Assembly (NCBI GenBank): GCA_964017235.1
Contig: OZ024929.1
Span: 21,511,464 to 21,575,463 of the forward strand
Length of the DNA stretch: 64,000 bases
Reading direction: 5' to 3'
From: Sabellastarte sp. h YS-2021
Lineage: Eukaryota; Annelida; Polychaeta; Sabellida; Sabellidae
A program made the translations under genes and the position numbers. Numbering within the stretch: position 1 is the stretch's first letter; each line of letters opens with the position of its first letter. Positions 1-64,000 of the stretch are shown one piece after another. Below the pieces are notes generated by a model. That model made no database searches. It saw only the letters and a program-made list of their open reading frames with translations, and was not told the origin of the DNA.

Positions 1-1250
1 CCACCAGTACCTAGACGACTGGTTGGTGAGAGCCAGATCCCAGGCTTGTCTCCAACATTCACAGGAACTAGTAAATAATGTGTCAGCCACTGGGTTGGCT
101 GATGAACTTACAGAAATCAGAGCGGGAGCCCAAACAAGACCTTGATTTTGTAGGCTACCAGTTCGACTTCAGGTCTGATTGGTTCCGACCGACTCTGGAC
201 CGGCGACAGAACCTTCAAGAGACTATGTTAAAACTGCTATCCCTACCGGCTTGTCCGGTCCGGGAATTCATGTCCTTGATAGGTTACTGACGGCTACAGA
301 AAAGCAAGTTAATCTAGGTCGACTTCATATGAGACCCATACAGTGGCATCTCAAAACAACTGGAGGGTACCAGAATCACTGGAAAAGGTGATCCAAGTCC
401 CTAGGTCCCTGCACCCCCATTTACAATGGTGGCTGAAGGAAGACGATGTACTTACAGGCCAACCATTATACCCAAGAAAGCATGCTCTGCAAATATTTAC
501 AGACGCATCAATAAAAGGGTGGGGCGCTCACTTAAACGAGCACACTGCAGGAGGAACCGGGTCCCTCCCGGGAAGCAAGCTGCACATAACTATCTAGAAT
601 TTAAAGCAGGCTTCCTGGCTTTAAAAGAGTTCCAGGAACTTTGCTCAAACAAGATAGTACTTGTAGCAACTGACAACACCACAGTAGTGTCATACATAGA
701 CAAGGAAGGAGGCATGAGGTCGGGCCCACGTGTGCCCTACTATGGGGAAGCTTGACCTGGTGTACCAGGAAACAAGTGACTCTAAGCCCGACACATTCCA
801 GGCCGGCTGAATGTGGTAGCAGACAAGCTATCCCGGCTAGGGCAGACCATTCAAACAGAGTGGTCTCTCCTTCCAGAGGTCTTCCACTCAATCTGCAGCA
901 GGTGGCACCGGCTCAAATAGACTTATTTGCTATGAGGTTCAACAACAAGTTGCCTCTGTTTGTGTCACCAGTACCGGATCCCCTGGCCACAGCAGTGGAT
1001 ACACTCAGTATGCCATGGTAGGATCTGAAAGCATACACCTTCCCACCATCAGCCATATTGGGCAAGTGGTGGAGAAGTTGCAAGACTCCCCATGCAAGAG
1101 AATCATTCTCATTGCTCCGGGGTGGCCCAACATGCCTTGGTTTTGGGATCTAGTGGCCATGTCCAGCCACATCCCGCTAAGCCTGCCCAATCTGTCCAGC
1201 CTGTTCACAGCCATTCGATCAGATCCCTCACAGAAATCTGACAAATCTTA
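1..1250 (+). pseudogene. Reverse transcriptase/RNase H remnant of the DIRS element
   Basis: The window opens inside the RT palm: codons from 8 read YLDDWL, the catalytic YxDD box. The frame then shifts near 95-103, and the reading continues as LDFVGYQFD in frame 3, as the thumb and connection. At about 497-600 the RNase H signature FTDASIKGWGAHL is readable, followed by LEFKAGFLALKEFQ and the late ATDNTTVVSYI block. The product passes through at least three frames, so no intact polyprotein is possible. The distal part (about 1080-1250) carries WPNMPWFWDLVAMSS, a block often seen after RNase H in DIRS elements. Family assignment is confident from the motif order; exact frameshift positions are not resolved. 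Confidence 0.85.
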
Positions 1251-1296
1251 ATCCCCATGCAGGGCTCCTAGAGCCTCAGCAATCGAGGAGCAGGAC

Positions 1297-2620
1297 TTGT
1301 CTGAGGCAGTGGCAGCAAGAATTGAGGCTCCTCAAAGGGGGGGTCAATCAGATCAGCCTATGAGGCAAATGGTTCTTTTTTACCAAGTGATGTATCATTC
1401 ATCAGGTGTACTTTGGGCACCACATGTAAAGTCAGTTGCTGACTTCCTTAGGTACCTGTTTCAGGACAGGAAGTTGCAGCCCAGTACTATTGTTGGTTAC
1501 AGATCAGCCATTGCTGATAGACTGGAAATTTGCCCATCAATGAAAATCTCACTCGTCTCCTGGATAGCTTCCACTGAGACAGACCCAAAGGCCGGAGGGG
1601 AACCCCCCTCCTGGAACCTCTCCCTGGTTTTTTGCACCAGCTGACAAGGTTCATTTGAACCAATTAAAGGCCTCCTTGAAGCTTTTGACCTTCAAGGCAG
1701 TTTCCCTCTTGGCCTGGGTTCGAGCAAGCCTAGAAGTGAGATACATGCTTGGCAAACAGCCCAGCACCATTGATGCTTATAGGTCACCCATTGTTGATAA
1801 ATTGGGAAATTCACTTTTCAACATCAGGAAGGACAAAAATCTTGCTCGTCTCCTGGATAGTTTCCTCAGAGACAGACCCAAAGGCAGGAGTGGCATACCC
1901 TCCTGGAACTTCTCACTGGCCGTGCACCAGCTAAGACTCCTTTTGATCCAATCAAGGAGGCCCCCTTGAAGCATTTGACCTTCAAGACGGTATTCCTCTT
2001 GGCCCTTGGGTCGGGCAAGTACAGAAGTGAGATTCATGCTTGGCAAAACTGATATATTGGACACCAATCCGATTGGTCAAAGGTGTCCCTGTTTCCATCA
2101 CCCAGCTTTCTATCCTAGAATCAGCTGGTCAAAGCGGGTCCAGACAGGGTGGCCCCTGGGGTTATAACAGCCTTGGCCCCCAACTCTGGATAGATCCCTC
2201 AAGTCTGACAGGTCCCTCTCTCCGGTCAGAGCACTGTGCTACTATTTGGACAGGACCTCAGACATCAGGCAGAATAAAGAGGTGGTTCTTGTCCCCTTTT
2301 AAGAAAGTTTTCAACAAGACATCTCACCTTCCACTATCTCCTCTTGGATCAACAAGACTGTGATCCAATGTTATGAGCTCTCTGACCAGGAGGCCCACAC
2401 TTGACATCAGGTTAAAGCCCATGATGTCAGTGCCTTTGCTGCTTCTAAGGTCTTCCAGTCAGGAGTCTCCTTAGATCCAATCTTGTCAGCCTGCCACTGA
2501 AGTCACAATACCTTCACACAGTGCTTTCTGAAGGGTGTGGTTTGGACTGACTCAGAGCTTTACCAATTGGGCTTGGTGTTGGGCTGCTCAGCAGAACCAC
2601 AAGTGGCCCTTAGAATGAGG
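1297..2620 (+). pseudogene. Tyrosine recombinase remnant of the DIRS element, with internal duplication
   Basis: Readable blocks are an N-terminal SAM-like region (STIVGYRSAIAD near 1485), a catalytic-domain block of the type LTFK.V.LLA...G..RSE (1683-1740 and again 1975-2035), and a late block reading QVKAHDV near 2410-2430, where the family has H-x-x-R. The C-terminal part (about 2220-2610) is open over short stretches only. A stretch of about 280 bp is present twice in tandem, with units starting near 1478 and 1758, so the N-terminal half of the recombinase is duplicated. Frameshifts and stops make it non-functional. Confidence 0.75.
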
Positions 2621-3017
2621 AGATTTGTATATATGTACATAATGTAACAGTTCTACAAGCACATAGTATAAAATATGATGTGCTTCCTTCGGGAGGTTTA
2701 TTGGCTTTCTGGGACTGAACTCATCCCTCTCTTCCCCTACCTCAGAGCAGGTCTGTTAAAAAGGAGGGGGGGGGGGCGACGTTGGTATAGCCCCCGGGGT
2801 AACCGGCTGTTGGCAACCGACCAAGGTCTTACAGGGTTTCCTGACCTTAGGGTCAACCCAGGCCTGGGCCTATAGGTCTCCTGACGAAGTCAGCCTAGAC
2901 CGTAGGTTAAAATTTGCTATTACTTGTGAGTTCACATAAGTCCCTAGTAACTTACCCGCCGACCAAGCGGTAGTTATTCAGCAATTGTCCATTGGATAGG
3001 ATGTATTAACGCAATAA
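2621..3017 (+). other. Non-coding 3' region of the DIRS element
   Basis: No coding signal is readable. The stretch holds a purine run near 2760-2775, a G/C-rich block at 2780-2890, and a direct copy (2981-3000) of the tract that recurs at 3290-3309 inside the right inverted-repeat arm. It probably contains the untranslated tail of the DIRS element. Confidence 0.5.
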
Positions 3018-3352
3018 AATTGCAAATTTAATAAGTAAATTAAATTTTTATAAGTTAATACCCTATCCAATGGACACACAAGACCCTCCCACCGACCCCG
3101 CTATCAACTTACTAGGGGTCTAAGAGATTTAGACAACGAAAAAGATGCTATGACGTCAGGTTGTCTAGACAGGAAGGAAGTACGAGGCGCCATCTGGGGA
3201 GTGCACAGTACTACGGACCGGCCAGCCGGTGGCAACACAGGACGTCTTTTTCTGGCGTTTGGCGGGCCGGTCTGCGCCGACCGGATTAGCAATTGTCCAT
3301 TGGATAGGGTATTAACTTATAAAAATTTAATTTACTTATTAAATTTGCAATT
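3018..3352. repeat. Perfect 59 bp inverted repeat at the DIRS 3' end
   Basis: Arm 3018-3076 is the exact reverse complement of arm 3294-3352 around a 217 bp loop. The arm includes CCTATCCAATGGACA and its complement. The same tract also occurs as a direct copy at 2981-3000, so the left arm can pair with either neighbour. This could be the terminal/internal complementary region of the DIRS element or a separate 335 bp inverted-repeat element nested at its end; no convincing target-site duplication is visible. Confidence 0.8.
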
Positions 3353-3623
3353 CAAATTCAATTGAAGTGCCAAATCAAAATTGAGTGTGTTTGATATTGA
3401 TACTGAAATTGCATGACAATCCCTACACGAGTATACATATGGAAGGCTTGGCTGATGAGGAACAATTGATATGGCAGTTTTAGTAACTTGCTCCGTTTCC
3501 ATACTCTTTGGCAACTGAAATTTCCTAGGTAGATTTGAAATGTAGTTGCTTTATGCATGAAGGGAATTAAGGTACTTTTTCTGAACGAGTGGTTCTGAGA
3601 CCGGTGTCTCTGTCTCTCCATAG
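3353..3623. other. Intron-like sequence upstream of the first visible ASB exon
   Basis: No coding signal is seen. The stretch ends in a pyrimidine-rich tract and TAG acceptor at 3621-3623. The missing 5' exon(s) of the ankyrin gene must lie further upstream, beyond the DIRS element. Confidence 0.4.
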
Positions 3624-5169
3624 GTGCCAGTGCAGTGCAGGTGGATCCTTCAGATAAGATGTGGCACTCACAACCTATCCATAAAGCTGCAGCTGAAGGA
3701 CATTTGAGTGTGGTCAAATTACTGGTATGGGCTGGTGTTCTTAATAGAATATCAATATTCAGCTTTTTGCATGGTCATGGTAAAAACAATCAAATACAAT
3801 GTCACATTATATTTTTTTAGAATCATGGTGTAAAAATCATGACCAACGAATGATTTCTAAAGAATAAAAGTAATTTCTTAAGAGAAATAGTGTTTGCTCT
3901 TATAGATCCATTATGTTAACCCCCCCCCCCCCCCCCCCCCATTAAAAGTAGAGTAGAGATGATAATATATAATCTTTTATCCTCCTGGGTGTCTCACCTA
4001 TGCAAAACCATTGCTAGTATTAGCCCAAATCTCCATTTGAATGGGAACAGAAACTGGAATGAAAGTAAATAAGACAATTTTCCTAAAAATCCCCTGAAAA
4101 GCTTAATATATGCTAAACAGTTAGAGAAAAGTTTAGAATGTCTTCATAATTATTGTATGTTTTTACTATTCTCAGTTGTTCCACCATGTATTAACAGTTC
4201 ATATCCACAATCGTGATTATGATATTTTAGTATTTCAATAAAATGGTTGTGATACCATCACAATCATTTCACCCATTGCTGAAAATGACCGTATCCCTAA
4301 CCACTTAAGTTTTTCTGCTGTTTTATATTCAGCTGAGCCGAGGTGTAGACATCAATACTCCTGACTTGGAATATCGTGCACCACTCCATCGGGCATCCAC
4401 CATGGGGCAGTTACATGTCGTCAAGTACCTGGTGGAGAATGGTTCCCCTGTAAATATTCTTCAAGCTGATGGCTTCACCTCGCTTCATGCCGCCACTTAT
4501 TTGGGTCACGTGGACACCTGTCGGTATTTGTTGTCTATGGGCGCAGACCTAAATCGTGCTGATGTAGATGGTTGGTCACCTTTGCATGCTGCGGTTTGTA
4601 ATAACCATTTGGATTTGGTCGATCTCTTCCTTACAGAGGGTGCTAGTCTTGGCCAAGTGACTCGGAGTGGATTCACAGCCCTCCATATGGCCGTTGAGGC
4701 GGGAAAGACAGTAATTGTGGAAAAGCTCGCCCTAGAGGGATCGCCGTTGGAGGTGAGAACTGCTCAAGGAAATACGCCCTTTTTTGAAAGCGTCTGGCGT
4801 AATCGCTATCCAGAAGCTCGATTTCTGGTTGATATGAACGTAGATCTCAACACGAGAAATTCCTCGGGTCTTTCCCCACTATATGTGGCTGTCTTGAGGG
4901 TCAAGGACAAATTTATACGGCTGTTAATAGAGGCAGGAGTGGACTTGCAGCAGGAGAACTGGTTACGAGAAGGCCAACTGCCAATTAGTTGGGCAGAGTT
5001 TCGGGAAGAGTACACATGGTTACAGGAACTGGTGAAACACCCTTGTAGTTTACAGTCTCTTTGCTGTAGTCAGATCAGGAAAGGGTTGAAAAAGCCCATT
5101 TCACAGAATGTGAGGAGGTTAAATATTCCCGGTAAATTAAAGGACACGATTGCACTCGTGCATGTGTGA
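3624..5169 (+). CDS. Ankyrin repeat and SOCS box (ASB-like) protein, 3' two exons
   Basis: Exons are 3624-3724 and 4333-5169 with stop TGA at 5167-5169. The donor GTATGG at 3725 and the acceptor TTCAG at 4328-4332 join in phase 0 and restore a continuous ankyrin helix. The first exon begins in split-codon phase, so at least one 5' exon with the start codon is missing. About 313 residues are visible: roughly seven ankyrin repeats (PIHKAAAEGHLSVVKLL, then PLHRASTMGQL, SLHAATYLGHV, PLHAAVCNNHL, ALHMAVEAGKT, and two more divergent ones) followed by a C-terminal SOCS box. The latter shows a BC-box-like SLQSLCCSQIRKGL and a Cul5-box-like LNIPGKLKDTI. By family knowledge, ASB proteins are substrate adaptors of cullin-5/elongin B/C ubiquitin ligases, with the ankyrin repeats binding substrate. 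The substrate cannot be told from sequence. Confidence 0.85.
3920..3940. repeat. Poly(C) tract, 21 bases
   Basis: Uninterrupted run of 21 C inside the ASB intron. One of four mononucleotide G/C runs longer than 20 in the window. Confidence 0.95.
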
Positions 5170-5468
5170 TATGATTGAATATATTAGGAGCATGTTTTTA
5201 ATTTTGATTTCACAAACCCTATTTCATAATCTCTTTTTAGTTATGTTTCTGCTGGTGATATGTAATATCCTCCTTTTCTATTTCATTAATTTTCATAGTT
5301 CAAAAATAAGGTAGAAAAAAAAAATTCTTTGGAAGAATGAAAACCCAATGTTTGATACGTTTGTCACTGAAACAGTAAAAAGTAATGATGTGCTTACTTT
5401 AGCCGTAATTTCAAACTCGGAATGTATTTACAGCATGTTTAAAATTTAAGTAATTCCAATCACCCCAT

Positions 5469-5474
5469 AAATAA
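5469..5474 (+). promoter_or_regulatory. Putative poly(A) signal of the ASB-like gene
   Basis: AATAAA lies about 300 bp after the stop codon at 5169 on the coding strand, within AT-rich sequence lacking open frames. It is the first canonical hexamer downstream, hence the likely transcript end. Confidence 0.4.
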
Positions 5475-8384
5475 AGTCAACACATGGGATATTTACCGAC
5501 TATTTTATTTTCAACTTTCATTTTATTAAGTTGATGAAATTTGCCTATTAAAGAACCTAAAATATAGAAGTTTTCTAAAACTGATTCTTAAATATTCTTT
5601 GTGGTTGATTTTATTTCTATCACAGCAAGAGCGGAATGCCAGTATACCATTCATACCATTGCCTTCCACGATGTGAACCAAAAACTTGTTCCTACTTAAT
5701 ATCTATGAAATACCAGTCCTAGTATATTTTGTACAGAGTGTTCACTGCAAAGTTGTTGGTATGGTGAGAGAAGTAAGGCAGAAATGGTCGCCATAATTTG
5801 GTCACTGAGTGGCTGCTTACATCAGCTGTTGACTTTCTTTGCAGAGAGATAGAAAATAATGAAAATGTCATTGCTGTTAGTGTAAGCATTGGAGACAATG
5901 TGGTGGATTTTGAGGTATTAGAAAAATAGAAAATTCATGTTTTTGCATAATTTCCAAATAAAACTCCCTAGTTTATACTTTCGAGATAATGGATACATAA
6001 AATGCTACAAATTCATACCTTTTGTAGTAGTGTTGGGACGATTAGACAAATGGTCGCTTATTCGTCGGTGACAGTGTACAAAGATGGTCGGTCATTGTTG
6101 TTTTCTAGTAATCAAATTTTCAGCTTAAATCTTACCTTTAATAATGTACCTCACAATATCCACGTATTTTCAAAATATTTTAGGCATTATTGCTTTATAA
6201 ATTGACAGATTTGTCATGAAATTCAACATTGTTTATATCTACCGCCATATTTACAAGAAGTGGGTACTTTTGGTAGATTCTAAATGTTGGAACACCATTA
6301 TTCTTACCGTGTTGACCTATACTTTATCTCGGAAAGTGTTTCTTAATTAATGACCAACAATGGAATAAAATAATCGATTGGGGGTCGATTATTGGTCGGA
6401 AAAATGGACGAAGAATCGACCCTGAAAGTTGGAGGTGGGTCCCAACACTATTTTAGTGATCACATAAAATACAACAAAATCCCACATGAGGTGATATACC
6501 AGGCCTGGGGTCAAGTACATGACACTAAGTTCAAGTACTTTGCCAAGTTGCAAGTACAAGGTATCTAGACACAAGTACAAGTACTTGAAAAATTGCAAGT
6601 ATGAGTAGTTTTATAGTGCATGACCCCAACATATGATAGCTAGATCATCAAAACTTTATATTTAAGTTAAATATTTATTGAGACAAACAATGTTATACAA
6701 ACATTCAGTGTACACAGATGAGCTGAGCCTTTAAGGGCTGTGTGTATATTGTTTTCACCCATCCAGATGGACTGGTGGGGGGGGGGGGTGTGGGGTGTGG
6801 ACGGGTGGCTGGAAAAGGCTTTGGTTAGGAGGTGTGGTTACCTTGATTTGACATTTGACCTGGCTGTACTAACCTTGACTTTTCCTGGCTATATCTTGGA
6901 AACTGAAAGGTGTAGGATGTTGATAATACATGGTAGGAACATTGGTTGATGGGTGTTGGTGTGCAACATCATAGTGTGATGTACTATTGACCTTTGACCT
7001 TGCCATAGTGATCTTGACCTTTAAAATCTTGTCCGGGCTGTATCTCAGAAACCATAAGATGTAGGAAGTTGATACTTAGGGCCAATGGTTAGAGGGTGTA
7101 GGTGAACAACATAAGGTGTGACCTTGATATTTCAGAAGCTGCAACATTTAGGAAGTTAGGATGATTCTTGGATAGGTCATTGGGGAGTGTAGGTATGCTA
7201 AGTCATGGTGTGACGTTTAACCTTGGCTCTGCCAAAGTGTGTTCACCTGCCACATTTGAGACATATTTTTCTTTTCACAAAGATATATGAATTGCTGCAA
7301 CTGATTGTTATATGTGACAAGTAATCTTGTCCCAACTCAACAGTGTCTGAGGCCTGGTGTTACACGTTATCTTTATGAATGGTGGTGGCAGAGAGCTGGT
7401 TGTAAGACCTATCATTTCAGTCATATGCATGTATTTTGTTTATTTTGAACTTGTGTGGCTGCTCTAGTTCAAGGCATCTGAGTTAAACCTTTTGTAACTC
7501 TGTTCCACATGTTGTTATATTAACGTATGAAAGTAATGTACATTCTGTGATTGTGTAACATGTTATAATTTGAATAAAAGAGAAAACCCTGTTGTTTTAA
7601 AGCAATTTGTACATTTAGTTTTCACAGTCAATTCTTTATTGCTGTAAAAGCATATTTTAAACAGGTCCCTATGTCAGCAATAACAGTGACGGACTTATTT
7701 GAAAGAGTTAACCAAAACAGTCCTCAAACAACCCGAAACTGATGCTAGGGTACTCTCATGAACTTGTATAAAGGAAACACCCAATTTGGCAGTATTTTTG
7801 ATTGGGCATGTAATGCTGTGATTTTGGGTGTTTTTAATTGCGTTAATATGGGCTGCTTATATTGGGCAGATTTCACAGCCACCAGGAATGTTGTCTGTCA
7901 GTGAGAAATGTGGAAGTGTATGTAGTACATGTTCGATGTTGAATGCATCGAAATGAGGTATGGAGATCTTATCACGCAGGTGTTTGCAGAATTTTAAGTA
8001 CACATAGAACTGTATTTGCGCACACACTTTTTTCAAAAGTTTATAAATCTAAATCGGCAAAATATTTGAAAAAGTCACCGCTATGAAAATGTCACTTCAT
8101 TCATGGTATCTGTCATTAGTTGTTGCAAGTATTTCCAGCAATTGTTACAAAAATGGAATTTTATTAATTTTTTGAGAATTCTACAACTTCTCAAAAATAA
8201 AATAAAAAAAAATCTGTTCTCAAAAATGGTTGTTTTCTTATAATTTTCCAAGATTAAGAGTAGCAATGAATAAAAATGGCGAGCGTAAACCAAGGATTCT
8301 CAATTGAGGGTACATCCTAACAGCAGGGTGCTGTGATTTAAATCTATGCATCAATTGTATGGCTGTTTCATTGATGATGATCCT
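5475..8384. other. Intergenic stretch with degenerate repeats, no gene seen
   Basis: AT-rich sequence without a credible coding exon on either strand. At 6510-6600 there is a cluster of CAAGTAC words. At 6895-7225 a GTAGGA.GTTGATA-type unit is repeated in degenerate form, interleaved with TTGACCTTTGACCTT words. A short G run sits near 6777-6789. An AATAAA hexamer is present near 7573. Confidence 0.5.
6895..7225. repeat. Degenerate tandem repeat, roughly 90-150 bp units
   Basis: Three diverged copies of AACTGAAAGGTGTAGGA.GTTGATA followed by a GGTTGATGGGTGT.GGTG and a GTGTGACCTT block start near 6901, 7050 and 7137. Spacing is irregular, which suggests an old array with internal deletions. Confidence 0.55.
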
Positions 8385-8572
8385 AGACTTTGAACGAAGG
8401 TCGGAGATGGAGTTTTACATCCTGTTCAACAGCCAGGTTTTTATATTGGGACAGGTCCTCAGCATTGCCACTTGCGGGAGTCAAACCCACACAGACAGCC
8501 TGACAGGTGTGACAGCCTGAAGTTAGATGTCAAACCTACTAACTCACTGGGCAACTTACGACCTCTGCTAGA
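8385..8572 (-). mobile_element. SINE family B (tRNA-derived), copy 1
   Basis: On the - strand the copy starts with a tRNA-like head (AGGTCGTAAGTTGCCCAGTG, then GGGTTTGACTCCCG resembling a B box). It continues into a body reading GACCTGTCCCAATAT and CTGGCTGTTGAACAGGATGT. The same body recurs at 12415-12535 (-) and 36274-36425 (+), which defines a family distinct from SINE A. Confidence 0.7.
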
Positions 8573-8774
8573 CTTTGGAACAACGTTCATCAAAATATAA
8601 GACTGGCTTCCACATCAGCTTTTAGAAAACAACTAAAGATACACTTTTTAGGGATGCGTGTACCCCTATAATTTCAGTTTTGCCCAAAGTATGGAATGTA
8701 ATATGTTGCAAACCTGGCGTGGCCAAAGACTAATGTACGTTGGTGGCATTTTCTTCTTTGCATTGTAGAATCTG

Positions 8775-9415
8775 CATTATAATGGAAACAAAGCCACTGC
8801 CACAGTAGTTATTTCCTGCTGGGTATTAAACAAAAATGAAAGTAGTGTGACCTTGAAACAGAGTTCCAAGCCCAAGGACCAATTATAACGAATCAACCTT
8901 GAAGCAGGAGTCACAGGTCCAATTCCACACTTGCAAAAGATTTACAGGCCATGAATTACTGTTGTTTTCACAATTCCAAGCCCTAAGACCATTAGTATGA
9001 GAGAAAAGAGGCTTTTTTAGTATGATGAACCCACTTTACCTTGAGTGGGTGAAAATTGTTACAGACATGTTTTCTTAGAAACAAATGGGGGCACAGTGGC
9101 AGAGTGGTAACACTCTTGCCTCCCACTTCTGAGATCATAGTTCGAATCCCGGGACGATCTCAAGTGGGAAAGCTGATAGTTCCTTGCTGTTGGTCGGCAG
9201 TTTACAGTACAGATCCTAAACCAACTGTATGTAGTGCTTTCCTCTGCCCATAAAACTACCTGTCATATTACCTACACAATGTGTTGAAAGCGATGTTAAA
9301 AGCCAAATAAACAAATCATAGGAACAAACATTCTCTGCAAATTTGGTAAGGATACCTTCATAAAGGAATGATTCATACAGGTTTGTGTAAAAACGTGACG
9401 AAAGGACCCTCACAC
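8775..9415. repeat. Dispersed repeat (48-51 kb family), interrupted by a SINE
   Basis: The segment 8775-9080 (CCACTGCCACAGTAGTTAT, CCTTGAAGCAGGAGTCA) and 9318-9415 (CTGCAAATTTGGTAAGGATA, AAAAACGTGACGAA) match blocks at 47540-47660, 51290-51340 and 51670-51730. The SINE at 9087-9316 splits this copy. Confidence 0.6.
9087..9316 (+). mobile_element. SINE family A (tRNA-derived), copy 1
   Basis: The tRNA-like head has box A (GGCAGAGTGG) and box B (GTTCGAATCCC). The family body follows (CAAGTGGGAAAGCTG, GGTCGGCAGTTTACAGTACA), and the copy ends in the A-rich tail AAATAAACAAAT. The octamer AAACAAAT flanks both ends and is a candidate target-site duplication, though it also resembles the tail. Confidence 0.9.
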
Positions 9416-9839
9416 ACATGCACATGAAGAAAGGCATTTCACAATCTTCCAAACCTGGCCTTTGGCTGGCGGGAGATAATTGGCACTGCAAAAAATTGTA
9501 CATAATTGACGCAATAATTATGCAGCCACTGCAGAGATTTAGTTTTGACTTTATTTGCATGCATGGTTTATATGTTCTCAGATTGGTAACGAGAACAAAT
9601 AAAACAACTCAATCTTTGAAGACAAGCATCACACGTCATGAAGTTTGGCAATAGTAAAACATGGAACTGTTTCTTCGACCATTTCAACCATCATTTGATC
9701 GAATAATTTGTACTCTGTTTTTAAATCTCAAGACCAATGTCATTGGACAAAAATAAAATATAACATCCACTGAATCTTTTGAAATTTGAAAGTTTGTTAC
9801 ATTTTCTTCTAGCCAAATTTTCTAATATATACATAGCAA

Positions 9840-10460
9840 ATTGCATTTTATCTCATCTAATGTGGACTTTTATAGTGCTTAATCACCATCAATTGACTGA
9901 CTCTAAGGACAACTGAACAAAAACAACGTGAATAATCCAATAACTTAGCCAGATCATACCAAAGAAGACGATGGTTGACAGGGAGGCTATGGTGGATAGG
10001 CTTTTGCAAACAGGTAAGTTTTGAACTTTTAACTGAATTAGGCAATTGATGTTGCATTCAGTGGAATTATATATAGAGTGAGAATAACAAGCGATCCAGC
10101 ACAGATCCTTGGGGACTCCACAGTTGAGTTAGCTTAGTTCAAATTGTGTGGAACTTATCTTGATGGCCTAACGTCAACTCAGGTAGGAGACAAACCACCT
10201 CGGGACATTCCACCAAGAACGAACAAGGATTTCAGATAGTCAAGGGCTTTTAGAAAGCATCCGACAAAGAACCTTCATGAGAGAATGATTTACCAACTTG
10301 GTTTTGGAGGGCAAAATGATGTTGAGACAATCCTTAAGAAGGAATGTAGGAATAGGGTCCAACAAGCATGATATAGTGGGAGAGTTATTAATAATTCTGC
10401 GGACTTCATCACCACTTACGGACTCAAAGGCATTGAAAGAAGGAGAAGGTGCATGCATAT
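9840..10460 (-). pseudogene. Non-LTR retrotransposon RT fragment (CR1/jockey-like), internally deleted
   Basis: On the - strand 10240-10458 reads VSGDEVRRIINNSPT followed by LDPIPTFLLKDC, the N-terminal RT blocks of CR1/jockey-type elements. Further along is NCGVPKDLC, corresponding to the GVPQGS box. The sequence then jumps almost directly to a LKVQNLP/FKTYLF-type C-terminal end, so the catalytic centre with YADD is deleted. Several frameshifts are present. Confidence 0.75.
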
Positions 10461-10869
10461 AATAGCCAGAAGTTCAGAAGAGTCAGAAGCTGGGAATTGC
10501 TTTAACCAGTTTAATTCCTGCTTAATTCACGCCTGTCTAATGAATTATAAAATCTCAAAAGCATTTGACTGTGCATTAAGTAAATATTGTACAATGTAAA
10601 ATGTTTGAGGATGATTTACTTTCAGCAAATTCACAGGAGTTTTTAGTTCAGCGAACTGTATTTTTCTCCCAAATTGATTAAACACTAATATACACCTGAA
10701 GATAACTGATAAGTTGTTCATTTCTTGTGTTTTGTAACTTTGAAAAATGTTAACAGTACTTTGTAGTACACTGATAAAATAAAATATTGATTATATTTGT
10801 ACAACTGAAAACTTCTCCACGTTTTATGCAATAGATTGCAAACTATAGCACACTTAATTGGTCTGACCG

Positions 10870-10932
10870 CCCCCCCCCCCCCCCCCCCCCCCCGCCAAAA
10901 AAAGAACAAAAAAAAAAAAAAAAAAAAAAAAA
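10870..10932. repeat. Poly(C) tract of 24 followed by poly(A)
   Basis: C24 at 10870-10893 is followed within a few bases by an A-rich run to 10932, interrupted by G and C at two points. Such runs are prone to assembly and length error. Confidence 0.9.
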
Positions 10933-11046
10933 CAAGCAGTGAATTTTGCAGACATATTCTTCATTTTACATGATACTGAATCAACTTCTGAAACAACATC
11001 CAACAATATAGCTTTAAGTACTATCTACCCAGACATCAGATAAAAA

Positions 11047-11052
11047 TTTAAT
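11047..11052 (-). promoter_or_regulatory. Putative poly(A) signal of the GST gene
   Basis: ATTAAA on the - strand about 125 bp after the GST stop codon. No canonical AATAAA lies between it and the stop. Confidence 0.35.
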
Positions 11053-11176
11053 TTCAAGGATATCATAAAATGTACTCTATTGACGTAATTTGCACAGCTT
11101 ATAAGGCAAAAAAAAGTCGGAGTGACCACTGATTTCAACAGAAAACAGTACAAAAAGAAATTTCCTGGAAACAGCT

Positions 11177-14100
11177 CTAGGATTCTGTTGCTGGCCGCTT
11201 GGATATCCATTGGGCAATTTTTTCATTTGCCTGGACCTTTTCTTGCAATATCTTCACCTTTGGAAATTTCTCCAGTACTTCTGAGACATCCACACCGAAA
11301 GGAGCAAGACCTTCCAGCAGGTTAAAGAAAGCCACATCAACCCACATTATCTGGAAGTAATATAGCCTTGTGTAAGGTGCAAATTTGTATTGTATCTTTT
11401 CCAATAGGCACATAAATGTTTGGCTTTAAAAAGCTCTCATAATATATACTGTGTCTTACCAGTATGCTAATATAATCCTAGCACGTGTATTATATGTTTG
11501 ATTTGACTCTAATAAGATATCTTGCACCATCTAATTCACATGACGTCAAGATTTGAACTAGTTTTAAAAGCAAAATAATAAATACAAGCAACAGAAAATA
11601 ATACAGAATTTATAAATCTATACTTATAAATAAATTAATAAAAGACACTTAAAATAAATTACAAATTCAGTGGTGTTGATTTTGTAATTATAATGTAATA
11701 CTGCTAATAGTACTTATCAATGTTACCCTTTTTGACATCAGAAATCCATTTTCATTGATGAATTTACTAAATTTGTCGAGAAACGGAGGCAGTGTTTCCT
11801 TGGTATACTTTGCCTTTAGTTCTGCCTGAAATATAAAATAGTAACAAGGCAGTAGCTTCCTCGCACACCAAAAGTACCATAACTTCCTTTCCTAGTTATT
11901 ATTTTCCTGATCGAAATTTATCGATAGTTCTATGGCTTGCTGAACTTGGCCATATCCTATAACACTGATGTAAATTTAAAAAAAAGTTACATATCAAATC
12001 TACATCAGGATTTCAAGTTATGGGTGCAGTGCTTACATATTCGCCTCCCATTTCTGAAATAATGGGTTCAAATTCTAGCCCCAAGCTTAAGTGTGAAATA
12101 TTGGCCAGTTTTGTTTAAATTAATGTTCTCATACATCTCGACCATGTAGTGTGTGCTGTTTTCTCCCCTCCCATCACTTATCCGTTATTGATGTGATATG
12201 ATCTCATATCACACTCAATGGAGGCTTGGGTGTTGCAAGTAATTATATATATCCACTTAGTTTTATATCAACATGAACATAGATCCCAGTGTTTGGTAAT
12301 TTTATATCACACTGTGTTTTGTATTACAGTTTGCAATTGGAATAAGAGGACACAATGGTGCTGGGTTGACAGGTTTGGCATTTTAGTGGCTTAACTTTCA
12401 ACTCGGTGCTTGTGGGTTTGTCAAAGTCAGGGTTTTACATCCCGTTCAACAGCCAGGGCCATATTGGGACAGGTCCTCAGCCTATGATTAGATGTCAAAC
12501 TTGCAAACCACTAGGCCATCGCCGACCTCGGTTGTGGGTGTGCATCCATCTCATGGTAACATATGGGATTTACCGAGGATCTGTCCTGACATGACTATAG
12601 CTATTGAAAAGTACCTATAACCCAAACTTTGACTTTTACCACTAATAATAGTACAGTACATATCTATCACTCCCAAGCTTGTTATTTTATCTTACTCAAA
12701 GCTGTAAAGAAGATAACAGAAGCTAGCATGCATTTTATATGCATTGATTCACTGGTGATTTTTATGCTCGAGTGGCCACGCGACCTGTCCTTTGTGACCA
12801 GTTAATGACAATTTTTAAGGGGGTGGGGGTGTAATACAGATGGTGCCATCGTCAATCACAAGACCCCAGGTTTGATGTTCCCCTGATTCAGTCATTGAAA
12901 AGGCTGGTGGCCACCAAATGCAGCCTATCGTACACCCTCTTCAGGCAACAATACTTGCATGATGTGTTACAGGCCATCTGATTTGAAGAAGTGATTCAAA
13001 CGTTTGGTTACTTGTCCTCTGTGGATAGTCATGTGAGTCGTATTTTTGACTGTCCTTTCACCAATGACATGAAGTCAGTCGCCATAATGGGTTATTAAGT
13101 CATGACTTTAGAATGTGCGACCATAATATTGTTCTGAAGTCCATCCTCATCCCTTCACATTTGGTTGTAAGGGTTTTTTTGTTATTTTCCGTCAAAATAA
13201 ACATAAAAATCACATAGAAGAGCCATGGCTGCATAGGGCTGGTCTTGTGACCAGTCGAGCATACATGGGTATATGATAGGCCCTATATGTCAGCTGGATG
13301 CTGTCAACAGCAAAACGTATTATATCAGTGCCATGCCAGTTGGTTAGCAGTTGACGCATCTTTATGATTATTTTGCTTTCTTTGAGCATTGTCTAGTTAA
13401 ACCTTGTGCATAGTGAAATGCATTGTTGGAAGTGTAAGGCATCTTATAGATAAACAAGAGTTTATAGTGGCACATTTGAAACATACTCTCCTCCAGCCTC
13501 TGAGATAACAGTGGGAATTCTGCCCACACCTCAAGTGGGAAAGGTGGTAGTTGCTTACGATTTGTTAGTGGTTTACAGTATAGAACCTTGATCAACTGTA
13601 TGCCCTGGTTTCCTCTGGCATTTCAACTACCCATCACAATATAACCACCAAAAAAGGTACTAGACGTGAAGTAAAAGACTAAATAAATGAATAAAACTAA
13701 TGAATGAAAAGAATACTTAGGGTGTGTGTGTTTTAGCAACTTGAACTATTTACAAGCTATTCCATCCCAACTTTTCCTAGGTATAGTGTAATTCTGATGG
13801 GTTAAGGGGTTAACTATTAATTAGAACCCCCCCCCCCCCCCCCCCCCGGCTGTCTGGCATCTCGGTGATTAATGACTGATGTTTGTTCAATGGTCACATG
13901 GTTTCTTGATCAATGAACTTTGCTTCATGCGCCTTAGAATCTGTTAGGACAGAGATTAAGTGATATAAATCTCTGATTAGATTACCTTTTGACTTTCAGT
14001 TGCACCGTAGACTTTAAACAGTGGGTTCAGCATGTCTTCCATGCTACCAATAAACATGTCCGACTTCACATCATCCAACTCAGTGTCACCGTACAGACCT

Positions 14101-16966
14101 GACAGTCATCAAACAACATCTACATTCAGTGTCTTAAAAACTAAGGATGCTGTTCCACTTTTGTATTGACTATAAAACCTACACAAGTTTAAACCTGAAG
14201 CCCCAGAATGACTGATTTGGGAGAAAAACGAGCTATGACATATCAATTAATTATATATTGCATTATTGCCGGAGAAGTCATAGGAAATATTATTTGTATT
14301 ATTGTGTTGTTATAATAGGCATAACCAAAACAACTTAAGAAGATAACTTACAAGACAAGACCAAAATGTAATAAGTTATTTGATACAATAACTGACACCT
14401 TTGTACTTCCTACTGGGGCTTGGGTGTCCTTTTTTATTGCCAGATTTTGTATATACAGTGATTGAATAACAATAATGGAAATGATAACACCAAACCTTAA
14501 AGACATTTCACATTATATTCTTTTGGACAAATTATATTGGAATACACTGAATATTTTGCTGGCTAACTTACCTCCCTTACTACAAGGTTGTCAGAGTTGG
14601 ATATTGACCTTTCTTTGACCTTGCATGTCGTTTACCTTTGACCTTTCAGTTCACGTCCAGTAATGGGCCAGCATGACTTAATGGTTTGTTTGGCAGGTGG
14701 ATTGGACAGAGATATTTATCACAAGCAATGAACTCTAAAATTAATCATAAATTACTGCCCAATTTCTTTTGCATTTTTCATGCGTGGTCTCGACCTTTCT
14801 TGAACTGAAGGTCATACATGTTACCCTTGGACTTGACCTTAAGATTCAGGCTACTTATGGTAGCTTAGTTTGGCAAGTCGCCTGGTCAGCTTAAGTTACA
14901 AAAATGTTATAAAATAATAAATGCTAATAAACGTTTTGTGTTATGTGCTTGGTGAAAAAAAAACTAAATAGTTTTAAAAGTTAAAAAATAAAATGTTTCT
15001 TCACTGGCACTTCCACCTTTCTTACGCGATTACTCCTCCACTCACCAAACTTCTTGGCCAGGAATCTTTCTATAGCTCTGGTTTGGGCCAGTGTGACACC
15101 ATCTACTTCCAGGATAGGCAACTGACCAAAAGGGGTGTCTGAAATATAAACAAGTCAGCTAACATATCAATTGGTGAAGTTACTATTGACACAGTTGACA
15201 CAATTCTGCTCTGGACCACATAACCCGGGGGTCATGACACTCACTCAGTAAACTGGAATATGGGGTGTATTCAAAGATTTGAAGTATACAAAGACTGTTT
15301 ATCTTTGTGTCTGTATATCTTGGTGTCCACCCGTGTTACTTGAAAAGGGCGAATGGCTGTCCACTTCCATACAATCATGGTTATCTTGATGTACTTGGTG
15401 CCATTGAATTTTATCTGTGCTTCCTTACTTTTGGGGGGTACCAGCCTATTTTGTATTCACTCGGGAAAATCTCTCCAATTTAACCATAACATCATTTGTT
15501 TTTGTCTATACCCCATTCACATTACAGGTGGTATGCCCCGCAGTAATAGGAGTTGGTTAAAATGCCCCAGTCCTTCAACTACTGTCTGATGTCTGCGAGC
15601 TTGTGACACAGTGGCAAAACATCCAATTTCTGGAGTGTCCACGGAATTTTAAAATGTTTAAAATCTCCAACTCTGACCCTTGCATTGCCAGTCACTGCCA
15701 ATCACCATCTCTTGCCAGTACTACCACAGTACCTTTATACATGTGTCCCCATCCATTCATTTTAGTCGGGGCCACGGTGGCAGAGTGGTACCACTCTCGA
15801 ATCCCACCTCTGAGGCCGGGGTTCGATTCCCGGCACGGCCTCAAGTGGGAAAGCTGGTAGTTGCTTGCCGTTGGTCGGCAGTTTACTGTACAAAACCCTA
15901 ACGACCTGTATGTACTGGTTTCCTCTGCCCTTCCAACTACCTGTCATGATATGACCTGTACAGTGTTGAAAGCGATGTAAAACCCCAAATAAATAAATAA
16001 ACCATACATTTTAGTGACATTTTGCAGATAAATGTTTTGTATGACAACTGAGGATGTGGTCTGCAGTTTATATAAGGTAGTGACTGGTCTCGTTTCGGTA
16101 GAATGTGTTCATCTGACAGCTACCAAAGGTGAATTGAAATTAATGAAGGTTGTCTCTTGGTGAGCAATGTTTGTAGTACTGTCATCCTACTGTTATTTAC
16201 GTTTAAACACCATGTCCAATCAGTGGCTTGTGCATGTCATACCTTATGGATACTGCAAATTTTGGAAGATATGAGGCACCTTGGGAGATGGTTCTGCCGC
16301 CGAGTAAAATTTCTAAATGTGGGGTATACTGCCTGTAGTGTGAATGAAGTATTATATTTAGCAAATACTTTTGGTTTAGTTATTGCTATACATAATCAGG
16401 TAAGACTATTGAGTAGTCAGTGCAATGGACCATAGACACTGCAGTTTCTCAGTGATAACTTTTTGGGGTTACAGGGTAGCACTCTAACCTCCCACCTCTG
16501 AGGCCGTGGTTCGGTTCTGGGCACGGCCTCAAGTATGAAAGCTGGTAGTTGCTTGCCATTGGTCAGCAGTTTACAGTACAGAACCTTGACCAACTGTATG
16601 TACTGGTTTCCTCTGCCCTTCCAACTACCCGTCGTGATATGACCTGTACAGTGTTGAAAGCGACGTAAAACCCCCAATAAATAAATAAATAAATAATTTT
16701 TTCGGGTTACATAGAAAATATTGGTGCAATTTAGTTTTTCACAATTTATATTCACTCTCCGTATACCATACCAGTTCACTTCAGGTATTAAAATTACATA
16801 GTTGATGATTCACTTTTAAGGTTACTCTCATACCTGGTTTCATAACAGGCCATTGAGTTCTGTCTATTCTGACGTCATCATAATGCACTCCTGCAAGCTC
16901 AAAGAGCATTCTGATAGTTTCTGCCCTGCCACGGCTGTTGAAGTATGTTAACTTATAAGAAGTCAT
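11177..16966 (-). CDS. Sigma-class glutathione S-transferase, five coding exons, complete
   Basis: Coding exons on the - strand are 16966-16834, 15138-15046, 14098-13986, 11825-11727 and 11350-11177. All four introns have GT..AG ends, and the phases join without a break to 203 codons plus TAG. The start ATG at 16966 gives MTSYKLTYFNSRGRAETIR, with the family's catalytic tyrosine at residue 8. The glutathione site follows in exon 2 (PFGQLPILEVDG, then the QTRAIERFLA block), and the all-alpha C-terminal domain in exons 3-5 (WVDVAFFNLLE, ending KRPATES). The length matches sigma GSTs (about 200-206 aa). By family knowledge these cytosolic dimers conjugate glutathione to electrophiles, and some isomerise prostaglandin H2 to D2; sequence alone does not separate the two. 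Introns hold many SINEs and TIR elements. Upstream non-coding exons were not located. Confidence 0.93.
12010..12190 (+). mobile_element. Old, diverged SINE A relic in GST intron
   Basis: GGGTGCAGTG, CGCCTCCCATTTCTGA and GGGTTCAAATTC follow the order of the SINE A head, and CAACTG-type body words are degraded. Recognisable but heavily mutated. Confidence 0.45.
12415..12535 (-). mobile_element. SINE family B, copy 2
   Basis: The - strand reads GAGGTCGGCGATGGCCTAGT, then TTTGACATCTAATCAT, GGACCTGTCCCAATAT and TGGCTGTTGAACGGGATGTA. This matches the body at 8385-8572 and 36274-36425. Part of the head around the B box is missing. Confidence 0.65.
13464..13695 (+). mobile_element. SINE family A, diverged copy in GST intron
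   Basis: The head is degraded (TAGTGGCACATTTGAA, CTCCTCCAGCCTCTGAGAT). The body CCTCAAGTGGGAAAGGTGGT and GGTTTACAGTATAGAACCTT and the AAATAAATGAATAAA tail are clear. The order is that of full-length copies. Confidence 0.75.
13827..13847. repeat. Poly(C) tract, 21 bases
   Basis: Uninterrupted C run about 140 bp downstream (transcription sense) of GST exon 3. Confidence 0.95.
13915..13975 (+). mobile_element. Fragment of a non-LTR 3' end
   Basis: GCGCCTTAGAATCTGTTAGG and AGATTAAGTGATATAAAT resemble the tail of the CR1-like copy at 37200-37250 (GTGCCTTAGAATCCATTGAT, GAGATTAAGC). Only the 3' non-coding end is present. It stops just short of the exon 3 donor. Confidence 0.45.
15510..16362. mobile_element. 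TIR DNA element (CCCCAGTCACA family), copy 1
   Basis: The left end reads CCCCATTCACATTACAGG and the right end, reverse-complemented, CATTCACACTACAGGC. Internal blocks (TTGTGACACAGTGGC, TATATAAGG, GGAAGATATGAGG) are shared in the same order with 24773-25557. It encodes nothing and is non-autonomous. A SINE A copy (15768-16001) interrupts it. Confidence 0.7.
15768..16001 (+). mobile_element. SINE family A, near-full-length copy with 9 bp TSD
   Basis: Head boxes GGCAGAGTGG and GTTCGATTCCC are intact, as are the body and the AAATAAATAAATAA tail. The nonamer CATTTTAGT occurs at 15758-15766 and again at 16007-16015, which marks the insertion within the TIR element. Confidence 0.92.
16430..16785. 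repeat. Dispersed repeat (also at 23168-23350), split by SINE
   Basis: ACACTGCAGTTTCTCAGTGA on the left and GAAAATATTGGTGCAATT...TTCACAATTT...CCAGTTCAC on the right match 23175-23335 in order. The SINE A at 16474-16703 lies between them. Confidence 0.5.
16474..16703 (+). mobile_element. SINE family A, 5'-truncated copy with 8 bp TSD
   Basis: The head begins at the GGTAGCACTCT point, lacking the first ~18 bases. The body and the long AAATAAATAAATAAATAA tail are intact. GGGTTACA at 16466-16473 is repeated at 16704-16711. Confidence 0.9.
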
Positions 16967-19642
16967 TATAGGCCTGCAATAGCAAATAATTCATTTTATC
17001 AAAAATTTATTGTTTCCACGCTTTAAAAACATATTATCTGTTATGTATATTTCTGTGCATACAGATGTAATTTTGTAGATTCCTAAGTGCCAGATTTTGG
17101 GGTTGTTCCAATGGGTTTGTCTTGTCGGTAACTATGGATTTTTCAAGGGTCGGGGTGGGTCGGCAAAATATGAAACATCTTTGATATTTCATCGACCTCC
17201 CCAACTCTTCAGCTGGACCATGGCTCCGCCCACCTGGTAACCGTCTTGTCTGTCTACATCCTGTCGTAGTCACTTCCAGACCTGTTGTATACTGTTACCG
17301 TCTTGTCAGTAAACACTGGCAGGCCTGTTGTATTCAAGTATTCCCAGCCTCACCCCACAACAAGCCGTAGAACAACACTGAAATATGCTTGAAAGGAAAC
17401 CAGCCTGACGTAAGAAGCAACCAAGACCTGACTTGGTCACTAACCGTCAAGAAGGAAATCTCCAAATCTTTGACCACTGAGTCAGTTTCATCACTCTCTC
17501 TTCTAACCCACCCTAGAGTCGTAGAGTCTGTTGTAGGGGTCAGCCCAGTGGAACACTCCCAGTATTGATTTAGCTTTATCTATCTATTTGGGGTTGGGGG
17601 CATTATATATTTATCAAAACAGGTAACAAATTGCTTTGAATTTTTTAAGAAACCCAGTGAACCCAATTATTTCAAAATGTAATCATCATATAGTACAGTA
17701 TCTAAGTGCCCAGTTATGTTAAAATATAACTATAACATTGTTTCTCAGGATATTTTTCCTGAACTGCATGAACCAAGTAAAAAGTTTTATATTTTATTTA
17801 ATTTTTTATTTAAATTTTTTTGATGATTTCCTTATTTGGCACATGCCAAAAATCAGCAGTAAATTCCATCTTCAGCCAATCTGGATCACCGATACTGAAA
17901 ATAACAAATTTTTATGTGTATGTTGACTGGTTGTGTGGTGATTTCACATAGACATTCTATTTTTAGTCTTCTCAAAGTCAAAGTTAAGGCTTTTTAGCTC
18001 CCTATCACTTTATATCAGTAAGGATGTTAATACAACCAGTATGTTACCATGAGGTAGAATCAAGCCCAAGACCACAGTGGTGAGGGTCGAGGGATAAAAT
18101 GCCAAAACTGGTTGATCATTCAGTCACTGAGTCCTTTATATATAGGTTAATGGCCAAGTAAGTGTCCAATAGTGGACACTTACGAGGCTATTAACCTATC
18201 TAAATTACACCCCTCCCTTAATTTTTCATTTTAAAAATGTTGTTTAACATCCTTGCCATTCATTCCTAAATTTCTGCTGTGCATTTTTGTTTTTTATGAT
18301 CATGTTAGTTGAAATAAATCCATAAAGGTTTCTTTGGAAATGTGCTAAAAAGACTTCTATATATGGTCAAAATCACACAAAGTGGCCAATACCGAGTAGG
18401 GAAAGTTATTGGACACCTTTGACAAAAGAAAAACTTTCAGGTGTAATTTAATTTAGGCTCCTAAAAAGCCCGCCCTTATTTGTACATTGCAAGCATAACC
18501 AAGAGCACTTGGTGAACACATACCTTTGCCAAGGCCCAGCACTTCCGTTGTTGCATGTGAGTGCATTAATAAAAGATCCCTTAAAAAGTCCGGATTTTAG
18601 AATCGGTTGTGAGGTTATTCCCCAAATTAAATCAGTTCTATGTCAAACGAAGGCCATTAGTGTATTCTGAAAATTTGATATAAATCAGTGTGCTAGGTTT
18701 TTGTAATCTTACTAAAATAAAAAAATGAAACAAACAGAAAGCAAAGATAATATAATCTCCTTGATGGATGTAATAAGAGGCTTGCGTTCAAGTTTTGTCA
18801 GATTACCAAACTAAGCATTACATTTAAGACATAGTTGATTAAATTATAGTTTCATTTTGATATTAAACATTAAACCCAAGTTGACAACGGTTAAACCTTT
18901 GTTCCATATTCAAGGACTTTCAGGTAGGCTGTCCCAGTTTTAAAGTTGGGGTGGATTGGAGAAACAAATGATCAAAATATTCCCAAAAGGGCGCAAAAAT
19001 GAAAATGTATCCCAACCATGCCGTCCTGAATACAGACTATACAATTAGTCTACGGACCAGTCCCCACTGATCCCAATTGTACTAAAACTCCCACTTTTTC
19101 TTCCCAACCTATCTGAATTCATCCTGAAAACTGGACATAAATGCGATACAATGTTGTCAAATATCAGATTGGCTGTAATGGCTATTGTATCTGATAGGTC
19201 CAGATCGCCAATCTACTAATGATTAGCATTGAAAAGTGAGTGCCAGAATGGCTATAGAAATCATTAATAACTTCCCTGAGAATATGAAAAGTATTAGTAA
19301 AAAGTACTAATTAATAATTTGTTAGTAGGTCACCCACAATACACCTACATGTATTTTATCTGTATTGATTTAGAGCAGGTGCTGAATTGTGTCACCAAAC
19401 ACTTTTTAAAAATAGTTTCACATTATCAATTAGAAACCGGTCGTACTACACCCAGAGATAATTGACACAAACAGGAAGTACACAGTGAATGCAGGCTTGA
19501 ACCAATCACAATCATTGATGCAAAGCACACCTTTGTAAGCTGTACATTGATTGGTATTGTGTCGATTTAAGATGGAAGTTACTTATTGAAATTATATAAT
19601 CACCCATTTGTAGGTTCTGTGAAAGTTTAGTTTTCCATGCTA
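16967..19642. other. GST 5' flank and intergenic sequence, no gene seen
   Basis: No credible exon on either strand. Any 5' UTR exon or promoter of the GST gene should lie here but could not be identified. The only strong structure is the hairpin at 18142-18199. Confidence 0.45.
18142..18199. repeat. 58 bp hairpin (27 bp arms, 4 base loop)
   Basis: Arms 18142-18168 and 18173-18199 pair with three mismatches. The inner 11 bp (GTAAGTGTCCA against TGGACACTTAC) pair perfectly around ATAG. It may be a foldback remnant of a TIR element or a structured RNA; nothing in the flanks decides. Confidence 0.8.
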
Positions 19643-20308
19643 AAGCTTCTCTTACATCCCATCGAACGTGTATACACACTTAAGTGTGTGCATATATTGT
19701 TGAAAAATACAAACGTAGCCTGGTAGTAGGGTAGTAGAGATTTGCACGTGCAAACAGGAGAATTCTACCAACAAAAGTGTCACAACTTGAAGATCAAAGA
19801 ACAGTCTGTGAGTAGCTACAGATTGCACAGTGAGTTTTATGCATGCAAGGTACACGTGAGTGTATCTTACAGCACATGCAAACAATGTGAGTAAATGGGG
19901 AGAACCTACAACACTTGCAAGGAGAATGCACTTGCGCAAGTCTATCATAACTTACCCTTGAGACATGGATGTGTTTATAGCCATCCTGCGTGCACGCAAA
20001 GAAAATGTGCATACCAATTTTCATTGCGGGGTGTCTGTGAAATTGATATTTTGTTATAAAATCTCAAGTGTAGCTTAAGTGTCCCTTGCAAGTCAGCCGA
20101 TTTTCTCTGTAACCAGGACGTATGTGCACGTACGATGGGATGTAACAGAGGCTTAAGTAAATTTATAATTTTCACTGCGGGGTGTCTGCGACCTTGATAT
20201 TCTGTTATAAAATCTCACGTGTAGCTTAAGTGTCCCTTTCAAATTATGCTATTTTTCTTTGTAACCAGGACGTATGTGCATGTACAATGAGATGTAAGAG
20301 AGGCTTCA
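19643..20308. mobile_element. TIR element with tandemly duplicated right end
   Basis: The left end (CTTCTCTTACATCCCATCGA, 19648-19667) is the approximate inverse of GATGGGATGTAACAGAGGCT near 20134-20153 and of a second copy near 20287-20305. The right ~151 bp (starting with TTCA.TGCGGGGTGTCTG) is present twice, beginning at 20021 and 20172. A perfect CACACTTAAGTGTG palindrome lies near 19676-19690. No coding capacity. Confidence 0.6.
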
Positions 20309-20589
20309 GTTTTTCTACAACAAAATAGAATGAAAAGATTCATATAAAATGTTATTACCTGTGAGATGTGCAGTATTTTCTTAAAATTCTGAAGCCTGAA
20401 AGATTAACAACGATTATCATTGGACATTTTGCACACCATAGTAATACCAATATAAAAAACTATGGACCTTATGTTGCCAGCCACATATACAATGTTTTAA
20501 ATCTATTATGTTTCAACAATCTGTCCCACACTGAAATAATTAAAAATCAAAAGACATTTAAATAATAAATTCTTGTGCAATAATTAACT

Positions 20590-20935
20590 CGACTGTATAG
20601 GTAATTAAGGCGAATAGATGAGTTAGTATCTAGAATATATAAAATAACTAAGTCGAAAATATGAGATAGCTAATTTGAATATGACGGTTCTATAACCTAT
20701 ATATACCAGTTAAGTAACATAAATATGCGAATTACTAAATCAAATATTCAACAAATATTTGACTTATTTAATAACGTGTATATCCAGTTTGCTATGTGGT
20801 GTACTTAGCTTGTTCATATGTACAAGTAACTTAACTGGTGTATTCCAGTCAAGTAACTTCTATATTCAAATTAATTAACTTCTGTATTCAAGCTAGTTAA
20901 CTTCTTTTGTCGAGTTTCTAACTTATAAAACTTAT
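20590..20935. repeat. Diverged minisatellite related to the 23.6-24.3 kb array
   Basis: Degenerate AAGTAACTT/AGTTAACTT words alternate with TATATTCCAGT or TATATTCAAA words at about 20-24 bp spacing. They are the same two half-motifs as in the 23625-24300 array, but more mutated. Confidence 0.6.
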
Positions 20936-22209
20936 AAACTAAAAGCCACCTTTCCTGTCCTGGTTTCTTTCGTCAGAATAATTTCATAATGAACGGTAAT
21001 TCCATTCAGTGCATTAGGTGTAGTATTATGATACAATATGGGTATTGTGCATTTCTTACGTTTGTCTCCGTTGGACTGATCTGTGACATTTGTTGTTTAG
21101 AACAATTGGTATTAAAACCAGCTGTCATAAAACTTACAGGCGTTAAAGTATAGATATACCTGTGTGAACAATGCTGAGGACCTGTTCTAATATGACATTG
21201 GCTATTATTATTAATTACTGTTATTATTATTATTATTTGATGTTAACAATCTGAAAATATATTGCCCGAACCATTTAGAGTTACATAAAAATATGTAAAT
21301 AATGTACTTACTTAAAAAATAAGGTAATTTCCTGATTCACGACAATCAGTTCCACAGTAAATTGCACTTCAAACAGAAAAGGTGAAGGTTGTTTTTCAGA
21401 AACCAGTCAAAGTTTTGTTAAAGTTGACTGGTGCCCGGTCTGGACTCTGCATATTATCAACCAATTTCCAACTTGCTGTAAATCAGATCCATTACTCCCA
21501 CTTCCCACCTCCCTACTGTTGACATTCCTTTCAAGGGAAGCCAAACATGTTTGTTTTAAGGTTCCCTTAAACTCACAGAAATGTAAAAAGTAACAAATCA
21601 ATCATTGTAATTGTTAACAAACATTGCCATTTGGAGGCCTCATCGTCCAAAGCCATTAAATAAATCTGCTTCAAGATGAAGAGGGTCTTACAGTTTAAGT
21701 TAACTTGTATTTTCAATTTTTAATCCAAAATTGTTCATCCAAAGTTGAAAGGTTTTAGAAGTTCCTAGTACTTTTTTGAGGGTTTATTTTCAGCAAAAAA
21801 GAGACGAATTTAGGTGAGGATCATCCCATGTTCATGTTAATTTCCCTGATGTTACGTTGCATAAACAGCTAGTTGTGATTAGCACATTGTGGCATGTCTT
21901 GTATAAATATATTAACACGAGAGTTTTGTCCATGCAACGAAGTTCGTACTTCGTACTGTCATGGAATATTCCGTCTCTATGACAGGGAAGCATCTGGCAA
22001 TAAAAACCATAATTTTTTTACAAATTGAATATATATTATATATATTAAGTCAGTTATCGTAGCAATGCAACTGATATAAAATTAAAGAAATTCATATTAA
22101 GATTATTGTCTTCCTAACAAATATGGTCATAAAAAAAATCAATGTCCTATCACGAATCTTCTAACTTTTAAAATATAGTTATAGTATGACTTCAGTACCT
22201 TTGCCCAGT
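20936..22209. other. AT-rich intergenic sequence, no gene seen
   Basis: Short TTATTATTATTATT and ATATATTATATATAT runs only. No coding or RNA-gene signal recognised. Confidence 0.5.
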
Positions 22210-22860
22210 ATCTTTTGGATCAGTGAGACAATCGTACCAAAATGATTCAAATAGATGGAGATTTCTCAGATCCCTTTCAGCTCCCCCATGGGGTTCCTCA
22301 AGGCTCAGTCTTTATGCCCACTCCTCTTCACCCTCTACACAACTCCTCTTAGTACAACCATATCTAAATGTAATGTTACACATCATCTATCTGCAGAGGA
22401 TACCCAAACTTATGTGGAACTTGACACAAGGAATTTTAACTCAAATTTCACTGAATTGGGAAATATCCTTGAGGTCATTATACGCGGCAACTGCCTCTTA
22501 GTTTCCTCAAACAGACATGATAAACGCATGGGTTTGCATAGTTTTTGCAGTTGCTGCTCCCACAGAATGGAACTCCCCCGGGCCATCAGAACTCAGGACA
22601 GTATAAATGGATTTAGGCAACAGTTGAAGACCTACCTGTTTAGGTTAGCCTACCTACCACGATAGTCCTTCTGACCCACCAGATGCTAACATGGACTGGA
22701 ACTGTTTTTGGGGGAAATTGGACTATCCCTTCTTGGACATCTAGTACCTCACCTGGAAATTGGACTATCCCTTCTTGGACATCTAGCACCTCAGAGGATT
22801 TCTTCATCAATATGGCGCTTTATAAATGCTTCATACTACTACTTACTACTACAAATGAGG
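22210..22860 (+). pseudogene. Non-LTR retrotransposon fragment (CR1/jockey-like), RT core to 3' end
   Basis: Readable in shifting frames are the GVPQGS-type box with PLLFTLYTTPL (22290-22350) and a YADD-like HLSAEDTQTYVEL (22383-22420), where the second catalytic aspartate region is degraded. The C-terminal LPRAIRTQDSINGF and LKTYLFRL block follows (22575-22650). The 3' tail has the ATATGGCGCTTTATAAATGC motif and then ACT triplets. A segment near 22722-22790 (GGAAATTGGACTATCCCTTC...) is directly duplicated. The copy is 5'-truncated and internally deleted, hence dead. Confidence 0.8.
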
Positions 22861-23624
22861 CAGCCAGTGACAAACCATTTTACACTGATGATAGAAATGT
22901 GGTATAAACTTGACAATAACAAAAATAGCAATAATGTGGTGTGACCATGATTGGTGAACTGGCCTTGCTTGGCAAGCAAGAGCTGAGTTGACTGGGCACA
23001 GTTCTGGGTCCTTCAGGTTTGGGCAGAGAAATCGCAAGTACTTCAACGGGTTGAACAATATTCTCTTTTGGTAGACTTATATGGTGTATGGTATTATATA
23101 CAGCCCATCACTGAACATTTAAATCATTGTTGTATATAATCATGTAATGATACAAAGTAAAGAAGTATAACAGATCACAGACACTACAGTTTCTGAGTGA
23201 CATCTCTTTCACGACATCTCAGTAAAGAAAGAAAATATTTGTACCATTCAGTTTTTTTTACAATTTCTTCACCATGAGTCGTGTGTTATAAAGAATAATG
23301 TGATCAGTTTTGAACCATTCCAGTTCACACTAGATTTTGTACATTGCAGGTCACGATTGAAGATAGATCTACTTCAGATTTGTGCAGAAACAGACACAAA
23401 TTTTCAGCACTTAAAGAGGTTGAACGTTGTTCGCTATTAGTAGTTTGATATACAGTAATCTTTTACATACAGCTTGTCACTGAATATACCTAAGTTTACA
23501 TCTTGGCTGACTAAACTCGCCTGTACATTCAGACATCAGCCACCATATTTTGAAAATTATAAAATACCCGCCAGGATGTGATCTGCATGGAAGCTCTGAA
23601 CTGCCAAACTTTTTTATTTTACTA
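22861..23624. other. Intergenic sequence with a diverged ~400 bp duplication
   Basis: GGTTGAACAATATTCTCTTT near 23050 and GGTTGAACGTTGTTCGCTAT near 23419 head two diverged copies that both continue into TACAGC..GTCACTGAA. No gene seen. Confidence 0.4.
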
Positions 23625-24300
23625 ACTTGAATAAACCAGTTAACTAACTTAAATATATGAGTTAGCTAACTTGAATATACGAGTTAATAACTGGAATATC
23701 CTAGTTACTAACTTGAGTACGAGTTGTATATTCCGGTTAGCTAACTGGTATATTCCAGTTAGTTACTTGTATATTCCAGTTAGCTAACTCATATATTCAA
23801 GTTAGCTAACTCATATATTCAAGTTAGTTAACTGGTTTATTTAAGTTAGTAACTTGTATGTTGCAGTTACTAACTCAAAGATACCAGTTACTAACTCATA
23901 TATTCTAGTTAGTTACTCGCATATTCCAGTCAACTGACTGGTATATGCAAGTTAGTTAACTGGTATATCCAAGTTAGTAATTTGTATATTCCAGTTACTA
24001 ACTGATATATTCCATTTAGTAACTCGTATATTTCAACTACTTAACTCCTATATTCAAGTTAGCTAACTCATATATTTAAGTTAGTTAACTGGTTTATTCA
24101 AGTTAGTAACTTGAATGTACACGTAACTAACAGTTACTAGCAGTTACTAACTCATATATTCTAGTTAGTAACTCTTATATTCCAGTTAGCTAACTCGTAT
24201 ATTCAAGTTAGCTTGCTGATGTATTCAAGTTAGGTAACTGGTATATTCAAGTTAGTAACAGGTACATTCAAGTTACTAACTTGAATATTCAAGTTAGTAA
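23625..24300. repeat. Minisatellite array, ~21 bp near-palindromic unit
   Basis: About 30 units of the form AGTTAGTAACT(T/C)GTATATTC, with AGTTAGCTAACT (a perfect palindrome) and AGTTAACT variants. They alternate with TATATTCCAG or TATATTCAAG linkers. The near-palindromic core means single strands could fold at many points. Confidence 0.92.
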
Positions 24301-24772
24301 AATAAAAAAAAATCTTTGGCAGTCCAGCGCTTCCATAGATCTCTTGTGCTGTTCTGTAGAACACAATAAATTTAATAACAAACTGTTTGAACATCAACAT
24401 GTGACATGTTTCTGTTTTTTAGTTTAAAACCAGATCTGTCAAAGCATTTTGCTTATTTAGCTAGTACTTACAAACTAAATTAAATGGACTGATTGGCTTA
24501 CTTGTAAGACAATCTGGTTTCCCCCAGTGTGGTTCGTTGTTCAAATCTCAGCTTTTATATGAATACATTTGGCAATTTAACTTACAGTGAATTTTGCACT
24601 ACCATCTTCCACTGTAGCCTGTTGTGATAATTTCTGTTTGTCACCTGAAGTAAGTTACCATAATAATATATAGCTTCTTACATCCTGATAAAATATAACA
24701 ATGAAGCTCAATATGACATGTCTATTAAGTTCAGGGTTATGTGCAGCAGCAGTTTTCTTGATTAATACCCCA

Positions 24773-25557
24773 GTCACACTACAGGCTGTATAACCCATGG
24801 TTATAGAAGTTGGACAAAAAGCCCTTGTCCTTCAACTACCTCCACTACTGTCTGAGGTACATATACAACCTTGTGACAAAGTGGCGAAACGTCCATCATC
24901 TTGGGCGTTCTACGGAAGTTTTAAAATGTTCAAATTTCCACCTCTGAATTTGGTACCGTGGGCATGCAGACAAATGTGAGCATGTGCAGATTAATTTCTT
25001 GCTACGATAACTGAAGGTGTAGTCCACAGTGTATATAAGGTTGTGACTCAGTTATCTTTTGGTGTAACAACCTAAAGTGAGTGGCGGTTACAGAAATGTT
25101 TCATCACTCTGTCACAACTTCGCATATGAACCTCACATAGTAGTTGAATAACGGGTGTGTTTCACCTAATGCCTATAACCGTGGCTTATACCACCTATAG
25201 GGGCCACGGTGGCGTAGTGATAACGCACTTGCCTTCCACTTCTGAGATCAGAGTTCAAACCCCGGGCTGACCTCAAGTGGGAAAGCTGGTAGCTGCTTGC
25301 CGTTGGTCGGCAGTTTACAGTACAGAACCTTGACCAGCTGTAAGTACTGGTTTCCTCTGCCCTTCCAACTACCCGCTGAGATATGACCTGTACAGTGTTG
25401 AAAGCGACGTAAAACCCCAAGTAAATAAATATACAACCTATAGTGTGATGGAATCACCAAATCTTGGAAGATATGAGGTTTCCTTGGACACAGTTCTGCT
25501 GCGGAGTAAAAACCTCTAACCGCGGAACATACTGCCTGTATTGTGACTGGGGCATTA
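24773..25557. mobile_element. TIR DNA element (CCCCAGTCACA family), copy 2
   Basis: The left end CCCCAGTCACACTACAGGC (24768-24786) is mirrored by GCCTGTATTGTGACTGGGGC (25533-25553). It shares internal blocks with 15510-16362 in order. It is non-coding and interrupted by SINE A at 25201-25435. Confidence 0.8.
25201..25435 (+). mobile_element. SINE family A, full-length copy with 8 bp TSD
   Basis: The head (GGGGCCACGGTGGCGTAGTG, GTTCAAACCCC), body and AAATAAATATAC tail are intact. ACCTATAG at 25193-25200 recurs at 25436-25443. It sits at a different position in its host TIR element than the SINE in the 15.5 kb copy. Confidence 0.93.
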
Positions 25558-25676
25558 GAAAGGATCAATGAATGAAAATATAGCTACCAAGAATAGGCAT
25601 AATAATAAAGAGTAGAACTTTATTTCATCTCAACAAGAAACAATTCAGTTGTACATATTTAACGTATATATATCCC

Positions 25677-25925
25677 AGGGGCGTATCCAGCTTTTAAGTA
25701 AGGTGGGGGTTCACATCAGACATACCATAACTAGGGGGGTCGAGGGTTGCCCCCCCCCCCCCCGGAAAAAATTAATTTGGTAAAAATATAGTGCATTTCC
25801 TGTAAACTTAACACCACTCTCAAGAAAAAATTTTGTACTTTGAGTTGAACCCCTTTACATTATTTTTCAAGGGGGGGGGGGGGGGGGGGGGGTTCGAACC
25901 CCCTGACCCCCCCCTGGATCCGCTA
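25677..25925. mobile_element. Short TIR element with C and G tracts
   Basis: The left end AGGGGCGTATCCAGC is mirrored by the right end CTGGATCCGCT (TIR of about 11-15 bp with mismatches). A poly(C) run near 25751-25764 and a poly(G) run of about 22 near 25871-25892 lie inside, and GTTCGAACCCCC follows. The short length and absence of coding suggest a MITE. Confidence 0.55.
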
Positions 25926-26039
25926 GTAGATATCCTCTAATATCTTTAAAGATAAAAAATGTACCAATTACTGGTACTTTATTATAAATATTTATTTGGT
26001 AATAAGTTCATATTATCATGGTGAAATTTATACAACAAC

Positions 26040-27540
26040 ATAAATAAACTAGATTGGGCCAACTCGGCGCCAACATATCCCCAGACAGGTCATCACTCAC
26101 GCCACAGGTTTTGATTGGGAATTTTTTATTTAATCCATTTGTTGTATGCCATAAATATTGGGAAAAGTTATATGAACTTCAGCACATCAATCTACTAAGT
26201 TTATATCTTCCCAAGGAAGATGGTTTATCCCCAGACGTCGAATACATAACTCAACAGATCATATTTTCAATCTTCCTGCAATGATAACTCTGAACCTATT
26301 TTCAAAGTATTTAAATGATTGATGATTGAATGTCCATTCTAAATTCATAATTCCAAAAGCGTATCTCTGTTTCTATATTTGTTCACAAATAAAATATTAT
26401 TTAAAAATCATATATTATTTATATTATTATTTTATTATATTATTTTTAGAATTTGCATTGTTTTTCAGTTATTCATTTCCTCAATTCCTATATATGTGGT
26501 CCATATATATGCAACCTAAATATGTGACACAATCTCAGTTCTGACTCCCTTTGTCTTAGATAATTAGATAATGAAGCAAACACCACCTCCCACCCCCACC
26601 CCACCTCTCTCCCCTTCTCCACACCTCTCTCACTATTACAGAAAATCTGTATACCTTTGTTTATTTAGTGTCACACAATAGCTGGAGGTCCCAGAGGTGG
26701 GTGGGGGATGGGGGGTGGGACTACAAAGAGATGGAGTGCTGCAGCACAAATGGTAAACAAACACTTATAATATAAAAGGGGTAATCAAATACAAAAGCTC
26801 AGTTAATCTTATCACTAAAATAAAATCAAATATATAAATAAGGAATGTCTATTAAAGGCCTAAATTTTGGAGTACATACAAGAAAAACATATTGATATAT
26901 TCTCAGATGATATTTCACTTAGATGAGAGACATAGTTTGAAAGCTACAGTGCTTGAAGATGGCAAAAAGTCCATAAATTGGGTCTCTGTGGGCAATTTTG
27001 AGATCTTAAGTCGGCCTAACAGGTAAACCTACAGCCTTTAAATTTTTCACAGACAAGGATTACATATAAGAGTTACATCTAGTGCAGTTTGAGACTCATC
27101 AGAATTACCACTTCCAAATTATAGGGCAAAATAAGTTTAAAATATAGGAAAAAAGTCCTAAGTTGGGTCTTTATGGGCCTCAAAGACAATTTTCTCCTCA
27201 ACTTAAAGTCTTGATTTTCGGCACATGTACTAAGAATATATTAATGTGTTCTCAGGTAAAATTTGAGGCAGATAAACCTCATAGTTTGTGACCTAGAGGG
27301 CTCTAAGTGGCCACAAGTACAATTTCTGACCTTAAGGTGGCCATAAGTTCTTTATTATTGGGAGTTTAAGGTCACCTTAAAATAGGGATCTTCCTTTGGG
27401 TATCCTTAACATGTGTACTAAGTTTGAAAAAAAAAATATTAATCCGTTTTTGAGTTATCGCGTACACAAGGAAATTTCTACGGCGGTGGCGCGACGGACC
27501 TGAATCCAATATATCCCCGACTTTCGTCTGGGGATATAAA
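26040..27540. repeat. Interspersed repeat ending in a GGGGATAT hairpin
   Basis: The right part (26900-27480) contains diverged internal repeats (AAAAAGTCC.TAA.TTGGGTCT twice) and a stretch reading TTTTTGAGTTATCGCGTACA. It ends at GGCGCGACGGACCTGAA with the hairpin ATATCCCCGAC/GTCTGGGGATAT (27511-27537). ATATCCCCAGAC also occurs near 26077, a possible opposite end. No coding seen. The type is familiar from marine invertebrate genomes; classification is unknown to me. Confidence 0.5.
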
Positions 27541-28941
27541 TACTGCTTTTGTGCTCTATGCAGCGAGCAAGCTGCACTACAGTACAAACCAGGAACTCAG
27601 ATAAGGAATCTCAGTACTTTTCTAAACACTTTAAATTACTTATATCTAGTTCATATGGGTTTAAAATCATTTGTATAATGAACAATTAGAATTTTAACTT
27701 CAGTTATTGATAATGCAACAAAATAATATTTGATACGGTTCAATACGCTTTACAGCCTTTATAGGTTTAAACTGGTGCACATTTTTCATTTACAACAAAT
27801 AAAATTATGCAAAAAATGAAGAACATATGACGAAATTGTCTACCATATTACATGAGTAGGAAATATTTTATTATCTGTTACTCATATTATCACCAAGTGT
27901 AACTAAGAATGCTAATGATAGAAAATGGTGGCTGATACCGGACCCTTTATTGCAGAGTAAAGTGGTCCGGAAAACCAGACAACAATATTTCTATGTTCAT
28001 GGTTTTGGACTGGTAACAATTTCTTTTTTGTGTCCTTATGGAATTTTCCAAGATCTGCAGATTGGTTGCGATTGGTAACAGGCGCTTATAAAGTCAATGA
28101 ATGTGAATTTTGCAAGGTTATGACTGTGGATAGGGATATTCAATTACGTTTCAATAATTGTGGAATATTCAAACTAAGTGGTACTTGTAGTATATTATTG
28201 TTGAAACTTCAACAATAATTCACCCTCAAGGGTATCCAGAAATTATTATTATCAGTATTGCATTAGCTGTTTGCAGATTCCAAAGGACAATAAGTAAATA
28301 CATTTGTTTTTAGCTAAACATTTTGTGGGAGATATAACTTAGGACCCATATGTACATTGTCTATCCACACCAATAAAAAAGAAGATAATATCATTTTTCT
28401 AAAGAATGCTTCAACTTTATATGATTGGTATTGTTATCATTATTTTCAACAGATTGGTTTGATCTGCACAGCCCTTTATAAAAGAGTCTGTGGACAATGC
28501 ATGTGATCTCTACCTTTAAGTGATAAAAATGCACCTCAGATATTGCAGTGCACACATGCATTCATTATATTGTACTACTACCTTACTACCTTAAATCTGA
28601 TATGTATGGTTTATTTAGCTGTATTCAGTGTAAACCTTGATAAATGAAAGGAATAACATGGGGAAAAATCCATGAGGTTATATGCAAATGAGACAATTAC
28701 CAATGTTTGCTATGTTGTTTTAGTTCACCTTCATAACCTTTACCTCATAATCCACCAGATATCTATCGAAAAATTTGACAAACAAAAGTGTAAACATAAC
28801 CTTCCTGGCTTCATAAAGACAACAACTAAAGTTTTTACTACCCATTGAACCGAATTTTTAATTTGTATCAGCTGGTGGACCAGGGTTTAAAACTCTAATC
28901 TGTAATACCACAGAAAAGGTATCAACCATTGTTTTCCTCAT
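27541..28941. other. Downstream region of gene B, no gene seen
   Basis: AT-rich, with no credible exon. The 3' UTR of gene B should lie in its right part (below 28942); its end was not determined. Confidence 0.4.
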
Positions 28942-31906
28942 CTAATGAAACCCCCAGTTATCATATACATGAGACTGACTTCTCCCATGATTTTCCTCAT
29001 TACGCCTGAAACCAATCCTCCGGGGTTCCCTAGTAAATTCCATGCGTTCCACTAATCCAGCTGCATACAGATCCATGCTACCTCCGATTCCAGCCCCAGG
29101 CGCATAATGCCTTAAGTCTCCTGTTCGAGTATGTTCACTTGTACGTGAGTCACGACTAAAGTATGGCCATTTTGGTTTAGTGGCAGAAGCTCTGATATCA
29201 CCCGTGGATACATATCGAGGGTCACCAAGAACACTAGGATGCCTTGTGTCTGGATACATTGGTCTGAACATATCAGCATTGCCCTGTCTTAAATCTATAT
29301 TCTTGACATATATTGGATCCTTCTTGAGACTCTTGCTGTAAACTTTCCTTTCACGAATATCCTCTGGTCTTGCATATATCACATGATTGCCTTGATCCTC
29401 TCGGTCATCATAAGAATCTGGCGGTTTCTCTGGAACATGATTATTGTCTCCAGTATTGTTGTTTTCCTCTTCTTTGATATCCTGTAACTTGGAACCTTTG
29501 ATGTCACTACTTTTAGCATACAAGCTTTTAGACTTTTTACCTGATTGTAACTTAGAGATGACATCACCTGTCTTTCTGAAGAGGTTAAAGAAGGAGGATT
29601 TCTTAGACTTAGTCTGCGTACTCTTTGCAGATGTAACACTTGAGTCAAATGACTTCCAGCTTCCCGTGGGCTTTGAAGGCTCTTTATCCTTTTTTGAGCC
29701 CTTTTTCAGTTTGTGTTTCACCTCTGTACTTTTGATGTAGACAGGATCTAAAGCATCTAATGTGGAGTAAGTTCTTGATATTGTAGACATTCTCTTTTTC
29801 ACAGCATTGCTGGCAAACAATTCTGCCTGCTTTTGTCTAGTGACATACGGACACTCCTCAGGTTCCGATTCACAAGAACTACTCTCATTTCCGGCATATG
29901 ATGTACCTGGTGATGTTATGTTGTCAAAGCTAGATCCAGGACCTGGTGATTCCGGATCTGGAGAGCTGGATTCCTGATTGTTACTACCATAATCTGGTTC
30001 CGGCTCATGGTAAGGTATATCAGGTATAAAAACGTGCATGTCTGGATCAACACCATCAGCTGAAGGCATTGTAGTAGTAACAGCAGATGCCCTGACATCA
30101 TCTCTGACTGATTCTTGTCTCTGCACTTTGGATTTCTTACTACTCACAGTCTTGTGGCTGAAAAGGGACTTACTCTTCCAAGTGTTAGCTTGGCCCTTAT
30201 CCAATATTTGGCTTCCATGGAAGCTATCATCTGAGACCTTTGAAGTCCGCTTTTTGATTGTTTTCACCCTTGGTATACCAAAGTGTAAAAAACGCTTGAC
30301 ACCAAGTGAGGAGATATTGTCAACAGAAGCCGAGTATGTGAGCAGTGTCTTAGGATTCTCAGACGGATGGTCAGTTTTGTGTAGATAAGCATCCAAAGGC
30401 TCTACATCAACCTGTTTGATATATAATATATATATGATTATCAGTTTAAAAAATTTTGCACATGCAAATGAAATATTGGTATTATATTTGTCACTATTTC
30501 GCATGGCAAGTTACCATGTAGGTACAAGAATGGGCTATCTGCAATTCAATTATTGTAATTACCAGGATGACCAGTAGTGACCATAATTTATTTGTAGGAA
30601 TCTGTTATAAAAAGTATATGATTACATATAGTTGCTTAATGCCCATTTACAACAAATGACATTCTGGTATTGATCATTAAGCCAAAACTTCCTTTAAGAC
30701 AGGGACCCCATTTTGTTATTTGTATGTCGTGGCCAACAGCTTATGAAGGCATATTGCCTACAGATATACTCTTCAGCAGTGAACTGTACTTCATACAAGT
30801 TCCCATCTGCACTCAAAACAAAAAAGTATTATATTATTACAACAAAATGTACTTCCCTAATTATTTTCTGAAAAAGTTACATCACTACATTTAGGATAGG
30901 GTGATTGACTGATTGCAATGGCCCAGTGGTTAACCTGATTTGGGTTTGGCAAGTGCCTTAGAGTCTGTCATGATGACAAGTGCTGTAATAGTACTCGTTA
31001 CATTACATTTACCTTGCATGCCCCTCGACTTTCCTTATGATAAGGAGTTCCCACTGAGTTCCCCTTTGTGGGGAAGATATTGCGCCTGCAAATCATTAGA
31101 TTAGATTAGATTTAATGTATCTGCATACTTTAGCAGTTGTGGGGATAAAATAAAGCAGTGGATATACACTGGTACAGTGTCTGCACTGGAAAGCACTAGA
31201 CAGGGGCAAGCACCAATCCATTTCCTCTTTTAGCTCAGTGTCATATTTAAATTCAGCACTTGAGAGATGGGAGGCAAGTGTGTTGCCCTGAGGTTACTAA
31301 ATAGTCACGGAGTAATTACAGTATAGAAGTATAGTATACATTTTTATACTCAACATGCTATCTCCATGTGCTACAGGACTCGAACTATTTGATCCATCCC
31401 GATGTACAAGTACAGACCAACTTTTAAGTTACTGATATTCCCCTAACTGGAAGACAGAGGCTAAAGGATGACCATTTATCAATGTTCATAAAGTTATTTA
31501 ACCTGACACTGGGGATAGGACCCAATGACAGAGGACTGTCATTTTAAGTGATCATCCAAGCCACTATTTATCTGCCTGTACCTGGATTTGAACCGTCGTG
31601 CTCTGTGTTCTTAGGTGAGTGTTACCCACTAGGCCACAGTGGCAGACATAAGAGATATCTAATGTTCATTTAAGTCTTTCATTTCTCCTGTACAATTTTA
31701 ATGCTGTGACAACAATGATAACAACCATGAAACATGTGACCAGTCATCAGTGTACAATTTCTTACCTTATGCCTGCCTGTAAATAAGGAGGTGGCCAGCT
31801 GATCGTTAACATCAGACCTCCACTTCATCCAGAGATGGAGGTTCCTCTTCCTGGCATTCTGGAAGTCATTCTTGAAGGCGTCAGTATTCTTACTGCTGCA
31901 GGTCAT
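28942..31906 (-). CDS. Gene B: uncharacterised KWR/GIPR-block protein, two coding exons, 536 aa
   Basis: The coding exons are 31906-31766 (47 codons) and 30411-28942 (489 codons plus stop). The donor GTAAGA and acceptor AACAG join in phase 0. The ATG at 31904-31906 follows directly after an acceptor (TTACACAG), so a 5' UTR exon or further coding exon lies upstream. No known domain is recognised. Features: NLHLWMKWRSDVN at residues 22-34; FLHFGIPRVK at 88-97; a Ser/Pro/Glu-rich segment (about 163-235); a Lys/Ser-rich middle; then at least five spaced copies of a DP.Y(V/I)K..(D/E)(I/L)(R/K)-type motif (about residue 269 onward). The C terminus is HVYDNWGFH, whose YDNW could be a phosphotyrosine SH2 site. 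No signal peptide or membrane span is seen, so a cytoplasmic scaffold or a cytoplasmic tail is possible. Gene A, 8 kb away on the same strand, shares the two blocks. Confidence 0.75.
30900..31300. repeat. SINE and non-LTR tail fragments within gene B introns
   Basis: GGCCCAGTGGTTAAC and GTGCCTTAGAGTCTGT (30919-30975) resemble a tRNA-like head next to a CR1 tail. GGGAGGCAAGTGTGTTGCCC (31269-31288) is an inverted SINE A-type head. Too mutated to delimit. Confidence 0.35.
31500..31645 (-). mobile_element. tRNA-derived SINE of a third type (C)
   Basis: The - strand starts CTGCCACTGTGGCCTAGTGG and has the B-box-like GGTTCAAATCC. It continues into a body (AAATGACAGTCCTCTGTCAT, GGGTCCTATCCCCAGTGTC) unlike families A and B. 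It lies in the intron between the gene B exons. Confidence 0.55.
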
Positions 31907-32838
31907 CTGTGTAAATATTGCATGGACAAGTTCAGTGTAGCTTCATTTTGGACAGTCAAGGCAATGTTCGGGTTTTATGGTGAAGTTAATATCAGGAAAG
32001 ATCCCTATTTAATCCCAAATGTTACCATAAGAAGGCTTCTAACCTATAATCTAACAACTGAGTGTCAAATCATTAAATTCTAAACATGTTAACCACTAGA
32101 ACAGTAGTATTGCTTATGACGTACCTACCATATGGCATGACTTGGATATCAAAAGCCTATTTCTTCTCTGCTGTCTCTAGGGTTGCTTACCTTTTTATGT
32201 CTTATGATACATGAAACTGGATTTTGGTTTTGAAGAGTTTGCAACCAGGAGAGTATAAGGACTACTAAAGTTCAATAAAAATGAGACCATTGCAGCCTAT
32301 GTCAACAACTGAGATCACAATAAATGAACCGTCAGAATTTGTCCCATATTGGTATGAGCTAGGTTTCAACCCACTATCATAGAGGTGAGAGTGAAGTACC
32401 CACAAGACATATATGCACGCATAATATCATTAGTTTTCTGAAGACTCGAATTTAACTTTTTATCAACTTTCATTTCACCGATATTGAAAAGTTTTTGTTT
32501 CAGTGATAATTTCTGTACAACACAGTAGTAAAAAAAATCATCAAATAGTTAAACATTAGGAATGAAGAAACATTTTTCGATGCATTGCATATGACATAGT
32601 TGCGAAATTGGTTGATGGATCGAGTAATTTTAAATGATGCTACTTTTCACAAGAGATATCAAAACATGTTTATTCCCCCACCCCCTTCAAAATGCTTTTC
32701 AGGATGTTAAGAAAATCTAAATTATTTACCTCCTTTTGCAATTGCTTGTATTGTCAAAATATTAAACTTTTCACATGTTATGCTAATTTTGCAAATTACT
32801 TAATTGTTAAGTCATAAGCTATTCGGAATATGTATTAA
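31907..32838. other. Region 5' of gene B, no exon identified
   Basis: AT-rich sequence. Any upstream exon of gene B would be expected beyond this point; none was recognised. Confidence 0.4.
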
Positions 32839-33061
32839 GTAGTGGTGGTGGACCAGTTCACGCCCGGGTACCAATTCACGCCCACCCTCAATTTTCTTGA
32901 AGATTTATGATTTTTCATAGAGAAGATGTTTATCACATTATAGATAATCATCAAATTGATCATATACATTTGTAATTTATTGCTTAACTGTGATTGTTTT
33001 GGATAAATTTAGGGGTGGGCGTGAATTGGTACCCGGGCGTGAACTGGTCCACCACCACTAC
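32839..33061. mobile_element. 223 bp MITE with perfect 49 bp TIRs
   Basis: Arm 32839-32887 (starting GTAGTGGTGGTGGACCAG) is the exact reverse complement of 33013-33061. The arms are GC-rich (CACGCCCGGGTACC) and enclose a 125 bp AT-rich loop. Non-coding. Perfect arms imply a young copy. A short target duplication could not be decided because flank and arm end resemble each other. Confidence 0.92.
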
Positions 33062-33222
33062 AGACATATTTGATAATTTGATTGAGACCAAATAGGTTAG
33101 ATATATCTTCATTCCAGTATGATAATTGAGTGACATATAAAAAGCAGCCTTCATAATGATAGTAAATCTGACATTACACATTTTAAATATCAAAGTACTT
33201 TGTACATGTACTTACTTTTCAG

Positions 33223-33370
33223 ATGTCATTGGCTACCATGACTTTGTTTTGGGTCCTTGTGTGGCATATTACAAAAACTACCGGCCAGTATCCTTGCTGT
33301 GCAGTACATTATTATCACATTCCGAGGCCGTTCCACCCCATTTCACTGAGAGATGTGAAAACATCAAGAG
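33223..33370 (+). CDS. Candidate internal exon, 148 bp, unrecognised product
   Basis: An acceptor TTACTTTTCAG (AG at 33221-33222) and a donor GTAATTG at 33371 bracket the only open frame, which encodes VIGYHDFVLGPCVAYYKNY and ends FTERCENIKR. It enters with two bases of a split codon and leaves in phase 2. No family is recognised. It lies on the opposite strand from genes A and B, so it would be part of an interleaved gene. Its phase does not fit directly with the next candidate exon at 42341. It could be a chance frame. Confidence 0.3.
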
Positions 33371-35289
33371 GTAATTGAAGTTACCTTTTAAACATATATC
33401 ATTGATCTATGTCATTCTTTTAAATATAAGTTGTGTCATCCTTTAAATGTGTAAAATGTTGACATTTAATTATCTACTGTGTAACTTTTTCTTCACATGT
33501 TCCACCCTATCTTTTTCACTCTTGAATGTTCACTCAAGCCATATGTGTACATATGCAATAGAAGAACAGATATATATATACATAAAATAGTTTCTATTGT
33601 TTGGTTTTTATGTGTAACTTCCAATTGTTGAAGTTTATAACTTCCCCTTATAAATTCCCATATAATAAAAGGCTTAGGTCAAGTAGGTAAAATAGAAGAC
33701 ATTTTGAATCTCGAATGCTTACTACTCGCCGGAAACCCCTCTTTACATTTTAACAAATATAGTAACTGTTTTAAATTAAGTTACTTTTTCAATTTCGAGA
33801 AAGTTGAGCTTTATTAATATTTTTCTACATAGCGGAAATATTAAAAGACTTGCAGTACCATCATATTAATTATCATATTTGATAAAAGTACATCTGTCAT
33901 GGGTTGTGATTTGTACTTTATGAAGCCTGCTTTGATACTCTGGAGCAAATTGTTAGCACTTTACTGTGCCCTTGTAACATAAAGGTACAGTGGCTATATC
34001 ATTATAATAGAAATTATTCATTTGTCAACGGACCAATTTCAGAAGGGTGTGTGTTGGGGGAATGTGTAATGAAAAAACCTCAGAAACATGAGTAGTTTTA
34101 TATGGTTTGAAGATACCAGACTTACAAGGGGGGCAGAATTAACATTGGTATGAAGATATCTACAGATGGGTGTACATCAACCAAATATGTCACTGTTAAG
34201 AATTTTTGCCATTTGGGAAATTGTGGAGAATGTGTATTGACCATAAACTTGTTTTCAACTCCATAAAACGTATTAAAACACAACATTATTTTATCTAGAT
34301 TTAAATATGTTTGGAAGCTAAAACCATGATTCGGTTGGTTGAATTTAAAGAAGTGGGTACTGACAAGAAATGTAAACATTTCAATCTTTTAATAGGCAGA
34401 TACAGAGTTATTTATAGTTTTCTTCAGATTTGGGTTAAAATATATAACACTACCAAGGCTAATTCTCACTTTTATTTGTCAGTCCGCCTGACGTATTTGA
34501 AGATTCAAAAGCATATGACAAAGTAAATGTCCAATCATTTAACCTAATTAACCTAAACATGTCAAGTAATTCCAGCCTGGTTATCTGACCACAGTTGCCA
34601 TACTTTAACAGCTGACTAACTATTCTGTCAAATTTGAATACTATTCTCACAAAGAGTGAGCTTTTGCAAAGAGATAAGTTTTCAACTTGTTTCTGAACGA
34701 GGAGAGAGTCATGTAAATTGTATTGGTATTTTATGATATAGGGCAAATTATAGTCCTTTATAGACAGAAGAACCCTATTTATTAAAATTTCACTGTAATT
34801 AGCATAGTGATGGTTATCTTTTATTAAATTGAAGGGAAAATGATAATTTTACAGAAAAAGTGTATTTAATCATGGTCATGAAAACTACATGGAATAGCCT
34901 GAAAAGAAAGCCTCAACCTGACTCATAACTTTTTGAAGAACCAAGGTCATTCAATTTATGTGAAACAAAATCATGTTTCGACACAGGTAAACAAGAGGGT
35001 GGAACATTTTTTATTGAATCACTTCTGTCACGATACAAGGGCTTGTCACTCGTTTTCATACATGATTCAAACTGAATCCACAAAAGTAGGTTTCTTATGT
35101 AATTCAGTATCTTGGGGTCAATACTCACAGTCACAAATATTTTTTTAGATCATTCTTATTCTTTGAATTTTCAAAGAGGACTTGTGCAATTCCTTAAAAA
35201 ACATTCCTTAATCTGTTTGTCTGTATGTTTGTCAGTGTTCAACATTACTTGAAAAGGTTTGAACAGATTGTTCAGTATCAGAACAGTAT
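33371..35289. other. AT-rich non-coding stretch
   Basis: No exon, repeat or RNA signal strong enough to name. Short open frames here lack splice context. Confidence 0.5.
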
Positions 35290-35690
35290 CATATTTAACT
35301 AGCAAGCACTCGGAAAGCTCAAACCTCTGCCAAGCAGTTCACGTCCACACCATTTTTCCTGTTCTGGATCAGAGTATCCAGAATGTTTGCTTGTATCCAG
35401 ATCAAAGTTAGGTACGTTGTGGACACTTCTGTGTATCCTGCAGTATCCTGCATTTTTGCAAAGCAATCTGACAAATCATTATAATAAAAGGTCTTTCAAA
35501 ATACGTTGATCCAGATCACTACCTCAATCAAATCATCCGTTCCATCTGCCATGGTTGACATTTCCCGACAGTCTCGCCAAAATCCATATTTAACTTTTTG
35601 AGTGATTCTGCAAATAGACGGACGGACAAAAAATATCCAATGTTGCCAAAGCCATATCTTTTTGGCAGAGGTAAAGATCAATCATATCAT
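35290..35690 (-). repeat. Dispersed repeat (CTGCCAAAAAGATATGG type)
   Basis: AGCACTCGGAAAGCTCAAAC and CCTCTGCCAAGC on the left, and GACGGACGGACAAAAAATAT and TTTGGCAGAGG on the right, are typical of a repeat seen in other marine invertebrates. The left and right ends contain CCTCTGCCAA/TTGGCAGAGG in inverted orientation, so it may be a TIR element. Related blocks occur at 38640-38910 and 47100-47350. Confidence 0.45.
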
Positions 35691-36273
35691 GACAGGCAGT
35701 TCAGAGGGCTGAGGAATGCTGTCATATAAGGCAATCCAAATCTGTAACATTTGAAATATAGGTATTTGAACATTTTCATGGCAAGTAAAAAGTTTCAAAA
35801 CCAAATTATGTAATGTTTCTGTGCTTATGTTCAACAAAACTCATACCATTATATCCATACCCACATCCAATATTGTCAGATATTTTATTATTTTGGATCA
35901 TATCAATAATGTAAATTTTGGCCTTTTTGCGACAGAATAAGAGTCACATGAAACAGCTGTGAAAGGGGTGGGTGGTATTTTTTTATTATTTAAAAAAAAC
36001 ACCCAATAATCTGTTAAGATTAAATGTCAATTGGTTGCTGTCTTGAGAGAGCCCGTAGAACTTTAAAAGAGGAAAAACCATCCCTTTTTTCTCAAAATCG
36101 ATTGTTGCAAAAGTTATGCAATTATTGGGTACATAGCTAATACGCATCTCCCCCCACACAAATACAATGTGAAAATAATAATGTTTATGCATAACTTATT
36201 CTTTTCATTCATAACACATAGCTTTTATGTATCATACAACATTTTTGCCACTCTTTTCCTGGTACAATCAAAA

Positions 36274-36425
36274 GGTCCTCAGTGACCTAGTGGTTGGCAA
36301 GTTTGGCATCTGATCACAGGCAGATACCTCTGTGTGGGTTTGGTACACACAAGTGGTAATACTGAAGTTCTGTCCCAATATGACCCTGGCTGTTGACCGG
36401 GACATAAAACCCCAACTTCGGCTAC
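36274..36425 (+). mobile_element. SINE family B, copy 3
   Basis: The head GGTCCTCAGTGACCTAGTGG, B-box-like TGGGTTTGGTACACAC, and body TCTGTCCCAATATGACCCTG and GGGACATAAAACCCCAAC match the - strand copies at 8385 and 12415. Confidence 0.7.
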
Positions 36426-36659
36426 ATTTCCCCCATTCTTTCCCCTGGAATCATTTCTGCCAGGGACACAAGTTTAAAATCAGCAATGTCTTACGATTGA
36501 TCGTGAAAGTGCTGCATATTCCTGCATACCACAGGTGTATGCCCAACATTTGTGTCCTGTTACAAAACAAGGTGAAAATTTTGTTAAAAAAAGCCCATCT
36601 TTATATCTGTCAACTGATTTGGCAACTATAAGTGTGGAATATTAATATTTAATTATCAT

Positions 36660-37275
36660 CAGAACTGTTTGATAAGAGAAATGTCATCCCGAAATGCTAC
36701 AAGGCTCCAATATGTTCAAAATGCTCTTGCACGGTTTGTCACTGGTGCTTCAAAGTACACTCACATTACATCCACCCTTAGGACACTTCATTGGCTACCC
36801 ATTAGACAACGTATTATCTTCAAAACCCTAGTTTTGGTTTGTAAGTACCTCACCACTGGCCAGCCTAAGTATTTTGCACCATATCTCCCCTTGTACAAAT
36901 CTGCTGTGAATACAAGACGTTCCAATCCCAAAAATTTGTTCCTTCAGGTTCCCTCTTACTGTGCTTCCATCCATAAATCTAAGGTCCATTTTAACAATAG
37001 TTTTTCATATGATGTCCCTAAGTTATATAATGATCTTCCATATGATATACGCAGTGCTCCAAATCTCTCCAGTTTCAAAAGTCGACTCAAAACCTACCTA
37101 TTTCAGAAATCATTCCCTCCATAGCTTCTTACTACCGAACACCGGACGACCTCTCTGGGAACGACTCGGAACATGTCTAATGTCTTATGACTTATGCCTT
37201 ATGAATTGGATGGTGTGCCTTAGAATCCATTGATACGGAGATTAAGCATGTGGACAACTGATTGATTGATTGAAG
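36660..37275 (+). pseudogene. Non-LTR retrotransposon C-terminal fragment (CR1-like)
   Basis: An open frame of 151 codons (36669-37124) reads LQYVQNALARFVTG, LHWLPIRQRIIFK, and near the end LYNDLPYDIRSAPNLSSFKS then LKTYLFQ. This is the typical region after the RT domain of CR1-like elements. The 3' tail has GTGCCTTAGAATCC and ends in a TGATTGATTGATTGA microsatellite (37259-37274), as such tails do. It is 5'-truncated, with no RT core. This is the best-preserved of the three non-LTR fragments. Confidence 0.88.
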
Positions 37276-39594
37276 AGAGAATTTTTTCTAACTGGACATA
37301 CAAATTATTAACAAAACACTGTTATTAAACTATTTATTGTGCTTCAAGAATGTACATAAATAAGAAGTGAAAAAGATTCATTACTTTATATATTGAGTCA
37401 TATGTATAGAAGCCAGTCAAGTGTCAATAATACCAGTAACAAGAACTATAGAATATTACTAATTACTAATACTGTTAGATTATAACATCTGTCAACACCT
37501 AACAATGTAATCACTGTGGGTATACTGTTAGCACTATGAATCACTCGTGTCTTTCACATCAATACGTACATGCATAACCGTTTCAAAATAAGTCTATATG
37601 GATACATTATTTACTGTTAATGATAAGAATGGTAACTAGAAGGCACTCGTAGAGTCCACACTTTCACCAAGGCAGCTGAGCATGCCCAAATCATATTTAC
37701 ATCCAAATACTCCTTTTTATTTTGACCCTCATAATCAGATAGGATGACCATGATGGAAATCATTGTAAATGGGACTATTGGAAATTTTTTTACCCAGCAG
37801 AAAATTTACATCCTTCCCAAAATTTAATCACTTTGTCCTTTGGTCAGGTCTTATCCAAATATATAAAAAAATAAAGATGTTTTCATTAGTTTCAGAGTAG
37901 TCAGAAACACAGCCAGAGAAACATACACATCCAAAAAACTTAATCTGCCTGGTGGAGATAATTATGTTTATATCTAAACAAAACACTTCTCCCCTCTATA
38001 ATTGGCACAACTGGAGCACAGAATCACTGTGTAATCCTTATGTAACTCTGTGTGGATGGTTTAGTGCCAAGTGCCACACATAGATATATTCAAAAGAAAA
38101 ACACATCAAATCACTGTAAAGAGTACCTATTAATAGGTGATAATATCATTCTAATAATTGTACGCAGTGCTCTAAATTGGTACATGACAGACATACAGAT
38201 TACGACTAATTATTTTTACACCAACAATCCAGATTTGTTGAAGATGGTTTGCACACTGAAGTCTATAAAACATTACAAATCATATAACTATAGATAGAAG
38301 GCACGTTTCAGTACAATTTTGTAGATTATTGTACATTATTGTATATGTAGATGAATGTATTGTTTTACTCGTTATAATATTCTGCAAGTGGAGGTTTATG
38401 CAGATATTACAGTCTTTACATCTTTGCACAAATAATGTTATTGGTATAGTTATTCTATTAATTTTCATCAAACAAAGCATGACATAACAGCTTTCACCAT
38501 CATCCAACACTACAATCTAGCAGTATACACATGCTATGCTTTATGTTGTGTTTATTGAACATTTCCCTGTTGTATCTATGGATATTGAAATAAATATGCA
38601 CTGCAGAGTTTTAATTATTTTAATTATTGCTGTTGTCCTCAGTGAAAGAGGTTATGTCATTGGCAAGGGTGTCTGTCTGCCTGTCTGCAATATCACTGAA
38701 AATGTTATGAATGGATTCTGATGAAATTTTAAGGTAATGTCAACAATAGCACAAGAAACAGGTAATTAATTGTTGGTGCTGATCTGGATCACTGCCTGGA
38801 TCCAGGAATTTTTAAAATAATATTTACCATTGTACTCATAAGCAATACTTGTGGTGTTGGACCTTGGCGGACTTATGTGTTCCCTGAGTGCTCTTGCTAA
38901 ACAGTTAATGACATTTTTATTCATAAATATAATTTATTTGAAATTCAGCCATTGTGTATCTAAACTACCTTAAATATATCGTGAAAATCAAATCCTATTG
39001 AGATTCTTTGTCTAATGCTAATATAGGTATCAGTTAATATTACTACATACAAACTGCATTAAAATTGATCACTAACATATTTCTGATTTTTACACTGGGT
39101 TAGCTATGAATCATAATGAGTTACATTTTACTCTACTCTTTATTTAGTATTTTTGAATTTATTGTACAGTTTATCTTAAAGTTATACAAACTGATACACA
39201 TTACACTGACAGGTATTTGTTAAACAAATTCCTCAGAACATGATGATGTAAAGTTAGTGACATGTATCAGACATTTTACACAGATGTCCTAATATACAAA
39301 CACAATGAAGAATCATAACCAATGAGAATGTACATTCATGATAAACAACAGATATACATAAAAATTAACAAAACAATCACTAAGAGTTAACAATTCAAGC
39401 ACCAGCAGCGTTTATATAAATCATATAACAAGACCAAATCAAATAACCATCAACACACTATAATGTATCATCAACTGCACATCTCCATTTTAGCTACAAA
39501 TATTTTTAGTCAACAGGATTGATTACGTATCAGATTTTGGATGAAAGTGTAACCATTCCCTGAAACAGGTGATTTATGTGGTATGCCTAAAATT
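37276..39594. other. Intergenic sequence, no gene seen
   Basis: AT-rich throughout. It contains a dispersed-repeat copy at 38640-38910 but no coding exon. Confidence 0.45.
38640..38910 (+). repeat. Dispersed repeat, copy related to 47100-47350
   Basis: GTCTGTCTGCCTGTCTGCAA, GAATGGATTCTGATGAAATT, GTCAACAATAGCACAAG and CTTGGCGGACTTATG...GAGTGCTCTTGCT occur in the same order at 47100-47350 (GTGAACGGATTTTAATGAAT, GTCAACAGTGGTACAAGGA, CTTGGCGGATGCC...CAGTGCTCTTG). Confidence 0.65.
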
Positions 39595-39935
39595 TGAAGA
39601 ATAAAACTAGTCTAAGTGGTACATGGGTAGGTAATAGTGCTTATGTAGGTCTAAGTGGTACATCTGTTCCAAATGGCATAATGGGTCCCAGTGGTATGGT
39701 AGGTAACAGTGGTGTGAGAGGTCTTATTACTGGTCTAATTGATATGGCTGGTCCAAGTGGTTTGCCTAATTGACGGGGTATGGTCTAAGTCTGGTAAGGC
39801 ATGCCCAACTGGTATGGCAGGTCCAAGTTATATTTTTGGTCTGTGTGGTATAGCTGCTAAAGGTGGTATGGAAGATCTAAGTGGTATGGTTAACTGATAT
39901 GACATAGGTAGTCCAAGTGGCACAGGCAGAGCTGA
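39595..39935. repeat. Degenerate GGTCYAAGTGGTATGG repeat just 3' of gene A
   Basis: More than ten imperfect copies of a 16-30 bp unit (GGTCTAAGTGGTACAT, GGTCCCAGTGGTATGG, GGTCCAAGTGGTTTGC, GGTCCAAGTTATATTT, GATCTAAGTGGTATGG). On the - strand the unit would read I-P-L-G-P, the same words that end gene A's coding frame (GGCCAAGTGGTATGG at 40098-40113). Stops occur between units in gene A's frame. Confidence 0.8.
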
Positions 39936-40063
39936 AAGTGTTGGGTTTTATACTACATGATCCAGATATACATTTTTTAGCTTCATTTATAATTATTTTG
40001 TTATATTTCATGTTGTCGTTCAAACAGTAAAACACTAGTTTCATGAAGAGTATTGCAAAACCT

Positions 40064-41272
40064 CTATGACAATGGTTCACCATTTCCTATGCCAGGTGGG
40101 CCAAGTGGTATGGCCGGCCCCATTGGTATTGGAGGGGCTGGAGGTGGCGGAGGTGGTGGTGGTGGTGGTAACACCAGTACAGGCTGGTAATCCCCTGTGT
40201 TGTTGGCAAACACCTTACGTAAAGATTCAGGGATGTTATTTCCATGCTTATCCTTGGGCATTTCTTCATAGTTAGGTGTTTTTTCTGTGGGACCATTTTT
40301 GTTTTCATCACTTGCAACATCTTGAGTTGTGCTTCCCGCATTCATTCTGGGACTGTAATCAGTTCTGGGGGTAATCTCAATATTTGTGTCTATCCTTTCA
40401 TCATCGAGGTACAGTTGGTTTTCTGCAAACAACTGACTTTCATCCCTCTCTTCATTATCAGTAATATCCATGTTCTCAGCAGAATCCTTCTTTTCAGTTG
40501 GTAACCCTTCTGACTTTATCATATTCACATCAATCTTAGCTCGTGGTATCCCGTAGGCCAGAAAGTCTTTAGGTGATAGATCGGTGGCATTGTTTGTAGC
40601 AAGGGAATAACTCATGATGTAAGTAGGATCTCCGTGTACTTTGGTGTCTTTTTTAAGGCTCACATATCCATCGCTGGTTCTGGCTAGACGTCCAAGTGAA
40701 TGATCATGTACATCATCATCACGTGCTTTGATCACATCCTTAATGATTGTTCCATTCATCTGAGTCCTCCATTTTCCCCACTCAAACAGATTCTGATCAC
40801 TCCTGTCAGTGGGTACTTTTGGATTTGTCACCTTTGGCTCCTTGTCTATGTTTTCCTGCCTTGGCTCCCAGGTATATTCATTGGGGTTTCTGGGTGGTGG
40901 GTTCTGCTTTTCATATCCTCTGTAATATTGTTCTGGCTGTCTCCCCCGGTATTCCTCATGTGTATATCCTCTCTTCACCTCACCAGACTGGGCATAAGCA
41001 CTCTCAACCTGAGGTATCCACTGCTGTTCAATGTATTTGTTCCTGTTGGTAGTTTGCTCTCTATACACATGGTCTCTGGGTTTTCTTGTTAATGGAACGT
41101 CCTCTTTATAGACATGGTCTCTGGGTTTTCTTGTTAAGGGCACTTCCTCTTTATACACATGGTCTCTTAGTTTTCTTGGTAATTGAGCCTCCTCTCTATA
41201 CATTTGGTCTCTGGGCTTTCTTGGTGATGGAGCTCTTGGTCGAGTTTGGGTCTTTCGATAGTACCTATCCAT
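40064..41272 (-). CDS. Gene A: uncharacterised KWR/GIPR-block protein with Tyr and Pro repeats, 402 aa
   Basis: The single coding exon starts just after an acceptor (TGTTTCAG, exon start 41278) with ATG at 41270-41272 and ends with TAG at 40064-40066. Two in-frame codons precede the ATG, so upstream coding exons are not excluded. No known domain is recognised. From the N terminus: four exact 15-residue repeats, RK(P/L)RD(H/Q)(V/M)Y(K/R)E, with tyrosines at 25, 40, 55 and 70; a Tyr/Gln/Arg-rich segment (93-135); NLFEWGKWRTQMN at 161-173; GDPTYIMSYS (214-223); FLAYGIPRAK (237-246); an acidic middle; and a C-terminal run of ten prolines followed by PMGPAIPLGP. No signal peptide or transmembrane span is seen. 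The two blocks and their spacing (74 residues between KWR and GIPR, 64 in gene B) mark it as a paralogue of gene B. Repeated tyrosines and polyproline suggest a phosphorylation-dependent or SH3/WW/EVH1-binding scaffold; that is inference. Confidence 0.75.
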   Translation of the reverse strand: MDRYYRKTQTRPRAPSPRKPRDQMYREEAQLPRKLRDHVYKEEVPLTRKPRDHVYKEDVPLTRKPRDHVYREQTTNRNKYIEQQWIPQVESAYAQSGEVKRGYTHEEYRGRQPEQYYRGYEKQNPPPRNPNEYTWEPRQENIDKEPKVTNPKVPTDRSDQNLFEWGKWRTQMNGTIIKDVIKARDDDVHDHSLGRLARTSDGYVSLKKDTKVHGDPTYIMSYSLATNNATDLSPKDFLAYGIPRAKIDVNMIKSEGLPTEKKDSAENMDITDNEERDESQLFAENQLYLDDERIDTNIEITPRTDYSPRMNAGSTTQDVASDENKNGPTEKTPNYEEMPKDKHGNNIPESLRKVFANNTGDYQPVLVLPPPPPPPPPPAPPIPMGPAIPLGPPGIGNGEPLS

Positions 41273-41278
41273 GATGAT

Positions 41279-42340
41279 CTGAAACATATAGTGACGATTG
41301 TATGAATTGTAAAAGCTTTAAATGTGGATGTTCACCTATGTATGTCAAATTGAATTAGGTAAAGACAGATAGGTCATTCAAGTATTACCATAGCTGTAAC
41401 TATGGGATGTAACTATACAAGTTTGACCTTAGGTGATATATGGTTAGGCCTGGAATATTTTGCAAAAAATACTAAACCCTAGGGCGTGGAAGACAAAGCT
41501 AAAATATCATCTATCATATGTTGCAGCCACTAAACCATTCAGGATTTAAACTTGTGCATTTGATATTGATGAAACATTCTAATATCACTTTACCATATGT
41601 TTTTGCCAAAGGGACATGTCAGCCACAAATGTTCATTGTGGTTTCATGCTCACTAACTGAGATACACCAACATAAAATTTCATTTTTTTTTCAATTCCTT
41701 AGGTTATGTATTTCATTGAATTGACTAAATTATCTTAAATATTGATTTATTAACTGAATAAATTAAAAGAACATATCAAAAGTTATAAACTTATTGTTTC
41801 ACTAAATGGAGATATTTACTTACATTTATCGCTATGAATCGAGTTAGTCCCTTTTAAAAAAAATATCTTCTTTTTTTGAAAAAAAAAAACTTATCTAGAA
41901 AGCATAATACATTCACACCCTGGCAACTGTAACATCGTACCTGATAAGAGAGCAATCCTTTGAAAGTAATTGAGAAAACACTGAACAAAGCCAAGCCATC
42001 AAGTGCATATGTTAACTATCTTTCAAGTGAATCTATCTCTTTTTAAATATATATACTTTTTTCATTATTGTTGCCAAGATATCACCTCACTTTGTTTGCA
42101 TGCTTTACCTTGGTTCACTTTATATGTGCAAAACATATTCTGAAGATAGCTTATTACCGAAAAAACAGCAAATGATTTTATAATTAACTGTTTTGATAAA
42201 GGGCTGTCTCAATCATGTTTTTCTATTTTTTATGTTAGAGTGACGAATAAATTTGATAAATGTGAAAAAACATGCAAAAAAAAATGCAACAACTCAATAA
42301 AAATGTAATTTGACTATTCTTGTTTGTTTTCGCCCATTAG
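41279..42340. other. Region 5' of gene A, no exon identified
   Basis: AT-rich, with A/T runs near 41850-41890. The 5' UTR exon expected from the acceptor at 41279-41280 was not found. Confidence 0.4.
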
Positions 42341-42446
42341 GTAAACTCAGGATGAAGTATGGGCTGCAGAAGGATGGTCCTTGCTGGCAATGCAAGCAAG
42401 AAACCTATACAAATGAAGAAAGACTGACAGAAGACATTGTGTATAG
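42341..42446 (+). CDS. Candidate internal exon, 106 bp, unrecognised Cys-containing product
   Basis: A pyrimidine-rich tract with acceptor CCATTAG (AG 42339-42340) and a strong donor ATAG/GTCAGTG (GT at 42447) enclose the sole open frame. It reads KLRMKYGLQKDGPCWQCKQE and ends TEDIVYR. The other two frames have stops within the first few codons. It contains a CWQC pair, which could be half of a metal site. No family recognised. It lies on the + strand, opposite gene A, so it would belong to an interleaved gene. Splice context is better than for 33223-33370. Confidence 0.4.
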
Positions 42447-43243
42447 GTCAGTGAAATGACATTAAATAACTCATAAAGCTTACTTAGCTGCTCAATAGAT
42501 TTCCTTGTATCCAATGATATGTCCACGATGCCTGGTTCAGTAGAGTCCAAATGCTTTCACATATTAAGTTTCTTTGTCGTGGGCAAACCTCTATATCTCC
42601 TATTTAGTATTATTGCACGATATATATACAGTACATATCAATGAATTTTGTTATACTTTGAATATGCGTGTATTATTTTGTGAATTGAAGTTTCCCCTAA
42701 ATATAATACATCATGAAACATGTTTACATTCATTTATCTCTTATTCCTCCTTCATGTATTTTAGCATACAGTATATTTCCTCATGTAATTAGTTGTAACT
42801 TCTTCACTTTTTTTCTGCTTCTGAGAATATTGTATCATTTGCAATATCCACCACATTATACGTTAACTTTTCCTCATATGCATACACCAAATAACGATTT
42901 CATGCAGGGAATGTGCAGTATAATACAGTGGTTTACATATTAGGGTTGCATTGACTCTATTTGATTAATATGTTAGTATGTGTTTATATATGTGTACATA
43001 GGCGATCAATGGCTACAGGTATGGTTGTTTCAAGTCTTCTTATACCATAAATGCATAATATCGACAAAAAATGTCACTCTTTTGGAGAAGAGGACAATAT
43101 GTAGAGTATACTTAGTAAACAATAAAAAAACTAAACTGGCTTGTTTTTCCAAGGCTGTGGCCAAGTCTGTCAAATGTTGTGCACGGTCTAACGCCTTTTA
43201 TTTTACAAACTGGATTTGTTAGTAAACAAGGACACAGTGAACC
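42447..43243. other. AT-rich sequence, no gene seen
   Basis: Several short open frames without splice context. No repeat recognised. Confidence 0.45.
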
Positions 43244-43294
43244 GACTATATTTTGCGCACTGTAATGAAAATATACAGTGCGCAAAATATAGTC
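43244..43294. repeat. Perfect 21 bp stem hairpin
   Basis: GACTATATTTTGCGCACTGTA (43244-43264) is the exact reverse complement of 43274-43294 around the 9 base loop ATGAAAATA. It may be a foldback element remnant; the stem is somewhat short for a typical animal microRNA precursor. Confidence 0.9.
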
Positions 43295-43330
43295 TTTGTT
43301 TTTTGCTATTCCTCAGTGTGGCTTATCAGT

Positions 43331-44239
43331 TCAGGGGCCAGATTCACGAATAATACTTAGATAAGGTGACCTTAGATCTAAGTAAGGGAACGTTTTTCAC
43401 TTGACCAAGTTTTTCTTAGAATTGCTATTCACGAAACAATGCTTAGATAAGGTAACCTTAGATTTTAAGTAAGGAAAAAACCTCTCCTAACTCTTTAGGT
43501 GAGGTTGTATCAGTAAATATGATTGGCCAAGAGCTATGGAATATTTTGGTGTAAACATTTGGCTGTTTATCAAAATCACCATCTGCAAAGAATATTACTT
43601 ACAGCTTTATATTACTGTGAGATTTTTAACAGTAATTCATGTTAAATTAGTGCCATGCTCAAAAATGGCAAATTATCCCCCCTCCCCCCCAAAAAAAAAA
43701 ATTACAAATTTCACCTATCTCCGTTCATACACAAAAATCAAATTGCAATTGTTTCCTGTCAGGACATGCACAAAATTACTGTATAAGTTGAAATTTTAAC
43801 TGGGCATTAATTTTAACTATTTTAACTGCAGGGTGAGCTTGAAGAGTAAAAATTAACTCCTATTGAAAATTTAATATTTTTTTTCTCTAGTAGAATCTAA
43901 CCAATAGTAAAAATTAATTCTAGTAAATTTTGTCAAAATGAAGAATGAATGAAATTTTCTTCTAACTAAAATTTTGACTTATACAGTAACCACTTGGATA
44001 AATAAACCTCACCATCCAAAAAGAACACCAATATTTACAAACTAAACCATGCGATTTCAACATTCTGTCGTCCTAAGGTAGCTTCTGAAATTACTTAAAA
44101 TCTAAGTATAGGTTCTAAGGTCACCTTAGAGTTAGGAACGTTTGTGAATAAGGTTTCTTAATTTCTTACTTGAAATCTAAGTAATACTTAAAATCTAAGT
44201 TAGGAATAGTCTAAGTATTGTTCGTGAATCCGGCCCCTG
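43331..44239. mobile_element. TIR element, CAGGGGCC.GATTCACGAA family
   Basis: The left end CAGGGGCCAGATTCACGAA is mirrored by TTCGTGAATCCGGCCCCTG at 44221-44239. Subterminal regions are built from short AAGTAATACTTAGAT/CTAAGGTCACCTTA words in both orientations. About 0.9 kb, with no coding capacity. The GGGCC...TTCACGAA terminus resembles those of the elements at 48.0-51.2 kb and 55.3-55.9 kb. Confidence 0.85.
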
Positions 44240-44555
44240 TTGTCTTCTCGGGAACAGTGCCTTATGCTTTTTAAAGTTTCCCCACAAGTCTGATTTTTTG
44301 AAAAGGAGAAACTACACTCCATTACAACATGATTCTGTACCCCAGTCCACTTGCAATCGGGGCGAAATTTAGATTGAGTTTGGATAGACGTTATGGTGAC
44401 CATTTTAGGCCAAAGTCACAAACACATGCCATATGCAGCATTATCACACGTTGAGGGTTGTACACACAGAGAGGTGACAGCCTTTAATTTGATGCTAAAG
44501 TTGCTTACCACTGGGGCACTGATGCACTTGACCATTTTTCTTAGTCAGAGTCATG

Positions 44556-46645
44556 GCCCACCAGGCACAAGACGTCATTTCGATATCAATGATTGGTCTA
44601 AACTGGGACCTGATGTCATTTTGATAGCATAATGATATCTAGACATTATTTGATGGAAACAGACCTGTTGGTCATTACATATGATGTCAGTTTGACATCA
44701 TTTAATTGCACAAAATCTGATGTTATTCTCTCCACATCATATTGATGTCATTGTGCCATCAGATTAATGTACCCCATAAGTTGGTAATTCTTTTTGACTA
44801 ATTCAAACTTCCCCTATATTTTTTCTCTTTGTCTAAGTAATGTCACTGTTACATCATGAAGTTCATAGATGTTTTTTTTACTTTAACATTTCTTGACACA
44901 TCATTTTGATGTCATTATTAACACTTATTTCTCATATCTAACATACAGTCTGTTTGAGTTATATATTTATGTGTAACATCAATCCCAATTGTCAGTCAAT
45001 CCCAATTGATTAATCACTAATCACTGAAAAGAATTTTGATCACTTCCAGATTTTACCTACTACCAAAAATTTACAAAAAGGACATCAGTGGCAGACAAAT
45101 TTGCAGTACTACAAACCACCCCCACTTTTTGAATAAGTAAATATAAAAAAATAAATGGCAGGAGCACCCCCTTAGATCAAGGACACTACTGACTTTTTGT
45201 AACAACTGTAACTAATACCAGCATTACCATAGCATTGCTCGTAACCCTTGATGCAACTTTGTCATATGCAAACATTCAAAAGGAAGAAGGCCTTAGGGTA
45301 GAAAATTACCAATGAAGGGACCCTAAAATGATCAAACATAGACTGTGTACATAATGAAGCTTATGAGATTAGTATTACAAAATACAAACTTCACTTTTAT
45401 TTATTTATTTCACTTTTAAAAGCAAATAACCATCAATTTGTGTTTAAAATATGTTAAATTGAAGTTAAATACTTGAAATACTGCAACAATAGACTGGATA
45501 TATACTCCAGTCTCCAGGTAATTAAAATTTCTAGTTATTGGTGGCAATTACAGGCTATAATAGACAGGTGGGGTCATTTTCTTGTTTACAGTCATTCAAG
45601 TATTAGGTTGATCGACCTGTGATTGTTAACTTTTCTCACATGCATGATAAAGTGCATTTGAGATGTAGTGGCACTGATGTTTTGTTGTGTAATTGCTGTG
45701 TATGAAGTGTACTAAAAGTACCAATAAATTTTTATTCACATTCCTGTTTATCACTCTCTGTAGATACCACTGGGAAACTGATGCCAATTCTTTATTATAC
45801 ACAATTCCTTATTTAATAATTTAATTTTATGTTATTTGAATAAAATTTAATTAATTTAAAATTTAATTTATTATCCACCACACATTGTATTTGACCAGTA
45901 TAGAGGGTTATACTGACTGGGATATATTTCATTTGTATACAACGGCACCTCAATCACTTCCAGTTTTTCACCAATATCTCAGAAACTGTGTTACCTACAA
46001 ATATGTATTATATATCATGATAAAGGTCTTCTTACAGTGCTTCTACTCATGTATGTTACATAAAAATTCATGTAGAAATGACTGAGATATTGCAGGTTAA
46101 AGATTGCAGTTGTTATATTCACTGGTACCCATGATGCTTTTTGACATCCTTTTTAAAATTCTCTCATCAAATATTCATACTATTGAACCCATAAATCGTA
46201 CAGAATAGTGGATAATAAAAGTAAAAAACCATCCCTCATCAGACATATCAAAATATATCAATCAAAAATATTAACAATATAAGTTTTCTTCATTGTGATA
46301 TATTTTTTATGTATATGTGATTGGGGAAGTTTTCCTATTGTGATGAAACTGTTCCCAAAAGGACATATATAATTTTGGGTGGATTTGAAACTTTAAATTA
46401 CTTACAGTTTGGATGTCATAAAAATTTAATTTTGATATAATGTATGATATCATTTAGAGGTCCCAAAAAAGATGTCATTTTGATGTCTTGAAAATAATGT
46501 TTCTTTGATGTCATGATAATGATGTCATTTTGATGTCGTGAAAATGATGTCATTAGAACTTTCAAACCAAATCAAAAAAAGACAGTTTATTGACATCGGG
46601 CCCGTTGTCATTTTGATGTCAAAATGATGTAACTTTGCCCACTGG
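44556..46645. mobile_element. ~2.1 kb element with GATGTCATTTT subterminal repeats
   Basis: The left end CCCACCAGGCACAAGACGTC is mirrored, with mismatches, by the right end GATGTAACTTTGCCCACTGG. Both ends are followed inward by degenerate repeats of GATGTCATTTTGATGTCA (44570-44960 and 46430-46632). No transposase reading frame is visible. A second element (45868-46345) lies inside and a SINE abuts the right end. Confidence 0.65.
45868..46345. mobile_element. Element with TTTATTATCCACC ends, nested copy
   Basis: TTTATTATCCACCA near 45868-45881 is mirrored by GTGGATAATAAAAG near 46208-46221. The sequence between, and ~120 bp beyond, matches 48368-48790 in order (AATGACTGAGATATTG, AAAGATTGCAGTT, CCATGATGCTTTTTGACAT, CATCAGACATAT, GGGAAGTTTTCCTATTGTG). 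Confidence 0.65.
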
Positions 46646-46874
46646 GGGGCCACGGTGGCAGAGTGGTAACACTCGCCTCCCACCTGTGAGGCTGGGGTTC
46701 GGTTCACGGCTCTACCTCGAGTGGGAAAGATGGTAGTTGCTTGCTGTTGGTCTGCAGTTTACAGTGCAGAACCTTGACCAACTGTATGTACTGGTTTCCT
46801 CTGCCCTTCCAACTACCCGTCGTGATATGACCTACACAGTGTTGAAAGCCACATAAAACCCCAAATAAATAAAT
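46645..46874 (+). mobile_element. SINE family A, copy at element right end
   Basis: The head GGCAGAGTGG...GGTTCGGTTC, the intact body and the AAATAAATAAATT tail are present. It begins in the G run that terminates the 44.6-46.6 kb element. Confidence 0.9.
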
Positions 46875-47096
46875 TATTCAGGGTCATATTAGGACAGACC
46901 ATCAACAATACCACATGTTATCATAAGCTAGATTCGAACCTTTGACCATGTAGCTGAGAGTTAAATGATCATTTATGAACATTGGTAATTACAAACTCAC
47001 GGTGATACCTGCATATTAAGGACAAGTCTAATTTTACATCCTTTTTCAGATCACCCTTTGCTTTTGTGTGTAAAATTATAACCTTCTTCATGACTG

Positions 47097-47360
47097 GTGG
47101 CATGCGTTTGTCTTTCTGATTGTCTCTTTATTTCTTTGCAAAATAACTTGAAATGTTGTGAACGGATTTTAATGAATTTTTCCAGGATATGTCAACAGTG
47201 GTACAAGGAACAAATAATTTTGTTTATGATCCGAATCAATATCTTGATCAAAGATTTACTTGGCCAATTTTTTTTTACCATGGCACTCAAAAGCAATATT
47301 AGAGGTGTTGGGTCTTGGCGGATGCCAGTACTCTCCCAGTGCTCTTGTATTTAAAATTGA
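47097..47360 (+). repeat. Dispersed repeat, second copy of the 38.6 kb family
   Basis: It shares the order of blocks with 38640-38910 and ends at CCAGTGCTCTTG. Non-coding. Confidence 0.6.
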
Positions 47361-47999
47361 CGAGAACAGTATGGAAGGAAACTGCGGATAACAACTTAAA
47401 TGCCTCCATTCAAGTTGACTTGCTCCAAATCTTTGTATTTGTGTCCATCAATAACCCAGTTAAATTTAAGTTGGAAACTTACAGGAGTTCATTATACCAT
47501 AAGCATTCTGGAGTAAGGGGGACAGTCTCTGAAAAAAACAAAACCACTGCCGCAGCGGTTATCACCCGCCTTAGGATCAGTAATAATGGAGAACTAAAGG
47601 AGATATAAGGCCTTTGTAGTAAGATAACCCCACTTGACATTGAAGAAGGGTCAAAGGTAAAAGTCAGCAATTGGAAAATAGTGTCAGGCCTTGACTTTGT
47701 ATAAGTTGTTTTCACATTTGGAGACCCTAGTAGCAATGATAAGGGAGATATAAGACCTTTTTAATAGGATAATCCCATTTAAGATGTGATATGATGGCCA
47801 TTTTGTTTTTGAAACTAGTCTAAATTACTATCAGGCTAACTTTCCTAGCCTTATATATTTTGCGCATATTTGATGAACCTAGCTGCAATATTTCAAGTTT
47901 TAGAGCATCTTAATGATTTTTAAATAATTGGCTATGGCGGCCGTTTTGTTTTTCAAAATAAGGCCAAAAATTTTTCTCAGGCAAAACATTTGAAGGCCA

Positions 48000-49258
48000 G
48001 GGGCCATATTCACTAAACCTCCTTAATTTTAAGGTCCCTTTATTAAAGGAAGGTGAAAAATCTCCTTTGGTAAGGTGACCTTTAAAATGCTATTCACTAA
48101 ACCTCCTTTATGGTTTCCTTACCAAAGGAGACCTTAAATAAAGGATCCTTTATTAAAGGAGTGCATCCAGTCATCTGATTGGTTAAAAACGCTTGTTCAT
48201 AAAGGCTCCTTTATCTTTCCCTTACTTTTGGATTTTCTTCTTTCCATGTTTATTATCAGTATAAGATTAGTGTTATGATGTGTTTTTTATTGCCGTTTAA
48301 GATGATATTTCGTATTTTAAGAAATAAATATCTAACTTTTAAAGATTTTTGTATTGCATACCACATTTTATTATCCACCGTGGGCAAATACTATTTGACC
48401 CATATAGAAGGACATACAGAGGGGGATATATTTTATTTATATATCATTAGAAAGGTTGTCTTATGGTGCTTCTGCTCATGTTTGTTACATTAAAATCTAT
48501 GCAGAAATGACTGAGATATTGGAGGTTAAAGATTACAGTTTTTATATTCACTGTTGCCCATGCTTTTTGACATGCTTTTTCATATCCTCTCATTAAATAT
48601 TCATATTATTAAACCCATAAATCATACAAAATGGTGGATAATAAAAGTAAAACATCCCTTATCAGACATATGCAGAAAAAAATATACCACTCATGAAGAA
48701 AAAAAATATAATGCTCGTGACACACACTCTTCATTTGTGATAGATTTTTTTTTCTGTATATGTCATTTGGGAAGTTTTCCTATTGTGGTAATAGCCACTT
48801 TTCACATACATATTGAGACACACACATCAAATACATTTTCATTGGGTTTGACGACATATCAACTGAATACCCCATTTTCAAAGAAAGACCTGATGTATGG
48901 GCGAAAAAAGGTGCAAAAAGTCATAACATTTCACCAATTACCTCAATTTTTACTTAAAAAGTCAAATCACCAAAACTCCCCTTTATCATAAAGGTAGTCA
49001 CACACATTGAAAATTAAGGAAAATAACCAATGATTCCTCAGTAAAGGAAGGTTAGTGAATATCAAAATTCAAGATTCCCTTGAAAGTTAAGGATTTCCTA
49101 GATTTTTAAGGTTTCCTTGAAATTCAAGGAAAGAAAGTTAGACTCCTTTGTTTGAGGGAAGTTTAATGAATACAAAAACAAAGGCGGGGCAAGAAATAAG
49201 GAAATCCTTACTTTTTAAGGGTTCCTTGGAATAAAGGAGGTTTAGTGAATACGGGCCC
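48000..49258. mobile_element. TIR element trio, copy 1 (1259 bp)
   Basis: The ends are GGGGCC.TATTCACTAAACC and GGTTTAGTGAATACGGGCCC. Many AAAGGAGGTTTAGTGAAT/CTCCTTTATTT words lie in subterminal positions, both orientations. It contains the TTATTATCCACC element (48368-48790), absent from copy 2. Short open frames inside carry no recognisable domain. Confidence 0.85.
48368..48790. mobile_element. TTTTATTATCCACC element nested in trio copy 1
   Basis: TTTTATTATCCACC (48368-48381) is mirrored by GGTGGATAATAAAA (48633-48646). Homology to 45868-46345 continues to CCTATTGTGG (48780-48788). Copy 2 of the trio reads straight through this point (CATACCACATTGTGGTAATA). Confidence 0.65.
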
Positions 49259-50119
49259 AGGGGCCGTATTCACTAAACCTCCTTTATTTTTAAGGTTCCT
49301 TTATTAAAGGAAGGTGAAAATCTCCTTTGGTAAGGTGACCTTTAAAATGCTATTCACTAAACCTCCTTTATGGTTTCTTTATCAAAAGAGACTTTAAATA
49401 AAGGATCGTGTATTAAAGGAGTGCATTAAGTAATCTGATTGGTTTAAAAAGTTTATCAAAAAAGGCTCCTTTATTTTTCCCTTACTTTTGCATTTTCTTC
49501 CTTCTATATTAATTATTCAGTATAAGATCAGTGTTATGATGTGTTTTTTATTACCATTTAAGGTGATATTTTATATTTTAAGAAATGAATACCTAACTTT
49601 TTGTATTGCATACCACATTGTGGTAATAGCCACTTTTCATACAGATATTGTGACACACACATCAAATGCATTTTCAGTGGGTTTGATGACATATCAACTA
49701 AATATTCCATACATTTCAAAGAAAGACGTATGGTGATATACATGATGAGGTGTGGACAAAAAAAAGGTGCAAATATCATAACACTTTGCCAATTACCTCA
49801 CTTTTTACTTAAAACATCAAACCACCAAAACTCCCCTTTATCATAAAGATAGTCACACACTAACCTTGAAAGTTGAGGAAAAAAAACAAGGATTCCTCAG
49901 TAAAGGAAGGTTAGTGAATATCAAAATCAAAGATTTCCTTGAAAGTTAAGGATTTCCTTGATTTTAAGGTTTCCTTGAACTTCAAGGAAAGAAAGTTAGG
50001 CTCCTTTGTTTGGAGGAAGTTTAATGAATAGAAAAACAAAGGAAGGGGTAAGAAATAAAGGAAATCCTTACTTTTTAAGGGTTCCTTGGAATAAAGGAGG
50101 TTTAGTGAATACGGGCCCT
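49259..50119. mobile_element. TIR element trio, copy 2 (861 bp, shortest)
   Basis: Same ends and orientation as copy 1, directly adjoining it through CGGGCCCAGGGGCCG. It lacks the nested element and about 400 bp of middle. Confidence 0.85.
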
Positions 50120-51201
50120 GGGCCCGTATTCACTAAACCTCCTATATTTTTAAGGTCCCTTTATTAAAGGAAGGTGAAAAATCTCCTTTGGTAAGGTGAC
50201 CTTTAAATTGCTATTCACTAAACCTCCTTTATGGTTTCCTTACCAAATGAGACCTTAAATAAAGGATCCTTTATTAAAGGAGTGCATCCAGTCATCTGAT
50301 TGGTTAAAAATGTTTGTTCATAAAGGCTCCTTTATCTTTCCCTTACTTTTGTATTTTCTTCTTTCCATGTATATTATTAGTATAAGATTATTGTTATGAT
50401 GTGTTTTCTTTTTCCGTTTAAGATGATATTTCATATTTTAAGAAATAAATATCTAACTTTTAAAGATTTTTGTGTTGCATATGTATTGCAGATTAAAGAT
50501 TGCAGTTTTTATATTCACAGGTGGCCATGCTTTTTAACATGCTTTTTCGCATCTTCTCATTAAATATTCATACAATTTAACCCATAAATCATACAAAATG
50601 GTGGGTAATAAAAGTAAAACATATCTGATCAGACATACACAGAAAAGATATGTATCACTCATGAAGATAAACAATATAATTGTCATTTGGGAAGTTTTCC
50701 TATTGTGGTAATAGCCATGTTTCATGCAGATACTGTGACACACGTCAAATACATTTTCATTGGGTTTGACCACATATTAACTGAATATCCCAAAAATTTC
50801 AAAGAAAGACGTATGGTGATATAAATGATGTAGTATGGACAAAAAATGTGCAAATGTCATAACATTTCACCAATTACCTCAATTTTTACGTAAAAAGTCA
50901 AACCACCAAAACTCCCTTTTATCATAAAGGTAGTCACACACTTACCTTGAAAATTAAGGGAAAAAACCAAGGATTCCTCAGTAAAGGAAGGTTAGTGAAT
51001 ATCAAAATTCAAGATTCCCTTGAAAGTTAAGGATTTCCTAGATTTTTAAGGTTTCCTTGAAAGTCAAGGAAAGAAAGTTAGGCTCCTTTGTTTGAGGGAA
51101 GTTTAATGAATACAAAAACAAAGGAAGGGGTAAGAAATAAAGGAAATCCTTACTTTTTAAGGGTTCCTTGGAATAAAGGAGGTTTAGTGAATACGGGCCC
51201 T
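50120..51201. mobile_element. TIR element trio, copy 3 (1082 bp)
   Basis: It adjoins copy 2 through CGGGCCCTGGGCCCG. It holds a 5'-truncated form of the nested element (from about 50480; GGTGGGTAATAAAAG near 50600). The right end GGTTTAGTGAATACGGGCCC returns to the host repeat. Confidence 0.85.
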
Positions 51202-51751
51202 GGACTTTTGATGGTCTGTCTTTATATTCTGAAGCCATAGCACCAATAATAAGGGAGAAATATGGAAGTTTTAGTGTGACAGCCTCATTTAACCTTGAAG
51301 CAGGGGTCAAAGGTCAAATTCAACCCCTGGAAAAGATTCCCTGGCCATGACTTCCTACAAGTTGTTTTCACATCCCAAATCTCTAGGAGCAATATTTGGG
51401 GAGATATAAGGCCTTTTTAATCGATAACCCTGTATGACATTAAACATGTGATATGGCGGCCATTTTGTTTTCTGAGCTAGGCCAAAATTACTATCAGGCT
51501 AGCTTTCTAGCCATATAACTTTTGTGCAAATTTGATGAAGCTAGCTGGAATATTTCAAGATTTAGAGCACCTTCATGATTTTCAAACAATTAGCTATGAC
51601 GGCCATTTCAAAATGAGGCTAAAATTTTGCAGAGACAGGTTTTCATAGCCATAAACATTACCTGCAAATTTGGTGAAGATATCAAATGAATGAGATATTA
51701 ATGTTTATGCAAAAACGTGACGGACGTACGGAAGACGTTTATAATAGAGTT

Positions 51752-53222
51752 TGCGAACAACGTTTTTTATGCCCGTATCTACTGTCCGCTACGTTACACG
51801 TCATTGATTTCTGTGTGTGACGAAATTTCATAAGGTTTTAACTGCACAAGGTTACGTTTTTTTACGTGGCAAATGACTTCACCACATAATTTGTTTCCCT
51901 TGTGGATTTAATAATTATTTGGCCAATAAAGTGTGTTTTTCATGTCAGTACAGAGTTCCCCAAGTACTATAGACTATATCTAGCCAGTGTATCATCTTTT
52001 AAAAAGTCCAAGTATACAAGGACCAGCCTTTTTTTAATCACCTGTCAGAAATTAATGGAAACAATAAGGCCAAAGACATGTAATTTTTTGTTTCTATAAA
52101 TCTTGTATCAATAGGATATCCATGTTAGTAAATAATTAAGCATGATTTCTGACAGTTTATTTTGATTTATGATGGATTAAATATGAATATTATACAAAAC
52201 TGGATTTTCTTATAAAGTCTCAAATATCTTAAACAATGCGTAATAGTTTGCAATCTTTGTGTAAATAATAATTATGTCTAGTTTTGTCCTGAAAACCTCC
52301 TCTTTTCAAACGTTCTGCGCAAACAATAGAGAGTTTGCGAACAACGTTTCACAAACGCCCCTTACAAAAATACGCAACATAATTAATCAATAGGGGGGAG
52401 AAAGCCATTAGGGGGAGCTTGTTTGCGAACAGCGTTTGAACCATGAATTTTACAAGTATTTCTTTTAAATATATTGGGAGTTATACAAGTCAATAAAGAT
52501 AAATACACTGGTTTTAATCATCTACAATACTGAATGAACTGGGTATACTGATATATATTACAAACTTTATTGGCCTAATAGCCAATAACCCCACAAGTTA
52601 AATAGCTAATAAAACACACGTAGATAAAACTTTGGATTTATTTTTTGTTTGTTTATTTGGGGTTTTACGTCGATTTCAACACTGTACAGGTCGACATACA
52701 CGACGGGTAGTTGGAAGGGCAGAGGAAACCAGTACATATAGTTCGCTAGGGTTTCTGTACTGTAAACTGCCGACCAACGGCAAGCAACTACCAGCTTTCC
52801 CACTTACGGCCATGACGGGGATCGAACCCCGGCCGCAGAGGTGGGAGGCGAGAGTGTTACCACTCTGCCACCGTGGCCCCTAATAAAACTTTGGAGGATT
52901 GTGTTCATTACTTCAAAAAAATTTATGACAGGGGATGACAAAAGGCTGGTCGTTGTACACTTGGCAAAAAATTGACAAAGTTGCTAAAATAATCTACAGT
53001 CTCTCAAGAACTCTGTACTGACATGTATAACACACTTTATTGCTCCAGTAATTAATAAATCCACAAGGGAAAGAGATTACGTGACAAAGCCGTTTGCCAC
53101 GTGAAAAACGTAACCTTGTGCAGTTAAAACCTTATGAAATGACATCACAGACAGAAATCAATGACGTGTAACGTAGCGGAAAGTAGATACGGGCATAAAA
53201 AACGTTGTTCGCAAACTCTCTA
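51752..53222. mobile_element. TIR element with ~210 bp inverted repeats
   Basis: The left arm 51752-51960 (AGAGTTTGCGAACAACGTTT, then TATGCCCGTATCTACT, AGGTTTTAACTGCACAAGGT) pairs with 53000-53222 at high identity. About 1.47 kb in total including a SINE A insertion. The interior has no transposase frame. The arm end resembles motifs at 52328 and 53293, which form a second inverted pair. Confidence 0.85.
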
Positions 53223-53316
53223 TTAACTCTGCCCCGTCTGATGGACTTTCATATTGATTGACTATGTTGCGTTTTTTGTAAGGAGCGTTTATGAAACGCT
53301 GTTCGCAACCTCTCCC
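52328..53316. repeat. Second, overlapping inverted pair (GAACAACGTTTCACAAACG)
   Basis: 52328-52391 (GAGAGTTTGCGAACAACGTT, CCTTACAAAAATACGCAACA) pairs with 53253-53316 in reverse complement. One partner lies inside the 51752-53222 element and one just outside it. Confidence 0.75.
52637..52882 (-). mobile_element. SINE family A, - strand copy with perfect 13 bp TSD
   Basis: Full-length in reverse orientation, with box B reading GGTTCGATCCCC on the - strand. ATAAAACTTTGGA occurs at 52624-52636 and 52883-52895, an exact target-site duplication. It sits inside the long-TIR element. Confidence 0.95.
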
Positions 53317-54168
53317 GACCACGGCCTTCGGCCGGAGATAAAAAGTTGTCAGAGCTGGCTGTTTCTTCAAAAGTCACACAGTACCCATATATTACACAAA
53401 AGACAAAAGGACTTGCAGAAAGTCGGCCATTCAAATAATTGAAGAAAACGCCTTTGAATTGATGTGGACAGGATGTACATATGGTTACATAACGCACACA
53501 TATACATCTTAGTGAGTTCTTCACGTACACATCATTCCACGTTAAAACACTGTGGTACAACTAATTTGAATGTTTGCACAATATGTGCACATGTACATGA
53601 ACAAATACTTAATTTATAAGTATTCTGCTCATTTTTAATAAAGCAATGACAAAAGGAATGTTTGTACAGCTAGGGGATTAATGCAGATCTATGTCATTGA
53701 CCCTGACACAATAGACTTTGAATGGTTGTGGCCAGTACTCCATCAACAATTGTACTCGTTATTTAAAGTATTTGAGTACATTGTACTTGCGCCTTCTTGT
53801 GTAGTTTGTTTATGGAAAGCGTGGAAATATGATATTGGAAGTGATTTGGGTAGGTATTCCTTACATTAGATAATGCATTTACGTACAAGTAACTGTTAAA
53901 TATTTATTCTAACATGACACGCTTGTGTCCGCGATTCTGATTGGTCAATCGGCGTTGTAAAACCGAACATAACCTCACGGCCAGTTTTTCATATGTGAGC
54001 GATAATCCCAATTCACTTTTCAAAAGTCAAATTACAAAGAATATACTCTACAAATCTTCATCAAATATACAATTAGAATCACAACACCACACCCCTAGCG
54101 TGGGGTTATGCAGGGTTTTACAATTAATGAATAGTAATATTAGTAACATTTATCATTCTCCATATACT
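53317..54168. other. Intergenic sequence, no gene seen
   Basis: A short palindrome (CGGCCTTCGGCCG, 53326-53338) and a GTTGTAAAACC...GGTTTTACAA partial inverted pair (53954/54113) are the only structures noted. Confidence 0.4.
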
Positions 54169-54957
54169 CAATAAACATTTTGGGGTTTTGAAACGTTTGG
54201 CAAAGGTTAAAAAATGATGGGTACGAAAACCATTTGCAACAGAATGTTTTTAAAACGTTTTAAATATACCGTTTAATAAATGTTTAACGATAAATGTTAG
54301 AAAAACATTATAAATGAACATAATAATGTCTGAATAATAATGGGGTCAGAGGTCAAATTCAATATCTTTGTATAGTTGCTCACTATTGAAAATGTTATTT
54401 TTATGTCTAAAATTGTAAGAGGCTTAGAAATTGTGCCCCCATTCAGTTCTTACTTTTAGGAATTGCATGTGGGGCAATTTTTGACAAAGTCCTCTAAAAT
54501 CCCCTATTAATTATTGCTCACCGCCATCTTTGTTTGGATATGTTTGAAGGTGAAGGTTTAAAAATATAGGTTTAAAAAACGTTTTTGATAGAATGTTTTT
54601 AAAACATTTGACAATTAGCAATGTTGTTTAAACATTTTATGTGTACTGTTTATCAAACATTTCATGATGAATGTTTAAAAACATTTCCAGCAAAACCTTC
54701 ATTTCTTCAGCTATTTTATAAATGTTTTAAAAACGTTTCAAGTCAAACCTAGCTTCTTGAGTTATTTTATAAACGTTTAATAAATGTTTTCAGTAAAAAC
54801 GTTTGTCTAGAGAATGTTTAAAAAACGTTTTTTAAACATTGCAATGTAAATGTTTACTTGAAAACGTTTAGAAAACCATAAGATGGGGGTTTAAGTAGGT
54901 TTTAAAAATGTTTTGTAAATGTTTAAACCATTTAAAAACGTTTCTGATGTTTACTGG
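54169..54957. mobile_element. Element built of AAACGTTT/AAACATTT words
   Basis: The left end ACTCAATAAACAT is mirrored by the right end ATGTTTACTGGGT. More than twenty near-palindromic AAAACGTTT or AAAACATTT words crowd the two subterminal thirds. Non-coding; probably a non-autonomous TIR element. Confidence 0.6.
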
Positions 54958-55090
54958 GTAGCAACCCACCCCCTTGTATGCATATGATGGAACAACCACT
55001 CATTTTCAGTCATTTAGACATGTTCATTCAAAAAAAGCTTTTCAGAACGTGAGTAATATTTATTTTAAAATATTGACATGTTAGAATAAA

Positions 55091-55229
55091 AATAGACAAC
55101 TCCGAGCTCGGGGTTGTAGGAGATTTTACAACGATTAGCACATTAGAATCACTCAGCCTCTGCCTCGTGATCCTAATATCGCTAATCGTTGTAAAATCTC
55201 CTATAACCCCTCGCTCGTCATTGTCTATT
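55091..55229. mobile_element. Foldback element, 62 bp arms, 14-16 base loop
   Basis: AATAGACAACTCCGAGC...GGAGATTTTACAACGATTAG pairs with CTAATCGTTGTAAAATCTCC...GTCATTGTCTATT. The central ~26 bp are perfect; outer parts carry several mismatches. AT-rich flanks. Confidence 0.85.
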
Positions 55230-55264
55230 TCTATAATATTTATCGATTATCACAAGTATCATTC

Positions 55265-55853
55265 AGGGCCCGTATTCATGAAAGGTCTTAGCCAGGGCTT
55301 ATAATAGGCTTAAAGTTGAGACTTTTGTCTTAACTTTCGGAGAAAAATTGCTAAGACTTTTGTCTTAGCGATATTCACAAAGAAGTTAAGACCATTCTTA
55401 GGCTAAAATAAGGGCTTAACTTTAAGACTGGTTGGTAGTGGGCTTAAATTTAGTAAAGAAGACTTAAATATGGCCGCCATAAACTTTTCTCCACTTCAAA
55501 ATTTGAAATGGCTGTAAATAAAGTATAATTATACAGAACACCTCACTAAAGCAGTCTTTGGGAAGTTTATATGTGGTAACAAGGTTTTCCATTTTAAAAC
55601 AGCACTTTTGCATAGATAAAATGTATTAAATGAAGGATTTATATCACAAATAGTATAGTTTGAATAGAAATGAAATGTCACATGACACAGAAAACCACTG
55701 TGGTTATTTGATAATCTTAGACTTAGCTAAGTCACGCTTTGTGAATACGGTTTTAAGACAAAAATTAGCTGAGACAAAAGTTTTAACTACAAGACTGGAT
55801 TTAAGCCTAAGACCTGACCAAGTCTAAGACCCTTCGTGAATACTGGCCCAGGT
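55265..55853. mobile_element. TIR element, GGGCCCGTATTCATGAA family
   Basis: The left end AGGGCCCGTATTCATGAAAG is mirrored by GACCCTTCGTGAATACTGGC near 55827-55850. Subterminal AAGTCTTAGCC/GACTTTTGTCTTA words occur in both orientations. About 590 bp, non-coding. Confidence 0.8.
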
Positions 55854-56997
55854 TTATTGTTGATTAATAAAATAATTTGTTGGTGTGTATGTATGTTTTA
55901 TTAGGATCTTAAGTATTAATTTTTGCTCCTAAGGCCCATTTTGATAATACACGAGGACTGATTCCGGTTTTGTATTCAGTATATAAACCAAATTACCTGC
56001 TCACCCAGCAAGTTAGTCACCTGTATTGAAACTGCTCACCCACCCAAGTTAGTCACCTGCATTGAAACTACTATCCTGGACAATCCATATTGACATTGAA
56101 ATAAGTGGGACAAGTACTAAGTAGAAAGCTATTATAGAGCACAGACCTCAACGGGGTGGGGTTATTCCGAAAATTTAGGATTTCTTGTATCCAAAATGTG
56201 ATCCTGATATATCCGAAAATTTAATTACTTCTTTCGGGGTCAGAGTAAGTTTCAGATTGTATACCCACATAAAAATCAGAAAGATCTATTCATTACTTTT
56301 GGAGTTATCATGAACACACAGAGAGGCAGACAAACAAACAGCCAAAAACATAACTACTTGGTGGACGTTGGAATAATGAATAATAGGCCTACTCTAAAGA
56401 ATGTTAATTGTAAAGAGTTTTTAATGTTGTCACAAAATGCAAGTGAAGAACTTCCATAGGTGAGCAGCAGTAGGTTTTGAACAGCACCTCGGCCTCAACC
56501 TCTCAGCCTCTATGCTCAATTCTAGGCTGGACCAGAGGCGATGTAATGTGAGTAGTAATGTGGGAGATTGCAATGCCTGGTTTCAGTGCAGTATCTTGAC
56601 CAGGTAGTATACATGTGCACTGTGACTTTATCTATATAATGTGTTGAAAGAAATGTCAAATCCAAATCAGTCAGTTGAACCCATATAAATCAAATTAAAC
56701 TATACTGAATAACAAATATATCTTTTCTGAAGGTCAGTTCAAACGGTGTGATAACTTTTCTCACAGCATTCAAAAGAACAAAAAAAAAACAAAAAAACAT
56801 GCAATTCTTTGAAGAATATGATAAAAGGTTGGAATATCTAAAGACATTGAGAGTGTTGTGGGTAATAGATTTACTTATCACTCATGAGGGTGTGAGGTCA
56901 AATCTCACTTCTGAATTCAAGTGAAAAGTAGCAGTTTGGATGGCAGAATCAGTATACACTGGTGTGTGTTAACTAGCATTCACTGTTCTTTTCACAG
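55854..56997. other. Intergenic sequence with a SINE A relic
   Basis: 56555-56665 (TGGTTTCAGTGCAGTATCTT, ACCAGGTAGTATACATGTGC, TGTGTTGAAAGAAATGTCAA) follows the SINE A 3' body in order but is strongly mutated. No gene seen. Confidence 0.35.
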
Positions 56998-57337
56998 AGT
57001 TGCTTCTAGGGTGCGTTTTCCGTGGGATCGCGCATTAATTCGCATACAAACGCGGATTTTCTTGGAGTCTGCGGTGACCAAATTATATGAGAAGGCGCAG
57101 TACACAAGGCGATGCGGGAAATACATGAAGCGAAAAGACGAGAGATCTAGAAAATCGAAACACTGCATGGATCGAGAGTTTGTCGAGGTTTTGATTTTTC
57201 CGTCGAAACGTTCTTCGAATAATTCTGTTGACGATTGTGGTTTCGTGATCGTTTACAAACTTAAATATATCTATATTAGATATGAGGTACGGACAGTATT
57301 TGGACATATTATAACCAAAAACATAAAATTAAACTGA
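56998..57337 (+). CDS. Candidate terminal exon in a CpG-rich patch, unrecognised
   Basis: An acceptor GTTCTTTTCACAG (AG 56996-56997) leads into 112 open codons ending in a stop at 57335-57337. They begin VASRVRFPWDRALIRIQ and are basic and Arg/Lys-rich in the middle (YMKRKDERSRKSKH). No family is recognised. The patch 57000-57240 has far more CpG than its surroundings, so the open frame may reflect base composition (few TA-rich stops) rather than coding. It could also be promoter or 5' UTR sequence of the downstream glycosidase gene. Confidence 0.25.
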
Positions 57338-57440
57338 AAGTGGATGATTATATAAAAAATGGCTGCAAGAAAAACGAAACTTACAGGAGACTGGAGTGTT
57401 ACAACAGGCCATGGAAGTGAAGCCGGTGCTGACCCGGCGT
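57000..57440. promoter_or_regulatory. CpG-rich patch, possible 5' region of the glycosidase gene
   Basis: Over twenty CpG dinucleotides fall within about 240 bp in an otherwise CpG-poor window. Near its end an ATG at 57411 opens ten codons (MEVKPVLTRR) to a donor-like AG/GTATCT at 57432. This short exon ends in phase 2, however, while the glycosidase exon at 58702 starts in phase 0, so they cannot join directly. Confidence 0.3.
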
Positions 57441-58701
57441 AGGTATCTGTCGGATTTCCCAATAATATATGTTTAGAAAGATATTTTACTTGATCAAAAT
57501 TCATGGACAGCTCATTAATATTAATGAGGTCACAGATTTTGATGGTGGTTTCTTAATATTTTTCTGCTTTAAGATCAAATATCATATCAACTAGATGGAC
57601 TACTGTACTGTACAGAGCTCATGAATATTTATATATGCGTAAAAAATATTTGGCGATTCCATTGGATTTTTTAACAATATTTTACTTGAAGAATTTGTGG
57701 ACTACTTATTAATATTCATAAGGTCATAGTATTCTGTGGGGTTTTCCAACATATTTGTACAAATTGATGGTGTAATGACTGAATTTGTGATGCCCTGACA
57801 TTAGATGAAAACTTAAAACCACAATGCCGTGACAGGCAAGGAGCCACTTTGATGTAAATAACCATTTTCAGTATTTTTTTAAAATTCTATCACTAGCCTT
57901 GAAGTTTATTTTTATTGGACAAGACAATAAAAATTGACCACTAATTAATAGAAGCCCAGTTAAAAATGTCTAAATAAACTGAAAATGTATTTTTTATTAG
58001 TTTAAACTTCATCATAAAGTCATCCCCCAGAATTTTTAGCCCCTCCCACACATTTTGTGTACTGGTGGGGGATCGCCCCCACTTTTTGAAATTCCTAGAA
58101 TCAACACTGTTTTCACCATTAGACTGAGCCCAATGATTTTCAGCGACCGATAGTTTTCAGTGTACAATCTTGACCAACTGTTATGCACCCTGCACCCTAT
58201 GCACTGCACCAAAATGCACTGCACCGGTGCTATTTACTGGTGCAATTGCACATCTGAAAAAGTACTTCATGGGGAGTGTTAGACTTATTCTCCAGCCTCT
58301 GATGAGATAGCACATTTTGACTATCGAAATACAGTTGTGTATAACATTACAACAGTATAAGGCCCAACTCAATATAAATTTGGTATAAAGTGAACTTTAT
58401 CTGTGACTACCATCACTTAGAACTGCATTTGTTTCCTTGATATAAAATTATGACATCAAAAGATCACGGCAATTCAGTTGCCAAGGAAATAAGTCTGTTT
58501 ATCACTGTTGCACAATCACAAAAGCAGAACTTCATTTTATCAGCTTAACCATACTAACATTGATCTTGTATGCTTGATTAATTTATATGTTACAACATGA
58601 GATACTCCAAAAGTTTACAAGACATTCTCATTGCAGAGAGTACAGATTATCATTACTCAGTATGAAATTGGGAAATAACTGTAGTTTTTACTGTTTTGTA
58701 G
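57441..58701. other. Intron-like or intergenic sequence 5' of the glycosidase exon
   Basis: No exon recognised. Fragments such as TTTTCAGTGTACAATCTTGA near 58156 recall the SINE A body. Confidence 0.4.
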
Positions 58702-60720
58702 GAAATAGTTGGTCTATTTGGGGAAGAATTTCCTTTCACTGGGTTGGCTGCATTGTTGACACTGATTCTCCCCTGTCTTGTAAGGAGCTACGTCCAACAA
58801 GAATGCAAAGTTGAACACAAGCGCAAACAGGCATCATCAAAAAGAATACAGTATCACACCCTCCTGCTGGAAATAAACAGAGGCCTTTCTTTGGAAGTCA
58901 TTGAGGAGCATCAGACAAAGCTTACTGGTCAACTGTGTACATTCTCGGCATGTAATGATGTGGACATTGAACTTGAAGACAAGAACCTTGTTGTTACTAT
59001 AGATGGAAGTATATCACTAACAATAAAACATTCGTTGGATGGTCAAGTGCATTGTTATGAGTTCTTTTGGGAGAGTTCATCATCCACAGTATGGTACTGT
59101 GGGACTCTTGAAGACTCTTTCCAAATGCTGGATTCTCACTGGTATGGGTTAGGCCATGTCTTCTGTCACCATTGGCCAATGGAAAAGTGGAATACAACTA
59201 AGGGTCCTATGGTGACTGGGGAATCAGGACCATTTCCAATTATGTCATCCACCTACTATGGGGGCATTCAAGAAAGGTTGCTCTTCAGTTCTACGGGTGT
59301 TGGTATTCATGTGGATCAAGATGTACCTTTGTTTGTTTCTGTTAACAGCAATAATGACGGCCTTTTAAAAGTTTACTCTTCTTTTAAGGGTCCTTATCAC
59401 AACTCTACAGGAAGAAATCTGTTTTTGAAATACCATCTCTGCCAAACCAGCAATATTAAAGAATTATGGCTTTACATGCACAAAAAGTTTCTGCAGAATC
59501 CCATATCCATTCCAAATGAAATAACATTTACAAAACCTGTATGGTCTACTTGGGCGGAGTATAAAACTGGTGTCAATGAAAGTAAAGTCCTGAAACTTGT
59601 TGAAGAAATAGAGTGTCATGGTTTCCCTTGTTCTCATGTAGAGATAGATGATGATTGGACTCCCCATTATGGTGATAATGTAGTGGACACTCACAAGTTT
59701 CCAAATATGAAAACACTGGTCACAGTAACAAAGAAAAAGGGCTACAATCTATCTCTATGGATCCATCCATATGTAAGCTTGTTTTCAAAAACTTTTTTGA
59801 AATATTGGAAGAAGGGTCTTCTGGTGAAAGGATACTGCAGTTTACCTGCAGTCTTCTCATGGTGGAATGGTTATGCTGGTCTGATAGATATCACAAATGA
59901 GCAAGCCAGAGATGACTATAATAGTGACTTGGAGCAGCTAAAACAGACTTATGGTATAAGCTCATTCAAATTTGATGCTGGTGAAGGCTGTCAGCTGTCC
60001 AGAAGCTCCAAATTGTGTCATCCAGTGAGTTCACCAAATGCTTACAGTCACCTGTTTGCTGAATTTGCTTACAATAGTGACAAGGAATGCTTGATGCAGG
60101 AAATCAGAGTGGCCTATAGGAACCAAAACCTGCCTATATGGTTTAGACTACAGGATAAGGACTCCAACTGGGGCTATTTTAATGGCATCAGAACTGTCAT
60201 TCCACATGTGCTCACACTAGGCTTACTTGGCTATCCATTTGTTCTTCCTGATATGATTGGTGGAAATGCATATTCGGGAAAACCTGATCGCGAGCTGTAC
60301 ATTAGATGGGTACAACTCAATGCCCTCATGCCAGCTATGCAGTTTTCTCTCGTTCCCTGGAAGTATGATCCAGAGGTTATAGTTATAGCACGAAGAATGT
60401 GTGAATTACACAGACAGTTTGCGCAGACAATTATTGAATTGGCAAGAGAAGCTACAGTTACCGGTGCACCTATTATTCGCCCCCTCTGGTGGATTGCCCC
60501 ATTGGATGAAGTGGCTCTTACAATTGATGATGAATTCTTATTAGGAGATGATGTACTAGTAGCACCTGTATTGGAGAGGGATGTCAGATTCAGGGATATT
60601 TATTTGCCATGTGGAGAATGGAAAGATGAAATATCTCAGGAAACATTTGAAGGTGGACAATGGATTAAGAATTATTACACCGGTTTGGCTGATCTACCAC
60701 ATTTTTCACGAATGAAGTAA
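58702..60720 (+). CDS. MYORG-like: MYORG-like GH31 glycosidase, large 3' exon
   Basis: The open frame begins right after an acceptor (TTTTGTAG, AG 58700-58701), starting EIVGLFGEEF, and runs 672 codons to TAA at 60718-60720. There is no ATG near the beginning, so one or more 5' exons with the start codon are missing. A hydrophobic stretch (FTGLAALLTLILPCLVRSY) near the N terminus may be part of a signal anchor. Colinear with human MYORG: HWYGLGH...HWPM, VWSTWAEYKTGVNESKVL, HVEIDDDWTPHYGD, WIHP, and SSFKFDAGEG with the GH31 nucleophile Asp at 59974-59976. FRLQDKDSNWGY follows, which by homology holds the acid/base Asp (60154-60162), then LGYPFVLPDMIGGNA and PAMQFSLVPWKYD. Both catalytic regions are intact, so activity is expected. 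Human MYORG is an ER-lumenal alpha-galactosidase; N-glycosylation sequons (NTT, NST, NES) fit a lumenal protein. Confidence 0.93.
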   Translation, partial: EIVGLFGEEFPFTGLAALLTLILPCLVRSYVQQECKVEHKRKQASSKRIQYHTLLLEINRGLSLEVIEEHQTKLTGQLCTFSACNDVDIELEDKNLVVTIDGSISLTIKHSLDGQVHCYEFFWESSSSTVWYCGTLEDSFQMLDSHWYGLGHVFCHHWPMEKWNTTKGPMVTGESGPFPIMSSTYYGGIQERLLFSSTGVGIHVDQDVPLFVSVNSNNDGLLKVYSSFKGPYHNSTGRNLFLKYHLCQTSNIKELWLYMHKKFLQNPISIPNEITFTKPVWSTWAEYKTGVNESKVLKLVEEIECHGFPCSHVEIDDDWTPHYGDNVVDTHKFPNMKTLVTVTKKKGYNLSLWIHPYVSLFSKTFLKYWKKGLLVKGYCSLPAVFSWWNGYAGLIDITNEQARDDYNSDLEQLKQTYGISSFKFDAGEGCQLSRSSKLCHPVSSPNAYSHLFAEFAYNSDKECLMQEIRVAYRNQNLPIWFRLQDKDSNWGYFNGIRTVIPHVLTLGLLGYPFVLPDMIGGNAYSGKPDRELYIRWVQLNALMPAMQFSLVPWKYDPEVIVIARRMCELHRQFAQTIIELAREATVTGAPIIRPLWWIAPLDEVALTIDDEFLLGDDVLVAPVLERDVRFRDIYLPCGEWKDEISQETFEGGQWIKNYYTGLADLPHFSRMK

Positions 60721-61739
60721 TTTTGATGTCCATGCAAATGCAAAATTTATGCTTATCACTAGAAATGCCACAATTATGGGCAAATACACATTAAAAGAAG
60801 AAGTTACTTAGTGTTGCTAGAATTAAGTTAGAAATACAAATGTCTATATTATTCTTTATTGGTAACTTCATTTTTCTGGTTGAGTAAAGATAATTATTTC
60901 TACTCGCCCAAAATAGAATTAAGATCAGTTTTGGCTTTTTTAAAATTCATATTTATGTATTCTATATGTTTAGTTTAATTTAAAGTGTTTCTGACCTTGA
61001 ACAATGCTTAAAGATAGGAGTAAAATTAACTGTATATTGAACTGCATCCTGAGCATTTATTGGAACCATAAAAAGAGGATTATAGCCCTTTACTCCTGAT
61101 GGATTTTGAAGTTGTTTTTCCTGCTTAAAGGGGGAAGAAACTGTAAAATAAAAATACAAATTTTGTATGAATAAAATTGCTTGTTAAAAATATTGTGCCA
61201 TGCGTAGTCACTAGTATCCTGGGAAATTCCACATTGCAGTGTATATTTGTACTTTATGTAGTTTGTTACATAGAAAACACCCTGTATCCTCAGAATTGTA
61301 TCAAAACCATATAGATTCAATAGAATAAGTCTTAATCTCAAGTGGTTACATTGGTTGCCTGTCGAATACCACTCATTTTTGAAAACTGGCTCGCTGGTTC
61401 ACACATTCTTTCGAACTGGTTATACTAAATATTTAATGTATATTTTTCTCCTTATACCAGTCTTTACAATACTAGGCAGTGTTGAGGTGAGGAAAACTTC
61501 TTATGGTTCAACAGGTTTTGTGCTCCAGTCATAAATCAGCAAAGCAGTTTGGTCAAAGTTTTGCTTTTGACTCACCTAGTGCCAGTGTTCACGGCTTAGC
61601 CAAAATGGTTAGTGGCCCAACGGGCCAGTAACTTGAAAAACTTAACTGCCTGAAAGAAAAGTTCCTCGTCCAATATTTATTTGTTAAAATCTAGTGCAAA
61701 TTCAAATGTCTAAAGCTTGCCTCCAAGTTTTTTTGGCCT
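60721..61739. other. 3' flank of the glycosidase gene
   Basis: AT-rich. AATAAA-type hexamers near 61146 and 61171 could end the transcript. No other gene seen. Confidence 0.45.
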
Positions 61740-62227
61740 CGTTTCCAAAAACAAGATGGCCGCCACGGCCGTTTTATTCAAATTTTTAGGGACTTTTGCT
61801 GCCCCAGTATATCAAAGGGCATGCAATGTACACTTTCCAAATTTGCGGGATATGTTCATCATGGTCAAAGCTTGCTTGGGAATTATTCTGGATATCTGGA
61901 CAAAAACAAGATGGCCGCCGTGGGTGTTTCTTTGACCGTTTTTTTACAAAATACAAAAAGTGGAAATATCTCGAAAACTGTAAGAGATAGAGCAATTTTG
62001 AGTGAATTTTTGACCCGCAGGGTAGTACAGGAGTATTCAGTTGCAATATTAAAAATTTCAAATTTTACAACTTTTGGCGGCCATCTTGAATTTTTGCGGA
62101 AAATGAAAAATGGCAAATATCTCTGAAACTGTCAGAGATAGAGCGATTTCGAGCGAATTTTGGACCCGCAGGGTAGTAGAAGAGTATTCTGTTGAAACAT
62201 GAAAGTTTTCAATTTCACATGGTCAAG
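61740..62227. repeat. ~152 bp tandem repeat leading into the satellite
   Basis: ACAAGATGGCCGCC occurs near 61751 and 61904, and GATAGAGC.ATTT.GAG.GAATTTT.GACCCGCAGGGTAGTA occurs near 61985 and 62138, both at about 152-153 bp spacing. The last unit passes directly into the 133 bp satellite at TCAAGTTTCAGACCC. Confidence 0.7.
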
Positions 62228-63558
62228 TTTCAGACCCATAGCTAATTACTCACCTACTCAAAATGAGTAACTGCGAATTATCTTTAAAAGTATTGCAGAT
62301 AGCCTATTTTTCTCAAATAACTCATTCACCTACTTTTAGAAGAGCTTTCACTTGGTGAAGTTTCAGACCCGTAGCTAATTACTCGCCTACTCATAATGAG
62401 TAAATGTGAATTATCTCTAAAAGTATTGCAGATAGCCAATTTTTCTCAAATAACTCATTCACCTACTATTGGGAGAGCTTTCACTTTGTGAAGTTTCAGA
62501 CCCGCAGCTAATTATTCACCTACTCAAAATGAGTAAATGCTAATTACCTCTAAAAGTATTGCAGATAGCCAATTTTTCTCAAATAACTCATTGATCTACT
62601 TTTGGGAGAGCTTTCTCATGGTGAAGTTTCAGACCCGTAGATAATTACTCACCTCAAAATGAGTAAATGCGAATTATCTCTTAAAAGTATTACATATAGC
62701 CAATTTTTCCCAAATAACTCATTCACCTACTTTTGGAAAAGCTTTCACATGGTCAAGTTTCACACCCATAGCTAATTACTCACCTACTCAAAATGAGTAA
62801 ATGCGAATTATCTCTAAAAGTATTGCAGATAGCCAATTTTTCTCAAATAACTCAATTCACCTACTTCTGGGAGAGCTTTCACTTGGTGAAGTTTCAGACC
62901 TGTAGCTAATTATTCAACTACTCAAAATGAGTAAATGCTAATTATCTCTAAAAGTATTGCAGATAGCCAATTTTTCTCAAATAACTCAATTCACCTACTT
63001 CTGGGAGAGCTTTCACTTGGTGAAGTTTCAGACCTGTAGCTAATTATTCAACTACTCAAAATGAGTAAATGCTAATTATCTCTAAAAGTATTGCAGATAG
63101 CCAATTTTTCTCAAATAACTCATTCACCTACTTTTGGAAGATCTTTTGCATGGTGAAGTTTCAGACCCGTAGCTAATTACTCACCTACTCAAAATGAGTA
63201 AATGCGAATTATCTCTAAAAGTATTGCAGATAGTCAATTTTTCTCAAATAACTGATTCACCTACTTTTGGGAGAGCTTTCACTTGGTGAAGTTTCAGACC
63301 CGTAGCTAATTATTCACCTACTCAAAATGAGTAAATGCTAATTATCTCTAAAAGTATTGCAGATAGCCAATTTTTCTCAAATAACTCATTCGCCTACTTT
63401 TGGGAGAGCTTTCACTTGGTGAAATTTCAGACCCGTAGCTAATGACTCACCTACGCAAAATAAGTAAACACCTATTATCACTAAAAGTATTGCAGATAGC
63501 CAGTATTTCTCAAATAACTCATTCACCTACATTTTGGAGAGCTTTCACATGCTAAAGT
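62228..63558. repeat. 133 bp satellite array, about ten units
   Basis: TTTCAGACC marks unit starts at 62228, 62361, 62494, 62627, 62758, 62892, 63026, 63159, 63292 and 63425, i.e. 131-134 bp spacing. Each unit carries GTAGCTAATTACTCACCTAC, AAAATGAGTAAATGC, AAAAGTATTGCAGATAGCC and AACTCATTCACCTAC. The units at 62892 and 63026 share private changes (ACCTGTAG, TTCAACTAC). Confidence 0.95.
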
Positions 63559-64000
63559 TTTTTTTATGAATTTTTAAAATAATTTTTAATGCGTTAAAAT
63601 TAATGAAATCATGCACTAAATCAATTATAACTTGAAAAGTATTGCATTTAGAGCACTTTGTTAAAATATGTTATTCAGCTACTTTTTCCATAGCTACAAG
63701 ATGGTGAGTAACTTGGGTGTCTATCTCAATAACTAAGTGAGTAATAGCTACCTTTGGATTTTTCACTAACTTCCATCATGAGTAAAATCACTTGTAACTT
63801 GAAAACTATTGCATTTACAGAATTTTGTGCAATATGTTATTCATCTACTTTTGGGTCAGCTATAACATAATAAAATTACAGACCTCTAGCTCATGGCATA
63901 GCTGAGTAATAGCTACTTTTAGGTTATCACTGTTGGGTAAATCACTTATAACTTGAAAACTGTTGCATTTAGATTATTTTGTTTCAATATGTTATTCACC
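63559..64000. repeat. Diverged, longer-unit continuation of the satellite
   Basis: TAACTTGAAAA.T.TTGCATTTA followed by ATATGTTATTCA.CTACTTTT recurs near 63629, 63795 and 63952 (about 157-166 bp apart). The half-motifs (GTATTGCA, ATTCACCTACTTTT) are those of the 133 bp unit. The array continues past the window end. Confidence 0.8.

Follow-up and report, generated by a model that had tools for sequence, protein, structure and literature searches.

Introduction

Two neighbouring genes in a 64,000-nucleotide stretch of genomic DNA (hereafter the window, i.e., the whole stretch that was analysed) encode proteins sharing two short sequence blocks in the same order. This raises the question of whether the two genes, designated here A and B, descend from one ancestral gene or resemble each other by chance, whether the shared stretch belongs to a known or a wider protein family, and what role it might play in both proteins. 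In this work, these questions are addressed through gene models, alignment statistics, family, structure and genome searches, and structure prediction, and the results are integrated into a conditional proposal on the origin and function of the pair.

Results

Gene models and surroundings

Genes A and B are neighbours located about 8.2 kb apart on the minus strand, and their features are collected in Table 1. The two coding exons recognised in A give a predicted spliced product of 536 aa; in the first of them the ATG immediately follows the acceptor (TTTACACAG/ATG), and the exon ends at a strong donor (CATAAG/GTAAGA). Because this first recognised ATG lies directly on an acceptor, A may have additional 5' coding exons upstream, and the splicing and 5' ends of both genes are given here as predictions read from the DNA. 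Stop-free stretches cover 522 codons in A exon 2 and 417 codons in B, with open frames of 489 and 402 codons, respectively; in 30 copies of the window generated by a first-order Markov model, none exceeded 180. The longest stop-free stretch between A and B measures 168 aa, and the first AATAAA, a possible poly-A signal, is found 901 bases past the B stop.

Table 1. Features of genes A and B, with their coordinates in the window.
Feature	Position	Strand	Description	Basis
Gene A, first recognised coding exon	31766-31906	(-)	MTCSSKN...; carries the NLxxWxKWR block	direct reading
Gene A, intron	30412-31765	(-)	GT-AG, phase 0, 1354 bases; separates the two blocks	direct reading
Gene A, second coding exon	28942-30411	(-)	YS...FLHFGIPRVK block, then tyrosine-motif tail; stop TAG	
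Gene B, sole coding exon	40064-41272	(-)	402 aa, stop TAG; acceptor six bases 5' of the ATG	
Shared domain in A, part 1	31766-31846	(-)	NLHLWMKWRSDVN...	alignment with B
Shared domain in A, part 2	30262-30411	(-)	...TYSASVDNISSLGVKRFLHFGIPRVK	alignment with B
Shared domain in B	40535-40795	(-)	NLFEWGKWRTQMN...SYSLATNNATDLSPKDFLAYGIPRAK	alignment with A; no intron
B, 45-base in-frame repeat	41057-41231	(-)	3.9 copies, RKPRDHVYKEEVPLT, N terminus	
B, proline-rich C terminus	40067-40168	(-)	polyproline run, then IPMGPAIPLGPP	

One alternative to two separate genes is that A and B are alternative terminal exons of a single gene with common 5' exons, in which a duplicated exon swaps the tail. Such an arrangement would agree with the acceptor present at the first recognised coding exon of both A and B, with the ATG 0 or 6 bases behind it, with the phase 0 in which an upstream exon could be read into either of them, and with their common strand and the lack of any stop-free stretch above 168 aa between them; however, the two lie about 8.2 kb apart, possible poly-A signals are found behind B, and inspection short of a systematic search identified no shared 5' exon. 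We regard this arrangement as very unlikely, and A and B are treated below as two paralogous genes.

Several other features were observed in the window. On the plus strand, ankyrin repeats followed by a SOCS box (4309-5169; Pfam Ank and SOCS_box) constitute what we take to be an ASB-type gene, and a glycoside hydrolase family 31 gene occupies one long open stretch (58702-60720; Pfam GH31 barrel and C-terminal domain). An open stretch of 168 aa on the same strand (36618-37124) gave no Pfam match at E 0.01 and resembles, in our assumption, the end of a LINE reverse transcriptase. Between A and B, an inverted repeat at 32839-33061, whose arms of 57 bases are 95% complementary and separated by 109 bases, may represent a foldback transposable element of small size. 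An opposite-strand sequence lying some 1 kb upstream of B was noted by eye as a possible exon (42343-42449, plus strand, with acceptor TTAG and donor GTCAGT), and its 36-residue reading had no Pfam match at E 1; further on, a tandem array of a 25-base unit, ATGATGTCATTTTGATGTCATGAAA, extends over 4.4 copies (46444-46554). Lastly, a candidate join of B to A through the one donor-like site noted by eye near the end of B (TTAC/GTAAGG, around 40217) would be out of frame with the A exon.

A collinear stretch of about 80 residues is shared by A and B

A and B have in common one collinear stretch of about 80 residues, in which NLxxWxKWRxxxN is followed by YSx4N...L..K.FLx[FY]GIPRxK. The KWR element starts at residue 28 in A and 167 in B, and GIPR at residues 92 and 241, respectively, giving distances of 64 and 74 residues and a spacer of different length, which is split by an intron in A only. 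The second block aligns without gaps over 23 residues, from YS to GIPR. Both blocks thus occur in identical order within one protein in B and, via the inferred splice, in A.

Domain against domain (pieces of 115 residues), the BLOSUM62 local score with gap costs of 11/1 was 96, a value reached by none of 2000 shuffles (mean 28.0, sd 4.9, maximum 53), and with gap costs of 8/1 it was 105, compared with 34.4 ± 6.9 for the shuffles (maximum 75). Whole A against whole B scored 109 at 11/1 (shuffles 48.2 ± 7.4, maximum 88) and 136 at 8/1, the latter being reached by 1 of 2000 shuffles, whose maximum was 151. BLASTP on the single A-B domain pair gave E 2e-8 with 27 identities over 87 positions (31%), and the local score of the reversed-sequence control was 21. 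Outside the domain, the comparison of A with B remained within chance, with scores of 52 and 86 that 408/2000 and 264/2000 shuffles, respectively, equalled or exceeded. When partners were sought among the 223 stretches of the window that run for 60 aa or more without a stop, the best one for the A domain, besides A's own two exons, was B (96; next 40), and the best ones for the B domain, besides B, were the two exons of A (72 and 47; next 39).

Chance or convergence in biased sequence would be compatible with the abundance of charged and small residues in both proteins, with an identity of only 31% in the shared stretch, and with the fact that mutual matches of A and B in genome-wide searches reached only E 0.11 and 1.41 and were absent with the long B query. 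Against this, not one shuffle attained the observed domain score, the reversed control fell far below it, and two strict block patterns coincide genome-wide only at A and B (see below). We consider chance or convergence extremely improbable; rather, A and B very probably share common ancestry, as judged from sequence comparison.

An earlier note on this DNA had placed A and B on the same strand 8 kb apart and described NL..W.KWR...N followed, at 64-74 residues, by the GIPR block, in agreement with the layout found here. It had further argued for a duplicated ancestral domain instead of chance, and for proteins otherwise unalignable; the shuffles and the collinearity, limited to about 80 residues, sustain the first of these claims, and the chance-level scores of the remaining sequence the second. 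Its statement that the blocks lie just downstream of a splice acceptor is wrong for B, where the acceptor precedes them by about 480 to 730 bases.

Searches of known families and databases

Pfam-A searches up to E 10 gave no match for A exon 2, spliced A, B or either domain alone. NCBIfam returned nothing for B and no significant match for A exon 2, whose only match (E 0.09) covers 40 positions of a 550-position enzyme model and is far below its cut-off. The PDB, searched by sequence, contained no match for the A domain or for the two-row A/B profile, and three matches for B at E 0.51-1.2; two of these, to the hydratases ChsH2 and ChsH1, fall on the second block of B and were taken as chance. 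No relative was found in viral and prokaryote contig collections (0/64 and 0/34 pattern matches confirmed), and literature searched by general words yielded no paper tied to such a domain, a result from which absence from print is not claimed.

These results bear on the view that the shared stretch belongs to a known domain but has diverged too far for profiles to detect it, with the pair working as that family does. A profile built from only two sequences has a short reach, which leaves room for this view; nevertheless, the lack of Pfam matches up to E 10 for all forms of query and the PDB results, in which the A domain and the two-row profile had no match and B only matches at E 0.51-1.2, speak against it, and we consider it unlikely.

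Search for further members in the genome

The genome assembly from which the window derives (1,785,957,881 bases, 647 contigs) was searched both by protein and by DNA pattern. With the A domain as protein query, 150 of 2077 candidates were scored; three of these correspond to the two exons of A (E 2e-38 and 1e-25) and to B (E 0.11), the latter being the top non-self match, ahead of the remaining 147 places that were scored. The homology would have escaped notice from this search alone. The other 147 matches, with E values of 0.22 and above and falling mostly over query residues 24-83, were taken as chance; the three that were read (L005, L007 and L015) are versions of one repeated sequence, presumably resembling a retroelement reverse transcriptase. 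The second block of B, used as query, recovered B itself and, as the sole other place, A at E 1.41. Only self-matches were obtained with B lacking its last 34 residues (up to E 10, A being missed), with the last 268 residues of A (up to E 1) and with the B domain (E 0.001 cut-off).

Across the whole genome, the strict DNA pattern for FLx[FY]GIPR gave 13 matches versus 11 for its control; four of the 13 truly encode the motif (A, B, L024 and L029), three carry a correctly spaced N (A, B and L024), and two a correctly spaced YS (A and B). The strict pattern for NLxxWxKWR gave 18 matches versus 7 for the control, of which 11 encode KWR and six have N four residues on (A, B, L042, L045, L048 and L054), L054 containing internal stops. 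Near-alike readings around N..FW.KWR, with stops 16-24 residues on, were found on different contigs at L042, L045, L048 and L056, which are probably one dispersed repeat whose likeness to the first block was taken as chance. Short frames alone are insufficient to discard these four, A's own exon being also short, and their membership is better excluded by the lack of a second-block match within 16 Mb. Except in B, no GxPR was present within 1.5 kb downstream of first-block matches, a check that is blind to introns as long as that of A, where the blocks lie 1549 bases apart. The two strict pattern lists coincide at A and at B (225 bases apart in the latter) only, and the next nearest pair of both blocks on one contig is separated by 16.7 Mb. 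No other two-block place emerged within the window when both proteins were run through tblastn and motifs were scanned in six frames.

Taken together, the protein and strict pattern searches revealed no convincing further member in this genome at a limited sensitivity, as a member as distant as A is from B would show weakly or not at all, and strict patterns could miss diverged members. At the sensitivity reached, the KWR and GIPR blocks would define a two-gene family within their own genome.

In the same assembly, contig C647, which is 15,345 bases long, can be read as a mitochondrial genome using the invertebrate code, with cox1, cox2, cox3 and nad3 on one strand and nad4, nad5, atp6, nad6, cob and nad2 on the other; cox1 alone was named by family search and the remaining genes by reading, and an ARAGORN run with the bacterial code returned no tRNA. 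A scaphopod origin was considered: in the dentaliid Pictodentalium, cox1, nad2, cytb, nad3 and atp6 share a strand (PMC9859601), which is not the arrangement seen in C647, so that a dentaliid is unlikely; gadilids are described in that paper as entirely different.

Protein anatomy and predicted structure

No transmembrane-like span was detected in either protein, the maximum 19-residue mean hydropathy being 0.78 in A and 0.44 in B. An AlphaFold2 model of the B domain (123 residues), with the two exon pieces of A as extra rows, had a mean pLDDT of 38.4 and displayed helices at residues 19-45 (first block) and 95-100 (before GIPR) and two short strands (57-60 and 63-66); only residues 94-101, about eight around the second helix, reached a pLDDT of 50. 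Modelled alone, full-length B (402 aa) had a mean pLDDT of 44.6 and helices at 79-82, 161-182, 234-239 and 349-356, of which the second and third sit at the two blocks. Ten-residue pLDDT means were 32-37 over 161-190, among the worst parts of this model, and 39 over 231-240, the best pLDDT (87) being located on the polyproline tail. For the first block, the hydrophobic moment takes modest values (0.21 and 0.27), and neither protein has it among its highest. As weak evidence, these models are consistent with a mostly disordered chain that may contain two helical blocks, bearing in mind that low pLDDT from so few rows does not amount to proof of disorder.

The tail of A contains five Y-x4-[DE][ILV][RK] motifs, at residues 272, 345, 393, 415 and 447; in shuffles of A their mean number was 0.056 and 0/20000 reached five, a significance that is overstated, as the motif was written after inspecting A. 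In B a single site is present (residue 93), and at least one was found in 1426/20000 B shuffles; this single site is therefore no evidence of a shared third element. Past the B stop, at 39600-40063 (-), IPLGP-like coding repeats recur in a stop-broken form (LGKPLGPAISIRP...TIPLGPIMPFG), which would fit either a formerly longer proline-rich tail or its continuation via an unrecognised 3' intron.

Short helical blocks, disordered linkers and basic repeats are common in proteins of cilia and the cytoskeleton. The pair could accordingly be pictured as structural components, e.g., filament- or microtubule-binding proteins, to which the architecture would lend itself, with what may be short helices along extended chains modelled at low confidence, and with Lys/Arg-rich repeats in B; yet no PDB chain, axonemal proteins being included among them, gave a significant sequence match to B, the A domain or the two-row profile. 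We hold a structural role to be quite unlikely, and the adaptor reading developed below is preferred.

Discussion

The present evidence supports a modest but solid conclusion, namely that a pair of duplicated genes has one conserved stretch in common. It bears differently on three further claims of the earlier note: that no named domain could be recognised is borne out by the Pfam, NCBIfam and PDB-sequence searches, none of which gave a significant match; the proposed protein family holds as a real pair, and lacks a convincing third member in its own genome at limited sensitivity; and the notion of an undescribed system goes beyond the evidence, which yields a duplicated gene pair only.

With regard to origin and function, we propose that A and B would be paralogues arising from tandem duplication of one gene, in which selection may have kept the bipartite stretch of about 80 residues, i.e., a probable helix at NLxxWxKWRxxxN, a variable spacer and a short helix ending in GIPR.K. 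This stretch would serve as a module for binding, folding on a partner common to A and B, and the remainder of both proteins, presumably disordered, would have diverged into different docking tails, made of tyrosine-centred repeats in A and of RKPRDHVYKEEV repeats plus a polyproline tail in B. Polyproline tails are typical ligands of SH3, WW, EVH1 or profilin. A and B might then act as adaptors in the cytoplasm, each delivering its own clients to one shared partner; one retained module with rebuilt tails fits adaptors having a common partner and different clients, as inferred from architecture. We rate this proposal as a whole, i.e., tandem-duplicate adaptors with a shared binding module and diverged docking tails, at slightly less than an even chance, an estimate that covers all of its parts and is lowered by the adaptor mechanism relative to common ancestry alone. 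More tentatively, the two blocks may represent a novel domain of animals or of lophotrochozoans, folding only when bound to its partner and carried by a fast-evolving tandem pair whose tails were rebuilt from different repeats as the module stayed fixed; we regard this as possible and rather doubtful. Should the module be found across animals, it would provide a name and a handle for two otherwise unreadable genes, and perhaps for uncharacterised orthologues.

Among known systems, clade-specific uncharacterised genes of molluscs have been reported in a nudibranch study (PMC10795318), and A and B resemble them in being open genes without a recognised domain, and differ in that clade-specificity is not claimed for A and B. 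A possible architectural likeness is offered by the large docking adaptors of the IRS, DOK and GAB type, in which, as may hold for our pair, a short conserved module is combined with repeated tyrosine motifs (putatively, the A tail) or proline-rich ligands (B). These adaptors have a PH and/or PTB domain, a short conserved module, and a long tail with tyrosine motifs or proline-rich ligands. In contrast, neither A nor B has a Pfam match to PH, PTB or SH2 domains, and the five putative docking tyrosine motifs of A do not imply their phosphorylation. Proline-rich scaffold proteins, for their part, carry polyproline ligands; although Pfam detects no EVH1, WH1, SH3 or WW domain in B, the end of this protein, a proline run followed by IPMGPAIPLGPP, resembles them.
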